The notes below the pieces were generated by a model. It was given only the letters and a program-made list of their open reading frames with translations. It made no database searches and was not told the DNA's origin. 40,924 nt of DNA, from contig JALXCZ010000045.1 of NCBI GenBank assembly GCA_026990595.1, forward strand, positions 1 to 40,924, written 5' to 3'. Source of the DNA: Sulfurovum sp. (lineage in GTDB: Bacteria > Campylobacterota > Campylobacteria > Campylobacterales > Sulfurovaceae). The first letter of the stretch is position 1. Each line of letters starts with the position of its first letter. Below, piece by piece: positions 1 through 40,924 of this stretch. The translations under genes were made by a program, and so were the position numbers.

Positions 1-357
1 GGGGCTTTGAGTGTATGGGTATGTATGTTTGTGATTTTCATAGGGTATTGTAACGCATTTTGGGTTATTTTTGAGCGTATGTCTATGTGTTTAAATATTT
101 GGCACTTTTGATGATTTTCATATCTATCTATTGAGGATTTAGGGGGCTGTTTCCTAAATAATAAGTATGATTCTTATCTCGTTCCTATCTCTTTATCATA
201 CAGTCTATACAACGTGAAAATGAGTAAAAAGGTGGTATAATTTCTATACTCTTTTCCATCATCCTATATAGATTTGTATTATGGTCTATAATAAAGTCTT
301 ATTTTTTAGATAAAAGATACTTGTTGTGATGGAAGCTGTTATTTTTGAGGAATTACC
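1..357. other. Gene-poor left edge with promoter-like sites
   Basis: No supportable gene is seen here. Frame +1 is open from the edge to a TGA at 109-111 and could be the last codons of an upstream gene, but nothing in it is recognisable. Two TATAAT hexamers on the plus strand (236-241 and 287-292) are plausible -10 elements for the small gene starting at 358. Confidence 0.4.
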
Positions 358-537
358 ATGCATAAAAAAGAACTAAAGACCTGTCCAAAATGTGGTGAAC
401 ATTACTTCGGTGAGCATTGTGTAGGATGTCAGAGTAATCAGTACGCTCATTACAGCTCTAATACTTCAATTAAAAATAAAATACTCATCACTTTGGCTTT
501 TTTAGTCATCGTTGTACTCGTTATAATCAAAAATTAA
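358..537 (+). CDS. Zinc-ribbon, tail-anchored mini-protein (59 aa)
   Basis: This is a 59-residue ORF starting at an ATG with a GAGG Shine-Dalgarno 7 nt upstream. Residues 9-12 (CPKC) and 21-24 (CVGC) form a two-CxxC zinc-ribbon-like knuckle. A basic stretch (residues 39-41) follows, then a C-terminal hydrophobic helix (about 42-57), so the protein is probably tail-anchored with the zinc knuckle in the cytoplasm. Function is unknown. It lies alone, convergent with the DUF819 gene, with TATAAT-like promoter elements at 236 and 287. The Cys spacing and clean RBS support a real gene rather than a chance ORF, but no family can be named. Confidence 0.65.
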   Translation: MHKKELKTCPKCGEHYFGEHCVGCQSNQYAHYSSNTSIKNKILITLAFLVIVVLVIIKN

Positions 538-625
538 TAAAATAGTACAAGACCATGGGTAGTGAAAGATATAAAGACTACTTCCCCTCGTTTGTATAAT
601 CAAAAATGTCTTGCTATTTGTAAAA

Positions 626-1789
626 TTATCCTGCTATCATCTCCAAAATCTTCCCCACCATCAATCCGCCAAAGGTACCCAATATATACCCCATCATTGC
701 CATAAGTACACCTATGGGGATGAGGGCTTTGGAGTAGGCTGAGGCGAGGATGGGTGCTGAGGCGACGCCTCCGATGTTTGCAAGCGATGCAACACCCAGG
801 CTAAAGAGGTCAAGTCTGAAGAGTTTGGCAAAAATGACCATGACTGTGACATGAATGGCGATGATGACAAAGCCGGCTGCAATGTAGAGTGGAGCCTGGG
901 TGAGTTCAGCGAAGTTGGCACGGCTGGCGATGAGGGCAACAATGAGGTAGAGCATGATATTACCCAGCTCCATAGAACCGGAGAGTTTGGAAAGCGGGCT
1001 CATTGCCATGGCAATCCCGGCAAGGGTGGCAAGTATAACCACCCATGTGGTGGTGCTAAGAAATGATGTCGTAGGCAGATACCCTGCAAAGTATTGGCTT
1101 AGTGCCGAGACAAAAAAAGCCGCACCAAGCAGAAGAAAAAGTGATTCGAAAGTGATGGGCTTTTTGCTCTCTTCTTTAGTGGCTAGTTTGCTACCCACTT
1201 CATCGATGATGCTTGTATCTGCCTTGCTCCAGAGATTGAAACGCTTGGCAAAAGGTACCAAAGCAAGGAGTACCATCACCCAGATGGCGTAGTCTATGGA
1301 GTCAATAAGCAGGGCATACCCCATTTTGGAGTCGGGTACGTTCAGTGCTCCCTGAATGGCGACCATATTTCCCGTACCGCCCATCCATGAACCGCTCAGT
1401 GCTGCAAATGCTTTCCATGCATCGACACCGAATGCGGTATGAAAGAGAGCGAACATCCCTACAAAACCCAAGGAAATACTTGTTGATGCCAAAAGAAAAG
1501 TAAGCAGCATCTTCTTGCCCAGTTTCAGGATCTCTCTCATGTCAGCTGAGAGAAGCATGAGAAAGATCATCGCAGGCAGGAGGTTTGATTTGACAGACTT
1601 GTATGCAGCCGTGACTGACTCTGTTTTGTGCCACAGTCCAAAGGTAGAAAAAAGCATCACTGCAAAATAGAGTATGACAATACCGGGCAGGTATGCAAAG
1701 AGTTTGTTATGTGTCTTCTTTTCGGTGTAGACGATGCCCGAAGCCAGCATCATTAAAACACTAAGGTAGGTAAATCCATTCTCGATCAT
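626..1789 (-). CDS. DUF819 family integral membrane protein
   Basis: This is a 387-residue, highly hydrophobic protein with about ten predicted membrane helices. The Gly-rich stretch GGTGNMVAIQGAL near residues 136-148 and the C-terminal block ANIGGVASAPILA are typical of the DUF819 (YjcL-like) family, whose fold resembles carboxylate/anion transporters. No substrate is established. The start is ATG with an AAAGGA-like RBS that partly lies in a small AT-rich hairpin (1794-1811). The next gene upstream on the same strand is the methyltransferase-like gene, about 20 nt away, so co-transcription is likely, although a TATAAT-like -10 also lies in the gap. Confidence 0.85.
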   Translation of the reverse strand: MIENGFTYLSVLMMLASGIVYTEKKTHNKLFAYLPGIVILYFAVMLFSTFGLWHKTESVTAAYKSVKSNLLPAMIFLMLLSADMREILKLGKKMLLTFLLASTSISLGFVGMFALFHTAFGVDAWKAFAALSGSWMGGTGNMVAIQGALNVPDSKMGYALLIDSIDYAIWVMVLLALVPFAKRFNLWSKADTSIIDEVGSKLATKEESKKPITFESLFLLLGAAFFVSALSQYFAGYLPTTSFLSTTTWVVILATLAGIAMAMSPLSKLSGSMELGNIMLYLIVALIASRANFAELTQAPLYIAAGFVIIAIHVTVMVIFAKLFRLDLFSLGVASLANIGGVASAPILASAYSKALIPIGVLMAMMGYILGTFGGLMVGKILEMIAG

Positions 1790-1809
1790 CTAAAATATCC
1801 TTTTTGATA

Positions 1810-2247
1810 TTATAAAATATATGGTATAAAGAGTTTTGTCTTTTTTCTGTACAGGGCATAGGCTTCATCATGATCCATCCAAAGTAACTCTTCTTTGGTT
1901 GCTTTGAGCACCAGTACACCTATGAGAAATGCAAACAGCAGGCTTTCGGTAAGTGTAGGTGTACTCACAAGCACACCCAACATCATAACTATGACCGAAG
2001 TGTACATAGGATGTCGTATGAATGCATAGATACCCGTAGTGACGAGTTTGGCATTCTTTTTAATGACCGGTCGCACATGAAAATTGCCAAGTTGGTTGTG
2101 GTTCAGTGCCCAAAGCCCAAAGCTTAGTCCCGCAAGGAAGAGAGGCAAAGCAATAGTATCGTGGATAAAAGCATGCAGACCTTTTGAAAAATAGACCATA
2201 AGAGCAATCAGTCCAAACTGCAGAAGCACTAAAAGTTTAGGATACAT
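1810..2247 (-). CDS. Isoprenylcysteine/phospholipid methyltransferase-like membrane protein
   Basis: This is a 145-residue protein with four hydrophobic segments. The motif GIYAFIRHPMYTS (about residues 92-104) is the SAM-binding RHPxY signature of the ICMT/PEMT superfamily, and the C-terminal ELLWMDHDEAYALYRKKT stretch fits the conserved EE...Y region. Members methylate isoprenylcysteine or phospholipid-type substrates at the membrane; the bacterial substrate is unknown here. Its ATG lies inside the 3' end of the patatin-like gene (11-nt overlap), so the two are translationally coupled and may act together on membrane lipids. Confidence 0.8.
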   Translation of the reverse strand: MYPKLLVLLQFGLIALMVYFSKGLHAFIHDTIALPLFLAGLSFGLWALNHNQLGNFHVRPVIKKNAKLVTTGIYAFIRHPMYTSVIVMMLGVLVSTPTLTESLLFAFLIGVLVLKATKEELLWMDHDEAYALYRKKTKLFIPYIL

Positions 2248-3034
2248 TTATACCCTCCAAAAGTCCAACTCCCAAGGCACGTATCTCATCAACTTTATGA
2301 AAGTGGTAGGTTTTGTAGTGTTTTGTTTCAGGCTCAAGAAGATAGATATTCTTATTTGCATTTCTTATGTGTGTCTGTGTCTGGTTGTAAATAAGCAGAC
2401 GTATGGACTTTTCGAACATTTCAAGGACATTGGCTGTTTTAAAAAAGTTATCCGGCATCTCTTTTTCAAAAGAGTGTTCACCCAGAACATCCACTGCCAG
2501 TACTCTGTCAAAGGCCGCCTCGTTGATACCCAGATTTTCACAAAGAAATCCGTCACCATAGGTATTCCCGCCTATCACATGCTCATCAAATATACCTGGT
2601 ATTGCCATCGTGGCAAGTACAGCATCCCTGATATAAACGTTATCGTTTGGAGCAAAAACCCTTTTATGCCCGTTGAGCAGGTTGGTTGCTATGAGCTTAA
2701 GGGGGATGATCGTCTCATTCATTTTCCTATCGCCGAAAAGTCTTTTGAATATGGCTTCTATCTTGCTGTTATCTACAAGGGCATTACCGGAAAATGAGAA
2801 GAGTATCCACTTTGAGACAGAGGCAAATGCTTTGATCTCTTCATGTATCTCTTTCTCTTTCATCCCCACAGCCATACAGGCACCGATGATACCGCCCATA
2901 CTTGTACCGACAATTTCTTTGGGAGCAATAACATACTTTTCCAAGTCAGCCAAAACACCCAGATGGGCAATGCCCAATGCACCACCGCCTGAAAGTACCA
3001 ATGAGAAGTTGTTTTCTTTGAGATTATGTATCAT
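2237..3034 (-). CDS. Patatin-like phospholipase (RssA/YlbK type)
   Basis: This is a 265-residue cytoplasmic protein. The oxyanion-hole glycines LSGGGALG (residues 14-21), nucleophile elbow GTSMG (Ser45 in GxSxG) and a later YGDGF containing the catalytic Asp define the bacterial patatin family of Ser-Asp dyad lipid acyl hydrolases. The usual DG[GA] is DGF here. The natural substrate is unknown. There is no Shine-Dalgarno in front of the ATG, but a TATAAT reads toward the gene only 6 nt upstream (3041-3046), which suggests a leaderless mRNA. It diverges from cls and overlaps the methyltransferase-like gene downstream, so this corner of the window is lipid themed. Confidence 0.88.
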   Translation of the reverse strand: MIHNLKENNFSLVLSGGGALGIAHLGVLADLEKYVIAPKEIVGTSMGGIIGACMAVGMKEKEIHEEIKAFASVSKWILFSFSGNALVDNSKIEAIFKRLFGDRKMNETIIPLKLIATNLLNGHKRVFAPNDNVYIRDAVLATMAIPGIFDEHVIGGNTYGDGFLCENLGINEAAFDRVLAVDVLGEHSFEKEMPDNFFKTANVLEMFEKSIRLLIYNQTQTHIRNANKNIYLLEPETKHYKTYHFHKVDEIRALGVGLLEGINVS

Positions 3035-3040
3035 GAAGGT

Positions 3041-3067
3041 ATTATAGCGTATCCCTTATGTTATAAT
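3041..3067. promoter_or_regulatory. Back-to-back -10 elements of the patatin/cls divergent promoter
   Basis: A TATAAT reading leftward occupies 3046-3041, 6 nt from the patatin ATG. A second TATAAT reading rightward occupies 3062-3067, 11 nt before the cls Shine-Dalgarno. Each -10 lies in the expected -35 region of the other, so the two promoters probably exclude each other. Confidence 0.55.
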
Positions 3068-3077
3068 TCATTATATT

Positions 3078-3092
3078 AAGGAGTCCACTATT
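3078..3092 (+). promoter_or_regulatory. Shine-Dalgarno plus ATT initiation codon of cls (copy 1)
   Basis: AAGGAG (3078-3083) is followed by 6 nt and an in-frame ATT at 3090. The frame opens after a TAG at 3045-3047 and contains no ATG, GTG or TTG until the GTG at 3168. An out-of-frame ATG at 3094 ends after four codons. Confidence 0.7.
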
Positions 3093-4502
3093 AATGTTAC
3101 GCCTTTAGAACAACTGATATTTACATATTTACTGATACTCATAGGCAGTATTCTCGTATTTTCTGCTGTGAGTCATATTCTCTACCAAAAACGTTCACCA
3201 AGTAGTATGCTCTCATGGATCATATCGGTTTTTTTTCTACCCTATATTGCAGTACCGCTCTATTTCCTTCTTGGTATACGCAAACGTGAATCCTCTCGTA
3301 AAAAAAAGTTTGTCACATTCCATGAGATTGACCAATATCGCCCCTATACACTCTATGATTCCCATCATGCACTGCAGAACATATTTAAAAAAAATGGTAT
3401 TCCTCCTGCAACAAAAGGGAATACCTATACATTGATCACTGACAATACAGCAGCCTTTCATAGACTTTTAAAAGAGATAGAACAAGCCAGGCAGAGCATT
3501 GATATCTGTACCTACCTTTTTGAATTTGACAAAACGACTGAAATTATTTTAGATGCCTTGAGTAAAAAAGCAAAAGAGGGTGTAAGGGTAAGAGTGCTTA
3601 TGGATATTGTAGGTTCGCTGGGTGCGTATTTTCACCAGAAAGGTTTCAAGGCATTAAAGGATGCTGGAGGAGAAGTTGCCTTTTTTACACCTATTTTGAA
3701 AAGACCGTTCCAAAACTATATCAATCTGAGAAATCATCGTAAGATCTATCTTTTTGATCAGCACAGTCTGCTTAGCGGCGGGATGAACCTCAGTGATGCA
3801 TATATGGGAGAGGCTGACGGAACAAAGCGCTGGGAGGATCTTCTCTACTATCTAAAAGGTCCTGCCGTACATTATTTTTATCATATCTTTTATAATGACT
3901 GGGTTTATGCTACCAAAAAAGAGAAAATATCAGACAACCCTTCCAAAGAAGAAGCATATCATGGAGAGAGCATTGTGCAAGTTGTCCCTTCCGGTCCTGA
4001 TATTCCTACTGATGCATTGTATGAATCACTGTTGAATGCCATCTATAATGCTAAAAAGCGCATATGGATCGTCACACCGTATTTCGTACCTGATGACAAT
4101 ATTGTTCAGGCGCTGGTGATCGCTCAGCATAAGGGGGTGGATGTAAAGCTTATCACCCCTAAAAGCTCAGATCATCTATTGGCAGATATGGGAAGAAGTC
4201 CCTATATGAGGGAACTTGATGAAATAGGTGCGGATGTCATGCTTTATGAAGGCAGGATGCTGCATGCAAAAGCCATACTCTTCGATGATGTAGGCGGTAT
4301 GGTAGGGTCTGTCAATCTGGATAATCGCAGTCTCTTCCTTAATTATGAAGTTGTTGCATTTGTCTATTCATCACATTTTATAGAGAGTCTTGAATCATGG
4401 ATGAATATATTGATGCAAAACACAACAAGAGGTATGAAAAAACCTTCCAAATTTCGTGAAGCCATGGAAAATATGATGAAAGTGTTTGCCCCTTTACTCT
4501 GA
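3090..4502 (+). CDS. cls: Cardiolipin synthase (PLD superfamily), copy 1, probable ATT start
   Basis: This membrane phosphatidyltransferase joins phospholipids to make cardiolipin. It carries two HKD motifs: NHRKIYLFDQ in the first PLD domain and HAKAILFDD with a downstream GSxNLDNRS in the second. From the ATT at 3090 the protein has 470 residues, close to E. coli ClsA, and begins with two membrane helices (about residues 9-26 and 42-60). Starting at the GTG (3168) would remove the first helix. The second copy at 21572 has the same arrangement and a matching start (I-N/D-V/I-T). It overlaps the downstream nuclease gene by one base (TGATG). Confidence 0.9.
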   Translation: MNVTPLEQLIFTYLLILIGSILVFSAVSHILYQKRSPSSMLSWIISVFFLPYIAVPLYFLLGIRKRESSRKKKFVTFHEIDQYRPYTLYDSHHALQNIFKKNGIPPATKGNTYTLITDNTAAFHRLLKEIEQARQSIDICTYLFEFDKTTEIILDALSKKAKEGVRVRVLMDIVGSLGAYFHQKGFKALKDAGGEVAFFTPILKRPFQNYINLRNHRKIYLFDQHSLLSGGMNLSDAYMGEADGTKRWEDLLYYLKGPAVHYFYHIFYNDWVYATKKEKISDNPSKEEAYHGESIVQVVPSGPDIPTDALYESLLNAIYNAKKRIWIVTPYFVPDDNIVQALVIAQHKGVDVKLITPKSSDHLLADMGRSPYMRELDEIGADVMLYEGRMLHAKAILFDDVGGMVGSVNLDNRSLFLNYEVVAFVYSSHFIESLESWMNILMQNTTRGMKKPSKFREAMENMMKVFAPLL

Positions 4503-5248
4503 TGTTCTTTCCTTCTATTCTTCATCATCGTTCATGTAGTTTGGCTTCTCATCGCACCATCCCAGACGTTTTTGGTGTACTTTGCTGGAATATTCACAAA
4601 AAGAACCGTAAAAATATTGGATTTAAACCTTATTTAAAACAACTCTTAGAAAAAAGTAAGATTGATCTTTTGCTTTTACAGGAAGCCAATTTTAGAGATG
4701 ACAGACACTTTACACTGCCCGAACTCACCTTTGATGCTGCAGCCAATCTGGAATTCAGAGGAGAGTTCTACGGAGTACTGAGTGCGAGCAGGGTAGAGTC
4801 GAAGTATTCTCAGGCTTTTCTTTCAGAAGGCAGGGAGAGTCTTATCGGTCCGCACAAGAGTCTGCTTTTGAGTGCGTATCCTCTTACAGAGGGAAGTACA
4901 CTTCTGGTACTCAATGTACATGCTATCAATTTTCGGGAAAATCAGCACTATCATAAGGAACTTGAACGTTTTTTGGAACTGATGAAAGACCATACAGGGC
5001 CGATGATCATCGCAGGAGATTTCAACAGCTGGAACAAGAAGCGTATGTCCAAACTGCATGAAGTACGAGAAAAACTTGGACTGCTTGCCGTACCATTCAG
5101 ACAGACAGACAATGTAAAATCATTTATGGGAAATCATTTGGATTTCATTTTTTACCGGGGAATGGAACTACTGGAACATACTGTACTCCAGGAGCATGAA
5201 CTTTCTGACCACAATCCTCTTGTGGCAAGATTTAAAAGAAAAAGTTGA
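4502..5248 (+). CDS. Endonuclease/exonuclease/phosphatase (EEP) family protein
   Basis: This is a 248-residue EEP-fold metal-dependent phosphoesterase. The ordered motifs are visible: CWNIHKKN (about 28-35), LLLLQEAN with the metal-binding Glu (about 59-66), IIAGDFNSWN (about 166-175), HLDFIFY (about 213-219) and a terminal SDHNPL with the catalytic Asp-His. The family includes DNA-repair nucleases, sphingomyelinases and inositol phosphatases. Coupling to cls through a TGATG overlap hints at lipid-headgroup rather than DNA work, as in the YbhP-ClsB neighbourhood of E. coli, but the substrate is not shown. No signal peptide is evident. Confidence 0.85.
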   Translation: MFFPSILHHRSCSLASHRTIPDVFGVLCWNIHKKNRKNIGFKPYLKQLLEKSKIDLLLLQEANFRDDRHFTLPELTFDAAANLEFRGEFYGVLSASRVESKYSQAFLSEGRESLIGPHKSLLLSAYPLTEGSTLLVLNVHAINFRENQHYHKELERFLELMKDHTGPMIIAGDFNSWNKKRMSKLHEVREKLGLLAVPFRQTDNVKSFMGNHLDFIFYRGMELLEHTVLQEHELSDHNPLVARFKRKS

Positions 5249-5253
5249 TTCTC

Positions 5254-5270
5254 TTCACATTTTCTTCACA
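5254..5270 (+). promoter_or_regulatory. Direct repeat TTCACA-N5-TTCACA upstream of the first Tat mini-gene
   Basis: Two identical TTCACA hexamers (5254-5259, 5265-5270) lie one helical turn apart, 40 nt before the ATG at 5311. The same arrangement precedes the second Tat mini-gene. Spacing of 11 bp suits an OmpR/PhoB-type response regulator and recalls the TTCAC-N6-TTCAC box described for Campylobacter DccR. Confidence 0.6.
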
Positions 5271-5310
5271 ATTATCCATTATCGTTAAAAAAACAGCAAA
5301 GGAGAATAGT

Positions 5311-5472
5311 ATGAATGTCTATAGAAGAAAGTTTATGCAGTATCTATCAATATTAGGATTTGCAGGTCTCACAGGGGTGTCTCTTCAGGCACAAAGTCTA
5401 AAAAGTATAGAAGAGCCTGAGGTAGTAGAAGGGTACAATGACGATCTCTTTGATCCTGATGGTTGGCTTTAG
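5311..5472 (+). CDS. Tiny Tat-signal protein 1 (53 aa)
   Basis: This 53-residue protein starts at an ATG preceded by AAAGGAG, so the longer frame opening at 5245 is not needed. Residues 5-6 are a twin arginine in YRRKFMQY, followed by a hydrophobic core (about 12-25) and a likely cleavage after LQA. The acidic mature part is only about 25 residues and ends DPDGWL. It may be a small exported partner of a periplasmic enzyme or may act as the Tat escort for another protein; function is unknown. It resembles the mini-protein at 7730 in signal region, size and upstream TTCACA repeat. No downstream gene is on the same strand. Confidence 0.72.
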   Translation: MNVYRRKFMQYLSILGFAGLTGVSLQAQSLKSIEEPEVVEGYNDDLFDPDGWL

Positions 5473-5484
5473 AAAAGTAAACTA

Positions 5485-6342
5485 CTATCTTAAAAGTCTG
5501 TAAAATTCTCCGGGAGCATCTACCTCAAAACATAAAGGTTTTTTGCTTTTAGGATGTACAATGCTCAGTCTTAGGGCATGAAGTCCCATCCTTACCCCTT
5601 TTGTTCCGTAGCGCTCATCACCCACAACACTGTGACCCAGCCACGCCATATGTGCACGTATCTGATGCTGTCTACCTGTCTCTAATTTCACTTCAAGCAA
5701 AGAGCTTTTGGAACTGCTCTGCTTTACGTTGTAGTGTGTTACTGCATGCTTTGCAAGAGGGTGATCCCCTACATGCATACGATACTCTTTTTCATCCAGT
5801 CTTAAAGGCTCACTGATCGTTCTTTTAGATACTTTAGGTGTTCCTTCTACAATAGCAAGGTATGTTTTTTCAGACTCTCCCCAGGTAGCCATCACCGCTT
5901 CTCTCATTTCTTTGGAGGTTGCAAAAAGCAACACCCCAGAGGTCTCTTTGTCAAGTCTATGCACAGGCCAGAGTTTTACACTGTGTTTTGGGCGTGAGAG
6001 TTGTGTACGGAGCAGGGCAAGCGCATGTTGTCTATTCTCTTTTGTCGTACCTACAGAAAGCAGTCCTGCAGGTTTGTTTACAGCAATGAGATCTTTGTCA
6101 TGATAGATGATCTCCAGTTTGTTTGCTGTTTGTCCGGCTGTTGTACTTTTCTGTACCACACCCACTTCTATGATATCACCTTCATTAAGGAGGTAGTCAT
6201 GTTTGGTTGTAACCACACCGTTTACAGCAACAGAAGCACCTTGCAGACGCTGCTTTACTTTCTTCTTCGACCAGCCAGACAGAGAGTCAAAAAGGAATAC
6301 TAAAAGCTTTCCTCTCTCTTTTACAGTGTATCTTTCTGCCAT
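5485..6342 (-). CDS. RluA-family RNA pseudouridine synthase
   Basis: This 285-residue protein has an N-terminal S4-like RNA-binding domain (about 15-70) and a C-terminal pseudouridine synthase domain with the catalytic signature HRLDKETSGVLLFA (about 128-141), where the Asp is the nucleophile. The later GRQHQIRAHMA and GDERYG motifs complete the RluA/RluD family. It isomerises specific uridines in rRNA or tRNA; sequence alone does not pick the site. Its ATG directly abuts the stop codon of the DEAD-box helicase upstream, so the pair forms one RNA-processing operon. Confidence 0.9.
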   Translation of the reverse strand: MAERYTVKERGKLLVFLFDSLSGWSKKKVKQRLQGASVAVNGVVTTKHDYLLNEGDIIEVGVVQKSTTAGQTANKLEIIYHDKDLIAVNKPAGLLSVGTTKENRQHALALLRTQLSRPKHSVKLWPVHRLDKETSGVLLFATSKEMREAVMATWGESEKTYLAIVEGTPKVSKRTISEPLRLDEKEYRMHVGDHPLAKHAVTHYNVKQSSSKSSLLEVKLETGRQHQIRAHMAWLGHSVVGDERYGTKGVRMGLHALRLSIVHPKSKKPLCFEVDAPGEFYRLLR

Positions 6343-7617
6343 TTATGATTTTTTCTTTTTGGACTCTTGTTTTTTCTTTTTCTGTGAAGCGTAGGTGAAT
6401 TTTCTCTTTTTGTCGTAGTCGATATACCCTTTTTTCTCACGCAGTGATTTTTTACGTGGTCTAGCCTGACGAGGCTGCTTATCGGTAATTTCAAAGCCTT
6501 CCATGATTTCACGTTTTACATTGAGTTTAAGGTGTTTTTCTATGGTTGAGAAGTGGTTGTAGTCGTGGATGGTGAGCAGGGTGATGACCTGCCCTTTATG
6601 GTTGGCTCGCCCTGTACGTCCTACACGGTGGGTAAAGTCATCAGTCTGCTCCGGCAGGTCATAGTTGATGACAAGTGGCAGCTCGGGGATGTCTATCCCT
6701 CGTGCTGCCACATCTGTAGCAATGAGTACTTGTGATTTTCCACTCTTAAAAAGAGTCAGTGCCTTGGCTCGTCCGCCACGCTTGATGTCTCCATGAATGA
6801 GTGCTGTCCAGATGCCTTGCTCTTTAAAATACTCAAAAAGTTTATCTGCTGTCTCTTTTTTATTTACAAAAATAAGTACCTGACCTACACCCATATCTTT
6901 TACTAGCTTTGCAGCAAGTTCGGCTTTACGTTTTTTATCTACCTTGTATGCTCTGTGTTTAATGAAGTTTACTACATCACGACGGTTACTCACCTCTACA
7001 ATGACAGGATCACGTAAAAATTCTTTAGCAAGTTTTTTAATGTTTTGAGAGATAGTCGCAGAGAAGCACATCATCTGTTTAGGCTTCGTACAGCTTTTGA
7101 GTATACTTTTTATCTCTGCAAGGAAGCCAAGGTCAAGCATGGTATCGGCTTCATCCAAGATCACTGTATTGACATATTCGAGGTTTATTTTTTTATCGGC
7201 AATGAACTCCTGTAAACGCCCCGGGGTTGCTACTACGATGTCCACACCTTCTTTTAACTTGTGTATCTGGTCTATTTTTTTAGAACCCCCCTGTACTTTG
7301 GCTGTTCTGATATCCATATATCTTGAAAAACCAATGATGGTACGGGAGACTTGGTCTGCAAGCTCAATGGTTGGTACTATAATAAGCGCACGCACCACTT
7401 TTTCATCTTTTTTAACGATTTTCTGAAGCTTGTGAAGCAATGGCAGTACATATGCAGCGGTCTTCCCTGTGCCGGACTTTGATGCACCCAAAATATCAAA
7501 CCCTTTTAGAGCAGGGGGAATGACCTTGTTTTGAATGGCAGTAGCGTTTTCATATTTCTCATGAGCGATGGCTCTTAAAATATCCGGGTGTAAATTTAGT
7601 TTTTCAAATGCTTTGAT
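6343..7617 (-). CDS. DEAD-box RNA helicase, probable ATC start
   Basis: This ATP-dependent RNA helicase shows motif I SKSGTGKT, Ia PTIELA, motif II DEAD in VILDEADTMLDLG, motif III SAT, and motif VI HRVGRTGRA, followed by a Lys/Arg-rich tail. The first conventional start (TTG at 7491) would begin inside motif I and lose the Q-motif region. The open frame upstream encodes the expected N-terminus, with FEKLNL, PDILRAI and TAIQ. It begins after a TAA at 7645-7647 and contains no ATG, GTG or TTG. AAGGA (7628-7624) is 6 nt before ATC at 7617. From there the protein has 424 residues. Confidence 0.88.
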   Translation of the reverse strand: MKAFEKLNLHPDILRAIAHEKYENATAIQNKVIPPALKGFDILGASKSGTGKTAAYVLPLLHKLQKIVKKDEKVVRALIIVPTIELADQVSRTIIGFSRYMDIRTAKVQGGSKKIDQIHKLKEGVDIVVATPGRLQEFIADKKINLEYVNTVILDEADTMLDLGFLAEIKSILKSCTKPKQMMCFSATISQNIKKLAKEFLRDPVIVEVSNRRDVVNFIKHRAYKVDKKRKAELAAKLVKDMGVGQVLIFVNKKETADKLFEYFKEQGIWTALIHGDIKRGGRAKALTLFKSGKSQVLIATDVAARGIDIPELPLVINYDLPEQTDDFTHRVGRTGRANHKGQVITLLTIHDYNHFSTIEKHLKLNVKREIMEGFEITDKQPRQARPRKKSLREKKGYIDYDKKRKFTYASQKKKKQESKKKKS

Positions 7618-7628
7618 GGTGGTTCCTT
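7615..7628 (-). promoter_or_regulatory. Shine-Dalgarno plus ATC initiation codon of the DEAD-box helicase
   Basis: On the minus strand AAGGA (7628-7624) is followed by six bases and ATC (7617-7615), right where homologous helicases start. Only nine sense codons lie between the upstream TAA and this ATC, none of them a standard start. Confidence 0.7.
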
Positions 7629-7670
7629 GATTGTAATAGACGTATTATATCAAAATGTAGATAGATGCAC

Positions 7671-7687
7671 TTCACAATCATTTCACA
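7671..7687 (+). promoter_or_regulatory. Direct repeat TTCACA-N5-TTCACA upstream of the second Tat mini-gene
   Basis: Hexamers at 7671-7676 and 7682-7687 are identical in sequence and spacing to those at 5254-5270, and lie 42 nt before the ATG at 7730. The pair suggests that both Tat mini-genes answer to one regulator. Confidence 0.6.
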
Positions 7688-7729
7688 AATAGATGATACG
7701 TTTTATTATCTTCTCTTCAAGGAATAATA

Positions 7730-7903
7730 ATGATAGACAATGCAAGAAGAAATTTAATGAAATATATGGCACTTTTGGGGATAACAACCATAGTAAGTAT
7801 AGCTGCACCGGTAAGGCTAACGCTAAAAGAACGTAAAGTTCAGTATGATGCAAATAATGCCCGTACTGATAATGGTTATTATGGATTTGGAGAAACCTGG
7901 TAA
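7730..7903 (+). CDS. Tiny Tat-signal protein 2 (57 aa)
   Basis: This 57-residue ORF has an AAGGA Shine-Dalgarno 7 nt before the ATG. The N-terminus has a twin arginine (residues 6-7, ARRNLMKYMALLG) and a hydrophobic core to about residue 26, then a short polar mature part ending GYYGFGETW. It resembles the mini-protein at 5311 (RR, then F/L-M-x-Y, then LG; aromatic C-terminus ending in or near Trp) and has the same upstream TTCACA repeat, so the two are probably paralogues. It sits alone between two minus-strand helicase genes. No function is known. The mature part may be a peptide subunit or docking strand of a periplasmic partner. Confidence 0.7.
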   Translation: MIDNARRNLMKYMALLGITTIVSIAAPVRLTLKERKVQYDANNARTDNGYYGFGETW

Positions 7904-7917
7904 AGGAAAAGTAGAAA

Positions 7918-10752
7918 TTACTTTCTCCTACGACCTCTATATCCACCACGGCTTCCGTTGGAACCTGAACCTCTTTTGTTTTTATTGTGGCAGGCATCAC
8001 AAATAGAAAATCGATAAGAGAAGTCCAATACTTTTCCGCATCTTCTACATTTTTTAGTGAAATGCCCCTGCCTGAGAGAGTTTTCTATAAAGTTGTTCAG
8101 CCGTACTCTGGCTTGTAATGCTTTATTAACATCTTGGAAAATATCAGGAAACTTAAAACTGAGCCACAGGTAGAGTGATATTTCCCTTACTCTGTCTTCA
8201 GCATTTAGCAGCATATCGTTGGTCTGGGCAAATGCAGGAAGGTCACGTGGAGGGATGTAAAGTACTTTGCCTCCAGCTTCGATTTGTCTGATGTAACGGT
8301 GAAATACCGATTCAATGTAAGGTGAAGAGATGCTTGCAGGTGCACATGAAAGATAAAAACGTGTTTTCAGATCAAGTGTATATTCATCAACGATCGCAGC
8401 GATCTCAAGCATGGAGTCGATGTTGGCTGCTATAAATGGACCGTCAAATTCCATATTGTCGGCAAAGAAACCTAAAATAGTGGTGATATTTTCTGTTTCA
8501 AGTATCTCACCTATGAGCATCACATGTTCCAGGCTTGCCATCACTGAGACAGGAAGTGCTATATCAGGAAGAGGAGAGTGGAAGGCTTGGTCAATGGTTT
8601 GCAGGGCATTCTCATCCAGTGCCCCGACATAGCCTTTTTCTTCAAAACCGTAACGCCCGGCACGCCCGGCTATCTGTACCACTTCTGTGGGGAGAAGCTC
8701 TCGTCTGCGTAAGCCGTCAAACTTGTTGTCTTTGGCAAACAAAATGGTTTTGATAGGCAGGTTCAGCCCCATGGCAATGGCATCGGTAGCTACAAGTATC
8801 TCACTCTCTCCTTCTCTGAAACGTCTTGCCTCTTCACGTCTGACTTCAGGAGAAAGGTTACCGTACACTACAGAGACACGGTACTTTTCTGAAAGTTGTT
8901 GTTTAAGAGAAAGTACATCACGACGGCTAAAGGCTACTACGGCTGTTTGTGGCTCTATCTTCCTCATGGAGACAGGGTACTTCATCATCTGTAACTCATT
9001 TTTGCGTTCAAATGCTACGATCTCAAGATCTTCGCCCAGATACTCACAAAGCTCTTTGACAGCGGGCAGGGCATTGCTAGAACCGGTCAATATCACTTTT
9101 TTTGCAGGTGCTCCTATGAGTGCATTTGCCCATGCCCAGCCTCTATCTCGGTCAGAGATCATCTGTATCTCATCGATGACACAGACATCGACATCTACCG
9201 AGCTGTTCATCATCTCTATGGTAGAAGAGATATGTGTAGACTCCTCATCGATGATCTCTTCTTCACCGGTAATGAGTGAGACATGCACTCCCTCTTTTTT
9301 AAGATTCTCATAGCCCTCGAGTGCCAATAGACGCAAAGGTGCAAGATAATACCCTGTCGTAGCAGCTTCCAGGGCTTTTAGAGCACTATGGGTTTTACCG
9401 GAATTGGTTGGTCCTACATGAAAGACTATCTTTCGTTTTAGCTGTCGTGCAAGAGGGAAAAGGTTTTTAAAATCACGAATGGTTTTGGCAAGCAGCTCTT
9501 CACGTTTTTGTTTCTCAAGCAGAGGCTTGATATATTCTCCAAAGTGAAAGAGGATGCGTCTTTTACTTTTTTCTTTAAATTTTAATGTTGTAGATGCACG
9601 TATTTGTGGTTCTACAAACCGTACGATGAATTCATGGAGTGTATCTTCGGGAATATCCAGTTTTGCACTCATCTCTTCCATCTCGTCAAGCACATCATCT
9701 ATAGCTACTCTAAAGTGTGCCAAAAGGTCATCATTGACTCGGTTTATGTCTTCCTTTACCGGAAGCTCAACACCTTTCCAAATGAGGTTGTAGAGATAAG
9801 GTTTTTCGTATGAAACTGACGTTTTATAGTAAAGAATCGTTCCAAACAGATCATGGTTTTTTTCTTTCTCTATCATAATGTGGTCTGTACTCTCAAAGAC
9901 CTCATATTTATCACTAATATTAGTTAATATTTTTTCCACAATACCGAGAGAAACAGGTGTATGTAAAAGTGGAGAATCTGTTGGCATACTTTTAAGTGAC
10001 TTAAAGACTTCATCATCTGACAAATAGGGATGTTCCTGCTCATTTAACTGTGTTAGAAAAGCAGTCAATTCTTCTTGCTTGTGTGTTATAGTTTCTTCTT
10101 TAGTAAGACGTAGTTCTTCTATTATTTTTTCATCATCACTGTCTGGCATACCATCCATGTCCAACGAGGCAGTTTTGCATAAAAGAAGTTTACTAAAATC
10201 TACCTCTTTTAATATAAATGTAAATCTGTGGTAAAATTCCATTTCATTGTTGGTAGTAAAGGTTGCATCAAGCGCTTTTTCTAACGTATGCAGTCTGTTT
10301 TTTATGCGTAGATAATGTAGTTTGTTGCGTATCTTGTCGGGTGTGATTTTAGAGTGTTTTGCATCGATAAAAGCTTCTAAAATGATGTTCTCTTCCTGAG
10401 TCGTATGCTCCATAGTTGAAAGTATGCTGAGTATTTTGCCGACTTTATCCGATGCTTCTGTGTCATCACCGTGTTTGCTGCGCGAAGCACCATGGATGGC
10501 TTTGTGTCCTTTGGTAAGGTAAGAGACAATCAGCTCTCGCGTACCCGCACCTTCCTCGCTCCAAACACGACGCAGGGCACGCACCATGTCATCGTGTTCA
10601 TGAGAGGGGAGTTCAAGTTCTAACAGCATAACAAGCTCTATGAGTTTGTCTTCATCTATCGTAGCGATACCCTCATCAAAAGAGAGCCCGTGAAAGTAGT
10701 TTCGTATTTTATTGTTGAGTTTTATGAGGTATTTTTTCTTTTTCTTTGCCAT
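7918..10752 (-). CDS. Suv3-like superfamily 2 RNA helicase with C-terminal zinc ribbon
   Basis: This is a 944-residue protein. An N-terminal half (about 1-420) of no recognised domain is helical and charged. The helicase core begins at HVGPTNSGKTHSAL (motif I), continues with CVIDEIQMI (motif II, DEIQ rather than DEAD) and LTGSS, and ends with ATDAIAMGLNLP and QIAGRAGRYG. This is the Suv3 arrangement known from mitochondrial RNA degradosomes. The C-terminus has CRRC...CDAC, a four-Cys zinc ribbon, then a Gly/Arg-rich tail, all suited to RNA binding. It probably works in RNA turnover. It is monocistronic, with a start supported by a basic N-terminus but a weak RBS. Confidence 0.85.
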   Translation of the reverse strand: MAKKKKKYLIKLNNKIRNYFHGLSFDEGIATIDEDKLIELVMLLELELPSHEHDDMVRALRRVWSEEGAGTRELIVSYLTKGHKAIHGASRSKHGDDTEASDKVGKILSILSTMEHTTQEENIILEAFIDAKHSKITPDKIRNKLHYLRIKNRLHTLEKALDATFTTNNEMEFYHRFTFILKEVDFSKLLLCKTASLDMDGMPDSDDEKIIEELRLTKEETITHKQEELTAFLTQLNEQEHPYLSDDEVFKSLKSMPTDSPLLHTPVSLGIVEKILTNISDKYEVFESTDHIMIEKEKNHDLFGTILYYKTSVSYEKPYLYNLIWKGVELPVKEDINRVNDDLLAHFRVAIDDVLDEMEEMSAKLDIPEDTLHEFIVRFVEPQIRASTTLKFKEKSKRRILFHFGEYIKPLLEKQKREELLAKTIRDFKNLFPLARQLKRKIVFHVGPTNSGKTHSALKALEAATTGYYLAPLRLLALEGYENLKKEGVHVSLITGEEEIIDEESTHISSTIEMMNSSVDVDVCVIDEIQMISDRDRGWAWANALIGAPAKKVILTGSSNALPAVKELCEYLGEDLEIVAFERKNELQMMKYPVSMRKIEPQTAVVAFSRRDVLSLKQQLSEKYRVSVVYGNLSPEVRREEARRFREGESEILVATDAIAMGLNLPIKTILFAKDNKFDGLRRRELLPTEVVQIAGRAGRYGFEEKGYVGALDENALQTIDQAFHSPLPDIALPVSVMASLEHVMLIGEILETENITTILGFFADNMEFDGPFIAANIDSMLEIAAIVDEYTLDLKTRFYLSCAPASISSPYIESVFHRYIRQIEAGGKVLYIPPRDLPAFAQTNDMLLNAEDRVREISLYLWLSFKFPDIFQDVNKALQARVRLNNFIENSLRQGHFTKKCRRCGKVLDFSYRFSICDACHNKNKRGSGSNGSRGGYRGRRRK

Positions 10753-10791
10753 GATGACAGTATACTGTAAAAATAATACTTTATTATGTAT

Positions 10792-11157
10792 TTAGAGTCT
10801 AATACCTGAATGCTTATTCTGTGTTTTCTTTATTGGTTTTGTTACTTTATCAAAACATGTATATTTAAAGCTCGTAGTAATAGCTTTTTTACGTACACGT
10901 ATAAGTTTTTCGCAATCATATTTCGTGTAAAGTCTATGACCATAATCACTATATCCACCTTTATTACGCTTTATAACATATATTTTTTTATCTAAATCTG
11001 TACAGACCTTACCTTTTTCATTTGGAACTAACCCCTCATAACCTATAAGTTTTTTATCATAATACCGTTGTGCTTGATTAGCAGTATTAAAGTAATCACA
11101 AGCCACATTGGCATGGCTATAAATAAAAACTATTCCTAAAATAAATATATACTTCAT
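10792..11157 (-). CDS. Exported Cys-containing protein, Excalibur-like motif
   Basis: This 121-residue protein has a Sec signal peptide (about residues 1-17, cleavage near SHANVA) and an AAGGA RBS 8 nt before the ATG. The mature part has CDYFNTANQAQRYYD followed about 20 residues on by KGKVCTDL. This echoes the Excalibur pattern (C-x-F-x-x-x-x-x-A-Q, then D-G-x-x-C), although the calcium-binding Asp residues are mostly missing. The remaining part is basic with two more Cys, so there are four in all and two disulfides are possible. It is probably periplasmic; function is unknown. The AT-rich sequence looks different from its neighbours. Confidence 0.6.
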   Translation of the reverse strand: MKYIFILGIVFIYSHANVACDYFNTANQAQRYYDKKLIGYEGLVPNEKGKVCTDLDKKIYVIKRNKGGYSDYGHRLYTKYDCEKLIRVRKKAITTSFKYTCFDKVTKPIKKTQNKHSGIRL

Positions 11158-11249
11158 CTACTAAATCCTTATAATTTCTTAATATTGATTATAGCGTTTT
11201 AAATATTAGTTTGTATTACTTTTGGTATTATTATTATGTTTTAAGGTAG

Positions 11250-11405
11250 CAACTATCCCTTGTGGCAGAAGCATTTAAAGAAGAATTTGACGGCTATGTA
11301 TGTGAAGTGGCATTGGCCATTGGTTACCATAAAGAGCCAGAAGACTTTAATGTAGCACTTCCAAAGTCAAGATTACGTCATGAGGATGTATTTGTGCACA
11401 TGTAA
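11250..11405 (+). pseudogene. C-terminal remnant of a nitroreductase-like NAD(P)H oxidoreductase
   Basis: A 51-codon frame runs from just after a TAG (11247-11249) to a TAA (11403-11405). It encodes VAEAFKEEFDGYVCEVALAI, then GYHKEPEDFN and LPKSRLR. This reads like the extreme C-terminus of a nitroreductase-family flavoprotein, where the VALAIGY and LPKSR blocks are typical. No start codon with an RBS and no FMN-binding N-terminal part is present upstream, so it appears to be a decayed 3' fragment. Confidence 0.6.
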
Positions 11406-11418
11406 AAGAAAATGATGA

Positions 11419-11889
11419 CTACTTTCTCAAGGTAGCAATTAACCGTTTTTCATTGAGTAGAAGCCCCAACACATCCGCTATGTTGACACAAGAAATATCA
11501 CTTTGCAGTAGCGTAGGGGTAGCACACCCCTCATCCCCAATGATAGCGATGCCGAGTATGGCATTTTGAAGCATATGAGCATCATTATTCCCATTTCCAA
11601 CAGCAATACAATGTTCTTTCCCCAGCACATCAACATAGGCTGCTTTTTCTGCTATATGGTTGTCAGTTTGCAACACTTTTATTACAACATCAAAGCCTTC
11701 CATCTGTGCTTTCACACTCCCAAAAGTATCGGCAGTGATGATATGCACCGTGTAGTTCTCACAGAGTTCAGGAAGCAGGGCTTTCACCTCAACTTTCAGC
11801 ACACCATCTTTGGCAATGGTACCGTTGTAGTCTAGTACAACGTGTTCTAAAATGAGTGTTTTATAGTAGGGGATTTCGATGGTTTTCAT
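11419..11889 (-). CDS. HAD-superfamily protein, soluble P-type-ATPase-like
   Basis: This 156-residue HAD domain lacks a cap. Motif I is DYNGT (Asp20 nucleophile; the second Asp of DxD is Asn, as is common in the soluble P-type ATPase-like group), motif II is ITADT, and motif IV is GNGNNDAHML. These predict a Mg-dependent phosphohydrolase; the substrate is unknown. Its ATG at 11889 lies in a long gene-poor stretch. It is monocistronic and its 3' end faces the nitroreductase remnant. Confidence 0.82.
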   Translation of the reverse strand: MKTIEIPYYKTLILEHVVLDYNGTIAKDGVLKVEVKALLPELCENYTVHIITADTFGSVKAQMEGFDVVIKVLQTDNHIAEKAAYVDVLGKEHCIAVGNGNNDAHMLQNAILGIAIIGDEGCATPTLLQSDISCVNIADVLGLLLNEKRLIATLRK

Positions 11890-11952
11890 GAGGTTGCCTT
11901 AGTATGGTTTGGGGTATTTTAGCATTTATTTCCTTTTTGCAGACATGATTTT

Positions 11953-12098
11953 GTAGGTCGGGGTATCCTTACCCCGACATCAATTTGCATAAAATAATAT
12001 TCACAATGGTTTTGTGGATTTGTATACAATTATGTTCATGTGATTTTGGTTTTTATCTCACTTTACATTATTGTCGGGGTTAGGGCACTCCGACCTAC
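11953..12098. repeat. REP pair (BIME), family with GTCGGGGTA stem
   Basis: The left unit (11953-11978) is GTAG plus a perfect 9-bp stem (GTCGGGGTA/TACCCCGAC) with a 4-nt loop. The right unit (12073-12098) is the inverted copy with one mismatch, ending CTAC. The outer GTAG/CTAC feet and 26-bp unit length match the REP architecture that RAYT transposases recognise. This is part of the gene-free stretch 11890-12360. Confidence 0.65.
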
Positions 12099-12171
12099 AC
12101 CGTCATGGTATTTGATATGTTCTAATGGTTCAAAATTAACCTCCCTCTTACCAAAAAAGCACTAACATTTA

Positions 12172-12343
12172 TTAAACCCAAATTATGTAATAGAAATTAC
12201 CAAACTAGCAAAAGTCATTGCACCGTGGGCATTTACAAATAATCATCGATTAACCTAAGGGTTAACCTCAAATTCTTTGCAAACACCCACACTGCAAGCA
12301 CTATCACTAATTTTGGCAATCCTATTGCATAATTTGGGTTAAA
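12172..12343. repeat. 172-bp imperfect palindromic element (MITE-like) upstream of selD
   Basis: The outer 22 bases at each end (12172-12193 and 12322-12343) are inverted copies with two mismatches, including AACCCAAATTATG. The similarity continues inward along both arms, about 80 bp each, to a short central spacer near 12256-12261, so the whole element could fold into one long hairpin. It has no ORF. It ends 17 nt before the selD ATG and therefore may also form the 5' leader of the selD mRNA. Confidence 0.6.
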
Positions 12344-12360
12344 AATATAAAGAAGTAATT

Positions 12361-13392
12361 ATGCAAGAAATAAAACTAACCCAATACAGCCATGGAGCAG
12401 GATGTGGGTGTAAAATCTCACCAAAACAGCTCGATAATATTTTAAAATCTGCCAGAGAAACTATAATGTATCCAGAACTACTTGTGGGCAACTCTACCAA
12501 AGACGATGCGGCGGCATTTGATCTTGGTAATGGTACTTCTGTACTCTCTACTACGGATTTTTTTATGCCTATTGTGGATGATCCTTTTACCTTTGGGCGT
12601 ATTGCTGCTACCAATGCCATTAGTGACATCTATGCGATGGGTGGTAAACCACTTATGGCTATATCCATTTTTGGGTGGCCGGTGAAGAAGCTGAGTGATG
12701 AAGTAGCACGTTTGGTGATAGATGGTGGACGTTCTGTATGTGAAGAGGCAGGCATACCATTAGCAGGTGGGCATAGCATTGACTCTCCTGAACCCATTTT
12801 TGGTTTGGCGGTGACAGGTTTGGTGGACAATGAAAATTTGAAACAAAACGACACTGCCCAAGAGGGTTGTGAACTCTTTTTGAGCAAGCCACTGGGTATC
12901 GGTATCTTAACCACGGCACAAAAACAGGATAAAATCGCCGAGGGAGACATAGAACCAGCTGTAGAGGCGATGTGTACACTCAACAAGATAGGTGCAGAAA
13001 TCTCTGCACTTGAGGGGGTGACTGCCATTACTGATGTGACAGGCTTTGGATTGCTTGGACACCTGACTGAGATATGTGAGGGGAGCGGCATCTCTGCGGT
13101 AGTACGTTTTGAGGATGTGCCACTGCTCCCAAAAGTTAAGGAGTATCTGGCTATGGAGTGTGTGCCTGGGGGTACACGGCGTAACTTCGAGAGTTATGGA
13201 CACCACATCGGCAAGATGACGCCAGAGCAACAAGACATCCTCTGTGATGCCCAAACCTCAGGTGGACTGCTCTGTGCTGTGCGTAAAGAGAGTGTCGAAG
13301 CCTTTTTGGCACTTACACGTAAAGAGGGGCTTGAACTTAAAAGCATCGGTGAGACAGTAGCACGGGGAGAACATCTCGTTGAAGTCCTTTGA
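12361..13392 (+). CDS. selD: Selenide, water dikinase (selenophosphate synthetase)
   Basis: SelD makes selenophosphate from selenide and ATP for selenoprotein and selenouridine synthesis. The N-terminal [11 protein letters not shown] (residues 8-18) is the hallmark. Cys15 occupies the catalytic Cys/Sec position and Lys18 the adjacent catalytic Lys, so this is the Cys form with no in-frame TGA. DDAAAF and the AIR-synthase-like ATP-binding blocks ([28 protein letters not shown]) follow. The length of 343 residues is normal. It overlaps mnmH by 14 nt, which implies that 2-selenouridine in tRNA is at least one use of the product. Confidence 0.95.
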
Positions 13393-14536
13393 GACAGAAG
13401 AGTATACCCCTGTAGGTACGGCAGATGAGATAGAGGCGATAAAAAAGCTTGATCTGCCTTTAACGGACGATTTTTGCCGTATTGTGCTGGAGAACAGACC
13501 ACTTATTGATGTGCGTGCTCCTGTAGAGTTTAAAAAAGGCTCGTTCCCTACCGCGGTCAATCTACCTCTTATGACAGACGAAGAGCGCCACCTTATAGGC
13601 ATTCGTTACAAAGAGCAGGGCAATGCCTCTGCTGTACAGCTTGGCAAAGAGCTTGTAGGTCCCGTGAAGCAGGAAAGAATAGCAGCATGGATGGAGTTTT
13701 TGAAGGCTCATCCAGATGCATATCTGTACTGCTTCAGAGGTGGACAGCGCTCACAGATCTCTCAGGCATGGGTACAGGAAGCAGGTATCAGCATTCCGCG
13801 ATTAAAAGGTGGGTATAAAGCTTTTAGGACTTTTTTAATGAAGGAGGGTGAACGTATCAGCAGTGAAGCTGATACACTTATCATAGGTGGTCGTACAGGC
13901 AGTGGGAAAACCTTGCTTATCCATCAGATAGACAACAGTATCGATCTTGAAGGACTTGCCAACCACAGGGGCTCATCTTTTGGACGCTTCATCTCTCCTC
14001 AGCCTGCACAGATAGATTTTGAAAATGACCTTGGGTATGCACTGATCAGACATGAGGCAAAAGGATATAAACATCTTATTATAGAAGATGAGAGCCATAA
14101 TATAGGACGGGTATACATTCCCAAACCGATATTTGACAACTTTAGAAAAGGGAAACTGATTCTTTTAAAAACACCTATGTATGAGCGAGTGGAGATCACT
14201 TTTGATGAATATGTAACGCAGGCACTGAAAACCTATGAATCGAACTATGCAGACAAGGGTGCCAAAGTATGGTTTGACGATGCCAATGCCGGGCTGGATC
14301 GCATTAAAAAGCGTCTGGGGAATGAGCGTTATACTACCATTAAAACAGCGTTTTATGATGCTTATTTGGAACAAAAGCGTACAGCAGATACGACCCAACA
14401 CAAAGAGTGGATAGAGATGCTGCTTAGAGACTATTATGACCCTATGTATGATTATCAGATAGAAAAGAGTGAGGTACCTGTTGTGTTTGAGGGAAGTGCC
14501 GATGAAATTTTGGGGTATCTTGGCAGAGAGAATTGA
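13379..14536 (+). CDS. mnmH: tRNA 2-selenouridine synthase
   Basis: MnmH (SelU/YbbB) replaces sulfur by selenium in the wobble 2-thiouridine of certain tRNAs, using selenophosphate and a geranyl intermediate. An N-terminal rhodanese domain carries the catalytic Cys118 in [10 protein letters not shown]. It is followed by a P-loop domain with GGRTGSGKT (residues 170-178). The 385 residues compare with about 364 in E. coli. The start is a TTG inside the 3' end of selD, so translation is coupled. A few extra N-terminal residues precede the rhodanese domain, so the exact start is less sure than the identity. Confidence 0.93.
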
Positions 14537-14568
14537 GGTAAATCATTTTTATGGTTAATCTATTCTAC

Positions 14569-14574
14569 TATAAT
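14569..14574 (+). promoter_or_regulatory. -10 element for the periplasmic protein at 14602
   Basis: TATAAT at 14569-14574 lies 27 nt before the ATG in the AT-rich gap after mnmH, with a GGAG ribosome-binding site between. Confidence 0.5.
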
Positions 14575-14601
14575 AAATGAATTAATTTTTTGGAGAAATA
14601 A

Positions 14602-15075
14602 ATGAGACTTTTATCATTACTTGGCATCTTACTGCTTACTGCTGCAGCCTGGGCAACAGTACCTGCTACCATGCAACCTTTTAACCCGACCATACAAGTG
14701 AATGGAGACCTTAAGGTCGACAAGATGAGAATGCAAAATCTTAATGTAGTAAAAAAAGCGGTAGAAGGGATACGTGAAACACTGCCGCAAAAAGTAGATG
14801 CCTACACACAAATGGTCGGTGTTGACAGTAACGGTACGGAGCTCATCTATACCTTTGAGGTAGATGCCGGTCCCAAAAGTGACGAAACACTTAAAAAAGA
14901 GGGACAGACACGTATGACACCAGTGATACGAAAAGGTATCTGTACCGATGCCAAACGTTTTTTACAATCAGATATTACCATCACCTACCGCTATCTTAAC
15001 AAAGCTACCCGAAATGAGATACTTAAAGTTACGATGGATAAAAAGGCATGTGATTACAATACTATGACTCAATAG
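14602..15075 (+). CDS. Periplasmic protein of unknown function
   Basis: This 157-residue protein has a clear Sec signal peptide (residues 1-18, cleavage near AWA). The mature part is a mixed alpha/beta domain with two Cys (in KGICTDAK and KKACDYN), spaced to allow one disulfide. The RBS GGAG and a TATAAT at 14569 give it its own transcription unit. The 3' end overlaps the convergent gene at 15062 by 14 nt. I do not recognise the family. The pattern of TYxxxVDA-like strands and CTD...FL near the C-terminus is seen in other small exported Campylobacterota proteins, but no function follows. Confidence 0.7.
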   Translation: MRLLSLLGILLLTAAAWATVPATMQPFNPTIQVNGDLKVDKMRMQNLNVVKKAVEGIRETLPQKVDAYTQMVGVDSNGTELIYTFEVDAGPKSDETLKKEGQTRMTPVIRKGICTDAKRFLQSDITITYRYLNKATRNEILKVTMDKKACDYNTMTQ

Positions 15076-15391
15076 TCACTATATTTACCAACTCCACCCC
15101 GTCACACTCTTTTTTAAAACGTTTATGTTTACGGGCATCCTCTTCTGCAAGTTCAAGCAGATCTGCAAAATCATTTTTGCTTGCAGTAAATGCAAATACC
15201 TCTTTTTGTGTCTTGATGTAAATCTCTGTATTTTCCTTACCCGAAAGTGTAAGATTCCGTAAACCTTTTGCAAATTCACTCTTGATGGCTTTGGCGACTT
15301 TTTCATTGTCAAGCAGTTCTGAAAGTTTTACCTCTGCGCTTACATCATTTTTACACATTACTGTATAACTCACTTCTATCAATCCTTCCAT
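15062..15391 (-). CDS. Hypothetical cytoplasmic protein (109 aa)
   Basis: This is a small acidic soluble protein with no signal peptide or membrane segment. A beta-rich first third (LIEVSYTVMC) is followed by helices and a Lys-rich segment (DARKHKRFKKEC). A GGAG ribosome-binding site precedes the ATG at 15391. It is convergent with the periplasmic protein gene, the last 14 nt overlapping. No family is recognised and nothing in the context suggests a role. Confidence 0.6.
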   Translation of the reverse strand: MEGLIEVSYTVMCKNDVSAEVKLSELLDNEKVAKAIKSEFAKGLRNLTLSGKENTEIYIKTQKEVFAFTASKNDFADLLELAEEDARKHKRFKKECDGVELVNIVTIES

Positions 15392-15584
15392 GATTCACTC
15401 CTTAATGTTGTTTATTGTCTAATGATAGTCTATTTTATGTGAGTTTCATAAAAAAATGTCATATTGTAATATTTTTTATCAGTGTTAGCCAGTTGACAGA
15501 TAAAAAACATAGGATTAGTAGATAATGCTATAGCAGAAAGTAGAATTGCAACCTAAGTATCATACAGCAATTATATGATTCTGC

Positions 15585-15590
15585 TAGAAT
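15585..15590 (+). promoter_or_regulatory. -10 element of the envelope-stress operon
   Basis: TAGAAT at 15585-15590 stands before an AAAGGAG ribosome-binding site and the HdeD ATG at 15612. No other gene start lies nearby on this strand, so it is the likely promoter for the run 15612-22978. Confidence 0.45.
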
Positions 15591-15611
15591 AAAAAGAAAA
15601 AAGGAGTCAAT

Positions 15612-16163
15612 ATGTGGCAATACCCAAAAGATTTTGATCTTTTTGATCAAATAGGAAAATATGCAAAAATAGCGGGGATTATTTTTATGATATTAGGATT
15701 GATTGGAGCCATATACCCCATATATGCGTCTTTTGCAACTGTTGTCTTTGTTGCCTGGCTGATGCTTATCGCAGGTATGTTTGCAGCCTATTTTACGTAT
15801 GTAACAGACCGCACTGACTGGGCAGGCTGGCTTAAAAGTGTTATTTTGATAGGTGTAGCACTCTATATGCTGTTCTCACCGTTGGGAGGGGTTGCAACAT
15901 TGGGCTTGCTCTTTTCTATCTATTTTTTTATGGATGCATTTGCAGGCTTTACTATTGCTTCTTCCATGTACCCAAACAAGGGGTGGGGAATATGGGTATT
16001 TAATGCAGCACTCTCTTTGATCATAGCAATACTTTTCGTCATAGGCTGGCCGTTCTCTTCCCTCTATCTCATTGGACTGTTTGTAGGATTCAGCCTCTTT
16101 TTTGATGGACTGGCACTCTTAATGGGTGGAAAACTTTTCAAAAAAATGGGAATAAATGAATAA
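15612..16163 (+). CDS. HdeD family (DUF308) membrane protein, copy 1
   Basis: This 183-residue protein has six predicted helices in the DUF308 repeat pattern. The family includes E. coli HdeD, a membrane protein needed for acid resistance at high cell density. The blocks ADRT/DWAGWLKS and VATLGLLFSIYFFMDAFAGF are shared closely with the second copy at 28545, whose N-terminus (MWxW/Y) also matches. It is the first gene of a tightly packed plus-strand operon and overlaps the APC permease by 8 nt. The copies probably duplicated together with the APC permease genes. Confidence 0.88.
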   Translation: MWQYPKDFDLFDQIGKYAKIAGIIFMILGLIGAIYPIYASFATVVFVAWLMLIAGMFAAYFTYVTDRTDWAGWLKSVILIGVALYMLFSPLGGVATLGLLFSIYFFMDAFAGFTIASSMYPNKGWGIWVFNAALSLIIAILFVIGWPFSSLYLIGLFVGFSLFFDGLALLMGGKLFKKMGINE

Positions 16164-17502
16164 TAATGCAAAAGCCTTTGGACTCTGGAGTGCGGTCTTT
16201 TTAGGCATTGGTTCCATGGTCGGGGCAGGAATTTTTGTCCTTTTGGGTGAAGCAGGAGCAATAGCAGGCAATCTGGTATGGATCTCTTTTGTATTAGGTG
16301 GGATCATTGCATTGCTCAGTGGTTACTCTTTGGCAAAATTGGCAACTGCATACCCAAGCCGTGGAGGTATAGTAGAATATTTGGTTCAGTGTTATGATGA
16401 GGGGATCTTTTCAGGTTCACTTTCCGTACTCTTTTATCTCTCTGCTATGGTTGCCATAGCGATGGTAGCTAAGACTTTTGGTACCTATGCTGCAATGATG
16501 AGCGTAGGAGTAAATAGTCCCCTTTGGGCAAACAGTTATGCCGTAGGAGTTCTACTTCTTTTTATGGTTATCAATCTTGCAGGAAGCTCTCTCATTGCCA
16601 AAAGTGAAAATATTATTGTGATCATCAAGCTAACTATTATCATACTCTTTACGGTTGTTGTATCTTTTTATATCAATCCGGCACTGCTTTCTCTTAAAGA
16701 TGCCCCGCCTGTGATGAATGTCTTTTCTTCTGTAGCACTTACGTTTTTTGCTTTTGAAGGTTTTCGTGTCATTACCAATACCGCAGAAGATATGGAAGAT
16801 CCAGGGAAATTGATGTTAAAATCTATGACAGTAGCGATATTGTTTGTAATGATTCTATATGTTGCTGTTACTTTTGCGGTATTTGGAAACTTGACGTTAC
16901 CCCAAATTATAAAAGCACAGGATTATGCACTGGCAGAAGCAGCCAAGCCTGTTTTTGGACACATAGGTTTTACTGTCATGGCAGTAGCCGCGCTCATTTC
17001 AACAGCATCATCTATCAATGCCAATCTCTATGCGGTAACCAATGTTACCTACCAGATGGCAAAGAACGGTGAACTTCCAAAGGTCTATGAACGTAATGTC
17101 TGGCACAGTAGTGAAGGGCTTGTTGTAAGTACCGTTATCTTAATAGCCTTTGTGCTTTTTTTTGACCTGACAGAAATAGCTGCTATTGGATCTATCTCTA
17201 TTTTATTTATTCATGCTTTGGTACACATAGGACATTTGCTTAAAATCAAAAAAACAAAAGCATCTAAATTTTTAGTCATCTTGGCAATTATTACTATTAC
17301 ACTGGCAATTATTTTGGCATTACAATATACTTCAAAACATATACCTGATGTAGGATATTTTATTGCCGGAGGTTTTGTATTGGCTTTTATTATTGAGATA
17401 GGACTTCGTTTATTAACCAACAGAGTCGTTACGAAGCAAACAAATAAAAATCTACTTAAAAATGTAGAAAATGAAATGAAAAAAATTATAGGAGAAAAAT
17501 AA
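16156..17502 (+). CDS. APC-family amino acid permease, copy 1
   Basis: This is a 448-residue transporter with about twelve helices. The N-terminal GSMVGAGIFVLLGEAG block binds the substrate alpha-amino/carboxyl groups in the APC superfamily, and FEGFRVITNTAEDMEDP is the usual TM6 to loop signature. Substrate specificity cannot be read from sequence. Given the HdeD neighbour, an amino-acid antiporter aiding pH homeostasis is one possibility. It overlaps HdeD by 8 nt and the next small gene by one base (TAATG). A second APC permease in the window (26699) is clearly related. Confidence 0.88.
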   Translation: MNNNAKAFGLWSAVFLGIGSMVGAGIFVLLGEAGAIAGNLVWISFVLGGIIALLSGYSLAKLATAYPSRGGIVEYLVQCYDEGIFSGSLSVLFYLSAMVAIAMVAKTFGTYAAMMSVGVNSPLWANSYAVGVLLLFMVINLAGSSLIAKSENIIVIIKLTIIILFTVVVSFYINPALLSLKDAPPVMNVFSSVALTFFAFEGFRVITNTAEDMEDPGKLMLKSMTVAILFVMILYVAVTFAVFGNLTLPQIIKAQDYALAEAAKPVFGHIGFTVMAVAALISTASSINANLYAVTNVTYQMAKNGELPKVYERNVWHSSEGLVVSTVILIAFVLFFDLTEIAAIGSISILFIHALVHIGHLLKIKKTKASKFLVILAIITITLAIILALQYTSKHIPDVGYFIAGGFVLAFIIEIGLRLLTNRVVTKQTNKNLLKNVENEMKKIIGEK

Positions 17503-17684
17503 TGGAAAATGAAGAAAAAAGAATTGTAATCAAGGGGATTGACATTCCTTTTATGGATTTAGTGGTATTATTGGTCAAATTGGCTTTTGCCTCCATTCCG
17601 GCAATGATCGTTATATTTGCAGTGTTTGGTATTTTATCAGCACTCTTTGGTGGTGTATTTAATATGTTTATGTTTAGAATTTAA
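17502..17684 (+). CDS. Small membrane protein (60 aa)
   Basis: This 60-residue protein has a charged N-terminus (MENEEKR) and a long hydrophobic stretch (about residues 19-57), enough for one long or two short helices, with a Gly-rich turn FGILSALFGG. It starts at the TAATG overlap with the APC permease stop, with an AGGAG site just upstream, so translation is coupled and the gene is real. It may be an accessory subunit of the permease or of the EI24 protein downstream; no family is recognised. Confidence 0.65.
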   Translation: MENEEKRIVIKGIDIPFMDLVVLLVKLAFASIPAMIVIFAVFGILSALFGGVFNMFMFRI

Positions 17685-17711
17685 TTTGGTAGAGAGAGGT
17701 AGGAAAAACAG

Positions 17712-18638
17712 ATGAAAAATACAATACAGGCAATCCTTTTTGGATTTAAAGAGCTCTTAAGTTGGAACACAATGAAGTATGCCCTCATAAGCGGATTTCT
17801 TGTAACTCTTTTATGGGTAGGTATAGGGACGATGCTGTGGGAAACCCTCATAGGACTCAGTAGTCATATACTGGAGATGGTTCCTTTTTCCATGGTACGT
17901 TCAAACGGTGCATGGATGCTCTCTTCTTTTCTGTGGCTTCAGTTGGTACTGCTCACTTTTGCTCTAATATTTGCTTTTTTCGGTAATATTATTTTACGTA
18001 GTGTCTCTAAAGAGAAATATACTTCTTTCTCTTTACTTGTGATTGCAGGAAGTGCTATTTTTTGGGGGATAGTCTGGATATTTGAGGGTGGGTACATCTA
18101 TCAGCAGTTCCTTAAACTTCTGACTTGGCTTCCATTTGAGACAGTAGAGAAGGGGATCGCATTTCTTATAGGTTTCTACCTTATCTACAATGCTATTGTA
18201 GTTACGATGGTGTTTGTCACGAGTTTGTTCAGTGAACCACTGATCACTACAGTGGAAAAACACCATTTTAAGGGAGATGAAGTACGCAGAGACCATGTTT
18301 TCAGTTCTGTAGGCTATACGCTAAAAGACAGTATCATTTTTATTGTTGCCTCGCTACTCGCTTTTCCTTTACTTTTTATTCCAGTACTAAACATACTCGT
18401 ACAGGTTGCATTATGGATGTGGCTGATTAAAGATACCATGAGTTACGATGCCGCTGCTTTGACTTATGAAAAGGTTAAAAAAGAAGAAATTAAAAAACAT
18501 CGGTTCGCACTGTGGAACATCAGTTTTGTTACCGCACTGTTCAACTTTGTACCCCTACTCAATCTTTTTGGTCCCTATTTTGGTGAGATTGCAATGTTTC
18601 ACTATTTTAAAGCAGGAACAAAAAATGAAAAGAATTAA
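17712..18638 (+). CDS. EI24 domain-containing (CysZ-like) membrane protein
   Basis: This 308-residue protein has about six membrane helices and the EI24-family pattern: an N-terminal GFKELL helix, SEPLITTVEKHHF in the middle cytoplasmic loop, and KDSIIFIVASLLAFPLLFIP near the end. The family includes the sulfate permease CysZ, but this protein has no sulfur-assimilation neighbours. It lies inside the stress operon with MarC directly after it (no gap), so a role in envelope homeostasis is equally possible. Confidence 0.8.
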   Translation: MKNTIQAILFGFKELLSWNTMKYALISGFLVTLLWVGIGTMLWETLIGLSSHILEMVPFSMVRSNGAWMLSSFLWLQLVLLTFALIFAFFGNIILRSVSKEKYTSFSLLVIAGSAIFWGIVWIFEGGYIYQQFLKLLTWLPFETVEKGIAFLIGFYLIYNAIVVTMVFVTSLFSEPLITTVEKHHFKGDEVRRDHVFSSVGYTLKDSIIFIVASLLAFPLLFIPVLNILVQVALWMWLIKDTMSYDAAALTYEKVKKEEIKKHRFALWNISFVTALFNFVPLLNLFGPYFGEIAMFHYFKAGTKNEKN

Positions 18639-19295
18639 GTGATCAAGATGTTACTGACACCTTATATTTCGCTACTTATGCATGATACGATAGCACTCAT
18701 CACAATACTGAACCCTTTAGCGGCTGCAAGCATTATGATCTCTCTCATCGGGAGCGAAGCAACGTCTTTAACGGTACGCCCCATAGCATTTAAAACAACA
18801 TTGGCAATCATTATTGCAGGGCTTGTTACACTCTATTCTGGTGAATATATTTTTAAGTTTTTTGGTATCAATGTGATGTCCATTAAAGTTATTGGTGGAA
18901 TTTTATTGATGATGATTGCTATCAATATGGCATCAGGAAACTCGAGTAAATCAAGACATACACCTAAAGAACATGAAGAGGCAGAAGAGAGTGAAGATAT
19001 ATCAATTGTTCCTTTGGGTATTCCTATTTTATTTGGACCAGGAGTCATCGCTACTATCATTGTTTTAAACAATACAGCTATGAAAACACTTTCCCTGCTA
19101 GATAGTTATATAATAGTCAGTCTATCAATTCTTCTTTCCAGCATTACAACCTATTTTATCTTGGTAAATGCCACGTATATTAATCGTATTTTAGGTGTCA
19201 CCGGGATGAAGATACTGACACGTATTATGGGACTTGTCGTAGGAGCGATTGCTGCACAATTTATGGTTTCAGGTATTAAGGGGTTATGGGGATGA
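18639..19295 (+). CDS. MarC family (UPF0056) membrane protein
   Basis: This 218-residue protein has six predicted helices. The opening region with LITILNPLAAASIMISL (the NP motif is conserved) and the second-half repeat PLGIPILFGPGVIATIIV identify MarC. Despite the old name it is not an established antibiotic exporter, and the function is unsettled. I use the GTG at 18639 directly after the EI24 stop; an ATG at 18648 is an alternative. The last codons overlap the MscS start (ATGA). Confidence 0.88.
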   Translation: MIKMLLTPYISLLMHDTIALITILNPLAAASIMISLIGSEATSLTVRPIAFKTTLAIIIAGLVTLYSGEYIFKFFGINVMSIKVIGGILLMMIAINMASGNSSKSRHTPKEHEEAEESEDISIVPLGIPILFGPGVIATIIVLNNTAMKTLSLLDSYIIVSLSILLSSITTYFILVNATYINRILGVTGMKILTRIMGLVVGAIAAQFMVSGIKGLWG

Positions 19296-21136
19296 AAATC
19301 TTCATGAAAATCTTCTTTATTGTATGCTTTAGTGTTGGGATGCTTCAAGCCTATGATCTCAACAGTACCATTATTGATGGTAATACCACTGTCTACAATA
19401 CACTACTTAAAAAAGTGGATAATGAAAAAAATGTAACTTCAGAAATATTACTTGAAAAGTCATTGATTCAGCTTCTTCTTGAAGATGAAAAAAAGAGTTT
19501 AGTGAAAAATGATTTAAACATCACCATGCCTAAAAAGAGTGATGATTATAAAATGATTTTTCAAAACTATCTTGACTTACTAACACGTAGAGACAAGGTA
19601 CAAACCGCATTAGAGCAAAACAAAGAAAAAATAAATACGATAGAAGATGAAATCCAAAAACTAAATAAAAATAGTACAAAAATACTGCCTCTTGAACTTC
19701 AGGATGCCGTATATCATAAGAATATATACCTGTACAAGAAACAAATTACTGCGTATACAAACACCATAAAAAAGATTGAACAAATCGTGATGAATACATT
19801 GGGTCAACTACAAATTGATACTTCTGCCATTAAGAAAAGTATAGAGAAAAGTAAGTTACAAGAAGAGCATATATCCAATAAAATCAATGCTCTTCAAATC
19901 AATAAAGAACAAGCAGATTTACTAGACAATACGAAGGAGTCATTGGCACTTGAAAAGAGCATCAAGAAATTAGATTTAAATCATCAGAAAATTGTTCAAG
20001 ATATTGTCTCTTCCCAATTTCTTCTTTTTACGGCAGCATTAAAAAATAAAGAAAAAGCTGCTTTTACTTTAGAGAATGAGCTATTAAAAGAGGAAGAGTC
20101 ATTAAAGATGCTTTCTTCTGATGTTAGAGACACCTTAACACTTTTACTTCATACGATGGAAAACAAATATCTTGGGACACTTCAGACACTCACTGGATCA
20201 GGAGAAGAAGAGATTAAGACACTGTGGTATAAAGTATGGAACCTTATTGCTCAACCAATATTTAGTATCAACGAAACCCCAATCAGTATTTTTAAACTTT
20301 TTATTACATTACTTATTTTTATAATAGGCTTCATCCTTGGTGCTCTGTATAAAAGAAAAATTAAAAACATGACATCCAATCGGCGTTCATTTACAACTTC
20401 TACACGTACATTGTTGGCAAATATGGGGTATTATCTTATCATTCTTATTGCATTTTTTATTGCTTTGAATGTACTGGGGATTAAGCTTTCTTCTTTGGCC
20501 TTTGTTGCAGGTGCACTTTCTGTGGGTATTGGATTTGGCTTACAAAACATTGTCTCAAACTTTGTATCTGGGCTCATCTTAATGTTTGAACGCAGTATTA
20601 AGATTGGAGATTATATACAATTGGATGATGACCTTCGAGGGTATGTCAGTGACATTCGCATGCGATCTACAACAGTAAGTACCAATGAAAATATTGATGT
20701 CATCATTCCAAATCAGAAGTTGATTGAAAACAATGTGATAAATTGGACAATGAGTGACAATATACGACGGTTTTCCATCCCTTTTGGTGTGGCGTATGGT
20801 ACGGATGCTCATAAAGTGATTGACCTTGTGACAGAGGCAGTACTCCATAGTGAATTAAAAGTAGACATTGTTGAGAATAAACAGCGTCAAACTCGTGTGA
20901 TCATGACTGAAATGGCAGACAGCAGTGTGAACTTTGAACTTCTTGTCTGGGTGAGGGGTGATGAACTACATAAACCAAAACGTACTGCATCGGCATTTTT
21001 AATTGTCATTTATGATGCACTCAATAACAATCATATTGAGATTCCATTTCCTCAACGAGACTTGCATATTCGTACCGTAGAAGATACTTTTACGATAAAA
21101 CAAACAAATAGAGAAAAAGAAAACAATGAAAAATAA
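19292..21136 (+). CDS. MscS-family mechanosensitive channel with long periplasmic domain
   Basis: This 614-residue channel has a signal peptide (about 1-20), a long Lys/Glu-rich coiled-coil periplasmic domain (about 40-310), membrane helices (about 335-430) and the MscS core. The pore helix GALSVGIGFGLQNIVSN and the beta domain MFERSIKIGDYIQLDD are diagnostic. It releases solutes on hypo-osmotic membrane tension. AAGGGG at 19278-19283 is 8 nt from the ATG at 19292 but only 2 nt from the ATG at 19286, so the later start is preferred and overlaps the MarC stop as ATGA. The architecture resembles the larger MscK/YbdG-type channels. Confidence 0.9.
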   Translation: MKIFMKIFFIVCFSVGMLQAYDLNSTIIDGNTTVYNTLLKKVDNEKNVTSEILLEKSLIQLLLEDEKKSLVKNDLNITMPKKSDDYKMIFQNYLDLLTRRDKVQTALEQNKEKINTIEDEIQKLNKNSTKILPLELQDAVYHKNIYLYKKQITAYTNTIKKIEQIVMNTLGQLQIDTSAIKKSIEKSKLQEEHISNKINALQINKEQADLLDNTKESLALEKSIKKLDLNHQKIVQDIVSSQFLLFTAALKNKEKAAFTLENELLKEEESLKMLSSDVRDTLTLLLHTMENKYLGTLQTLTGSGEEEIKTLWYKVWNLIAQPIFSINETPISIFKLFITLLIFIIGFILGALYKRKIKNMTSNRRSFTTSTRTLLANMGYYLIILIAFFIALNVLGIKLSSLAFVAGALSVGIGFGLQNIVSNFVSGLILMFERSIKIGDYIQLDDDLRGYVSDIRMRSTTVSTNENIDVIIPNQKLIENNVINWTMSDNIRRFSIPFGVAYGTDAHKVIDLVTEAVLHSELKVDIVENKQRQTRVIMTEMADSSVNFELLVWVRGDELHKPKRTASAFLIVIYDALNNNHIEIPFPQRDLHIRTVEDTFTIKQTNREKENNEK

Positions 21137-21521
21137 TTCTAAAACTCCCATAGACCCTAAAGATTTAATGGCAGTGGAACGGGCAACGACTTCACTGATA
21201 GGTACTGCTATTTCTCTCATTATTTTAGGATTTGTTGTTGAAAAGTTTGAACTTTTTCTTCACCTTATTGAGATTGAATTAAAAGGTAAAGCCGGGAGTA
21301 GTTTACCACAGTTAGCACATGCATATTTTTATAACTATATTGGTATAGCTATTGTCAGTGCAGGTATTATTCTTGCATTATATACCTATCGTTACTATAC
21401 AAAATGGATTCAACATTTACAAAAAGGTCAGCTTGATACCGATAAAAATATCTACTTTATTTTATCAATGTTTGTAGCCTTTATAGGTGGATTACTTCTG
21501 GCTAGTATGATTCTTATATAA
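21126..21521 (+). CDS. DUF202 (YidH-like) membrane protein
   Basis: This 131-residue protein has three predicted helices. VERATTSLIGTAISLIILGF (about residues 18-37) corresponds to the conserved ERTxLAWxRTxLALxxxG helix of DUF202. The central loop is amphipathic and the last helix ends the protein. Function is unknown; the family is often linked to stress or phosphate-responsive membrane complexes. The ATG lies inside the MscS stop region (11-nt overlap), so it belongs to the operon. About 50 nt separate it from the second cls. Confidence 0.75.
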   Translation: MKNNSKTPIDPKDLMAVERATTSLIGTAISLIILGFVVEKFELFLHLIEIELKGKAGSSLPQLAHAYFYNYIGIAIVSAGIILALYTYRYYTKWIQHLQKGQLDTDKNIYFILSMFVAFIGGLLLASMILI

Positions 21522-21560
21522 AAAGTTTTGATACTAAAATAAACAATTATCAAAAGTAAA

Positions 21561-21574
21561 AGGAATATTTCATA
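21561..21574 (+). promoter_or_regulatory. Shine-Dalgarno plus ATA initiation codon of cls (copy 2)
   Basis: AGGA (21561-21564) is followed by seven bases and ATA at 21572. The frame opens only after a TAA at 21557-21559, and the four codons between are not standard starts. The first conventional start, TTG at 21647, would delete the first membrane helix. Confidence 0.7.
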
Positions 21575-22978
21575 GACATTACATTTTTTGATATTATAAT
21601 AAACTATCTGTTTGTTGTTTTTGGTGGTATTCTACTTTTTCTTGCATTGGGACATATCCTTTATCAAAAACGCTCATCATCCGGAATGCTCTCATGGATT
21701 CTAGCTATTATCCTGCTGCCTCATATTGCAGTTCCACTTTATTTTTTTATAGGTATACGTAAACGCCGCTTGAGTGCAGATAAACGATATATTGCATTCA
21801 GCAGAATGGATGAGTATACCCAATATGAGATTGAACCCTCTGAATATCCACTGACACGTTTACTTGAGAAAAATGGTATTCCTCCTCCTACGAAAGCAAA
21901 TACCTTTGAACTAATCACTAAGTCTTCAGTTGCCTACGAACGTATAATGTATGAGATAGAAAATGCGCAAGAAAGCATTGATATCTGTACCTATGTATTC
22001 AAATTTGACATAATGACAGACTCTCTATTGGATGCATTGAGAAAAAAAGCTTCAGAAGGAGTAAGAGTGCGCATACTTATTGATCTGGTAGGTTCTCTAA
22101 GTGTAGCTTTCGATAAAAAACGATTTTCTCAGCTAAAAAAGGAAGGAGGAGAAGTAGTTTTTTTTCGACCTTTTACCCTTAAACCTTTTCAAAATTATAT
22201 CAATCTCAGAAATCACAGGAAAATATATCTTTTTGACCAAAAACGTCTCTTAAGCGGTGGAATGAATTTAAGTAATGAATATATGGGACAGGAAGATGGA
22301 AGCAAGCGCTGGAAAGATCTGCTTTACTTTATGCAGGGACCTGCGGTGCATCACTTTTACTCCATTTTTTATAATGATTGGATATATGCCACAGGTAAAA
22401 AGATAAAAATTGATTTTATCGAACCTCAATATCATCATGGAACAGATATCGTACAGGTAATACCTTCGGGTCCGGATCTTTCTATAGATGCACTTTATCA
22501 AACACTGATTGATCTTATCTGCTCGGCCAAAGTACGTATCTGGATCGTAACACCGTATTTCGTTCCTAACGACACCCTGATGGAGGCATTAGTGATGGCA
22601 AGTAACAAGGGGGTTGATGTGAAACTACTCACACCCAAAAAATCTAATCATCTTTTAGCAGATATGGGAAGAAGTCCTTATATGAGAGATTTGGAAGAAG
22701 CAGGGGTTGATGTAATTTTATATAAAGGGAATATGCTACATGCAAAAACCATACTTTTTGATTCCAATGTTTGTATGGTTGGGTCAGCTAACTTTGACAA
22801 TCGAAGTCTTTTTCTTAATTATGAAGTAGTTAGTTTTATTTATTCATCCAAGCACACCCAAATACTTGAATCATGGATAAAAGATCTAATCCAGTACTCA
22901 ACAAGAGGTCTTGATAAACCATCAAAAATACGTGAAGCCACTGAAAATATCATGAAGATATTTGCTTCCATACTCTAA
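21572..22978 (+). CDS. cls: Cardiolipin synthase (PLD superfamily), copy 2, probable ATA start
   Basis: From ATA the protein is 468 residues and aligns along its full length with copy 1 at 3090. It has two N-terminal membrane helices, the HILYQKR linker, HKD motif NHRKIYLFDQ in domain 1, and HAKTILFDS with GSANFDNRS in domain 2. It makes cardiolipin in the inner membrane. It closes the envelope-stress operon, and a hairpin terminator (22970-22990) covers its stop codon. Having one cls next to a nuclease and one in a stress operon suggests separate housekeeping and stress roles, as for the multiple Cls enzymes of E. coli. The copies have drifted in codon use, copy 2 being more AT-rich. Confidence 0.9.
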   Translation: MDITFFDIIINYLFVVFGGILLFLALGHILYQKRSSSGMLSWILAIILLPHIAVPLYFFIGIRKRRLSADKRYIAFSRMDEYTQYEIEPSEYPLTRLLEKNGIPPPTKANTFELITKSSVAYERIMYEIENAQESIDICTYVFKFDIMTDSLLDALRKKASEGVRVRILIDLVGSLSVAFDKKRFSQLKKEGGEVVFFRPFTLKPFQNYINLRNHRKIYLFDQKRLLSGGMNLSNEYMGQEDGSKRWKDLLYFMQGPAVHHFYSIFYNDWIYATGKKIKIDFIEPQYHHGTDIVQVIPSGPDLSIDALYQTLIDLICSAKVRIWIVTPYFVPNDTLMEALVMASNKGVDVKLLTPKKSNHLLADMGRSPYMRDLEEAGVDVILYKGNMLHAKTILFDSNVCMVGSANFDNRSLFLNYEVVSFIYSSKHTQILESWIKDLIQYSTRGLDKPSKIREATENIMKIFASIL

Positions 22979-22990
22979 AAGAGTATCTTT
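22970..22990 (+). terminator. Hairpin terminator after cls copy 2
   Basis: ATACTC (22970-22975), a 5-nt loop containing the stop codon, and GAGTAT (22981-22986) form a 6-bp stem followed by the pyrimidine tract CTTTCTTTCT. This is consistent with a weak intrinsic terminator for the stress operon. Confidence 0.5.
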
Positions 22991-23025
22991 CTTTCTCGTT
23001 AAGCTAAAGTAAATTTATTGAAGAG

Positions 23026-23060
23026 TATAATTATCAAAAGATAAAAAATATCTTTTGATA
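23026..23060 (+). promoter_or_regulatory. -10 element and perfect 12-bp inverted repeat before the peroxiredoxin gene
   Basis: TATAAT (23026-23031) is followed immediately by TATCAAAAGATA (23032-23043), a 5-A loop and TATCTTTTGATA (23049-23060). The palindrome covers the expected transcription start and ends about 10 nt before the Shine-Dalgarno. It could be a repressor operator or a 5'-end mRNA hairpin. Confidence 0.6.
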
Positions 23061-23082
23061 TCCTACTATTTAAGGAAAAATA

Positions 23083-23787
23083 ATGGCTTGCGATACAAAA
23101 CAAACAGTCAAAGAAAACAAAGAGGTCGTTTCAAAAGAAACTGATACAATAAACACACAAAAGGAAAATAATATGAGCTCAACATTAGTCATGCAAAAAG
23201 CACCGGAATTTACTATGGAAGCGTATAACGCTAAAACAGGTCACTATACAACAGTAACAAGTACTGATTATGAGGGAAAATGGCATGTAGTCTGTTTCTA
23301 TCCTGCCGACTTTACTTTTGTATGTCCTACTGAAATTGCAGCGATGAATGCAAAATATGATGAGTTTCAAGCGATGGGAGTAGATATATTAGCCGTTTCA
23401 ACAGATACAAAATTCTCTCATAAAAGATTTGTAGAGACTGAACCACTTTTAAAAGATCTTAAACTAACTATTGGTGCTGATGGGACGAAAGAAGTAAGCC
23501 GTGCCTTTGGTGTACTTCTTGAAGATGAGGGAATCGCACTTCGTGGAAGATTTCTTATTAATCCCGAAGGTGTTGTTGTAGCACAGGAAGTACAGGCTCC
23601 TTCAGTAGGAAGAAATGTCAATGAATTCCTCCGACAAGTAGAAGCATGGCAACATGCTACAAAAACAGGTGAAGTTTGCCCTGCAGGATGGAGACCGGGT
23701 AAAAAAACACTGCCGGTAAATACCGATGTAGAGCAAATGACTGGTAGAGTTGGTGACTATATCACTATTGAAGAGATCTTGTCATAA
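23083..23787 (+). CDS. Typical 2-Cys peroxiredoxin (AhpC/Prx1 type) with N-terminal extension
   Basis: This enzyme reduces H2O2 and alkyl hydroperoxides through the peroxidatic Cys81 in DFTFVCPTE and the resolving Cys199 in GEVCPAGW. From the first ATG it has 234 residues. The first 30 are hydrophilic, contain one extra Cys (residue 3) and are not part of the peroxiredoxin fold. A second ATG at 23173 has its own AAGGA site and would give a standard-length protein with the peroxidatic Cys at 51, exactly the usual position. Either start, or both, may be used. It has its own promoter (TATAAT 23026) and terminator. Confidence 0.92.
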   Translation: MACDTKQTVKENKEVVSKETDTINTQKENNMSSTLVMQKAPEFTMEAYNAKTGHYTTVTSTDYEGKWHVVCFYPADFTFVCPTEIAAMNAKYDEFQAMGVDILAVSTDTKFSHKRFVETEPLLKDLKLTIGADGTKEVSRAFGVLLEDEGIALRGRFLINPEGVVVAQEVQAPSVGRNVNEFLRQVEAWQHATKTGEVCPAGWRPGKKTLPVNTDVEQMTGRVGDYITIEEILS

Positions 23788-23807
23788 AGATCTCTTGTCC
23801 CTTTTTT
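23771..23807 (+). terminator. Intrinsic terminator of the peroxiredoxin gene
   Basis: AAGAGATCTT (23771-23780) and its perfect inverted copy (23787-23796) make a 10-bp stem with a 6-nt loop overlapping the stop codon. GTCCC and six T residues (23802-23807) follow. Confidence 0.75.
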
Positions 23808-24078
23808 AACGTTTCAACGCTTTTATCCACGACTGCATCCAGGCATTGACCTCCGGTCGTGGTGTCTCTAGAAATTCTAGAATAAAACTCTCTTTTGTTT
23901 CACATATTGCAATAGACTTTGGACGAAATGCAAGTATTTCTATATTTTTGATGGTATGTCCAAAGCAAAACAGCAAATTTTTAGCATCTAAAATACTTTC
24001 TAAAATTTCTCCATTTAACTCTTTAGTATGTTTGTAGTGAGCATCTATTTCGAGATTTGGACTAAATGATGAATATAA
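23806..24078 (-). CDS. Uncharacterised ORF without a standard start codon
   Basis: An open frame of 90 codons (after a TAA at 24081-24079) encodes a protein-like sequence with LLFCFGHTIKNIEIL, FRPKSIAICETKESF and a C-terminal NAWMQSWIKALKR. There is no ATG, GTG or TTG until close to the end, and no Shine-Dalgarno is visible. It may be a truncated or decayed gene, or another gene with a non-canonical start (an ATA occurs at 24048). The composition and compact hydrophobic pattern look coding. It fills the gap between the convergent peroxiredoxin gene and the divergent protoglobin gene. No family is recognised. Confidence 0.35.
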   Translation of the reverse strand, partial: LYSSFSPNLEIDAHYKHTKELNGEILESILDAKNLLFCFGHTIKNIEILAFRPKSIAICETKESFILEFLETPRPEVNAWMQSWIKALKR

Positions 24079-24109
24079 TTAAGCTTATTGTGATATTGTA
24101 AAATTTGGT

Positions 24110-24115
24110 TATACT
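24110..24115 (+). promoter_or_regulatory. -10 element of the protoglobin-PsiE gene
   Basis: TATACT at 24110-24115 precedes an AAAGGAAAAGAG ribosome-binding region and the ATG at 24154. Confidence 0.4.
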
Positions 24116-24153
24116 GCTTTTTCATTCAATGAAAACTTACAAAAGGAAAAGAG

Positions 24154-25059
24154 ATGCAACACTACCAGAGCCTAAAAGAACACTATCATTTTACAGAAAA
24201 AGAAGCATCAATCTTAAAAGGGCTTCAGCCTCGTATGGAAACCTTGGCAGATGAATTCATCGATGGTTTCTATGATTATATCTGGGGTTTTGGTAAGACA
24301 GCAAAATTTTTAAAGAACAAAGAGATCATTGCCTACCACCGTAGTAAAATAAAAGAGTGGTTTATCAATCTTTTTTGTGGAAAATACGATTTGCCCTATT
24401 TTATGTATCTATATAAAATAGGGGAGATTCATGTCAAAATAGGTCTGCCGACACATTATGTTAATTCAGCTTTTACATATGTACGTACTTTCATACTTAC
24501 CAGTATTGAGGAAAATTTTAAAAATAAAGAGCAACATATAGAAGAGATAAGGGCAGTAGAAAAGATTGTCGATATAAATCTTGATGTTTTGACAAGTTCA
24601 TATCGGGAAGAAGAGTTAAGTACATTTTTATCTTTATCCAAAGTAGAAAAAGGTATTTTGATTGGATTAAAAAAATTTAACTCCTATATCAACTATTTTC
24701 TTGCCGGAGCATTGGCTCTGGTAGCATTTTTTGCTATTGTACTTTTTGGCTATGATATTTATTTATTATTTTTTTCCGATAAAGGTATTGAGAAAGGTAT
24801 TTTAACAGTACTGGGAAGTTTGTTGGTTTTATGGGCAGCAATAGAGTTGATCCATGAAGAGATAAATCATTTGCAGGGTAAAGGATTTGCCATAGGTGCT
24901 TTTATTATGTTAGCAATGGCTGCATTGATTCGTAAAGTGCTTATTTATTCACTTTCCGCTGAAAAATCTGAAGAGTTACTTATTATTGCTGTAGTAATAG
25001 TAGGATTAGCAATAGCATATTGGCTTGTAGGTGCAAAAAAACGTACAACAATCGATTAA
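24154..25059 (+). CDS. Protoglobin-PsiE fusion, putative heme gas sensor in the membrane
   Basis: This is a 301-residue two-domain protein. Residues 1-160 are a protoglobin/globin-coupled-sensor fold: KIGEIHVKIGLP contains His93 at the proximal heme-ligand position, and WGF, F35 and Y61 fit the heme pocket. Residues about 165-295 hold four membrane helices matching the phosphate-starvation-inducible PsiE family, with AIELIHEEINHLQGKG and AALIRKVLIY. Binding of O2, NO or CO to the heme could therefore alter a membrane output whose activity is unknown. It has an AAAGGAAAAGAG RBS and its own promoter, and is followed by a small membrane protein and an MtfA-type peptidase. Confidence 0.82.
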   Translation: MQHYQSLKEHYHFTEKEASILKGLQPRMETLADEFIDGFYDYIWGFGKTAKFLKNKEIIAYHRSKIKEWFINLFCGKYDLPYFMYLYKIGEIHVKIGLPTHYVNSAFTYVRTFILTSIEENFKNKEQHIEEIRAVEKIVDINLDVLTSSYREEELSTFLSLSKVEKGILIGLKKFNSYINYFLAGALALVAFFAIVLFGYDIYLLFFSDKGIEKGILTVLGSLLVLWAAIELIHEEINHLQGKGFAIGAFIMLAMAALIRKVLIYSLSAEKSEELLIIAVVIVGLAIAYWLVGAKKRTTID

Positions 25060-25105
25060 ATCTTACGTCTATGATTGAGCAAGATTTGTATATATGGAGA
25101 GGAAA

Positions 25106-25333
25106 ATGAAAAAAAAATACGTAAAACATGCAACAATGTTAAATTTTAAAGGAATGTTGTACCTGATAGCATTTTCTATATGGGTTTATGTCATGATGGA
25201 TATAGCAGATACACTGCATTTTTCAAAAGATGCGATCTTATCTTATGGAGGAAGTACAGCCCTCATTATTTTTGCTGTATATATTATTTTTCTCTTGTTG
25301 GAATTATTCGTTGATATTGAAGATATTGACTGA
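25106..25333 (+). CDS. Small two-helix membrane protein (75 aa)
   Basis: I prefer the ATG at 25106 because GGAGAGG (25096-25102) lies just before it; an ATG at 25094 has no ribosome-binding site. The product has a basic N-terminus (MKKKYVKH), two hydrophobic helices (about 17-32 and 48-68) and an acidic end (DIEDID). It lies between the protoglobin-PsiE fusion and mtfA with short gaps, so it may be an accessory of either. No family is recognised. Confidence 0.62.
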   Translation: MKKKYVKHATMLNFKGMLYLIAFSIWVYVMMDIADTLHFSKDAILSYGGSTALIIFAVYIIFLLLELFVDIEDID

Positions 25334-25354
25334 TCTATCATATATATATAATTT

Positions 25355-25369
25355 AAAGGAAATACTATA
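25355..25369 (+). promoter_or_regulatory. Shine-Dalgarno plus ATA initiation codon of the MtfA-type peptidase
   Basis: AAAGGA (25355-25360), six bases, then ATA (25367-25369). The frame opens after a TAA at 25349-25351, leaving six codons with no ATG, GTG or TTG. The first conventional start (TTG at 25400) would cut the membrane anchor in half. Confidence 0.68.
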
Positions 25370-26209
25370 GAAGCTTATTATATTAAATTTATTTACTTTT
25401 TGTTTTTGGGTGGATTATTGTTTTTGGGTATCACTCTTTTTCTTGACTACCGAAAAAGACAACGACTTAAAGCTTTGGAAAAAATACCTTTTAAGGAGGA
25501 ACATAGAAAAGTATTACTAAAAGTACCACACTATAAAAATCTCTCGGACATAGACAAGAAAAAAATTGAAAGATCCATGATTCGTTTTGCCTACACGAAA
25601 GAATTCATAGGTATCAAAATGCAAATAACAGATGAAATGAAAATAGTTATCTCATTTTATGCCTGTTTACTCCTTTTGCATATAGAGACTGATAATTGCT
25701 ATGATAACTTAAAGACAATTATTGTGTATCCTGCACCGGTGGTACTTAAAAATGTAAGAGAGAGCGGAGGTATTTATACCAAAGAAGATTTTATGATAGA
25801 TGGACAGTCTGCCAATGATACGGTTGTACTTGTCTGGCATGATGCAAAGTTTGAGGCATATCATTTACGACATGACAATGTCATAGTTCATGAGTTTGCA
25901 CATGAAATAGATTTTATGGATGGGGAAATAGACGGGGTACCACCACTTGAAAGATCAAAATACAATGAGTGGACTTCCGTACTGTATAAGGATTATAAAA
26001 AACTTCAAACGGTTGCTGCAAAAAATAGAGAATGGGGTAAATATAAACTGCTTGGAAGTTATGCAGCTACAAATGAAGCTGAATTTTTTGCAGTAGTTAC
26101 AGAGAGATTCTTTGAATCACCCCATAGTCTGAAAAGTCATTTTCCTGAACTCTATAAAGAGTTGAGAGACTTTTATCATATAGATACGCTTTCATTGGTA
26201 TCGAAGTAG
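25367..26209 (+). CDS. mtfA: MtfA-family (M90) zinc metallopeptidase, membrane anchored, probable ATA start
   Basis: From ATA the protein has 280 residues. An N-terminal membrane helix (about 6-25) is followed by the MtfA peptidase domain. HEFAHEIDFMDG has the zinc ligands His175 and His179 and catalytic Glu176, and a downstream NEAEFFAVVTERFFE supplies the conserved Glu region. E. coli MtfA (DgsA/Mlc-binding aminopeptidase) regulates glucose uptake; this anchored version in a stress locus may instead process membrane proteins. It is co-oriented with the protoglobin-PsiE gene and convergent with the small genes at 26216, with a gap of only six bases. Confidence 0.87.
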   Translation: MEAYYIKFIYFLFLGGLLFLGITLFLDYRKRQRLKALEKIPFKEEHRKVLLKVPHYKNLSDIDKKKIERSMIRFAYTKEFIGIKMQITDEMKIVISFYACLLLLHIETDNCYDNLKTIIVYPAPVVLKNVRESGGIYTKEDFMIDGQSANDTVVLVWHDAKFEAYHLRHDNVIVHEFAHEIDFMDGEIDGVPPLERSKYNEWTSVLYKDYKKLQTVAAKNREWGKYKLLGSYAATNEAEFFAVVTERFFESPHSLKSHFPELYKELRDFYHIDTLSLVSK

Positions 26210-26215
26210 GGTGTT

Positions 26216-26422
26216 CTAAATAAGCCCGAGATCTGCCAAAACAGTTTTTACTTTTGGTGAAATTTCGCTGAGTTCCGCCATAAGTGATTCCCAGGCCTTG
26301 TCTTCGGCATACCACTCTTCTATACGTTTAAAGGAATCACTTTTCTCTTCTTCACTGAGTGTATTTGATTTATCTATATTCTCTTTAACTGTTTCCAAAT
26401 GTTTTAAATTGCTTTTACTCAT
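26216..26422 (-). CDS. Small helical protein of unknown function (68 aa)
   Basis: The start is the ATG at 26422, which has an AGGAG site 8 nt upstream; a longer frame from 26461 would overlap the preceding gene and lacks a site. The product is a charged, helical, soluble protein with SxEEKxDSFxRIEEWYAED in the centre. It is the last gene of the minus-strand run that begins with YfdX, 10 nt after its neighbour. No family is recognised. Confidence 0.6.
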   Translation of the reverse strand: MSKSNLKHLETVKENIDKSNTLSEEEKSDSFKRIEEWYAEDKAWESLMAELSEISPKVKTVLADLGLI

Positions 26423-26432
26423 GGTTCTTCTC

Positions 26433-26642
26433 CTAATAATTGTTATATTTTCCGGCTTCAACTTCTGTCTTTAGATCATCCAGAGCTTTTTGCATTGTCC
26501 CAATGATAAGTTCAGCAGATTTTCTGTCATCATTTTCAGGAATATCCCAGTCAAATATCTTCATATTCGCTTTAAAAATGAGGCGTAATTCTGTAGTAAT
26601 ACTTGATTTCATTTTTTCTATTTCCTGTTCTTGTGGTGTCAT
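26433..26642 (-). CDS. Small soluble protein of unknown function (69 aa)
   Basis: An excellent GAGGAG ribosome-binding site precedes the ATG at 26642. The protein is helical and acidic, with Trp-containing FDWDIPENDDRKSAEL in the middle. No membrane segment or known motif is seen. It precedes the 68-aa protein by 10 nt, so the two are co-translated and may form a pair. They follow the second APC permease in the stress-associated minus-strand operon. Confidence 0.6.
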   Translation of the reverse strand: MTPQEQEIEKMKSSITTELRLIFKANMKIFDWDIPENDDRKSAELIIGTMQKALDDLKTEVEAGKYNNY

Positions 26643-26698
26643 TATTTCTCCTCAGTAAATTAATTGTTACATTGTACATTAGAAATATTAATTGATGA

Positions 26699-28009
26699 TT
26701 AATATTCTTTTTTCTTATACGGTTGTGTTTTGTATTTTCTTTGAAAAATTTGACCTCTTACATAACGTCCGTATATGAGTTCAAACAGCAGTGATATAAT
26801 GATAAATGATCCAAAAATAATCATTGCATGTGGATTGGAATCATACGTATGCAACATTAAGGTAATTAGTGCAAACAGCGCAAAAACTGAAGAGAGGATA
26901 GTAACAATAGGTGAGGCATTAATTTCAGTATGTAGTTTATAGGCACTGACGTTCACAAGAAAAAAGATTAGAAGAAAGCCTGCACTTCCTATAATGGCAA
27001 TTTCAGTGAGATCAATACTGTTAGCCAGAATAAGACTGAATAATGTAGTATAAAGAACCCCATTGAAAGGTACATTTTTTTTTGAATCCATAAGCGTATG
27101 CGGAAGCTTTCCATCTTTTGCAATTTTGTAACCCAGCCGTGCATTACCATAGAGCGTTGCATTGATGGCCGAAAAGGTTGAGAGTAAGGCTGCAGAGGAA
27201 ACAATGACAAAGCCTATATGTCCCAAAGCTGGTTTGGCAGCTTCTGCCAAGGCATAATCTTTTGCTTTCATAAGTACTTCATAACTGACGCTCCCTACCG
27301 TAATGATAGAAATAAGTACATAAAGCAGTATTACAATACTGACAGAAAAGTAAAAAGCACGTGGCAGATTTTTATCCGGATCTTTAATATCTTCGGCTGC
27401 ATTGGCTATGAGTTCAAAACCTTCATAGGCAACAAAAATGATCATACCTGCTACGACAATAGAAAGAGGAGAAGACCAATGGTCTGGAGACATTCTGCTG
27501 GTCTCTACATAGGGAGCCCCGGCAACAATAACCAGTATAAGCAGTGATACCTTAATAACAACGATCACAGTTTCAGATTTTCCTACAAAAGAAGCACTCA
27601 CAAGATTGATGATTGCAGGAAAGACAATAGAAATGCTGATCAAGGTGTGTGTAAGTAAAGTACTCTGCTTGGAAAAGAATGTTGTACCATAAGATGCAAA
27701 GGCTGTAGCATAAAGGGAAATAGTGACAAGATAACTAAGCCATAACATTAAATTGACTGAACCAGAAAGAATATTGTCTCCAAATGCCTTGTCAATGAAC
27801 GTGACTGTACCTCCGCTACTTTGGTAGGCAACAGAAAGTTTTGCATATGAGTAGGCGGTAAAGATAGCCACTAATCCTGCAATGGCAAAAGCAATTGCCG
27901 TTGCACCATCAGCAAGCGATACTGCTTCACCCAGTACAGCAAAAATACCACCACCTACCATGCCACCAATACCTATAGAGATGGCACCTAGTAGTCCTAT
28001 GCTTCGCAT
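26699..28009 (-). CDS. APC-family amino acid permease, copy 2
   Basis: This 436-residue transporter has about twelve helices. The GGMVGGGIFAVLGEAVSLA block and EGFELIANAAEDIKDPDKNLPRA correspond to the same motifs in copy 1 at 16156, as does AKDYALAEAAKPALGHIGF. The specificity is not determined. It belongs to the YfdX/HdeD-2 minus-strand run. HdeD and APC genes therefore occur as two paralogous pairs on opposite sides of the peroxiredoxin/globin genes. Confidence 0.88.
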   Translation of the reverse strand: MRSIGLLGAISIGIGGMVGGGIFAVLGEAVSLADGATAIAFAIAGLVAIFTAYSYAKLSVAYQSSGGTVTFIDKAFGDNILSGSVNLMLWLSYLVTISLYATAFASYGTTFFSKQSTLLTHTLISISIVFPAIINLVSASFVGKSETVIVVIKVSLLILVIVAGAPYVETSRMSPDHWSSPLSIVVAGMIIFVAYEGFELIANAAEDIKDPDKNLPRAFYFSVSIVILLYVLISIITVGSVSYEVLMKAKDYALAEAAKPALGHIGFVIVSSAALLSTFSAINATLYGNARLGYKIAKDGKLPHTLMDSKKNVPFNGVLYTTLFSLILANSIDLTEIAIIGSAGFLLIFFLVNVSAYKLHTEINASPIVTILSSVFALFALITLMLHTYDSNPHAMIIFGSFIIISLLFELIYGRYVRGQIFQRKYKTQPYKKKEY

Positions 28010-28060
28010 AAAATACCTGTCTTATTGTTATCCATTTATATTATATCTACTTCTATTTGA

Positions 28061-28294
28061 TTATTTTTTATCGGTGTGACACTTCAGTGATTCTGCTTTA
28101 ATAAAATGTAATTTGTCCAAAATATGCTCCAACTCTGCTACATTTTCTTTATACTGTTTTTCAAGTGCTTCTTTTTTCTTTTCTATCATCGTGATCTGTT
28201 TCTCAATATCTTCTGGTTTTGCATGACAGTCTTTCGCTGCATCTGCCTCTTTTTCCAAGACCCAGTCCATTGCTTTTTTCATAAATTCTACCAT
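28061..28294 (-). CDS. Small coiled-coil protein (77 aa)
   Basis: This is a soluble protein dominated by one long coiled coil (about 26-65, heptad-like with many Lys and Glu). A single Cys-His at DCHAKP and a second at LKCHTD near the C-terminus could ligate a metal or form a disulfide. It has a ribosome-binding site AAAGGAAAAA upstream. It lies between the APC permease and a small membrane protein in the minus-strand stress operon. Function is unknown. Confidence 0.6.
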   Translation of the reverse strand: MVEFMKKAMDWVLEKEADAAKDCHAKPEDIEKQITMIEKKKEALEKQYKENVAELEHILDKLHFIKAESLKCHTDKK

Positions 28295-28342
28295 TTGTTT
28301 TTCCTTTTCTTTTTTAAATAATTATACACTATCTCTTGTTAA

Positions 28343-28561
28343 TCAGAGTATTTCTTCTATATCATGAGCTAATTCATCTGCTTTTGACCTTTGATGGCTT
28401 TTTGCATGGACAGCGACTGCCCATATTGCACCCAGAAAACTCAAAATAATGAATATCCACGGATTGATCTCATCATAGGCATAGTAGTCCACCATAGCTG
28501 TCAATGCAATGAAAAGTACAAAATAGACAATAAAAAGTGAAATTTTACGCTTTAGTGTCAT
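28343..28561 (-). CDS. Small two-helix membrane protein (72 aa)
   Basis: The ATG at 28561 lies 17 nt inside the end of HdeD copy 2 and has a GAGAG site upstream, so translation is coupled; a longer frame from 28600 would overlap HdeD further. Residues about 8-25 and 33-50 form two helices, followed by a charged tail (KSHQRSKADELAHDIEEIL). No family is recognised. Confidence 0.6.
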   Translation of the reverse strand: MTLKRKISLFIVYFVLFIALTAMVDYYAYDEINPWIFIILSFLGAIWAVAVHAKSHQRSKADELAHDIEEIL

Positions 28562-29138
28562 GGGTACTCTCTTCTTCTGCTTTATCAACCAATATACCAC
28601 CTGTCAAAAGAGCAATTCCGTCAAACAGAAGACTTATCCCTACAAGCAAGCCGACCATGAACAAAGAGCTGAAAGGCCAGTCGACTACGAAGATCACACC
28701 CAGTGCAAGAGAAGTAATGGCATTAAGAAGCCATAAAATCCAGTTTTTTTGAGGTCTCATTGAAAATGCAAGACCAAATCCTGCAAAGGCATCCGTAAAG
28801 AAGTAGATCGCAAACAAAAGCCCCAACGTTGCAACACCCTGCATTGGATAGAAGAGCATAAACAGCCCTACTAAAATGAGCAGGAAGCTTTTCAGCCATC
28901 CTGCCCAGTCCTCTTTGTTACTTGTCCAGGTGAACCAGCCTGCAAAAACACCTGCAAACAGCATGAGATAAGCGACAAATGCCAATGTTGTTAAGGACAT
29001 CACTGTAGGAAAAAAAATCCCTAGAACACCCAATATAATAAATACGATACCACTGATCTTTGAATATTTTTTAAAATTGTCTACCAAGTTTTTATTAATA
29101 TTCATTTCCAAATTTAACTGATCGTTCCATTTCCACAT
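28545..29138 (-). CDS. HdeD family (DUF308) membrane protein, copy 2
   Basis: This 197-residue, six-helix DUF308 protein is closely related to copy 1 at 15612. Shared blocks include EDWAGWLKSFLL and GVATLGLLFAIYFFTDAFAG. Both start MW. It is immediately downstream of yfdX (25-nt gap). In E. coli both yfdX and hdeD respond to acid stress through the EvgA/GadE network, so the pairing is informative. The short C-terminal tail is acidic (EEESTHD). Confidence 0.88.
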   Translation of the reverse strand: MWKWNDQLNLEMNINKNLVDNFKKYSKISGIVFIILGVLGIFFPTVMSLTTLAFVAYLMLFAGVFAGWFTWTSNKEDWAGWLKSFLLILVGLFMLFYPMQGVATLGLLFAIYFFTDAFAGFGLAFSMRPQKNWILWLLNAITSLALGVIFVVDWPFSSLFMVGLLVGISLLFDGIALLTGGILVDKAEEESTHDTKA

Positions 29139-29163
29139 GATCTATCCTTTTTTAATTATAATA

Positions 29164-30162
29164 CTATTGTACCGTCTTTTTTTCATCCGTATGTGCTTCT
29201 TTTTTGAATGTATTTTGCTCATCTATTGCTTTTTTACCCTCTTTTTGCTCAAAATGTTCTACCTTTTCTTCGGCTTTATTGTGCACAGATGAAGGTACTT
29301 TCACTCTGGATATCTTGGTATGCGCCACAATATTTTTAAAATCTGTTTTAAGAGTATCATAAAGTTTTTCTACGATATTTTTCCCTTTGATCTCTTTTTG
29401 GATTGCTTCAATACTTTCATTGAGATGCTTGTAGTCTGCATCATGTTTTTTTGTATATCCGAGAAGTTCTGCACGTTTCAACTCTTCTTTGGCTGCATCT
29501 AGTAGCTTGTTAGCCTCTTTCTTTTTGCTTTTATCCAGTTTTGAAGCTTCTGTAACAAGATCTTGTGCTGCCAGGAGCGGTGTAGGGAGAACTGCCTTAA
29601 AGACAACCAAACTGTTCATTGCCTCTGCAATAGCAGCTAAAGCCTCTTTTTCTTTACCTTTATTAAGAGCATCAAGCGCTTTTTTTGCTGCAACAGGATA
29701 GAGTTTCATAGGTATAGCGATCGTACTGATATCCATCTCATCTTTAAGTGGTGAGATCACATCAATAGCAGCTTGGGTATCATGTGCTTTCAAGAGCTGT
29801 TGTGCAACTTTTAGTCTGTCTGCAATCACTTCTGAAGTCCCCATAAAGGCATACGCCTGAAGTCTCTCATCGATAGGTACAAGGTCTAATGACGGATCTG
29901 CTTTCAAAGCTTTGTTAAAACTTTTCATAGCTGCTTCCAAGTCTTTTTTCGCTTCTTTTTTGTCTTTTTTCCCTAAAGCCTGCAGAGCATTAAATGTATT
30001 TTGCATACCCTCAACGATCTCTTTTGGAGCTTGTTTATGGTTTTGTACCTGTTTTTGCATTTCATGCTGAACCAGCACTTTTTTATCTGTTTTAGCCTGA
30101 AGTGTTGTCACACCAAGTAGTAACCCGCATGTAAGTGCTGAAAGTAAAAATCTTTTTTTCAT
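29164..30162 (-). CDS. YfdX family periplasmic protein
   Basis: This 332-residue protein has a Sec signal peptide (about 1-23, cleavage near LQA). The mature part is almost wholly helical and rich in Lys, Ala and Glu. The central region (IPxKLYPVAAKKAL, AIAEAMNSLVV, PLLAAQDLV) matches the YfdX domain. E. coli YfdX is an acid-induced periplasmic protein reported to have chaperone-like behaviour. It is the first gene of the minus-strand operon, with an AAAAGGA ribosome-binding site, and diverges from the gene pair ending in a CRP/FNR regulator. Confidence 0.85.
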   Translation of the reverse strand: MKKRFLLSALTCGLLLGVTTLQAKTDKKVLVQHEMQKQVQNHKQAPKEIVEGMQNTFNALQALGKKDKKEAKKDLEAAMKSFNKALKADPSLDLVPIDERLQAYAFMGTSEVIADRLKVAQQLLKAHDTQAAIDVISPLKDEMDISTIAIPMKLYPVAAKKALDALNKGKEKEALAAIAEAMNSLVVFKAVLPTPLLAAQDLVTEASKLDKSKKKEANKLLDAAKEELKRAELLGYTKKHDADYKHLNESIEAIQKEIKGKNIVEKLYDTLKTDFKNIVAHTKISRVKVPSSVHNKAEEKVEHFEQKEGKKAIDEQNTFKKEAHTDEKKTVQ

Positions 30163-30225
30163 CGTAAATCCTTTTGTGTTAATTTTTTATTTCAACCAAA
30201 TTATGAAGTAGTAAAAATAACCTGT

Positions 30226-30243
30226 CTGTTAGCTAACTAACAG
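30226..30243. promoter_or_regulatory. 18-bp palindrome in the yfdX/regulator divergent region
   Basis: CTGTTAG-CTAA-CTAACAG is a perfect 7-bp inverted repeat with a 4-bp centre, placed between the divergent yfdX (ATG 30162) and 30322 genes. Its size suits a dimeric winged-helix regulator of the CRP/FNR type, such as the one encoded at 30794, although the sequence differs from the FNR consensus. Confidence 0.5.
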
Positions 30244-30321
30244 AAGTAAAAATTTCACTGCTATATGATTATAAATATAAAGGGAACCTATTATTAGAGA
30301 TTCCCTAAAAGAGGAGTACCT

Positions 30322-30801
30322 ATGTCTTATAAAGAAGAGATCATCATCAGACTTGCAAGAGAGGAAGATGTCCTGAAGAAAAGTGTAGCAGATATTTTTG
30401 AAAAAGCACTTTCACATACCAAGCAGACAGGGCAGTCTCTGGAGAGTATTGTCTATGAGATCCTTGAAGGGGTAGAAGAGAGTAAAAAAGGTGAAGAGTC
30501 ACTCATTCAAAGTACCGACAATATTGCACATATACTTTTGGAAAATGCCAAAGACGAGATGACATTTTCTTATAAAAAATATATGAAAGCAGAAGCAGTA
30601 CACAGTGAAAATATTGCCAAACAATATGCTTTGGCAGATGAACTTATGGAAACGGTGGCACACTATGCAAAAGAGCATAACCATAAGAAACTCTTAAAAC
30701 GTTGTCGTGAAAAAAAATCATTATTCTTAGAGCATATAGATGAAATAATTGAAAAAGTTGGCTATAATCATGGACTAAACAATAAGGATCACCATGGTTA
30801 A
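30322..30801 (+). CDS. Helical protein co-expressed with a CRP/FNR regulator (159 aa)
   Basis: This soluble, helix-rich acidic protein has a GAGGAG ribosome-binding site. A coiled-coil segment covers about residues 90-145. The gene overlaps the CRP/FNR-type regulator by 8 nt, so the two are coupled. It may be a partner or modulator of the regulator, or a stress effector. I do not recognise the family with confidence. A small GGGAA/TTCCC hairpin (30281-30306) lies in the leader just before the ribosome-binding site. Confidence 0.65.
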   Translation: MSYKEEIIIRLAREEDVLKKSVADIFEKALSHTKQTGQSLESIVYEILEGVEESKKGEESLIQSTDNIAHILLENAKDEMTFSYKKYMKAEAVHSENIAKQYALADELMETVAHYAKEHNHKKLLKRCREKKSLFLEHIDEIIEKVGYNHGLNNKDHHG

Positions 30802-31516
30802 AACATCATCACTCTACGACAAAGCATTTGAAGTACTTAAAACCTCCGATCTTTTTGGAGGGCTCTGCGAGACTGTACTCTATGATATGCTTGATGAGAG
30901 TGAAGAGGGGAGTTGGAACAAAGCCGAGGTTATAGACCCTGATCTGAGTACAAAATATCTGCATATACTTCTCAGCGGTCGTTTGAAAATTTCTCAGGTA
31001 GATCCTGAAACTGGCAGAAGTATTGCTATTTTCTTACTTGAGAGCCAAGATATTTTTGATGTTTTTTCTCTGCTTGACGGCAAAGAGCATATTGTTCAGC
31101 CTGTGGCACTGGATCATGTAGATTTTTTACGTATTCCTTTGAAACGTGCCAGAGAGTGGATTAAAGAACATCCGGAATTCAATGAAACCTTTCTGCCTTA
31201 TTTGGGAGATCAAATGCGTGAACTTGAAGCCTTCAGCGAATCTCTGGTTTTTCATGACACCACCACAAGACTGGCCAAACTCATCTTGAAGCATGTCCAT
31301 AGCTGTAAAGAAAATAATGATGAACACTACCCTGTAAAACTCATTAACAACCTCTCTCATGAAGCCTTGGCAGAGATGATAGGCTCTGTCCGCTCTGTGG
31401 TCAGTACGCAAATGCATAAGCTTAAAGAAGAGGGCGCTATCGTTAGTAAAAGAGGACATCTGGCTGTGACCAACCTTGACAAACTGATGAAAAAATGTGA
31501 TCTTTTTCATCGTTGA
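30794..31516 (+). CDS. CRP/FNR-family transcriptional regulator
   Basis: This 240-residue protein has an N-terminal cyclic-nucleotide-binding-like beta roll (about 20-125, with LLSGRLKIS and SIAIFLLESQDIFDVFSLL), a dimerisation helix (about 135-165) and a C-terminal winged helix. The recognition-helix region is LSHEALAEMIGSVRSVVSTQMHKLKEEGAI. There are no N-terminal Cys clusters of the FNR type, so direct Fe-S sensing is unlikely. It diverges from the yfdX-hdeD operon, which makes those genes the natural candidate targets through the palindrome at 30226. Confidence 0.88.
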   Translation: MVKTSSLYDKAFEVLKTSDLFGGLCETVLYDMLDESEEGSWNKAEVIDPDLSTKYLHILLSGRLKISQVDPETGRSIAIFLLESQDIFDVFSLLDGKEHIVQPVALDHVDFLRIPLKRAREWIKEHPEFNETFLPYLGDQMRELEAFSESLVFHDTTTRLAKLILKHVHSCKENNDEHYPVKLINNLSHEALAEMIGSVRSVVSTQMHKLKEEGAIVSKRGHLAVTNLDKLMKKCDLFHR

Positions 31517-31524
31517 GAAAGATC
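31499..31524 (-). terminator. Possible terminator of the oleate hydratase gene
   Basis: GATCTTT (31499-31505) and AAAGATC (31518-31524) form a 7-bp stem across the convergent gene ends. Read on the minus strand it is followed by ACATTTTTTC. It lies inside the last codons of the regulator, so it may work mainly for the minus strand. Confidence 0.4.
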
Positions 31525-31528
31525 TTCC

Positions 31529-33136
31529 TTATCTGCTTATCGCTTTGGCTGCTTTGATAAGTACAAGAGGATTGTGAATGGAATCATAGATCGGATTTAC
31601 TCCTCTGTCTGCTTCAAAATGTCCAAACACTGCCATCTGTGCCGTACGTACTGAATATTCTACAGTAAATACACAGTCATCTTCTACTTCTGCAAACTGT
31701 CCCAAAAAGGCAAAGTTTGCTGCTCCTTCAGGGATGACCTCCGGTCTGTCCCCTAAGGTGCGGGGCATGAAAAGACTGTCTATGAACGGCATTGCCACAG
31801 GGATACAGTTGATCACTTTTCCTGCTTCGACCACGGGTTGCATAAGCTCCTGTATTTTTAAGTGATACCATAGCTCTTCAAGGATCTCTTCTCCCGTACA
31901 TTCAGACATTTTTTTCTTGACGAAATTGCCTTCTCTGTCAGGATAGAGCCCATAGCCCCAGAAGATCTTCACATCTTTAGGCTGGTTTGGAAAATGCGGT
32001 TGTCTGGCAATAACAATGGACATGAGCCAATTTGAGTCGGTCATCGTCACCAACCCGCCTGTACCGTCAACATTACCCGAAAAGTTTTCCATATAGTCAT
32101 GGAACGTATCATCCTTGAGCGTAGCTGTAAAAGAGTACCATTTTTGCAGGTCAATGTTGTCAGAAAATACTCCAGGATTCCCGAAGGCTTTGTCTTTTTT
32201 GGCTACACGTTCCCAAAGCATCCATGCACCTGAACTTGCCTTGTCTTTAAGAGTAGGGGACTTGTTCCATGCACCGTTGTCTGTACTCTCTGTGATGGAG
32301 CCATTGGTCATGAACACATAATCATTCTTCCCAAGTACGATCTCATCTTCTTTCCCATTTCTGTCAATAATTTGCAGCACTGTTGCTCTTTTCTCATCGG
32401 CAGAAAGATCAAAGTCAATATCTACTACCTGTGTATGCATATCGAAATGTACCCCTTTGGCTTCGAGGTATCTTTGTGTAGGCAGGATAATAGAGTGGTA
32501 CTGGTTGTATTTGGTACGCATCACACCGCCAAGCTGATGCAATCCGTCTACAAGATGAATAAAGCGTTTCATATAACGTCGCATTTCAGCAACGGAACTC
32601 CATTTTTGAAAAGCGAAGATTGAAGTCCAGATGTACCAGAAGTTAGTCGTAAAGAACTCTGCAGAGAACCAGTCCTCTATACGTTTATTTCCCAATGAAC
32701 TTTCAGAAACGAATGTCAACTTTAAAAGATCTGTCTGGTCTTTTAAAGAGAGCCCGAATGAGGAGACATCCAGTTTCTTTCCCTCTTTCAGCAAACGTGC
32801 CTGAGCATGGGAGACAAAACGTTTATTGAATTCAAAAGACTCATCTCTGACTGAGATGTTCGGGTCTTCAAGCGAGGGAATATTTGAGAGTAGATCCCAG
32901 TAACACTCATAGTGCTTTTCATGCATACGCCCGCCGCGTACCACGAAGCCTTTTTCAGGATCACCCGCACCGTCACAGGCTCCACCGGCAATATCATCCT
33001 GTTCTAAAACATAAATGTTCTCTCCTGGTACACCGGTATCTTTTTCCAAATAAACTGCTGCCGCCAACGAAGCGATCCCAGAACCAATAAGGTAGACTTT
33101 ACTTTGTTCAGAGTCAGTATTCTTTTTTCTTGACAT
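31529..33136 (-). CDS. ohyA: Oleate hydratase (FAD-dependent fatty acid hydratase)
   Basis: This 535-residue flavoenzyme adds water to cis-9 unsaturated fatty acids (oleate to 10-hydroxystearate). The N-terminal FAD fold is VYLIGSGIASLAAA (GxGxxS, about 14-27), and the RGGRMHEKHYECYWDLL block (67-83) is the family hallmark. The usual catalytic Glu of RGGRE is Met71 here, a substitution known in a subgroup of active oleate hydratases such as the Rhodococcus type. The enzyme detoxifies host- or membrane-derived fatty acids. An AAGGA ribosome-binding site precedes the ATG. It is monocistronic, next to a tRNA gene, and may have been acquired. Confidence 0.92.
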   Translation of the reverse strand: MSRKKNTDSEQSKVYLIGSGIASLAAAVYLEKDTGVPGENIYVLEQDDIAGGACDGAGDPEKGFVVRGGRMHEKHYECYWDLLSNIPSLEDPNISVRDESFEFNKRFVSHAQARLLKEGKKLDVSSFGLSLKDQTDLLKLTFVSESSLGNKRIEDWFSAEFFTTNFWYIWTSIFAFQKWSSVAEMRRYMKRFIHLVDGLHQLGGVMRTKYNQYHSIILPTQRYLEAKGVHFDMHTQVVDIDFDLSADEKRATVLQIIDRNGKEDEIVLGKNDYVFMTNGSITESTDNGAWNKSPTLKDKASSGAWMLWERVAKKDKAFGNPGVFSDNIDLQKWYSFTATLKDDTFHDYMENFSGNVDGTGGLVTMTDSNWLMSIVIARQPHFPNQPKDVKIFWGYGLYPDREGNFVKKKMSECTGEEILEELWYHLKIQELMQPVVEAGKVINCIPVAMPFIDSLFMPRTLGDRPEVIPEGAANFAFLGQFAEVEDDCVFTVEYSVRTAQMAVFGHFEADRGVNPIYDSIHNPLVLIKAAKAISR

Positions 33137-33200
33137 GATGTTTTCCTTGCTATCATAATAATGTTTATTATACTATAGAATTGATTTATGTAGAAATATA

Positions 33201-33276
33201 TGGTGTCCCCACGAGGACTCGAACCTCGAGCTAGGCCTTAGGAGGGCCCTGCTTTATCCAGTTAAGCGATGAGGAC
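33201..33276 (-). tRNA. tRNA-Arg (anticodon CCT)
   Basis: On the minus strand the acceptor stem GTCCTCA/TGGGGAC, D-stem GCTT/AAGC, 5-bp anticodon stem with loop CTCCTAA (anticodon CCT), and T arm CGAGG-TTCGAGT-CCTCG all fold. The CCA end is encoded (33203-33201). It is 76 nt with CCA and reads AGG codons. Confidence 0.95.
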
Positions 33277-33297
33277 ACTTTTGAGGAGAAAGAGTGA

Positions 33298-33603
33298 CTA
33301 CTTTCTCTTAAGTTGCAGTGCTTCTGCAACAATATTTGATTGTTCTGTCTGCTGATTGAGATAGTTCCCGTTATCCTGGTTGTTTTTAAGATTTTTCTGT
33401 CTTGTTGCATCTACGTTATCATATACATAAGGAAGTTCTTCCGGATTGACTTCAGTTTTATTGTCTTCAACAATGAGATCGGCATCCACAACTTGATTTA
33501 CCTGTGGTCTTTTGATCTTTTCTGGTTTGACTTCACTGCTGCTGCATCCTGAGACAAGAGATACAATACAAATAGAGAAGAAAATATGATAAAGATATTT
33601 CAT
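33298..33603 (-). CDS. Small lipoprotein
   Basis: This 101-residue protein has a type II signal peptide with lipobox LVSGC (lipidated Cys at residue 20) followed by SSSEVKPEK. The mature part is hydrophilic and Asn/Gln-rich (KNNQDNGNYLNQQTEQSN), probably unstructured. Residue +2 is Ser, so outer-membrane sorting is likely if the Lol rules apply. It is downstream of nothing on its strand and next to the tRNA-Arg gene. No family is recognised. Confidence 0.75.
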   Translation of the reverse strand: MKYLYHIFFSICIVSLVSGCSSSEVKPEKIKRPQVNQVVDADLIVEDNKTEVNPEELPYVYDNVDATRQKNLKNNQDNGNYLNQQTEQSNIVAEALQLKRK

Positions 33604-33670
33604 AGATTATGCCTTTCATTTTATTTTCGGGATTATACCAAAACAAAGATAACAAAAGAGAAAATTACGC

Positions 33671-33764
33671 TATAATTCTGCTACAAAAGCATCCATCGGT
33701 CGGATGTATTTGGTGTTGTTATGGAACAAGTATTAAAATAGAGTGCAGGTTAAGCACCAAATAC
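33671..33764 (+). promoter_or_regulatory. Promoter and structured leader of the DEAD-box helicase gene
   Basis: TATAAT (33671-33676) starts a leader of about 150 nt before the ATG at 33828. It holds a CATCC/GGATG hairpin (33690-33706), then GTATTTGGTG (33706-33715) with its perfect inverted copy (33755-33764). A 6-codon ATG ORF (33721-33741) sits in the loop between the two arms. Confidence 0.55.
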
Positions 33765-33827
33765 TGAACCATGCAACACCCTACAAAGCCTAAGACCGAA
33801 ATACTTATAGGTCATACTAGGAACATC

Positions 33828-35285
33828 ATGAAATTTACAGATTTAGGACTCAGGGAGTCTCTGCTTAAAGCAGTCAAAGAAGAGGGCTATACTACGCCTA
33901 CACCCATTCAGCAACAGGCTATCCCTGTTGTTCTGCAAGGTAAAGATGTCCTCGCAGCTGCGCAGACAGGAACAGGAAAGACAGCAGGATTTACCCTGCC
34001 TTTACTCCAAAGACTCTCTGAAAAAAAGATACATACTAAAAAATATAAAATTAGAGCACTTATCCTTACACCTACCAGAGAACTGGCAGCACAGGTAGCC
34101 CAGAGTTTTAAAACTTACGGTAAATATTTGCACTTTACCCAACGAGTCATTTTTGGCGGTGTCGGCATTAACCCACAGTTGGCAGACCTTAGAAGAGGGG
34201 TGGATATTGTTATAGCTACACCCGGTCGTCTGCTGGATATTGCCGGGCAAAAAGGTATAGACTTTTCTGCTGTGGAGACTTTGGTGCTTGATGAAGCTGA
34301 CCGTATGTTGGACATGGGATTCATTCATGACATTAAAAAACTTCTTAAAATGATGCCCAAAGAGAAACAAACACTGCTTTTTTCAGCGACATTTTCCAAG
34401 GAGATCAAACAACTCGCTTCAGGACTTTTAAAAGAGCCGGTACTCATAGAAGTAGCCAGAGAGAACACCACAGCCGAACAGGTAAGTCAAGTGGTGCACT
34501 ATGTGGATAAATCGCGAAAAAGAGAACTGCTTTCCCAACTCATTAAGAGTAAAGATTGGCGACAGGTACTTGTCTTTACCCGTACCAAACACGGTGCCAA
34601 CAGACTGACCAAGCAGCTTGAGGAAGCAGGCATCAGTGCAGCTGCCATTCATGGGAATAAATCTCAGGGTGCCAGAACCAAAGCTCTTGCAGCTTTCAAA
34701 GCCAATGAAGTACGTGTATTGGTTGCTACAGACATCGCGGCACGCGGTATTGACATAGACCAGCTTCCACATGTGGTCAACTATGAACTCCCCAATGTTC
34801 CTGAAGACTATGTACACCGCATCGGGCGTACAGGGCGTGCAGGGCAGAGTGGTGAGGCGGTCTCTTTGGTTTGTGTAGATGAACATAAACTGCTTTTTGA
34901 TATTGAGAAGTTCATCAAATCCAAGATAAAAAAAGTACACATAGAAGCATTTACGCCAGACCCAAATATTAAGGCAGAGCCTATACAAAACGGCAGAGGC
35001 GGCGGACAAAAACGTGGTGGTAATCGTAATAAACAAAATACACGTAAGAAGAAATCTAATGTAGGGGCAGATTCTATATCTGCCCATGGCAAAAAGAAAA
35101 ATAATTCATCAAAAAGGGCAGATATGGAATCTGCCCCTACAGAAAACCAACAAAAAAAGAGGAAACCTAAAAATCCTCATGCAGAGAAAATAGGCTCAGA
35201 TCTACAAGCAAAATTAGATGCACTGGACAAAAAGAAGCCTTCGACAGGCGCAGGCAGCAGACAAAACAACCGAAGGAAAAAATAG
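33828..35285 (+). CDS. DEAD-box RNA helicase with a REP-derived insertion in its tail
   Basis: This RNA helicase is related to RhlE/CsdA. The Q-motif region ([22 protein letters not shown]), motif [26 protein letters not shown], and [10 protein letters not shown] are intact. I choose the ATG at 33828 with AGGA 5 nt upstream rather than an earlier ATG at 33771, giving 485 residues. The tail after about residue 385 is Lys/Arg/Asn/Gly-rich and disordered. Positions 35061-35140 in it are a complete REP pair that stays in frame (VGAD ... SAPT). The gene overlaps DUF6172 at TAGTG. A long structured leader suggests post-transcriptional (for example cold) control. Confidence 0.9.
35061..35140. repeat. 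REP pair (BIME) inserted in frame in the helicase gene
   Basis: The left unit is 35061-35085 (GTAG, then GGGCAGAT, 5-nt loop, ATCTGCCC) and the inverted right unit is 35116-35140 (ending CTAC). They have the same feet and stem core (GGGCAGA/TCTGCCC) as the units at 40508-40605 beside the RAYT gene. The pair is 80 bp and lies wholly inside the coding sequence. Confidence 0.8.
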
Positions 35286-35593
35286 TGAAAAAAGTATTTA
35301 AACTCACAGACCCAAAAAAACATGAAGACAGAGTGCTCGAAGCAGTAAAACATGAGATACGCAAATATGTTAAACGTGAAAAAAAGAAAACACTCTCAGA
35401 TAAAACGACGATGTACTGGGACTTTGACTGTAAAGTGGGGGCTACTGCTGACGATGCGAAAGTTGTTGTTTTTGAGGAGCTTATTAAAGCATTGGATGCA
35501 GTCAAAGAGAGTGGTGCAAAAGAGGTCTATGTGGAGATCTTGGCAAAAGAAGTTGCCAAACCTGTAAAAGAAGAGGTAACAGACGAAAAATAG
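35285..35593 (+). CDS. DUF6172 family protein
   Basis: This 102-residue soluble protein begins KKVFKLTDPKKHEDRV, contains KHEIRKYVKREKKKTL and WDFDCKVG, and ends in an acidic tail. This is the pattern of the DUF6172 family, small proteins often found beside DEAD-box helicases. Function is unknown. The GTG start overlaps the helicase stop (TAGTG), so the two are translationally coupled. A positively charged helix suggests RNA or ribosome binding, which is only an inference. Confidence 0.75.
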   Translation: MKKVFKLTDPKKHEDRVLEAVKHEIRKYVKREKKKTLSDKTTMYWDFDCKVGATADDAKVVVFEELIKALDAVKESGAKEVYVEILAKEVAKPVKEEVTDEK

Positions 35594-35681
35594 ATCAAAA
35601 GCTCATCTTTTGTGACAAATGTGAAGTGATTTAGTGGAAAAACCTTAACTTCTAGCAAATAAAAATTAAGGATTTGCATCC

Positions 35682-35687
35682 TATAAT
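35682..35687 (+). promoter_or_regulatory. -10 element of the coiled-coil operon
   Basis: TATAAT at 35682-35687 is preceded by AT-rich sequence and lies 32 nt before the ATG at 35719. It is the only promoter-like hexamer between the DUF6172 stop and the three-gene operon. Confidence 0.55.
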
Positions 35688-35718
35688 GGTATACATTAGT
35701 AGGAAAAAGGAAAAAACC

Positions 35719-36891
35719 ATGCAAAACCAGATAACGAATTATCTCGACAAAGCAATGACACAGATACGCGATCTTGGACTCGTTCCCCAGAAGACAGAAG
35801 AAGCACCGGTGGTAACACTTATCGACAGGATCGCTGATATTGATGAGGACAAAGCAGTTGCAATCGCGCGGACACTTTCTCAGGCTTCTACTTTCAATGA
35901 GCTTGTACGCAACGAGATTTCGCAGATGAATATCGGTGAACGCTACAAAGAGATCACCAATGCGTTCAACTCTATTCGTGATGATGCCAAACGTATGGTA
36001 GAACAGGTAGAAGATGGCAAGATCGATACCTTTGAGCGGATCGGAAATGTCTGGATGAAGGTCACACGGGGTGACATAGCGACACGTTTTGAAGATATCA
36101 AAAAGACCTATCTTGATGTTGCACACGACTCTAAAGACCAGATAGAAAGAGAGGCACGTATTCTCAATGCCTATCAGGACTTCAGGGGAGCCATCAAAGA
36201 GGCAGAGATACTCTCACTGGATATTCTTAAGCAGGCAGAAGCCCAGTGGAACAGTGCCAAAGGCAAGCTGGAACAGGCAAGCGAGGCGGTAAAAAGCTAT
36301 CAGGGTGATGACCTGGCTGCTCGTGCCAAGCTGGAGCTGGCACGTGACGAACGTTTGCGTGAACTCCAAAGTGCCGAAGAGCGTTACCAAATCGCCAAAG
36401 ACCTTGCAGACAATCTGAGCATCAACTATAACACCTCCGAAGTGATCATGACCCGTTTAATGCAGACGACTTCTATTAAAAAACGTGTCTATCAGCAGGC
36501 GGTGACTTTTTTCGGTACCAATGAGACAGTGTTGACTGCTTTGAGTGCCTCTTTTACAGGTCTTTTCGGCTTGCATGAGAGTACGCAGACGCTTGAAGCA
36601 ATGAAAGAGGGAGTCTCCAAGAGTCTGGAAGATCTCGCAGATATCGGTGGCAAAGTACAGGATGCTGCTATCAAGGCGGGGTATGGACCCACCATTCGTG
36701 CCGACGCGGTTAAAAAACTGGTTGATTCAGTCGTGAACTTTCAAGAACGCACTGTAGAAATGGTCGATGAGATGCGAAAGCTCTCTACAAAGAACAGTGA
36801 AGAGATACGTGAAGCAGTCGAGGATGGCAAGCAGCGTCTGAGCAAGATCATCAACCGGGGCGATTCACTGGCACTGCCACACAAGGTATAA
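35719..36891 (+). CDS. Coiled-coil protein, first gene of an uncharacterised operon (390 aa)
   Basis: I choose the ATG at 35719 with an AAAAGG site, not the earlier ATG at 35674. The protein is almost entirely helical. There is an N-terminal 40 residues, then a region with VTLIDRIADIDEDKAVAIA and NIGERYKEI, a long coiled coil (about 160-245), and a conserved C-terminal block VTFFGTNETVLTAL, FGLHESTQTLEAMKEG and KAGYGPTI. No signal peptide or membrane helix is seen, although relatives are often labelled cell surface protein. It may be a scaffold or polymer. Next gene at a gap of 6 nt. Confidence 0.72.
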   Translation: MQNQITNYLDKAMTQIRDLGLVPQKTEEAPVVTLIDRIADIDEDKAVAIARTLSQASTFNELVRNEISQMNIGERYKEITNAFNSIRDDAKRMVEQVEDGKIDTFERIGNVWMKVTRGDIATRFEDIKKTYLDVAHDSKDQIEREARILNAYQDFRGAIKEAEILSLDILKQAEAQWNSAKGKLEQASEAVKSYQGDDLAARAKLELARDERLRELQSAEERYQIAKDLADNLSINYNTSEVIMTRLMQTTSIKKRVYQQAVTFFGTNETVLTALSASFTGLFGLHESTQTLEAMKEGVSKSLEDLADIGGKVQDAAIKAGYGPTIRADAVKKLVDSVVNFQERTVEMVDEMRKLSTKNSEEIREAVEDGKQRLSKIINRGDSLALPHKV

Positions 36892-36897
36892 CACACC

Positions 36898-37809
36898 ATG
36901 TCCCCGAACAAAGACAAAAGAATACCGTTGGATGAACTGATGGTTGCGATGGATGCGGTCGATGCACTACGCCATCAGGAGCATGTCGTACAAAAAGAGC
37001 TAAGCGGGGAACAGAGACGTGCCAAGGTGATTGAAAAACTGCGTGAGATCTATGCCAAACAGGGAATAGAGGTAACTGATGAAATGCTCGAAGCCGGTGT
37101 CAAGGCACTTGAAGAGGAGCGTTTCAAATATCATCCGCCCAAGGCAGGCTTTGGTACCTCTCTTGCAAAGATCTATGTGAACAGAGCTAAGTGGCTTAAA
37201 CCACTGTTTATCTCTATGGGGCTTCTTACAGCAGGTGCTGCAGGGTATTATGCTCTGGCAGTCTATCCTAGGCATGCTGCTGTAGCACAGATGCCTAAAA
37301 CCCTACATCAGCTGTATACACAGATTACAACGATCAGCAGAGATGAGCATGCCCAAAAAGAGGCAAATCTTCTCATCTTGGAAGCTAAAGAGGCACTGCA
37401 AGAAGGTAAGATAGAGACGGCAAAAAGTAAGCACAAAGCACTTCAGAATCTACTGGAGAGACTCAAATCCCACTATACTGTCCGCGTTGTACAGGGAGCC
37501 GGTAAACGCTCAGGAATCTGGCGTATTCCGCCACATAATCCCGTAGGCAGGAATTACTATCTCATTGTTGAGGCCATTGACAGTAACGGTAAGAAAATAA
37601 AGGTTCCCATACACAATGAAGAGAATGATGCCATGGAGAATGTCAGTGAGTGGGGACTTCGGGTAGACAAAGAAACCTATGAGCGTATCAAGCAGGACAA
37701 ACTCGATGACGGGATCATACAAAACAGATCCGTAGGTAAAAAAGAGCGTGGTAAACTTGCACCACAATACAGTGTGCCAAGTAACGGCAGTACGATCAGC
37801 AAGTGGTAG
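36898..37809 (+). CDS. DUF6384-like membrane-anchored protein, second gene of the operon
   Basis: This 303-residue protein starts with a conserved cytoplasmic region (PLDELMVAMDAVDALRHQEH, REIYAKQGIEVTDEMLEAGV and ALEEERFKYHPP). It then has one membrane helix (about 102-120), an external helical hairpin, and a C-terminal beta domain beginning YTVRVVQGAGKRSGIWR. I recall this as the DUF6384 pattern, which carries no function. Being anchored, it probably places the flanking soluble coiled-coil proteins at the membrane. Gap to the third gene: 9 nt. Confidence 0.7.
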   Translation: MSPNKDKRIPLDELMVAMDAVDALRHQEHVVQKELSGEQRRAKVIEKLREIYAKQGIEVTDEMLEAGVKALEEERFKYHPPKAGFGTSLAKIYVNRAKWLKPLFISMGLLTAGAAGYYALAVYPRHAAVAQMPKTLHQLYTQITTISRDEHAQKEANLLILEAKEALQEGKIETAKSKHKALQNLLERLKSHYTVRVVQGAGKRSGIWRIPPHNPVGRNYYLIVEAIDSNGKKIKVPIHNEENDAMENVSEWGLRVDKETYERIKQDKLDDGIIQNRSVGKKERGKLAPQYSVPSNGSTISKW

Positions 37810-37818
37810 GAGCAGCAG

Positions 37819-39237
37819 ATGATACGAGGTATTGAAACCCTGGCGGAACTTGAAGGAACCATCCGATCCATACGTGCGGATGTCACATCGCTTGATGCAG
37901 AAAAAGAGGCACTTTTTTCTGCTTCTCAGGAAAATAAACGCCAACAGTTAAAGATACTCGAGCGGATTGCCCAACTGCATTTTGAAGCACTCGCTGAAGG
38001 TAAAGACGAAGCAGGATACACCACAAAAGATTATCGTATTGACGAGGTGCTATCTCAGCGTCAGGATGCCTTTGAAAGGCTCAAAAGAAAGATCGGTACA
38101 CTCTCCAAAAATATAGAAGACAAAGAGCAGGCACGCACGCAGGCTCATCATGCCCTTGAGGAGGCGCTGACGCGCCTGGCTCAGGTACAGCAAAAGGTAC
38201 AGACTGCGCTTAAAAATGATCCACGCTACCAGGAGCAGTTTGAAAAGACTGCCAATGCCAAAGAGATTGCCCAAAGCACCGCCAAAAAAGCCAAAGAATC
38301 TATCCAGAGCTACCGTGAAAAAATGCAGCCTTTTGAGCAAGATATGCTCTTTTGGTATCTTTGGCAGCGTCACTATGGCACGTCACAGTATAACTCGCAA
38401 GGTCTGAGCCACCTTCTGGACGGATGGGTAGCGACCCTGAGTAACTATGAGTCAAATCGTACGACTTACTGGACGCTTTCACAGATCCCAACACGACTCG
38501 AAAAACATGCTGAACACAAAGAGGAGCGCTACCAGAATGAACTGAAAAAGCTTATTATGCTTGAAAAAGCAGAATCAGAGGCACAGGGAATGAAAGATGT
38601 TAAAAAAGAAGTGCAGCAGAAACAGAAGATCGTTGATGGACTTGATGCAGATATTGCGTCACTTGAACAAGATCTTGATGAAGCACTCGAAGAACAAAAG
38701 CATTATCTGCAGGAGAAAGATACCTATGCCCGGCAGATCACCAAGCTTATAGAGTCAGTACTCTCACGCTATGGAGCAAAAAATATTTATGAGATCGCTA
38801 AAAAGACCGCTATGGTACAGGATGATACTCTGGCGATGGAGCTACGCACCCTGGAGCAAAAGGCGCAGAAGTTACAGGAGCAGATGAATCAGAACAGAGA
38901 ACGCTACGATGCACAGCTTAAAGCACTGCGTGAGACCGAAGCACTGCGCAGACGCTTTAAAGCAAGCCGATACGATGATATTCATTCCGGTTTTGACAAT
39001 AATGTTGGAATGGGTACCGTGCTTGGAGAGATCCTCGGCGGTGCACTCAGTAATGCCGGTGCATGGGAACGTATGAGTCGCCATCAGCGTCCTATGAATA
39101 GCGGCTGGCTCTCAGATTTTGGCAGTGGCAGTTTCTCACAAGCTGACTCTCCATGGTACACCCCTACAGATTCGGGAGGTTTTACTCTTCCTGACTTGAC
39201 CGGTTCCGACACTTTCCGAACCGGTGGAGGCTTCTAA
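37819..39237 (+). CDS. Long coiled-coil protein with Gly/Ser tail, third gene of the operon
   Basis: This 472-residue protein is almost all coiled coil, with heptads from about 1-150 and 225-385 separated by a Trp/Tyr-rich segment (FWYLWQRHYGTSQYNSQG). The C-terminus is disordered: NSGWLSDFGSGSFSQADSPWY, then TPTDSG and a terminal TGGGF. The architecture suggests a structural or tethering protein. There is no signal peptide. It shares an AGGAG-type ribosome-binding site and close spacing with the two genes before it. No family function is known. Confidence 0.72.
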   Translation: MIRGIETLAELEGTIRSIRADVTSLDAEKEALFSASQENKRQQLKILERIAQLHFEALAEGKDEAGYTTKDYRIDEVLSQRQDAFERLKRKIGTLSKNIEDKEQARTQAHHALEEALTRLAQVQQKVQTALKNDPRYQEQFEKTANAKEIAQSTAKKAKESIQSYREKMQPFEQDMLFWYLWQRHYGTSQYNSQGLSHLLDGWVATLSNYESNRTTYWTLSQIPTRLEKHAEHKEERYQNELKKLIMLEKAESEAQGMKDVKKEVQQKQKIVDGLDADIASLEQDLDEALEEQKHYLQEKDTYARQITKLIESVLSRYGAKNIYEIAKKTAMVQDDTLAMELRTLEQKAQKLQEQMNQNRERYDAQLKALRETEALRRRFKASRYDDIHSGFDNNVGMGTVLGEILGGALSNAGAWERMSRHQRPMNSGWLSDFGSGSFSQADSPWYTPTDSGGFTLPDLTGSDTFRTGGGF

Positions 39238-39324
39238 ATATCTGGAAATATGACAATATGACATATTTTTAATCTTTCTCTCTTTTTTCTATTAAAATAC
39301 TTCTATAAACTATAGGAGTGTTCT

Positions 39325-39834
39325 ATGCAAGCGTTAGTGATACAAGGGGAAATAGGTTCCAAGATATTGACGTTACGTGCTCAGCAGGTGATGCTAGATA
39401 GAGATTTGGCGAAGCTTTATCAGGTTGAGACAAGAAGACTAAATGAACAAGTAAAAAGAAATCAAGATAGATTTCCAAGTGATTTTATGTTTCAGTTAAA
39501 TAGTGATGAGTTAGAAAATTGGAAGTCGCAATTTGCGACATCCAATAAAGAGATTATGGGGTTGCGTAAAGCACCTTATGCTTTTACAGAAGAAGGCATT
39601 TATATGTTGGCTACTGTACTGCGTAGCCCTGTTGCAACAGATACAAGTATCAACATCATCCGAACCTTCAAAAAATTAAGAGAATTCTCTAAACATTACA
39701 ACACTTTAGCCAAACAAATCATGGCAGTTGAACGTAAGTCAGACAAAGAGTATAAAGAACTCAAAAAAGCACTTGATGAGCTTATAGCCTCTTCAGAAGT
39801 GGCAGATGCAAAAGTGATGGGGTTCATCAAATGA
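39325..39834 (+). CDS. ORF6N domain protein
   Basis: This 169-residue protein has an N-terminal ORF6N (KilA-N-related) DNA-binding domain. The diagnostic stretch runs from ILTLRAQQVMLDRDLAKLY through TRRLNEQVKRN and RFPSDFMFQL to KAPYAFTEEGIYMLATVL. ORF6N proteins occur in phages and mobile islands. A C-terminal coiled coil follows. It overlaps radC at ATGA, so the pair is translated together. Its presence beside RadC and a RAYT transposase suggests a small mobile or phage-derived cassette. Confidence 0.88.
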   Translation: MQALVIQGEIGSKILTLRAQQVMLDRDLAKLYQVETRRLNEQVKRNQDRFPSDFMFQLNSDELENWKSQFATSNKEIMGLRKAPYAFTEEGIYMLATVLRSPVATDTSINIIRTFKKLREFSKHYNTLAKQIMAVERKSDKEYKELKKALDELIASSEVADAKVMGFIK

Positions 39835-40490
39835 CTGCACTTCGAGACTTACATAAAGACGACAAACCCAGAGAAAAACTGTTAGCCAAAGGTGTGGAAG
39901 CCCTTAAAAATGAGGAACTCCTTGCCATACTCCTTGGCTCTGGTGTCCAAGGTAAAGATGTGCGCAAGCTCTCTAAAGAGATTATCATGATGATGAACAA
40001 AGGCATAGATGAACTCACCCTCAAAGGTCTTTGTGACATTCATGGTCTAGGCATCGCCAAGGCTTCTCAGATATTGGCTTCGATAGAACTCTCCAAACGC
40101 TATCTTATCAAAAGTAACAAGCGCATTACCGATGCCAAAGATGTGTATGATGAACTCAAAGCCTTTAGCACCAAAAATCAAGAGTATTTCCTTACCATCA
40201 CGCTTGATGGAGCATCTCACATCATCAACACACGTACTGTTTTCATTGGCACACTCAACCAGTCACTCGTCCACCCTAGAGAAGTTTTTGCTGATGCTAT
40301 TGCAGATAGAGCCGCAGGTATCATCATCGCCCATAACCACCCCAGTGGCACACTCGAAGCGAGCAGGGCAGATGTGCAGATAACACAGAGATTGAAAGAA
40401 GTTTCTAAATTGGTGGGTATTGAGTTGCTTGACCATGTTATCTTGGCAAAGGGTGGGTACTACTCTTTTTCGGATGAGGGGTTGTTGTGA
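39831..40490 (+). CDS. radC: RadC family JAMM-domain protein
   Basis: This 219-residue protein has an N-terminal helix-hairpin-helix region (GLCDIHGLGIAKASQIL, about 66-82) followed by the MPN/JAMM-like metal-binding domain (HNHPSG at His168 and His170, then SRAD). The original DNA-repair assignment of RadC is disputed, and the biochemical activity is unknown. It is coupled to the ORF6N gene through ATGA. The stop codon overlaps a GTG that opens the RAYT frame. Confidence 0.9.
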   Translation: MTALRDLHKDDKPREKLLAKGVEALKNEELLAILLGSGVQGKDVRKLSKEIIMMMNKGIDELTLKGLCDIHGLGIAKASQILASIELSKRYLIKSNKRITDAKDVYDELKAFSTKNQEYFLTITLDGASHIINTRTVFIGTLNQSLVHPREVFADAIADRAAGIIIAHNHPSGTLEASRADVQITQRLKEVSKLVGIELLDHVILAKGGYYSFSDEGLL

Positions 40491-40924
40491 TAGAAAGGTA
40501 TGAAACCGTAGGGGCAGACCTATGTGTCTGCCCTTCAATATGGATAACAAATCAATATACCACGGCATTCAAAGTTAAAGGGCAGACACACGGGTCTGCC
40601 CCTACGGGGTATAAATATAACCGTAAATCATTGCGGTTGAAACATTATGATTATGCACAAGCAGGGTATTATTTTATCACTATTGTGGCACAAAATAGAG
40701 CGCATCTTTTTGGTGAAATTGTGGAGGGTGAGATGGTTTTGAATGAAGCGGGGAGGATGGTTAAAAAATGGCATATGAAATTGGAAGAGAAATTTCAAAA
40801 TATATGCAATCATGAAATGGTTATCATGCCCAATCATATTCATTTTATTGTCCAATTGAAATATGGGCATCAAGGGCAGACACATGGGTCTGCCCCTACG
40901 CAAAACAATATTTCAAATCCCGTA
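40487..40924 (+). CDS. REP-associated (RAYT / IS200-like Y1) transposase, partial at window edge
   Basis: The frame is open from a GTG overlapping the radC stop to the window end (146 codons). RKSLRLKHYDYAQAGYYFITI, then LFGEIVEGEMVLNEAGRMV and VIMPNHIHFIV (HIH, the HUH metal motif) identify a Y1 transposase of the RAYT group; the catalytic Tyr lies beyond the edge. The first 40 codons translate the REP pair at 40508-40605, so the true start may be later (near 40608). A third REP unit (40874-40899) lies inside the frame as well. RAYTs are thought to mobilise REP elements by single-strand cleavage at GTAG-type feet. Confidence 0.75.
   Translation, partial: MIERYETVGADLCVCPSIWITNQYTTAFKVKGQTHGSAPTGYKYNRKSLRLKHYDYAQAGYYFITIVAQNRAHLFGEIVEGEMVLNEAGRMVKKWHMKLEEKFQNICNHEMVIMPNHIHFIVQLKYGHQGQTHGSAPTQNNISNPV
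40508..40605. repeat. REP pair (BIME) next to the RAYT transposase
   Basis: The left unit 40508-40533 is GTAG plus stem GGGCAGAC/GTCTGCCC with a 6-nt loop. The inverted right unit 40580-40605 has the same stem and ends CTAC. The 46-bp spacer is AT-rich. The family is the same as the pair inside the helicase gene (35061-35140). Confidence 0.85.
40874..40899 (+). repeat. REP unit inside the RAYT reading frame
   Basis: GGGCAGAC, a 6-nt loop, GTCTGCCC and CTAC form one 26-bp unit, in the same orientation as 40580-40605. It is translated as part of GQTHGSAPT. A partner unit may follow beyond the window. Confidence 0.75.

Follow-up and report, generated by a model that had tools for sequence, protein, structure and literature searches.

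In class II activation of the PhoB type, the regulator box replaces the −35 element and its end lies 10 nt from the −10 element; the half-sites of PhoB and of PmrA (BasR) differ from the sequence TTCAC. Very short proteins consisting mostly of a twin-arginine (Tat) signal are exemplified by formate_TAT (TIGR02811), a tiny protein with a Tat signal that is encoded in formate dehydrogenase regions. The DccRS system of Campylobacter jejuni is said to use a TTCAC-N6-TTCAC box, reportedly described by Wosten et al. in 2010. Its regulon comprises a handful of periplasmic or membrane target proteins (PMC7118207, PMC9449129), and dccR has been reported as a member of its own regulon in C. jejuni (PMC7118207).

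The window analysed here is the whole stretch of 40,924 nt, contig C45 of a Sulfurovum genome of 2,050,645 bp in 52 contigs. Sulfurovum is a sulfur-oxidising marine bacterium. The first-pass annotation had described two tiny Tat-signal proteins in the window, and these are indeed 53 and 57 aa long, start with RRKFMQY and RRNLMKY signals, respectively, and have predicted mature parts of 24–31 residues. Mini-Tat protein 1 (MNVYRRKFMQYLSILGFAGLTGVSLQAQSLKSIEEPEVVEGYNDDLFDPDGWL) is encoded at positions 5311..5472 and mini-Tat protein 2 at 7730..7903, both on the + strand, as single genes among a pseudouridine synthase gene and two helicase genes in opposite orientation. Since each of the two reading frames runs into a convergent gene, they were not taken to be leader peptides or attenuators.

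Both mini-genes are preceded by the direct repeat TTCACA-N5-TTCACA (5254..5270 and 7671..7687, + strand), and the coordinates bear out the annotated distance of 40–42 nt, which is 40 nt for the ATG at 5311 and 42 nt for the ATG at 7730. The half-sites of the two boxes are identical, while their N5 spacers are unlike (TTTTC versus ATCAT). A −10-like hexamer, TATCGT at 5280..5285 (+) and TACGTT at 7697..7702 (+), lies exactly 10 nt past the second TTCAC, and is followed by the Shine–Dalgarno sequences AAGGAG (5299..5304, +) and AAGGAA (7719..7724, +), as judged by sequence. Both boxes thus match all 13 defined positions of the unit TTCAC-N6-TTCAC-N10-TANNNT, in which an OmpR/PhoB-type direct repeat, a putative operator, stands in place of the −35 element. 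This arrangement resembles the class II promoters of PhoB and PmrA, where a direct repeat with an 11-bp period serves as the −35 element about 10 nt from the −10 element.

In the genome of the window, TTCACA-N5-TTCACA occurs in exactly two perfect copies, both in the window and each before a mini-ORF, so the random placement that would have spoken against the annotated element was not seen. The reversed control pattern likewise occurs twice in the same genome, which makes the count alone uninformative and leaves the position before the mini-ORFs as the informative part. With up to one mismatch, the full unit was found at 13 places versus 11 for the control, which means that most such matches are probably due to chance, and a two-mismatch scan of the genome was uninformative (336 matches versus 299 for the control). 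The one-mismatch boxes include those before lpxC and before the genes of a 104-aa protein, a DUF2202 lipoprotein, an L,D-transpeptidase, and a paralogous response regulator; at these sites the box is shared with other genomes, or the match is promoter-positioned. A box with 9-nt spacing was also observed at the gene of a 161-aa lipoprotein in this genome.

Single-sequence searches of close relatives yielded one homologue of the 5311 protein and none of the 7730 protein, so that both looked almost orphan. This appearance was overturned when a two-row profile was run over the whole order (249 Campylobacterales genomes), followed by an eight-row profile over 399 genomes. The 5311 family contains nine members in nine genomes, its founder and homologues in eight other genomes. 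It extends to four other genera, and the full-length homologues of 51–56 aa detected by the profiles belong to family f6 (four genera). The sequence FDP[DE]GWL-stop forms the exact C-terminal end of 9/9 members, and it is retained while the tail codons vary synonymously; between the 5311 protein and its homologue from a Sulfurovum metagenome-assembled genome (MAG), dN was 0.50 and dS 2.1 (saturated). The 7730 protein ends in GYYGFGETW-stop and has an ortholog with 70% identity in another Sulfurovum genome (G077:C23:7341-7511), which shares this ending, the helicase neighbour, and the box (dN 0.18, dS 0.80). Conservation, on which the earlier reading of the mini-ORFs hinged, is thus found for both, and these comparisons show that the mini-Tat genes are real and under purifying selection. 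The distribution of the two families is patchy (9 and 2 of roughly 450 sampled genomes). Searches of Pfam, NCBIfam, and the PDB assigned neither protein to a family, and searches of viral and plasmid collections yielded no homologues.

The annotation had called the two proteins paralogous. They are alike only over the Tat signal, with 32% identity over 44 aa in a single BLASTP comparison (E=2e-5) and an hhalign alignment confined to residues 2–24. Because the mature tails are unrelated, the proteins are better regarded as two families than as clear paralogs. Most mini-Tat genes of family f6 carry a short inverted repeat in the 5′ UTR (like TGTTC-GNNN-GAACA) just before the ribosome site (loci L177, L178, L180, L181, and L237), which was not seen at the window gene 5311.

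Tat export of the mini-proteins is likely, judged by an invariant twin arginine (9/9 members of the 5311 family and 2/2 of the 7730 family), a hydrophobic stretch, and a cleavage-site-like motif ahead of the tail, which in the 5311 family is a conserved (S/P)LxA that resembles a signal-peptidase site. The Tat-signal model TIGR01409, with a cut-off of 16.7 bits, scored the Sulfurovum MAG homologue at 18.0 and the 5311 protein at 13.6, and did not match the 7730 protein. That both window proteins fall under this cut-off, and that the AlphaFold model consists of one helix (residues 3–22) with a disordered tail (mean pLDDT 66), would also agree with a hydrophobic helix that is preceded by two arginines and stays in the membrane as an anchor instead of being a cleaved Tat signal. 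This alternative is rather unlikely, given the twin arginine in all eleven proteins and the (S/P)LxA motif before the tail. The first-pass annotation considered Tat export of so short a chain odd. According to PMC9436932, Tat quality control on short unfolded chains has so far been examined with synthetic repeats, Richter et al. (2007) assayed whether Tat transports small unstructured hydrophilic substrates, and a later paper describes such repeats as barely exported at native Tat levels. Since small unstructured substrates have been assayed, an unfolded cargo of about 25 residues appears less odd than was thought, although export at native levels was slight. The two families would add predicted natural Tat substrates with a mature part of only 24–31 residues, and such small natural substrates would probe Tat quality control of short unfolded chains.

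The box accompanies the mini-Tat genes across genomes. Upstream DNA was long enough in eight mini-Tat homologues outside the set used to define the box; each of the eight has it (scores of 10–13 of 13), and its end is located 43–61 nt before the ATG. The individual p-values ranged from 5e-5 to 0.011, and the combined value of about 4e-19 is optimistic, because several of the homologues belong to one GTDB family, are related, and have p-values that are not fully independent; their genomic neighbours nevertheless vary from member to member. For the ninth member the contig starts inside the box, and the second half-site and the −10 element are retained. Among 15 control promoters from HiPIP and SoxB genes, which also encode Tat proteins, only one reached 11/13. 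The presence of the box before all eight testable homologues supports the assignment of the mini-Tat genes to a putative box regulon. It also bears on the explanation that the boxes are random matches to an AT-rich pattern, which could appeal to the equal frequency of the reversed pattern in the genome of the window; the position, the spacing, and the cross-genome conservation of the box already refute this explanation, and its probability is close to nil.

When 78 genomes of the same genus were compared, the box followed by an ATG was found at 117 places versus 37 for the reversed control. Sequence was retrieved for almost all of these places, which gave 92 distinct boxes, and 76 of them have TANNNT with the same 10-nt spacing from the second TTCAC as the boxes of the window. 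Among the 69 usable downstream ORFs, which are those with a ribosome site behind boxes having TANNNT, the N-terminus is hydrophobic in 65, as compared to 175/349 background ORFs. The 104-aa exported family accounts for 48 of these 69 ORFs and, as its members share ancestry, represents one case conserved repeatedly and not 48 independent cases; among the remaining 21 ORFs the N-terminus is hydrophobic in 17. Other targets include lipoproteins, cytochromes c, periplasmic proteins, and DUF2202-like proteins, and in related bacteria the box, which is unusually well conserved, precedes dozens of further envelope genes. These data strongly support a predicted regulon of exported proteins under an OmpR-type direct repeat across Campylobacterales. 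The annotation had proposed a regulon of exported mini-proteins, and while a regulon of exported proteins under a repeat spaced by 11 bp stands, most targets are of ordinary size and the mini-proteins are a small fraction of it. The box, its spacing, a probable regulator, and the conserved 104-aa target would define, by sequence, an envelope regulon common to free-living Campylobacterales, where little regulation is mapped. The box or its one-mismatch form was also observed before lpxC, a gene of lipid A biosynthesis, in three Sulfurovum genomes (L064, L068, and L128), hinting that lipid A synthesis belongs to the regulon.

The gene of the 104-aa protein, the commonest and most conserved target, closely follows a regulator/kinase pair of the OmpR type. 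In the genome of the window (G000) it lies on contig C11 (L171:4329-4643), preceded by genes of a response regulator, a histidine kinase, a monoheme c-type protein, and a 106-aa paralog, with the regulator/kinase pair at about 100,640–102,470 of the contig. Homologues of the 104-aa protein occur in 53/80 genomes of the order; they share the pattern KKGQKxYxKKxKAxCGFxGAKFAxKHTQDEW... and have no Pfam or NCBIfam match. In families f1, f4, f6, and f18 the 104-aa gene has an ortholog of the kinase gene as its neighbour, and its box scores are mostly 12–13 of 13; in families f8, f9, f11, f16, f20, and f22 no kinase gene was found beside it, and the best box scores are 7–11. Three tandem half-sites instead of two were observed before the 104-aa gene at L122 (G099) and at L171:4257-4290.

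The C11 pair is likely the regulator of the box, the likeliest among the candidates by this gene linkage. Its response regulator, like that of a paralogous cassette on contig C29 (regulator, kinase, and monoheme protein; L174:2539-4695), has the receiver domain PF00072 and the winged-helix domain PF00486 of the OmpR/PhoB-type architecture. TTCAT/TTCAC-N6-TTCAT repeats are found at regulator promoters of the C29 type, and TTCAT/TTCAC repeats precede the C29 regulator gene in many Sulfurovum genomes, so kinship among the regulators seems to be mirrored in their boxes, which suggests that box specificity co-evolved between the paralogs. As the promoters of the C29 type have mostly TTCAT and not TTCAC half-sites, C29 was rejected as the main regulator and the C11 pair was preferred. 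The best NCBIfam match of the C11 regulator is PmrA, but it scores far under the cut-offs of the PhoB and PmrA families (150 versus 330 bits).

The annotation's proposal of a DccR-like regulator is reasonable for the box and the type of target. The OmpR-family regulator (a candidate in Sulfurovum), the TTCAC-N6-TTCAC repeat (the DccRS motif being taken from the annotation), and the periplasmic or membrane targets are alike in the two systems. On the other hand, the targets in Sulfurovum include mini-Tat peptides and the 104-aa family, and the best candidate showed no sign of autoregulation, since regulator genes of the C11 type (L162–L170) have no box of their own (7–8/13). Hence, it is reasonable to liken the putative regulon to DccRS in its manner of working, by box and target type, but not to assign it to DccRS.

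These observations fit best with a joint model, which we consider quite probable, of a regulator-activated envelope regulon with Tat-exported mini-peptides whose C-terminus serves as a ligand. A phosphorylated response regulator of the OmpR/PhoB/PmrA type would switch on the envelope regulon, including both mini-genes, with a regulator dimer binding to both TTCAC half-sites, which are separated by one turn of the helix. PhoB-like (class II) activation is expected, since the half-sites take up the −35 region and lie 10 nt ahead of the −10 element. The precursors of 53–57 aa would be exported by Tat and then cut by signal peptidase at (S/P)LxA, giving unfolded, mostly acidic periplasmic peptides of 24–31 residues, which may act as regulon-induced signals or modulators and not as enzymes. 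The invariant free C-terminus is the sole conserved feature of the mature peptide, and no cofactor-binding residues are common to all members. For this reason we propose that the C-terminus (FDP[DE]GWL or GYYGFGETW) could be recognized by an envelope partner, e.g., a PDZ-type protease or a sensor domain, although this part of the model is a guess with the odds well against it. Slightly more doubtful still is the idea that the two unrelated micro-peptide families, each defined by its invariant free C-terminus, serve a two-component system of the envelope as secreted signals, recognized through the C-terminus by, for example, a PDZ protease or, as feedback, the kinase itself. If true, this would be the first known case of regulated peptides released into the periplasm via Tat.

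The annotation had instead suggested hitch-hiking or cofactor delivery, in which the peptide brings its Tat signal to a partner without one, as is known for two-subunit Tat enzymes. We dismiss this suggestion as very unlikely: the mini-genes stand alone with no adjoining partner gene, their neighbours are convergent or unrelated and differ between genomes, and the proteins have no metal-binding cysteines and no cysteine cluster. The likeness to formate_TAT is confined to a very short protein that is mostly a Tat signal, as the mini-proteins have another C-terminus, neither matched TIGR02811 at E up to 10, and no formate dehydrogenase genes were found among the neighbours read.

A different origin is conceivable, in which the mini-proteins are eroded high-potential iron-sulfur proteins (HiPIPs): the Tat signal and a vestige of DPNGWC would have been retained, the cluster cysteines would have been lost, and the proteins would now be of little or new function. 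HiPIPs of Campylobacterales (PF01355) have a similar signal, RRxFxxYMSILG...PLxAK (hhalign probability 97.5%, residues 2–32), and I(D/S)PNGWC near the C-terminus, comparable to FDPDGWL; the alignment of the 7730 protein to the HiPIP profile spans 41 columns, and the mature profiles align only over ~DPDGW (46%). However, the Tat signal of SoxB matches the mini-Tat profile nearly equally well (2.5e-6 against 2.8e-8), which makes the signal similarity weak evidence and demotes HiPIP ancestry to an improbable rival of the regulated-peptide model. The mini-Tat proteins also have no Pfam HiPIP match and none of the four cluster cysteines, their only cysteine lying within the G041 member's signal, and their tails are under purifying selection and not decaying. 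The promoters differ as well, as 8/9 HiPIP promoters have no box. The HiPIP genes L182–L184, from a genus of the Sulfurovum family, are located directly upstream of genes resembling NADH dehydrogenase subunits, and in 2/3 genomes they occur in tandem.
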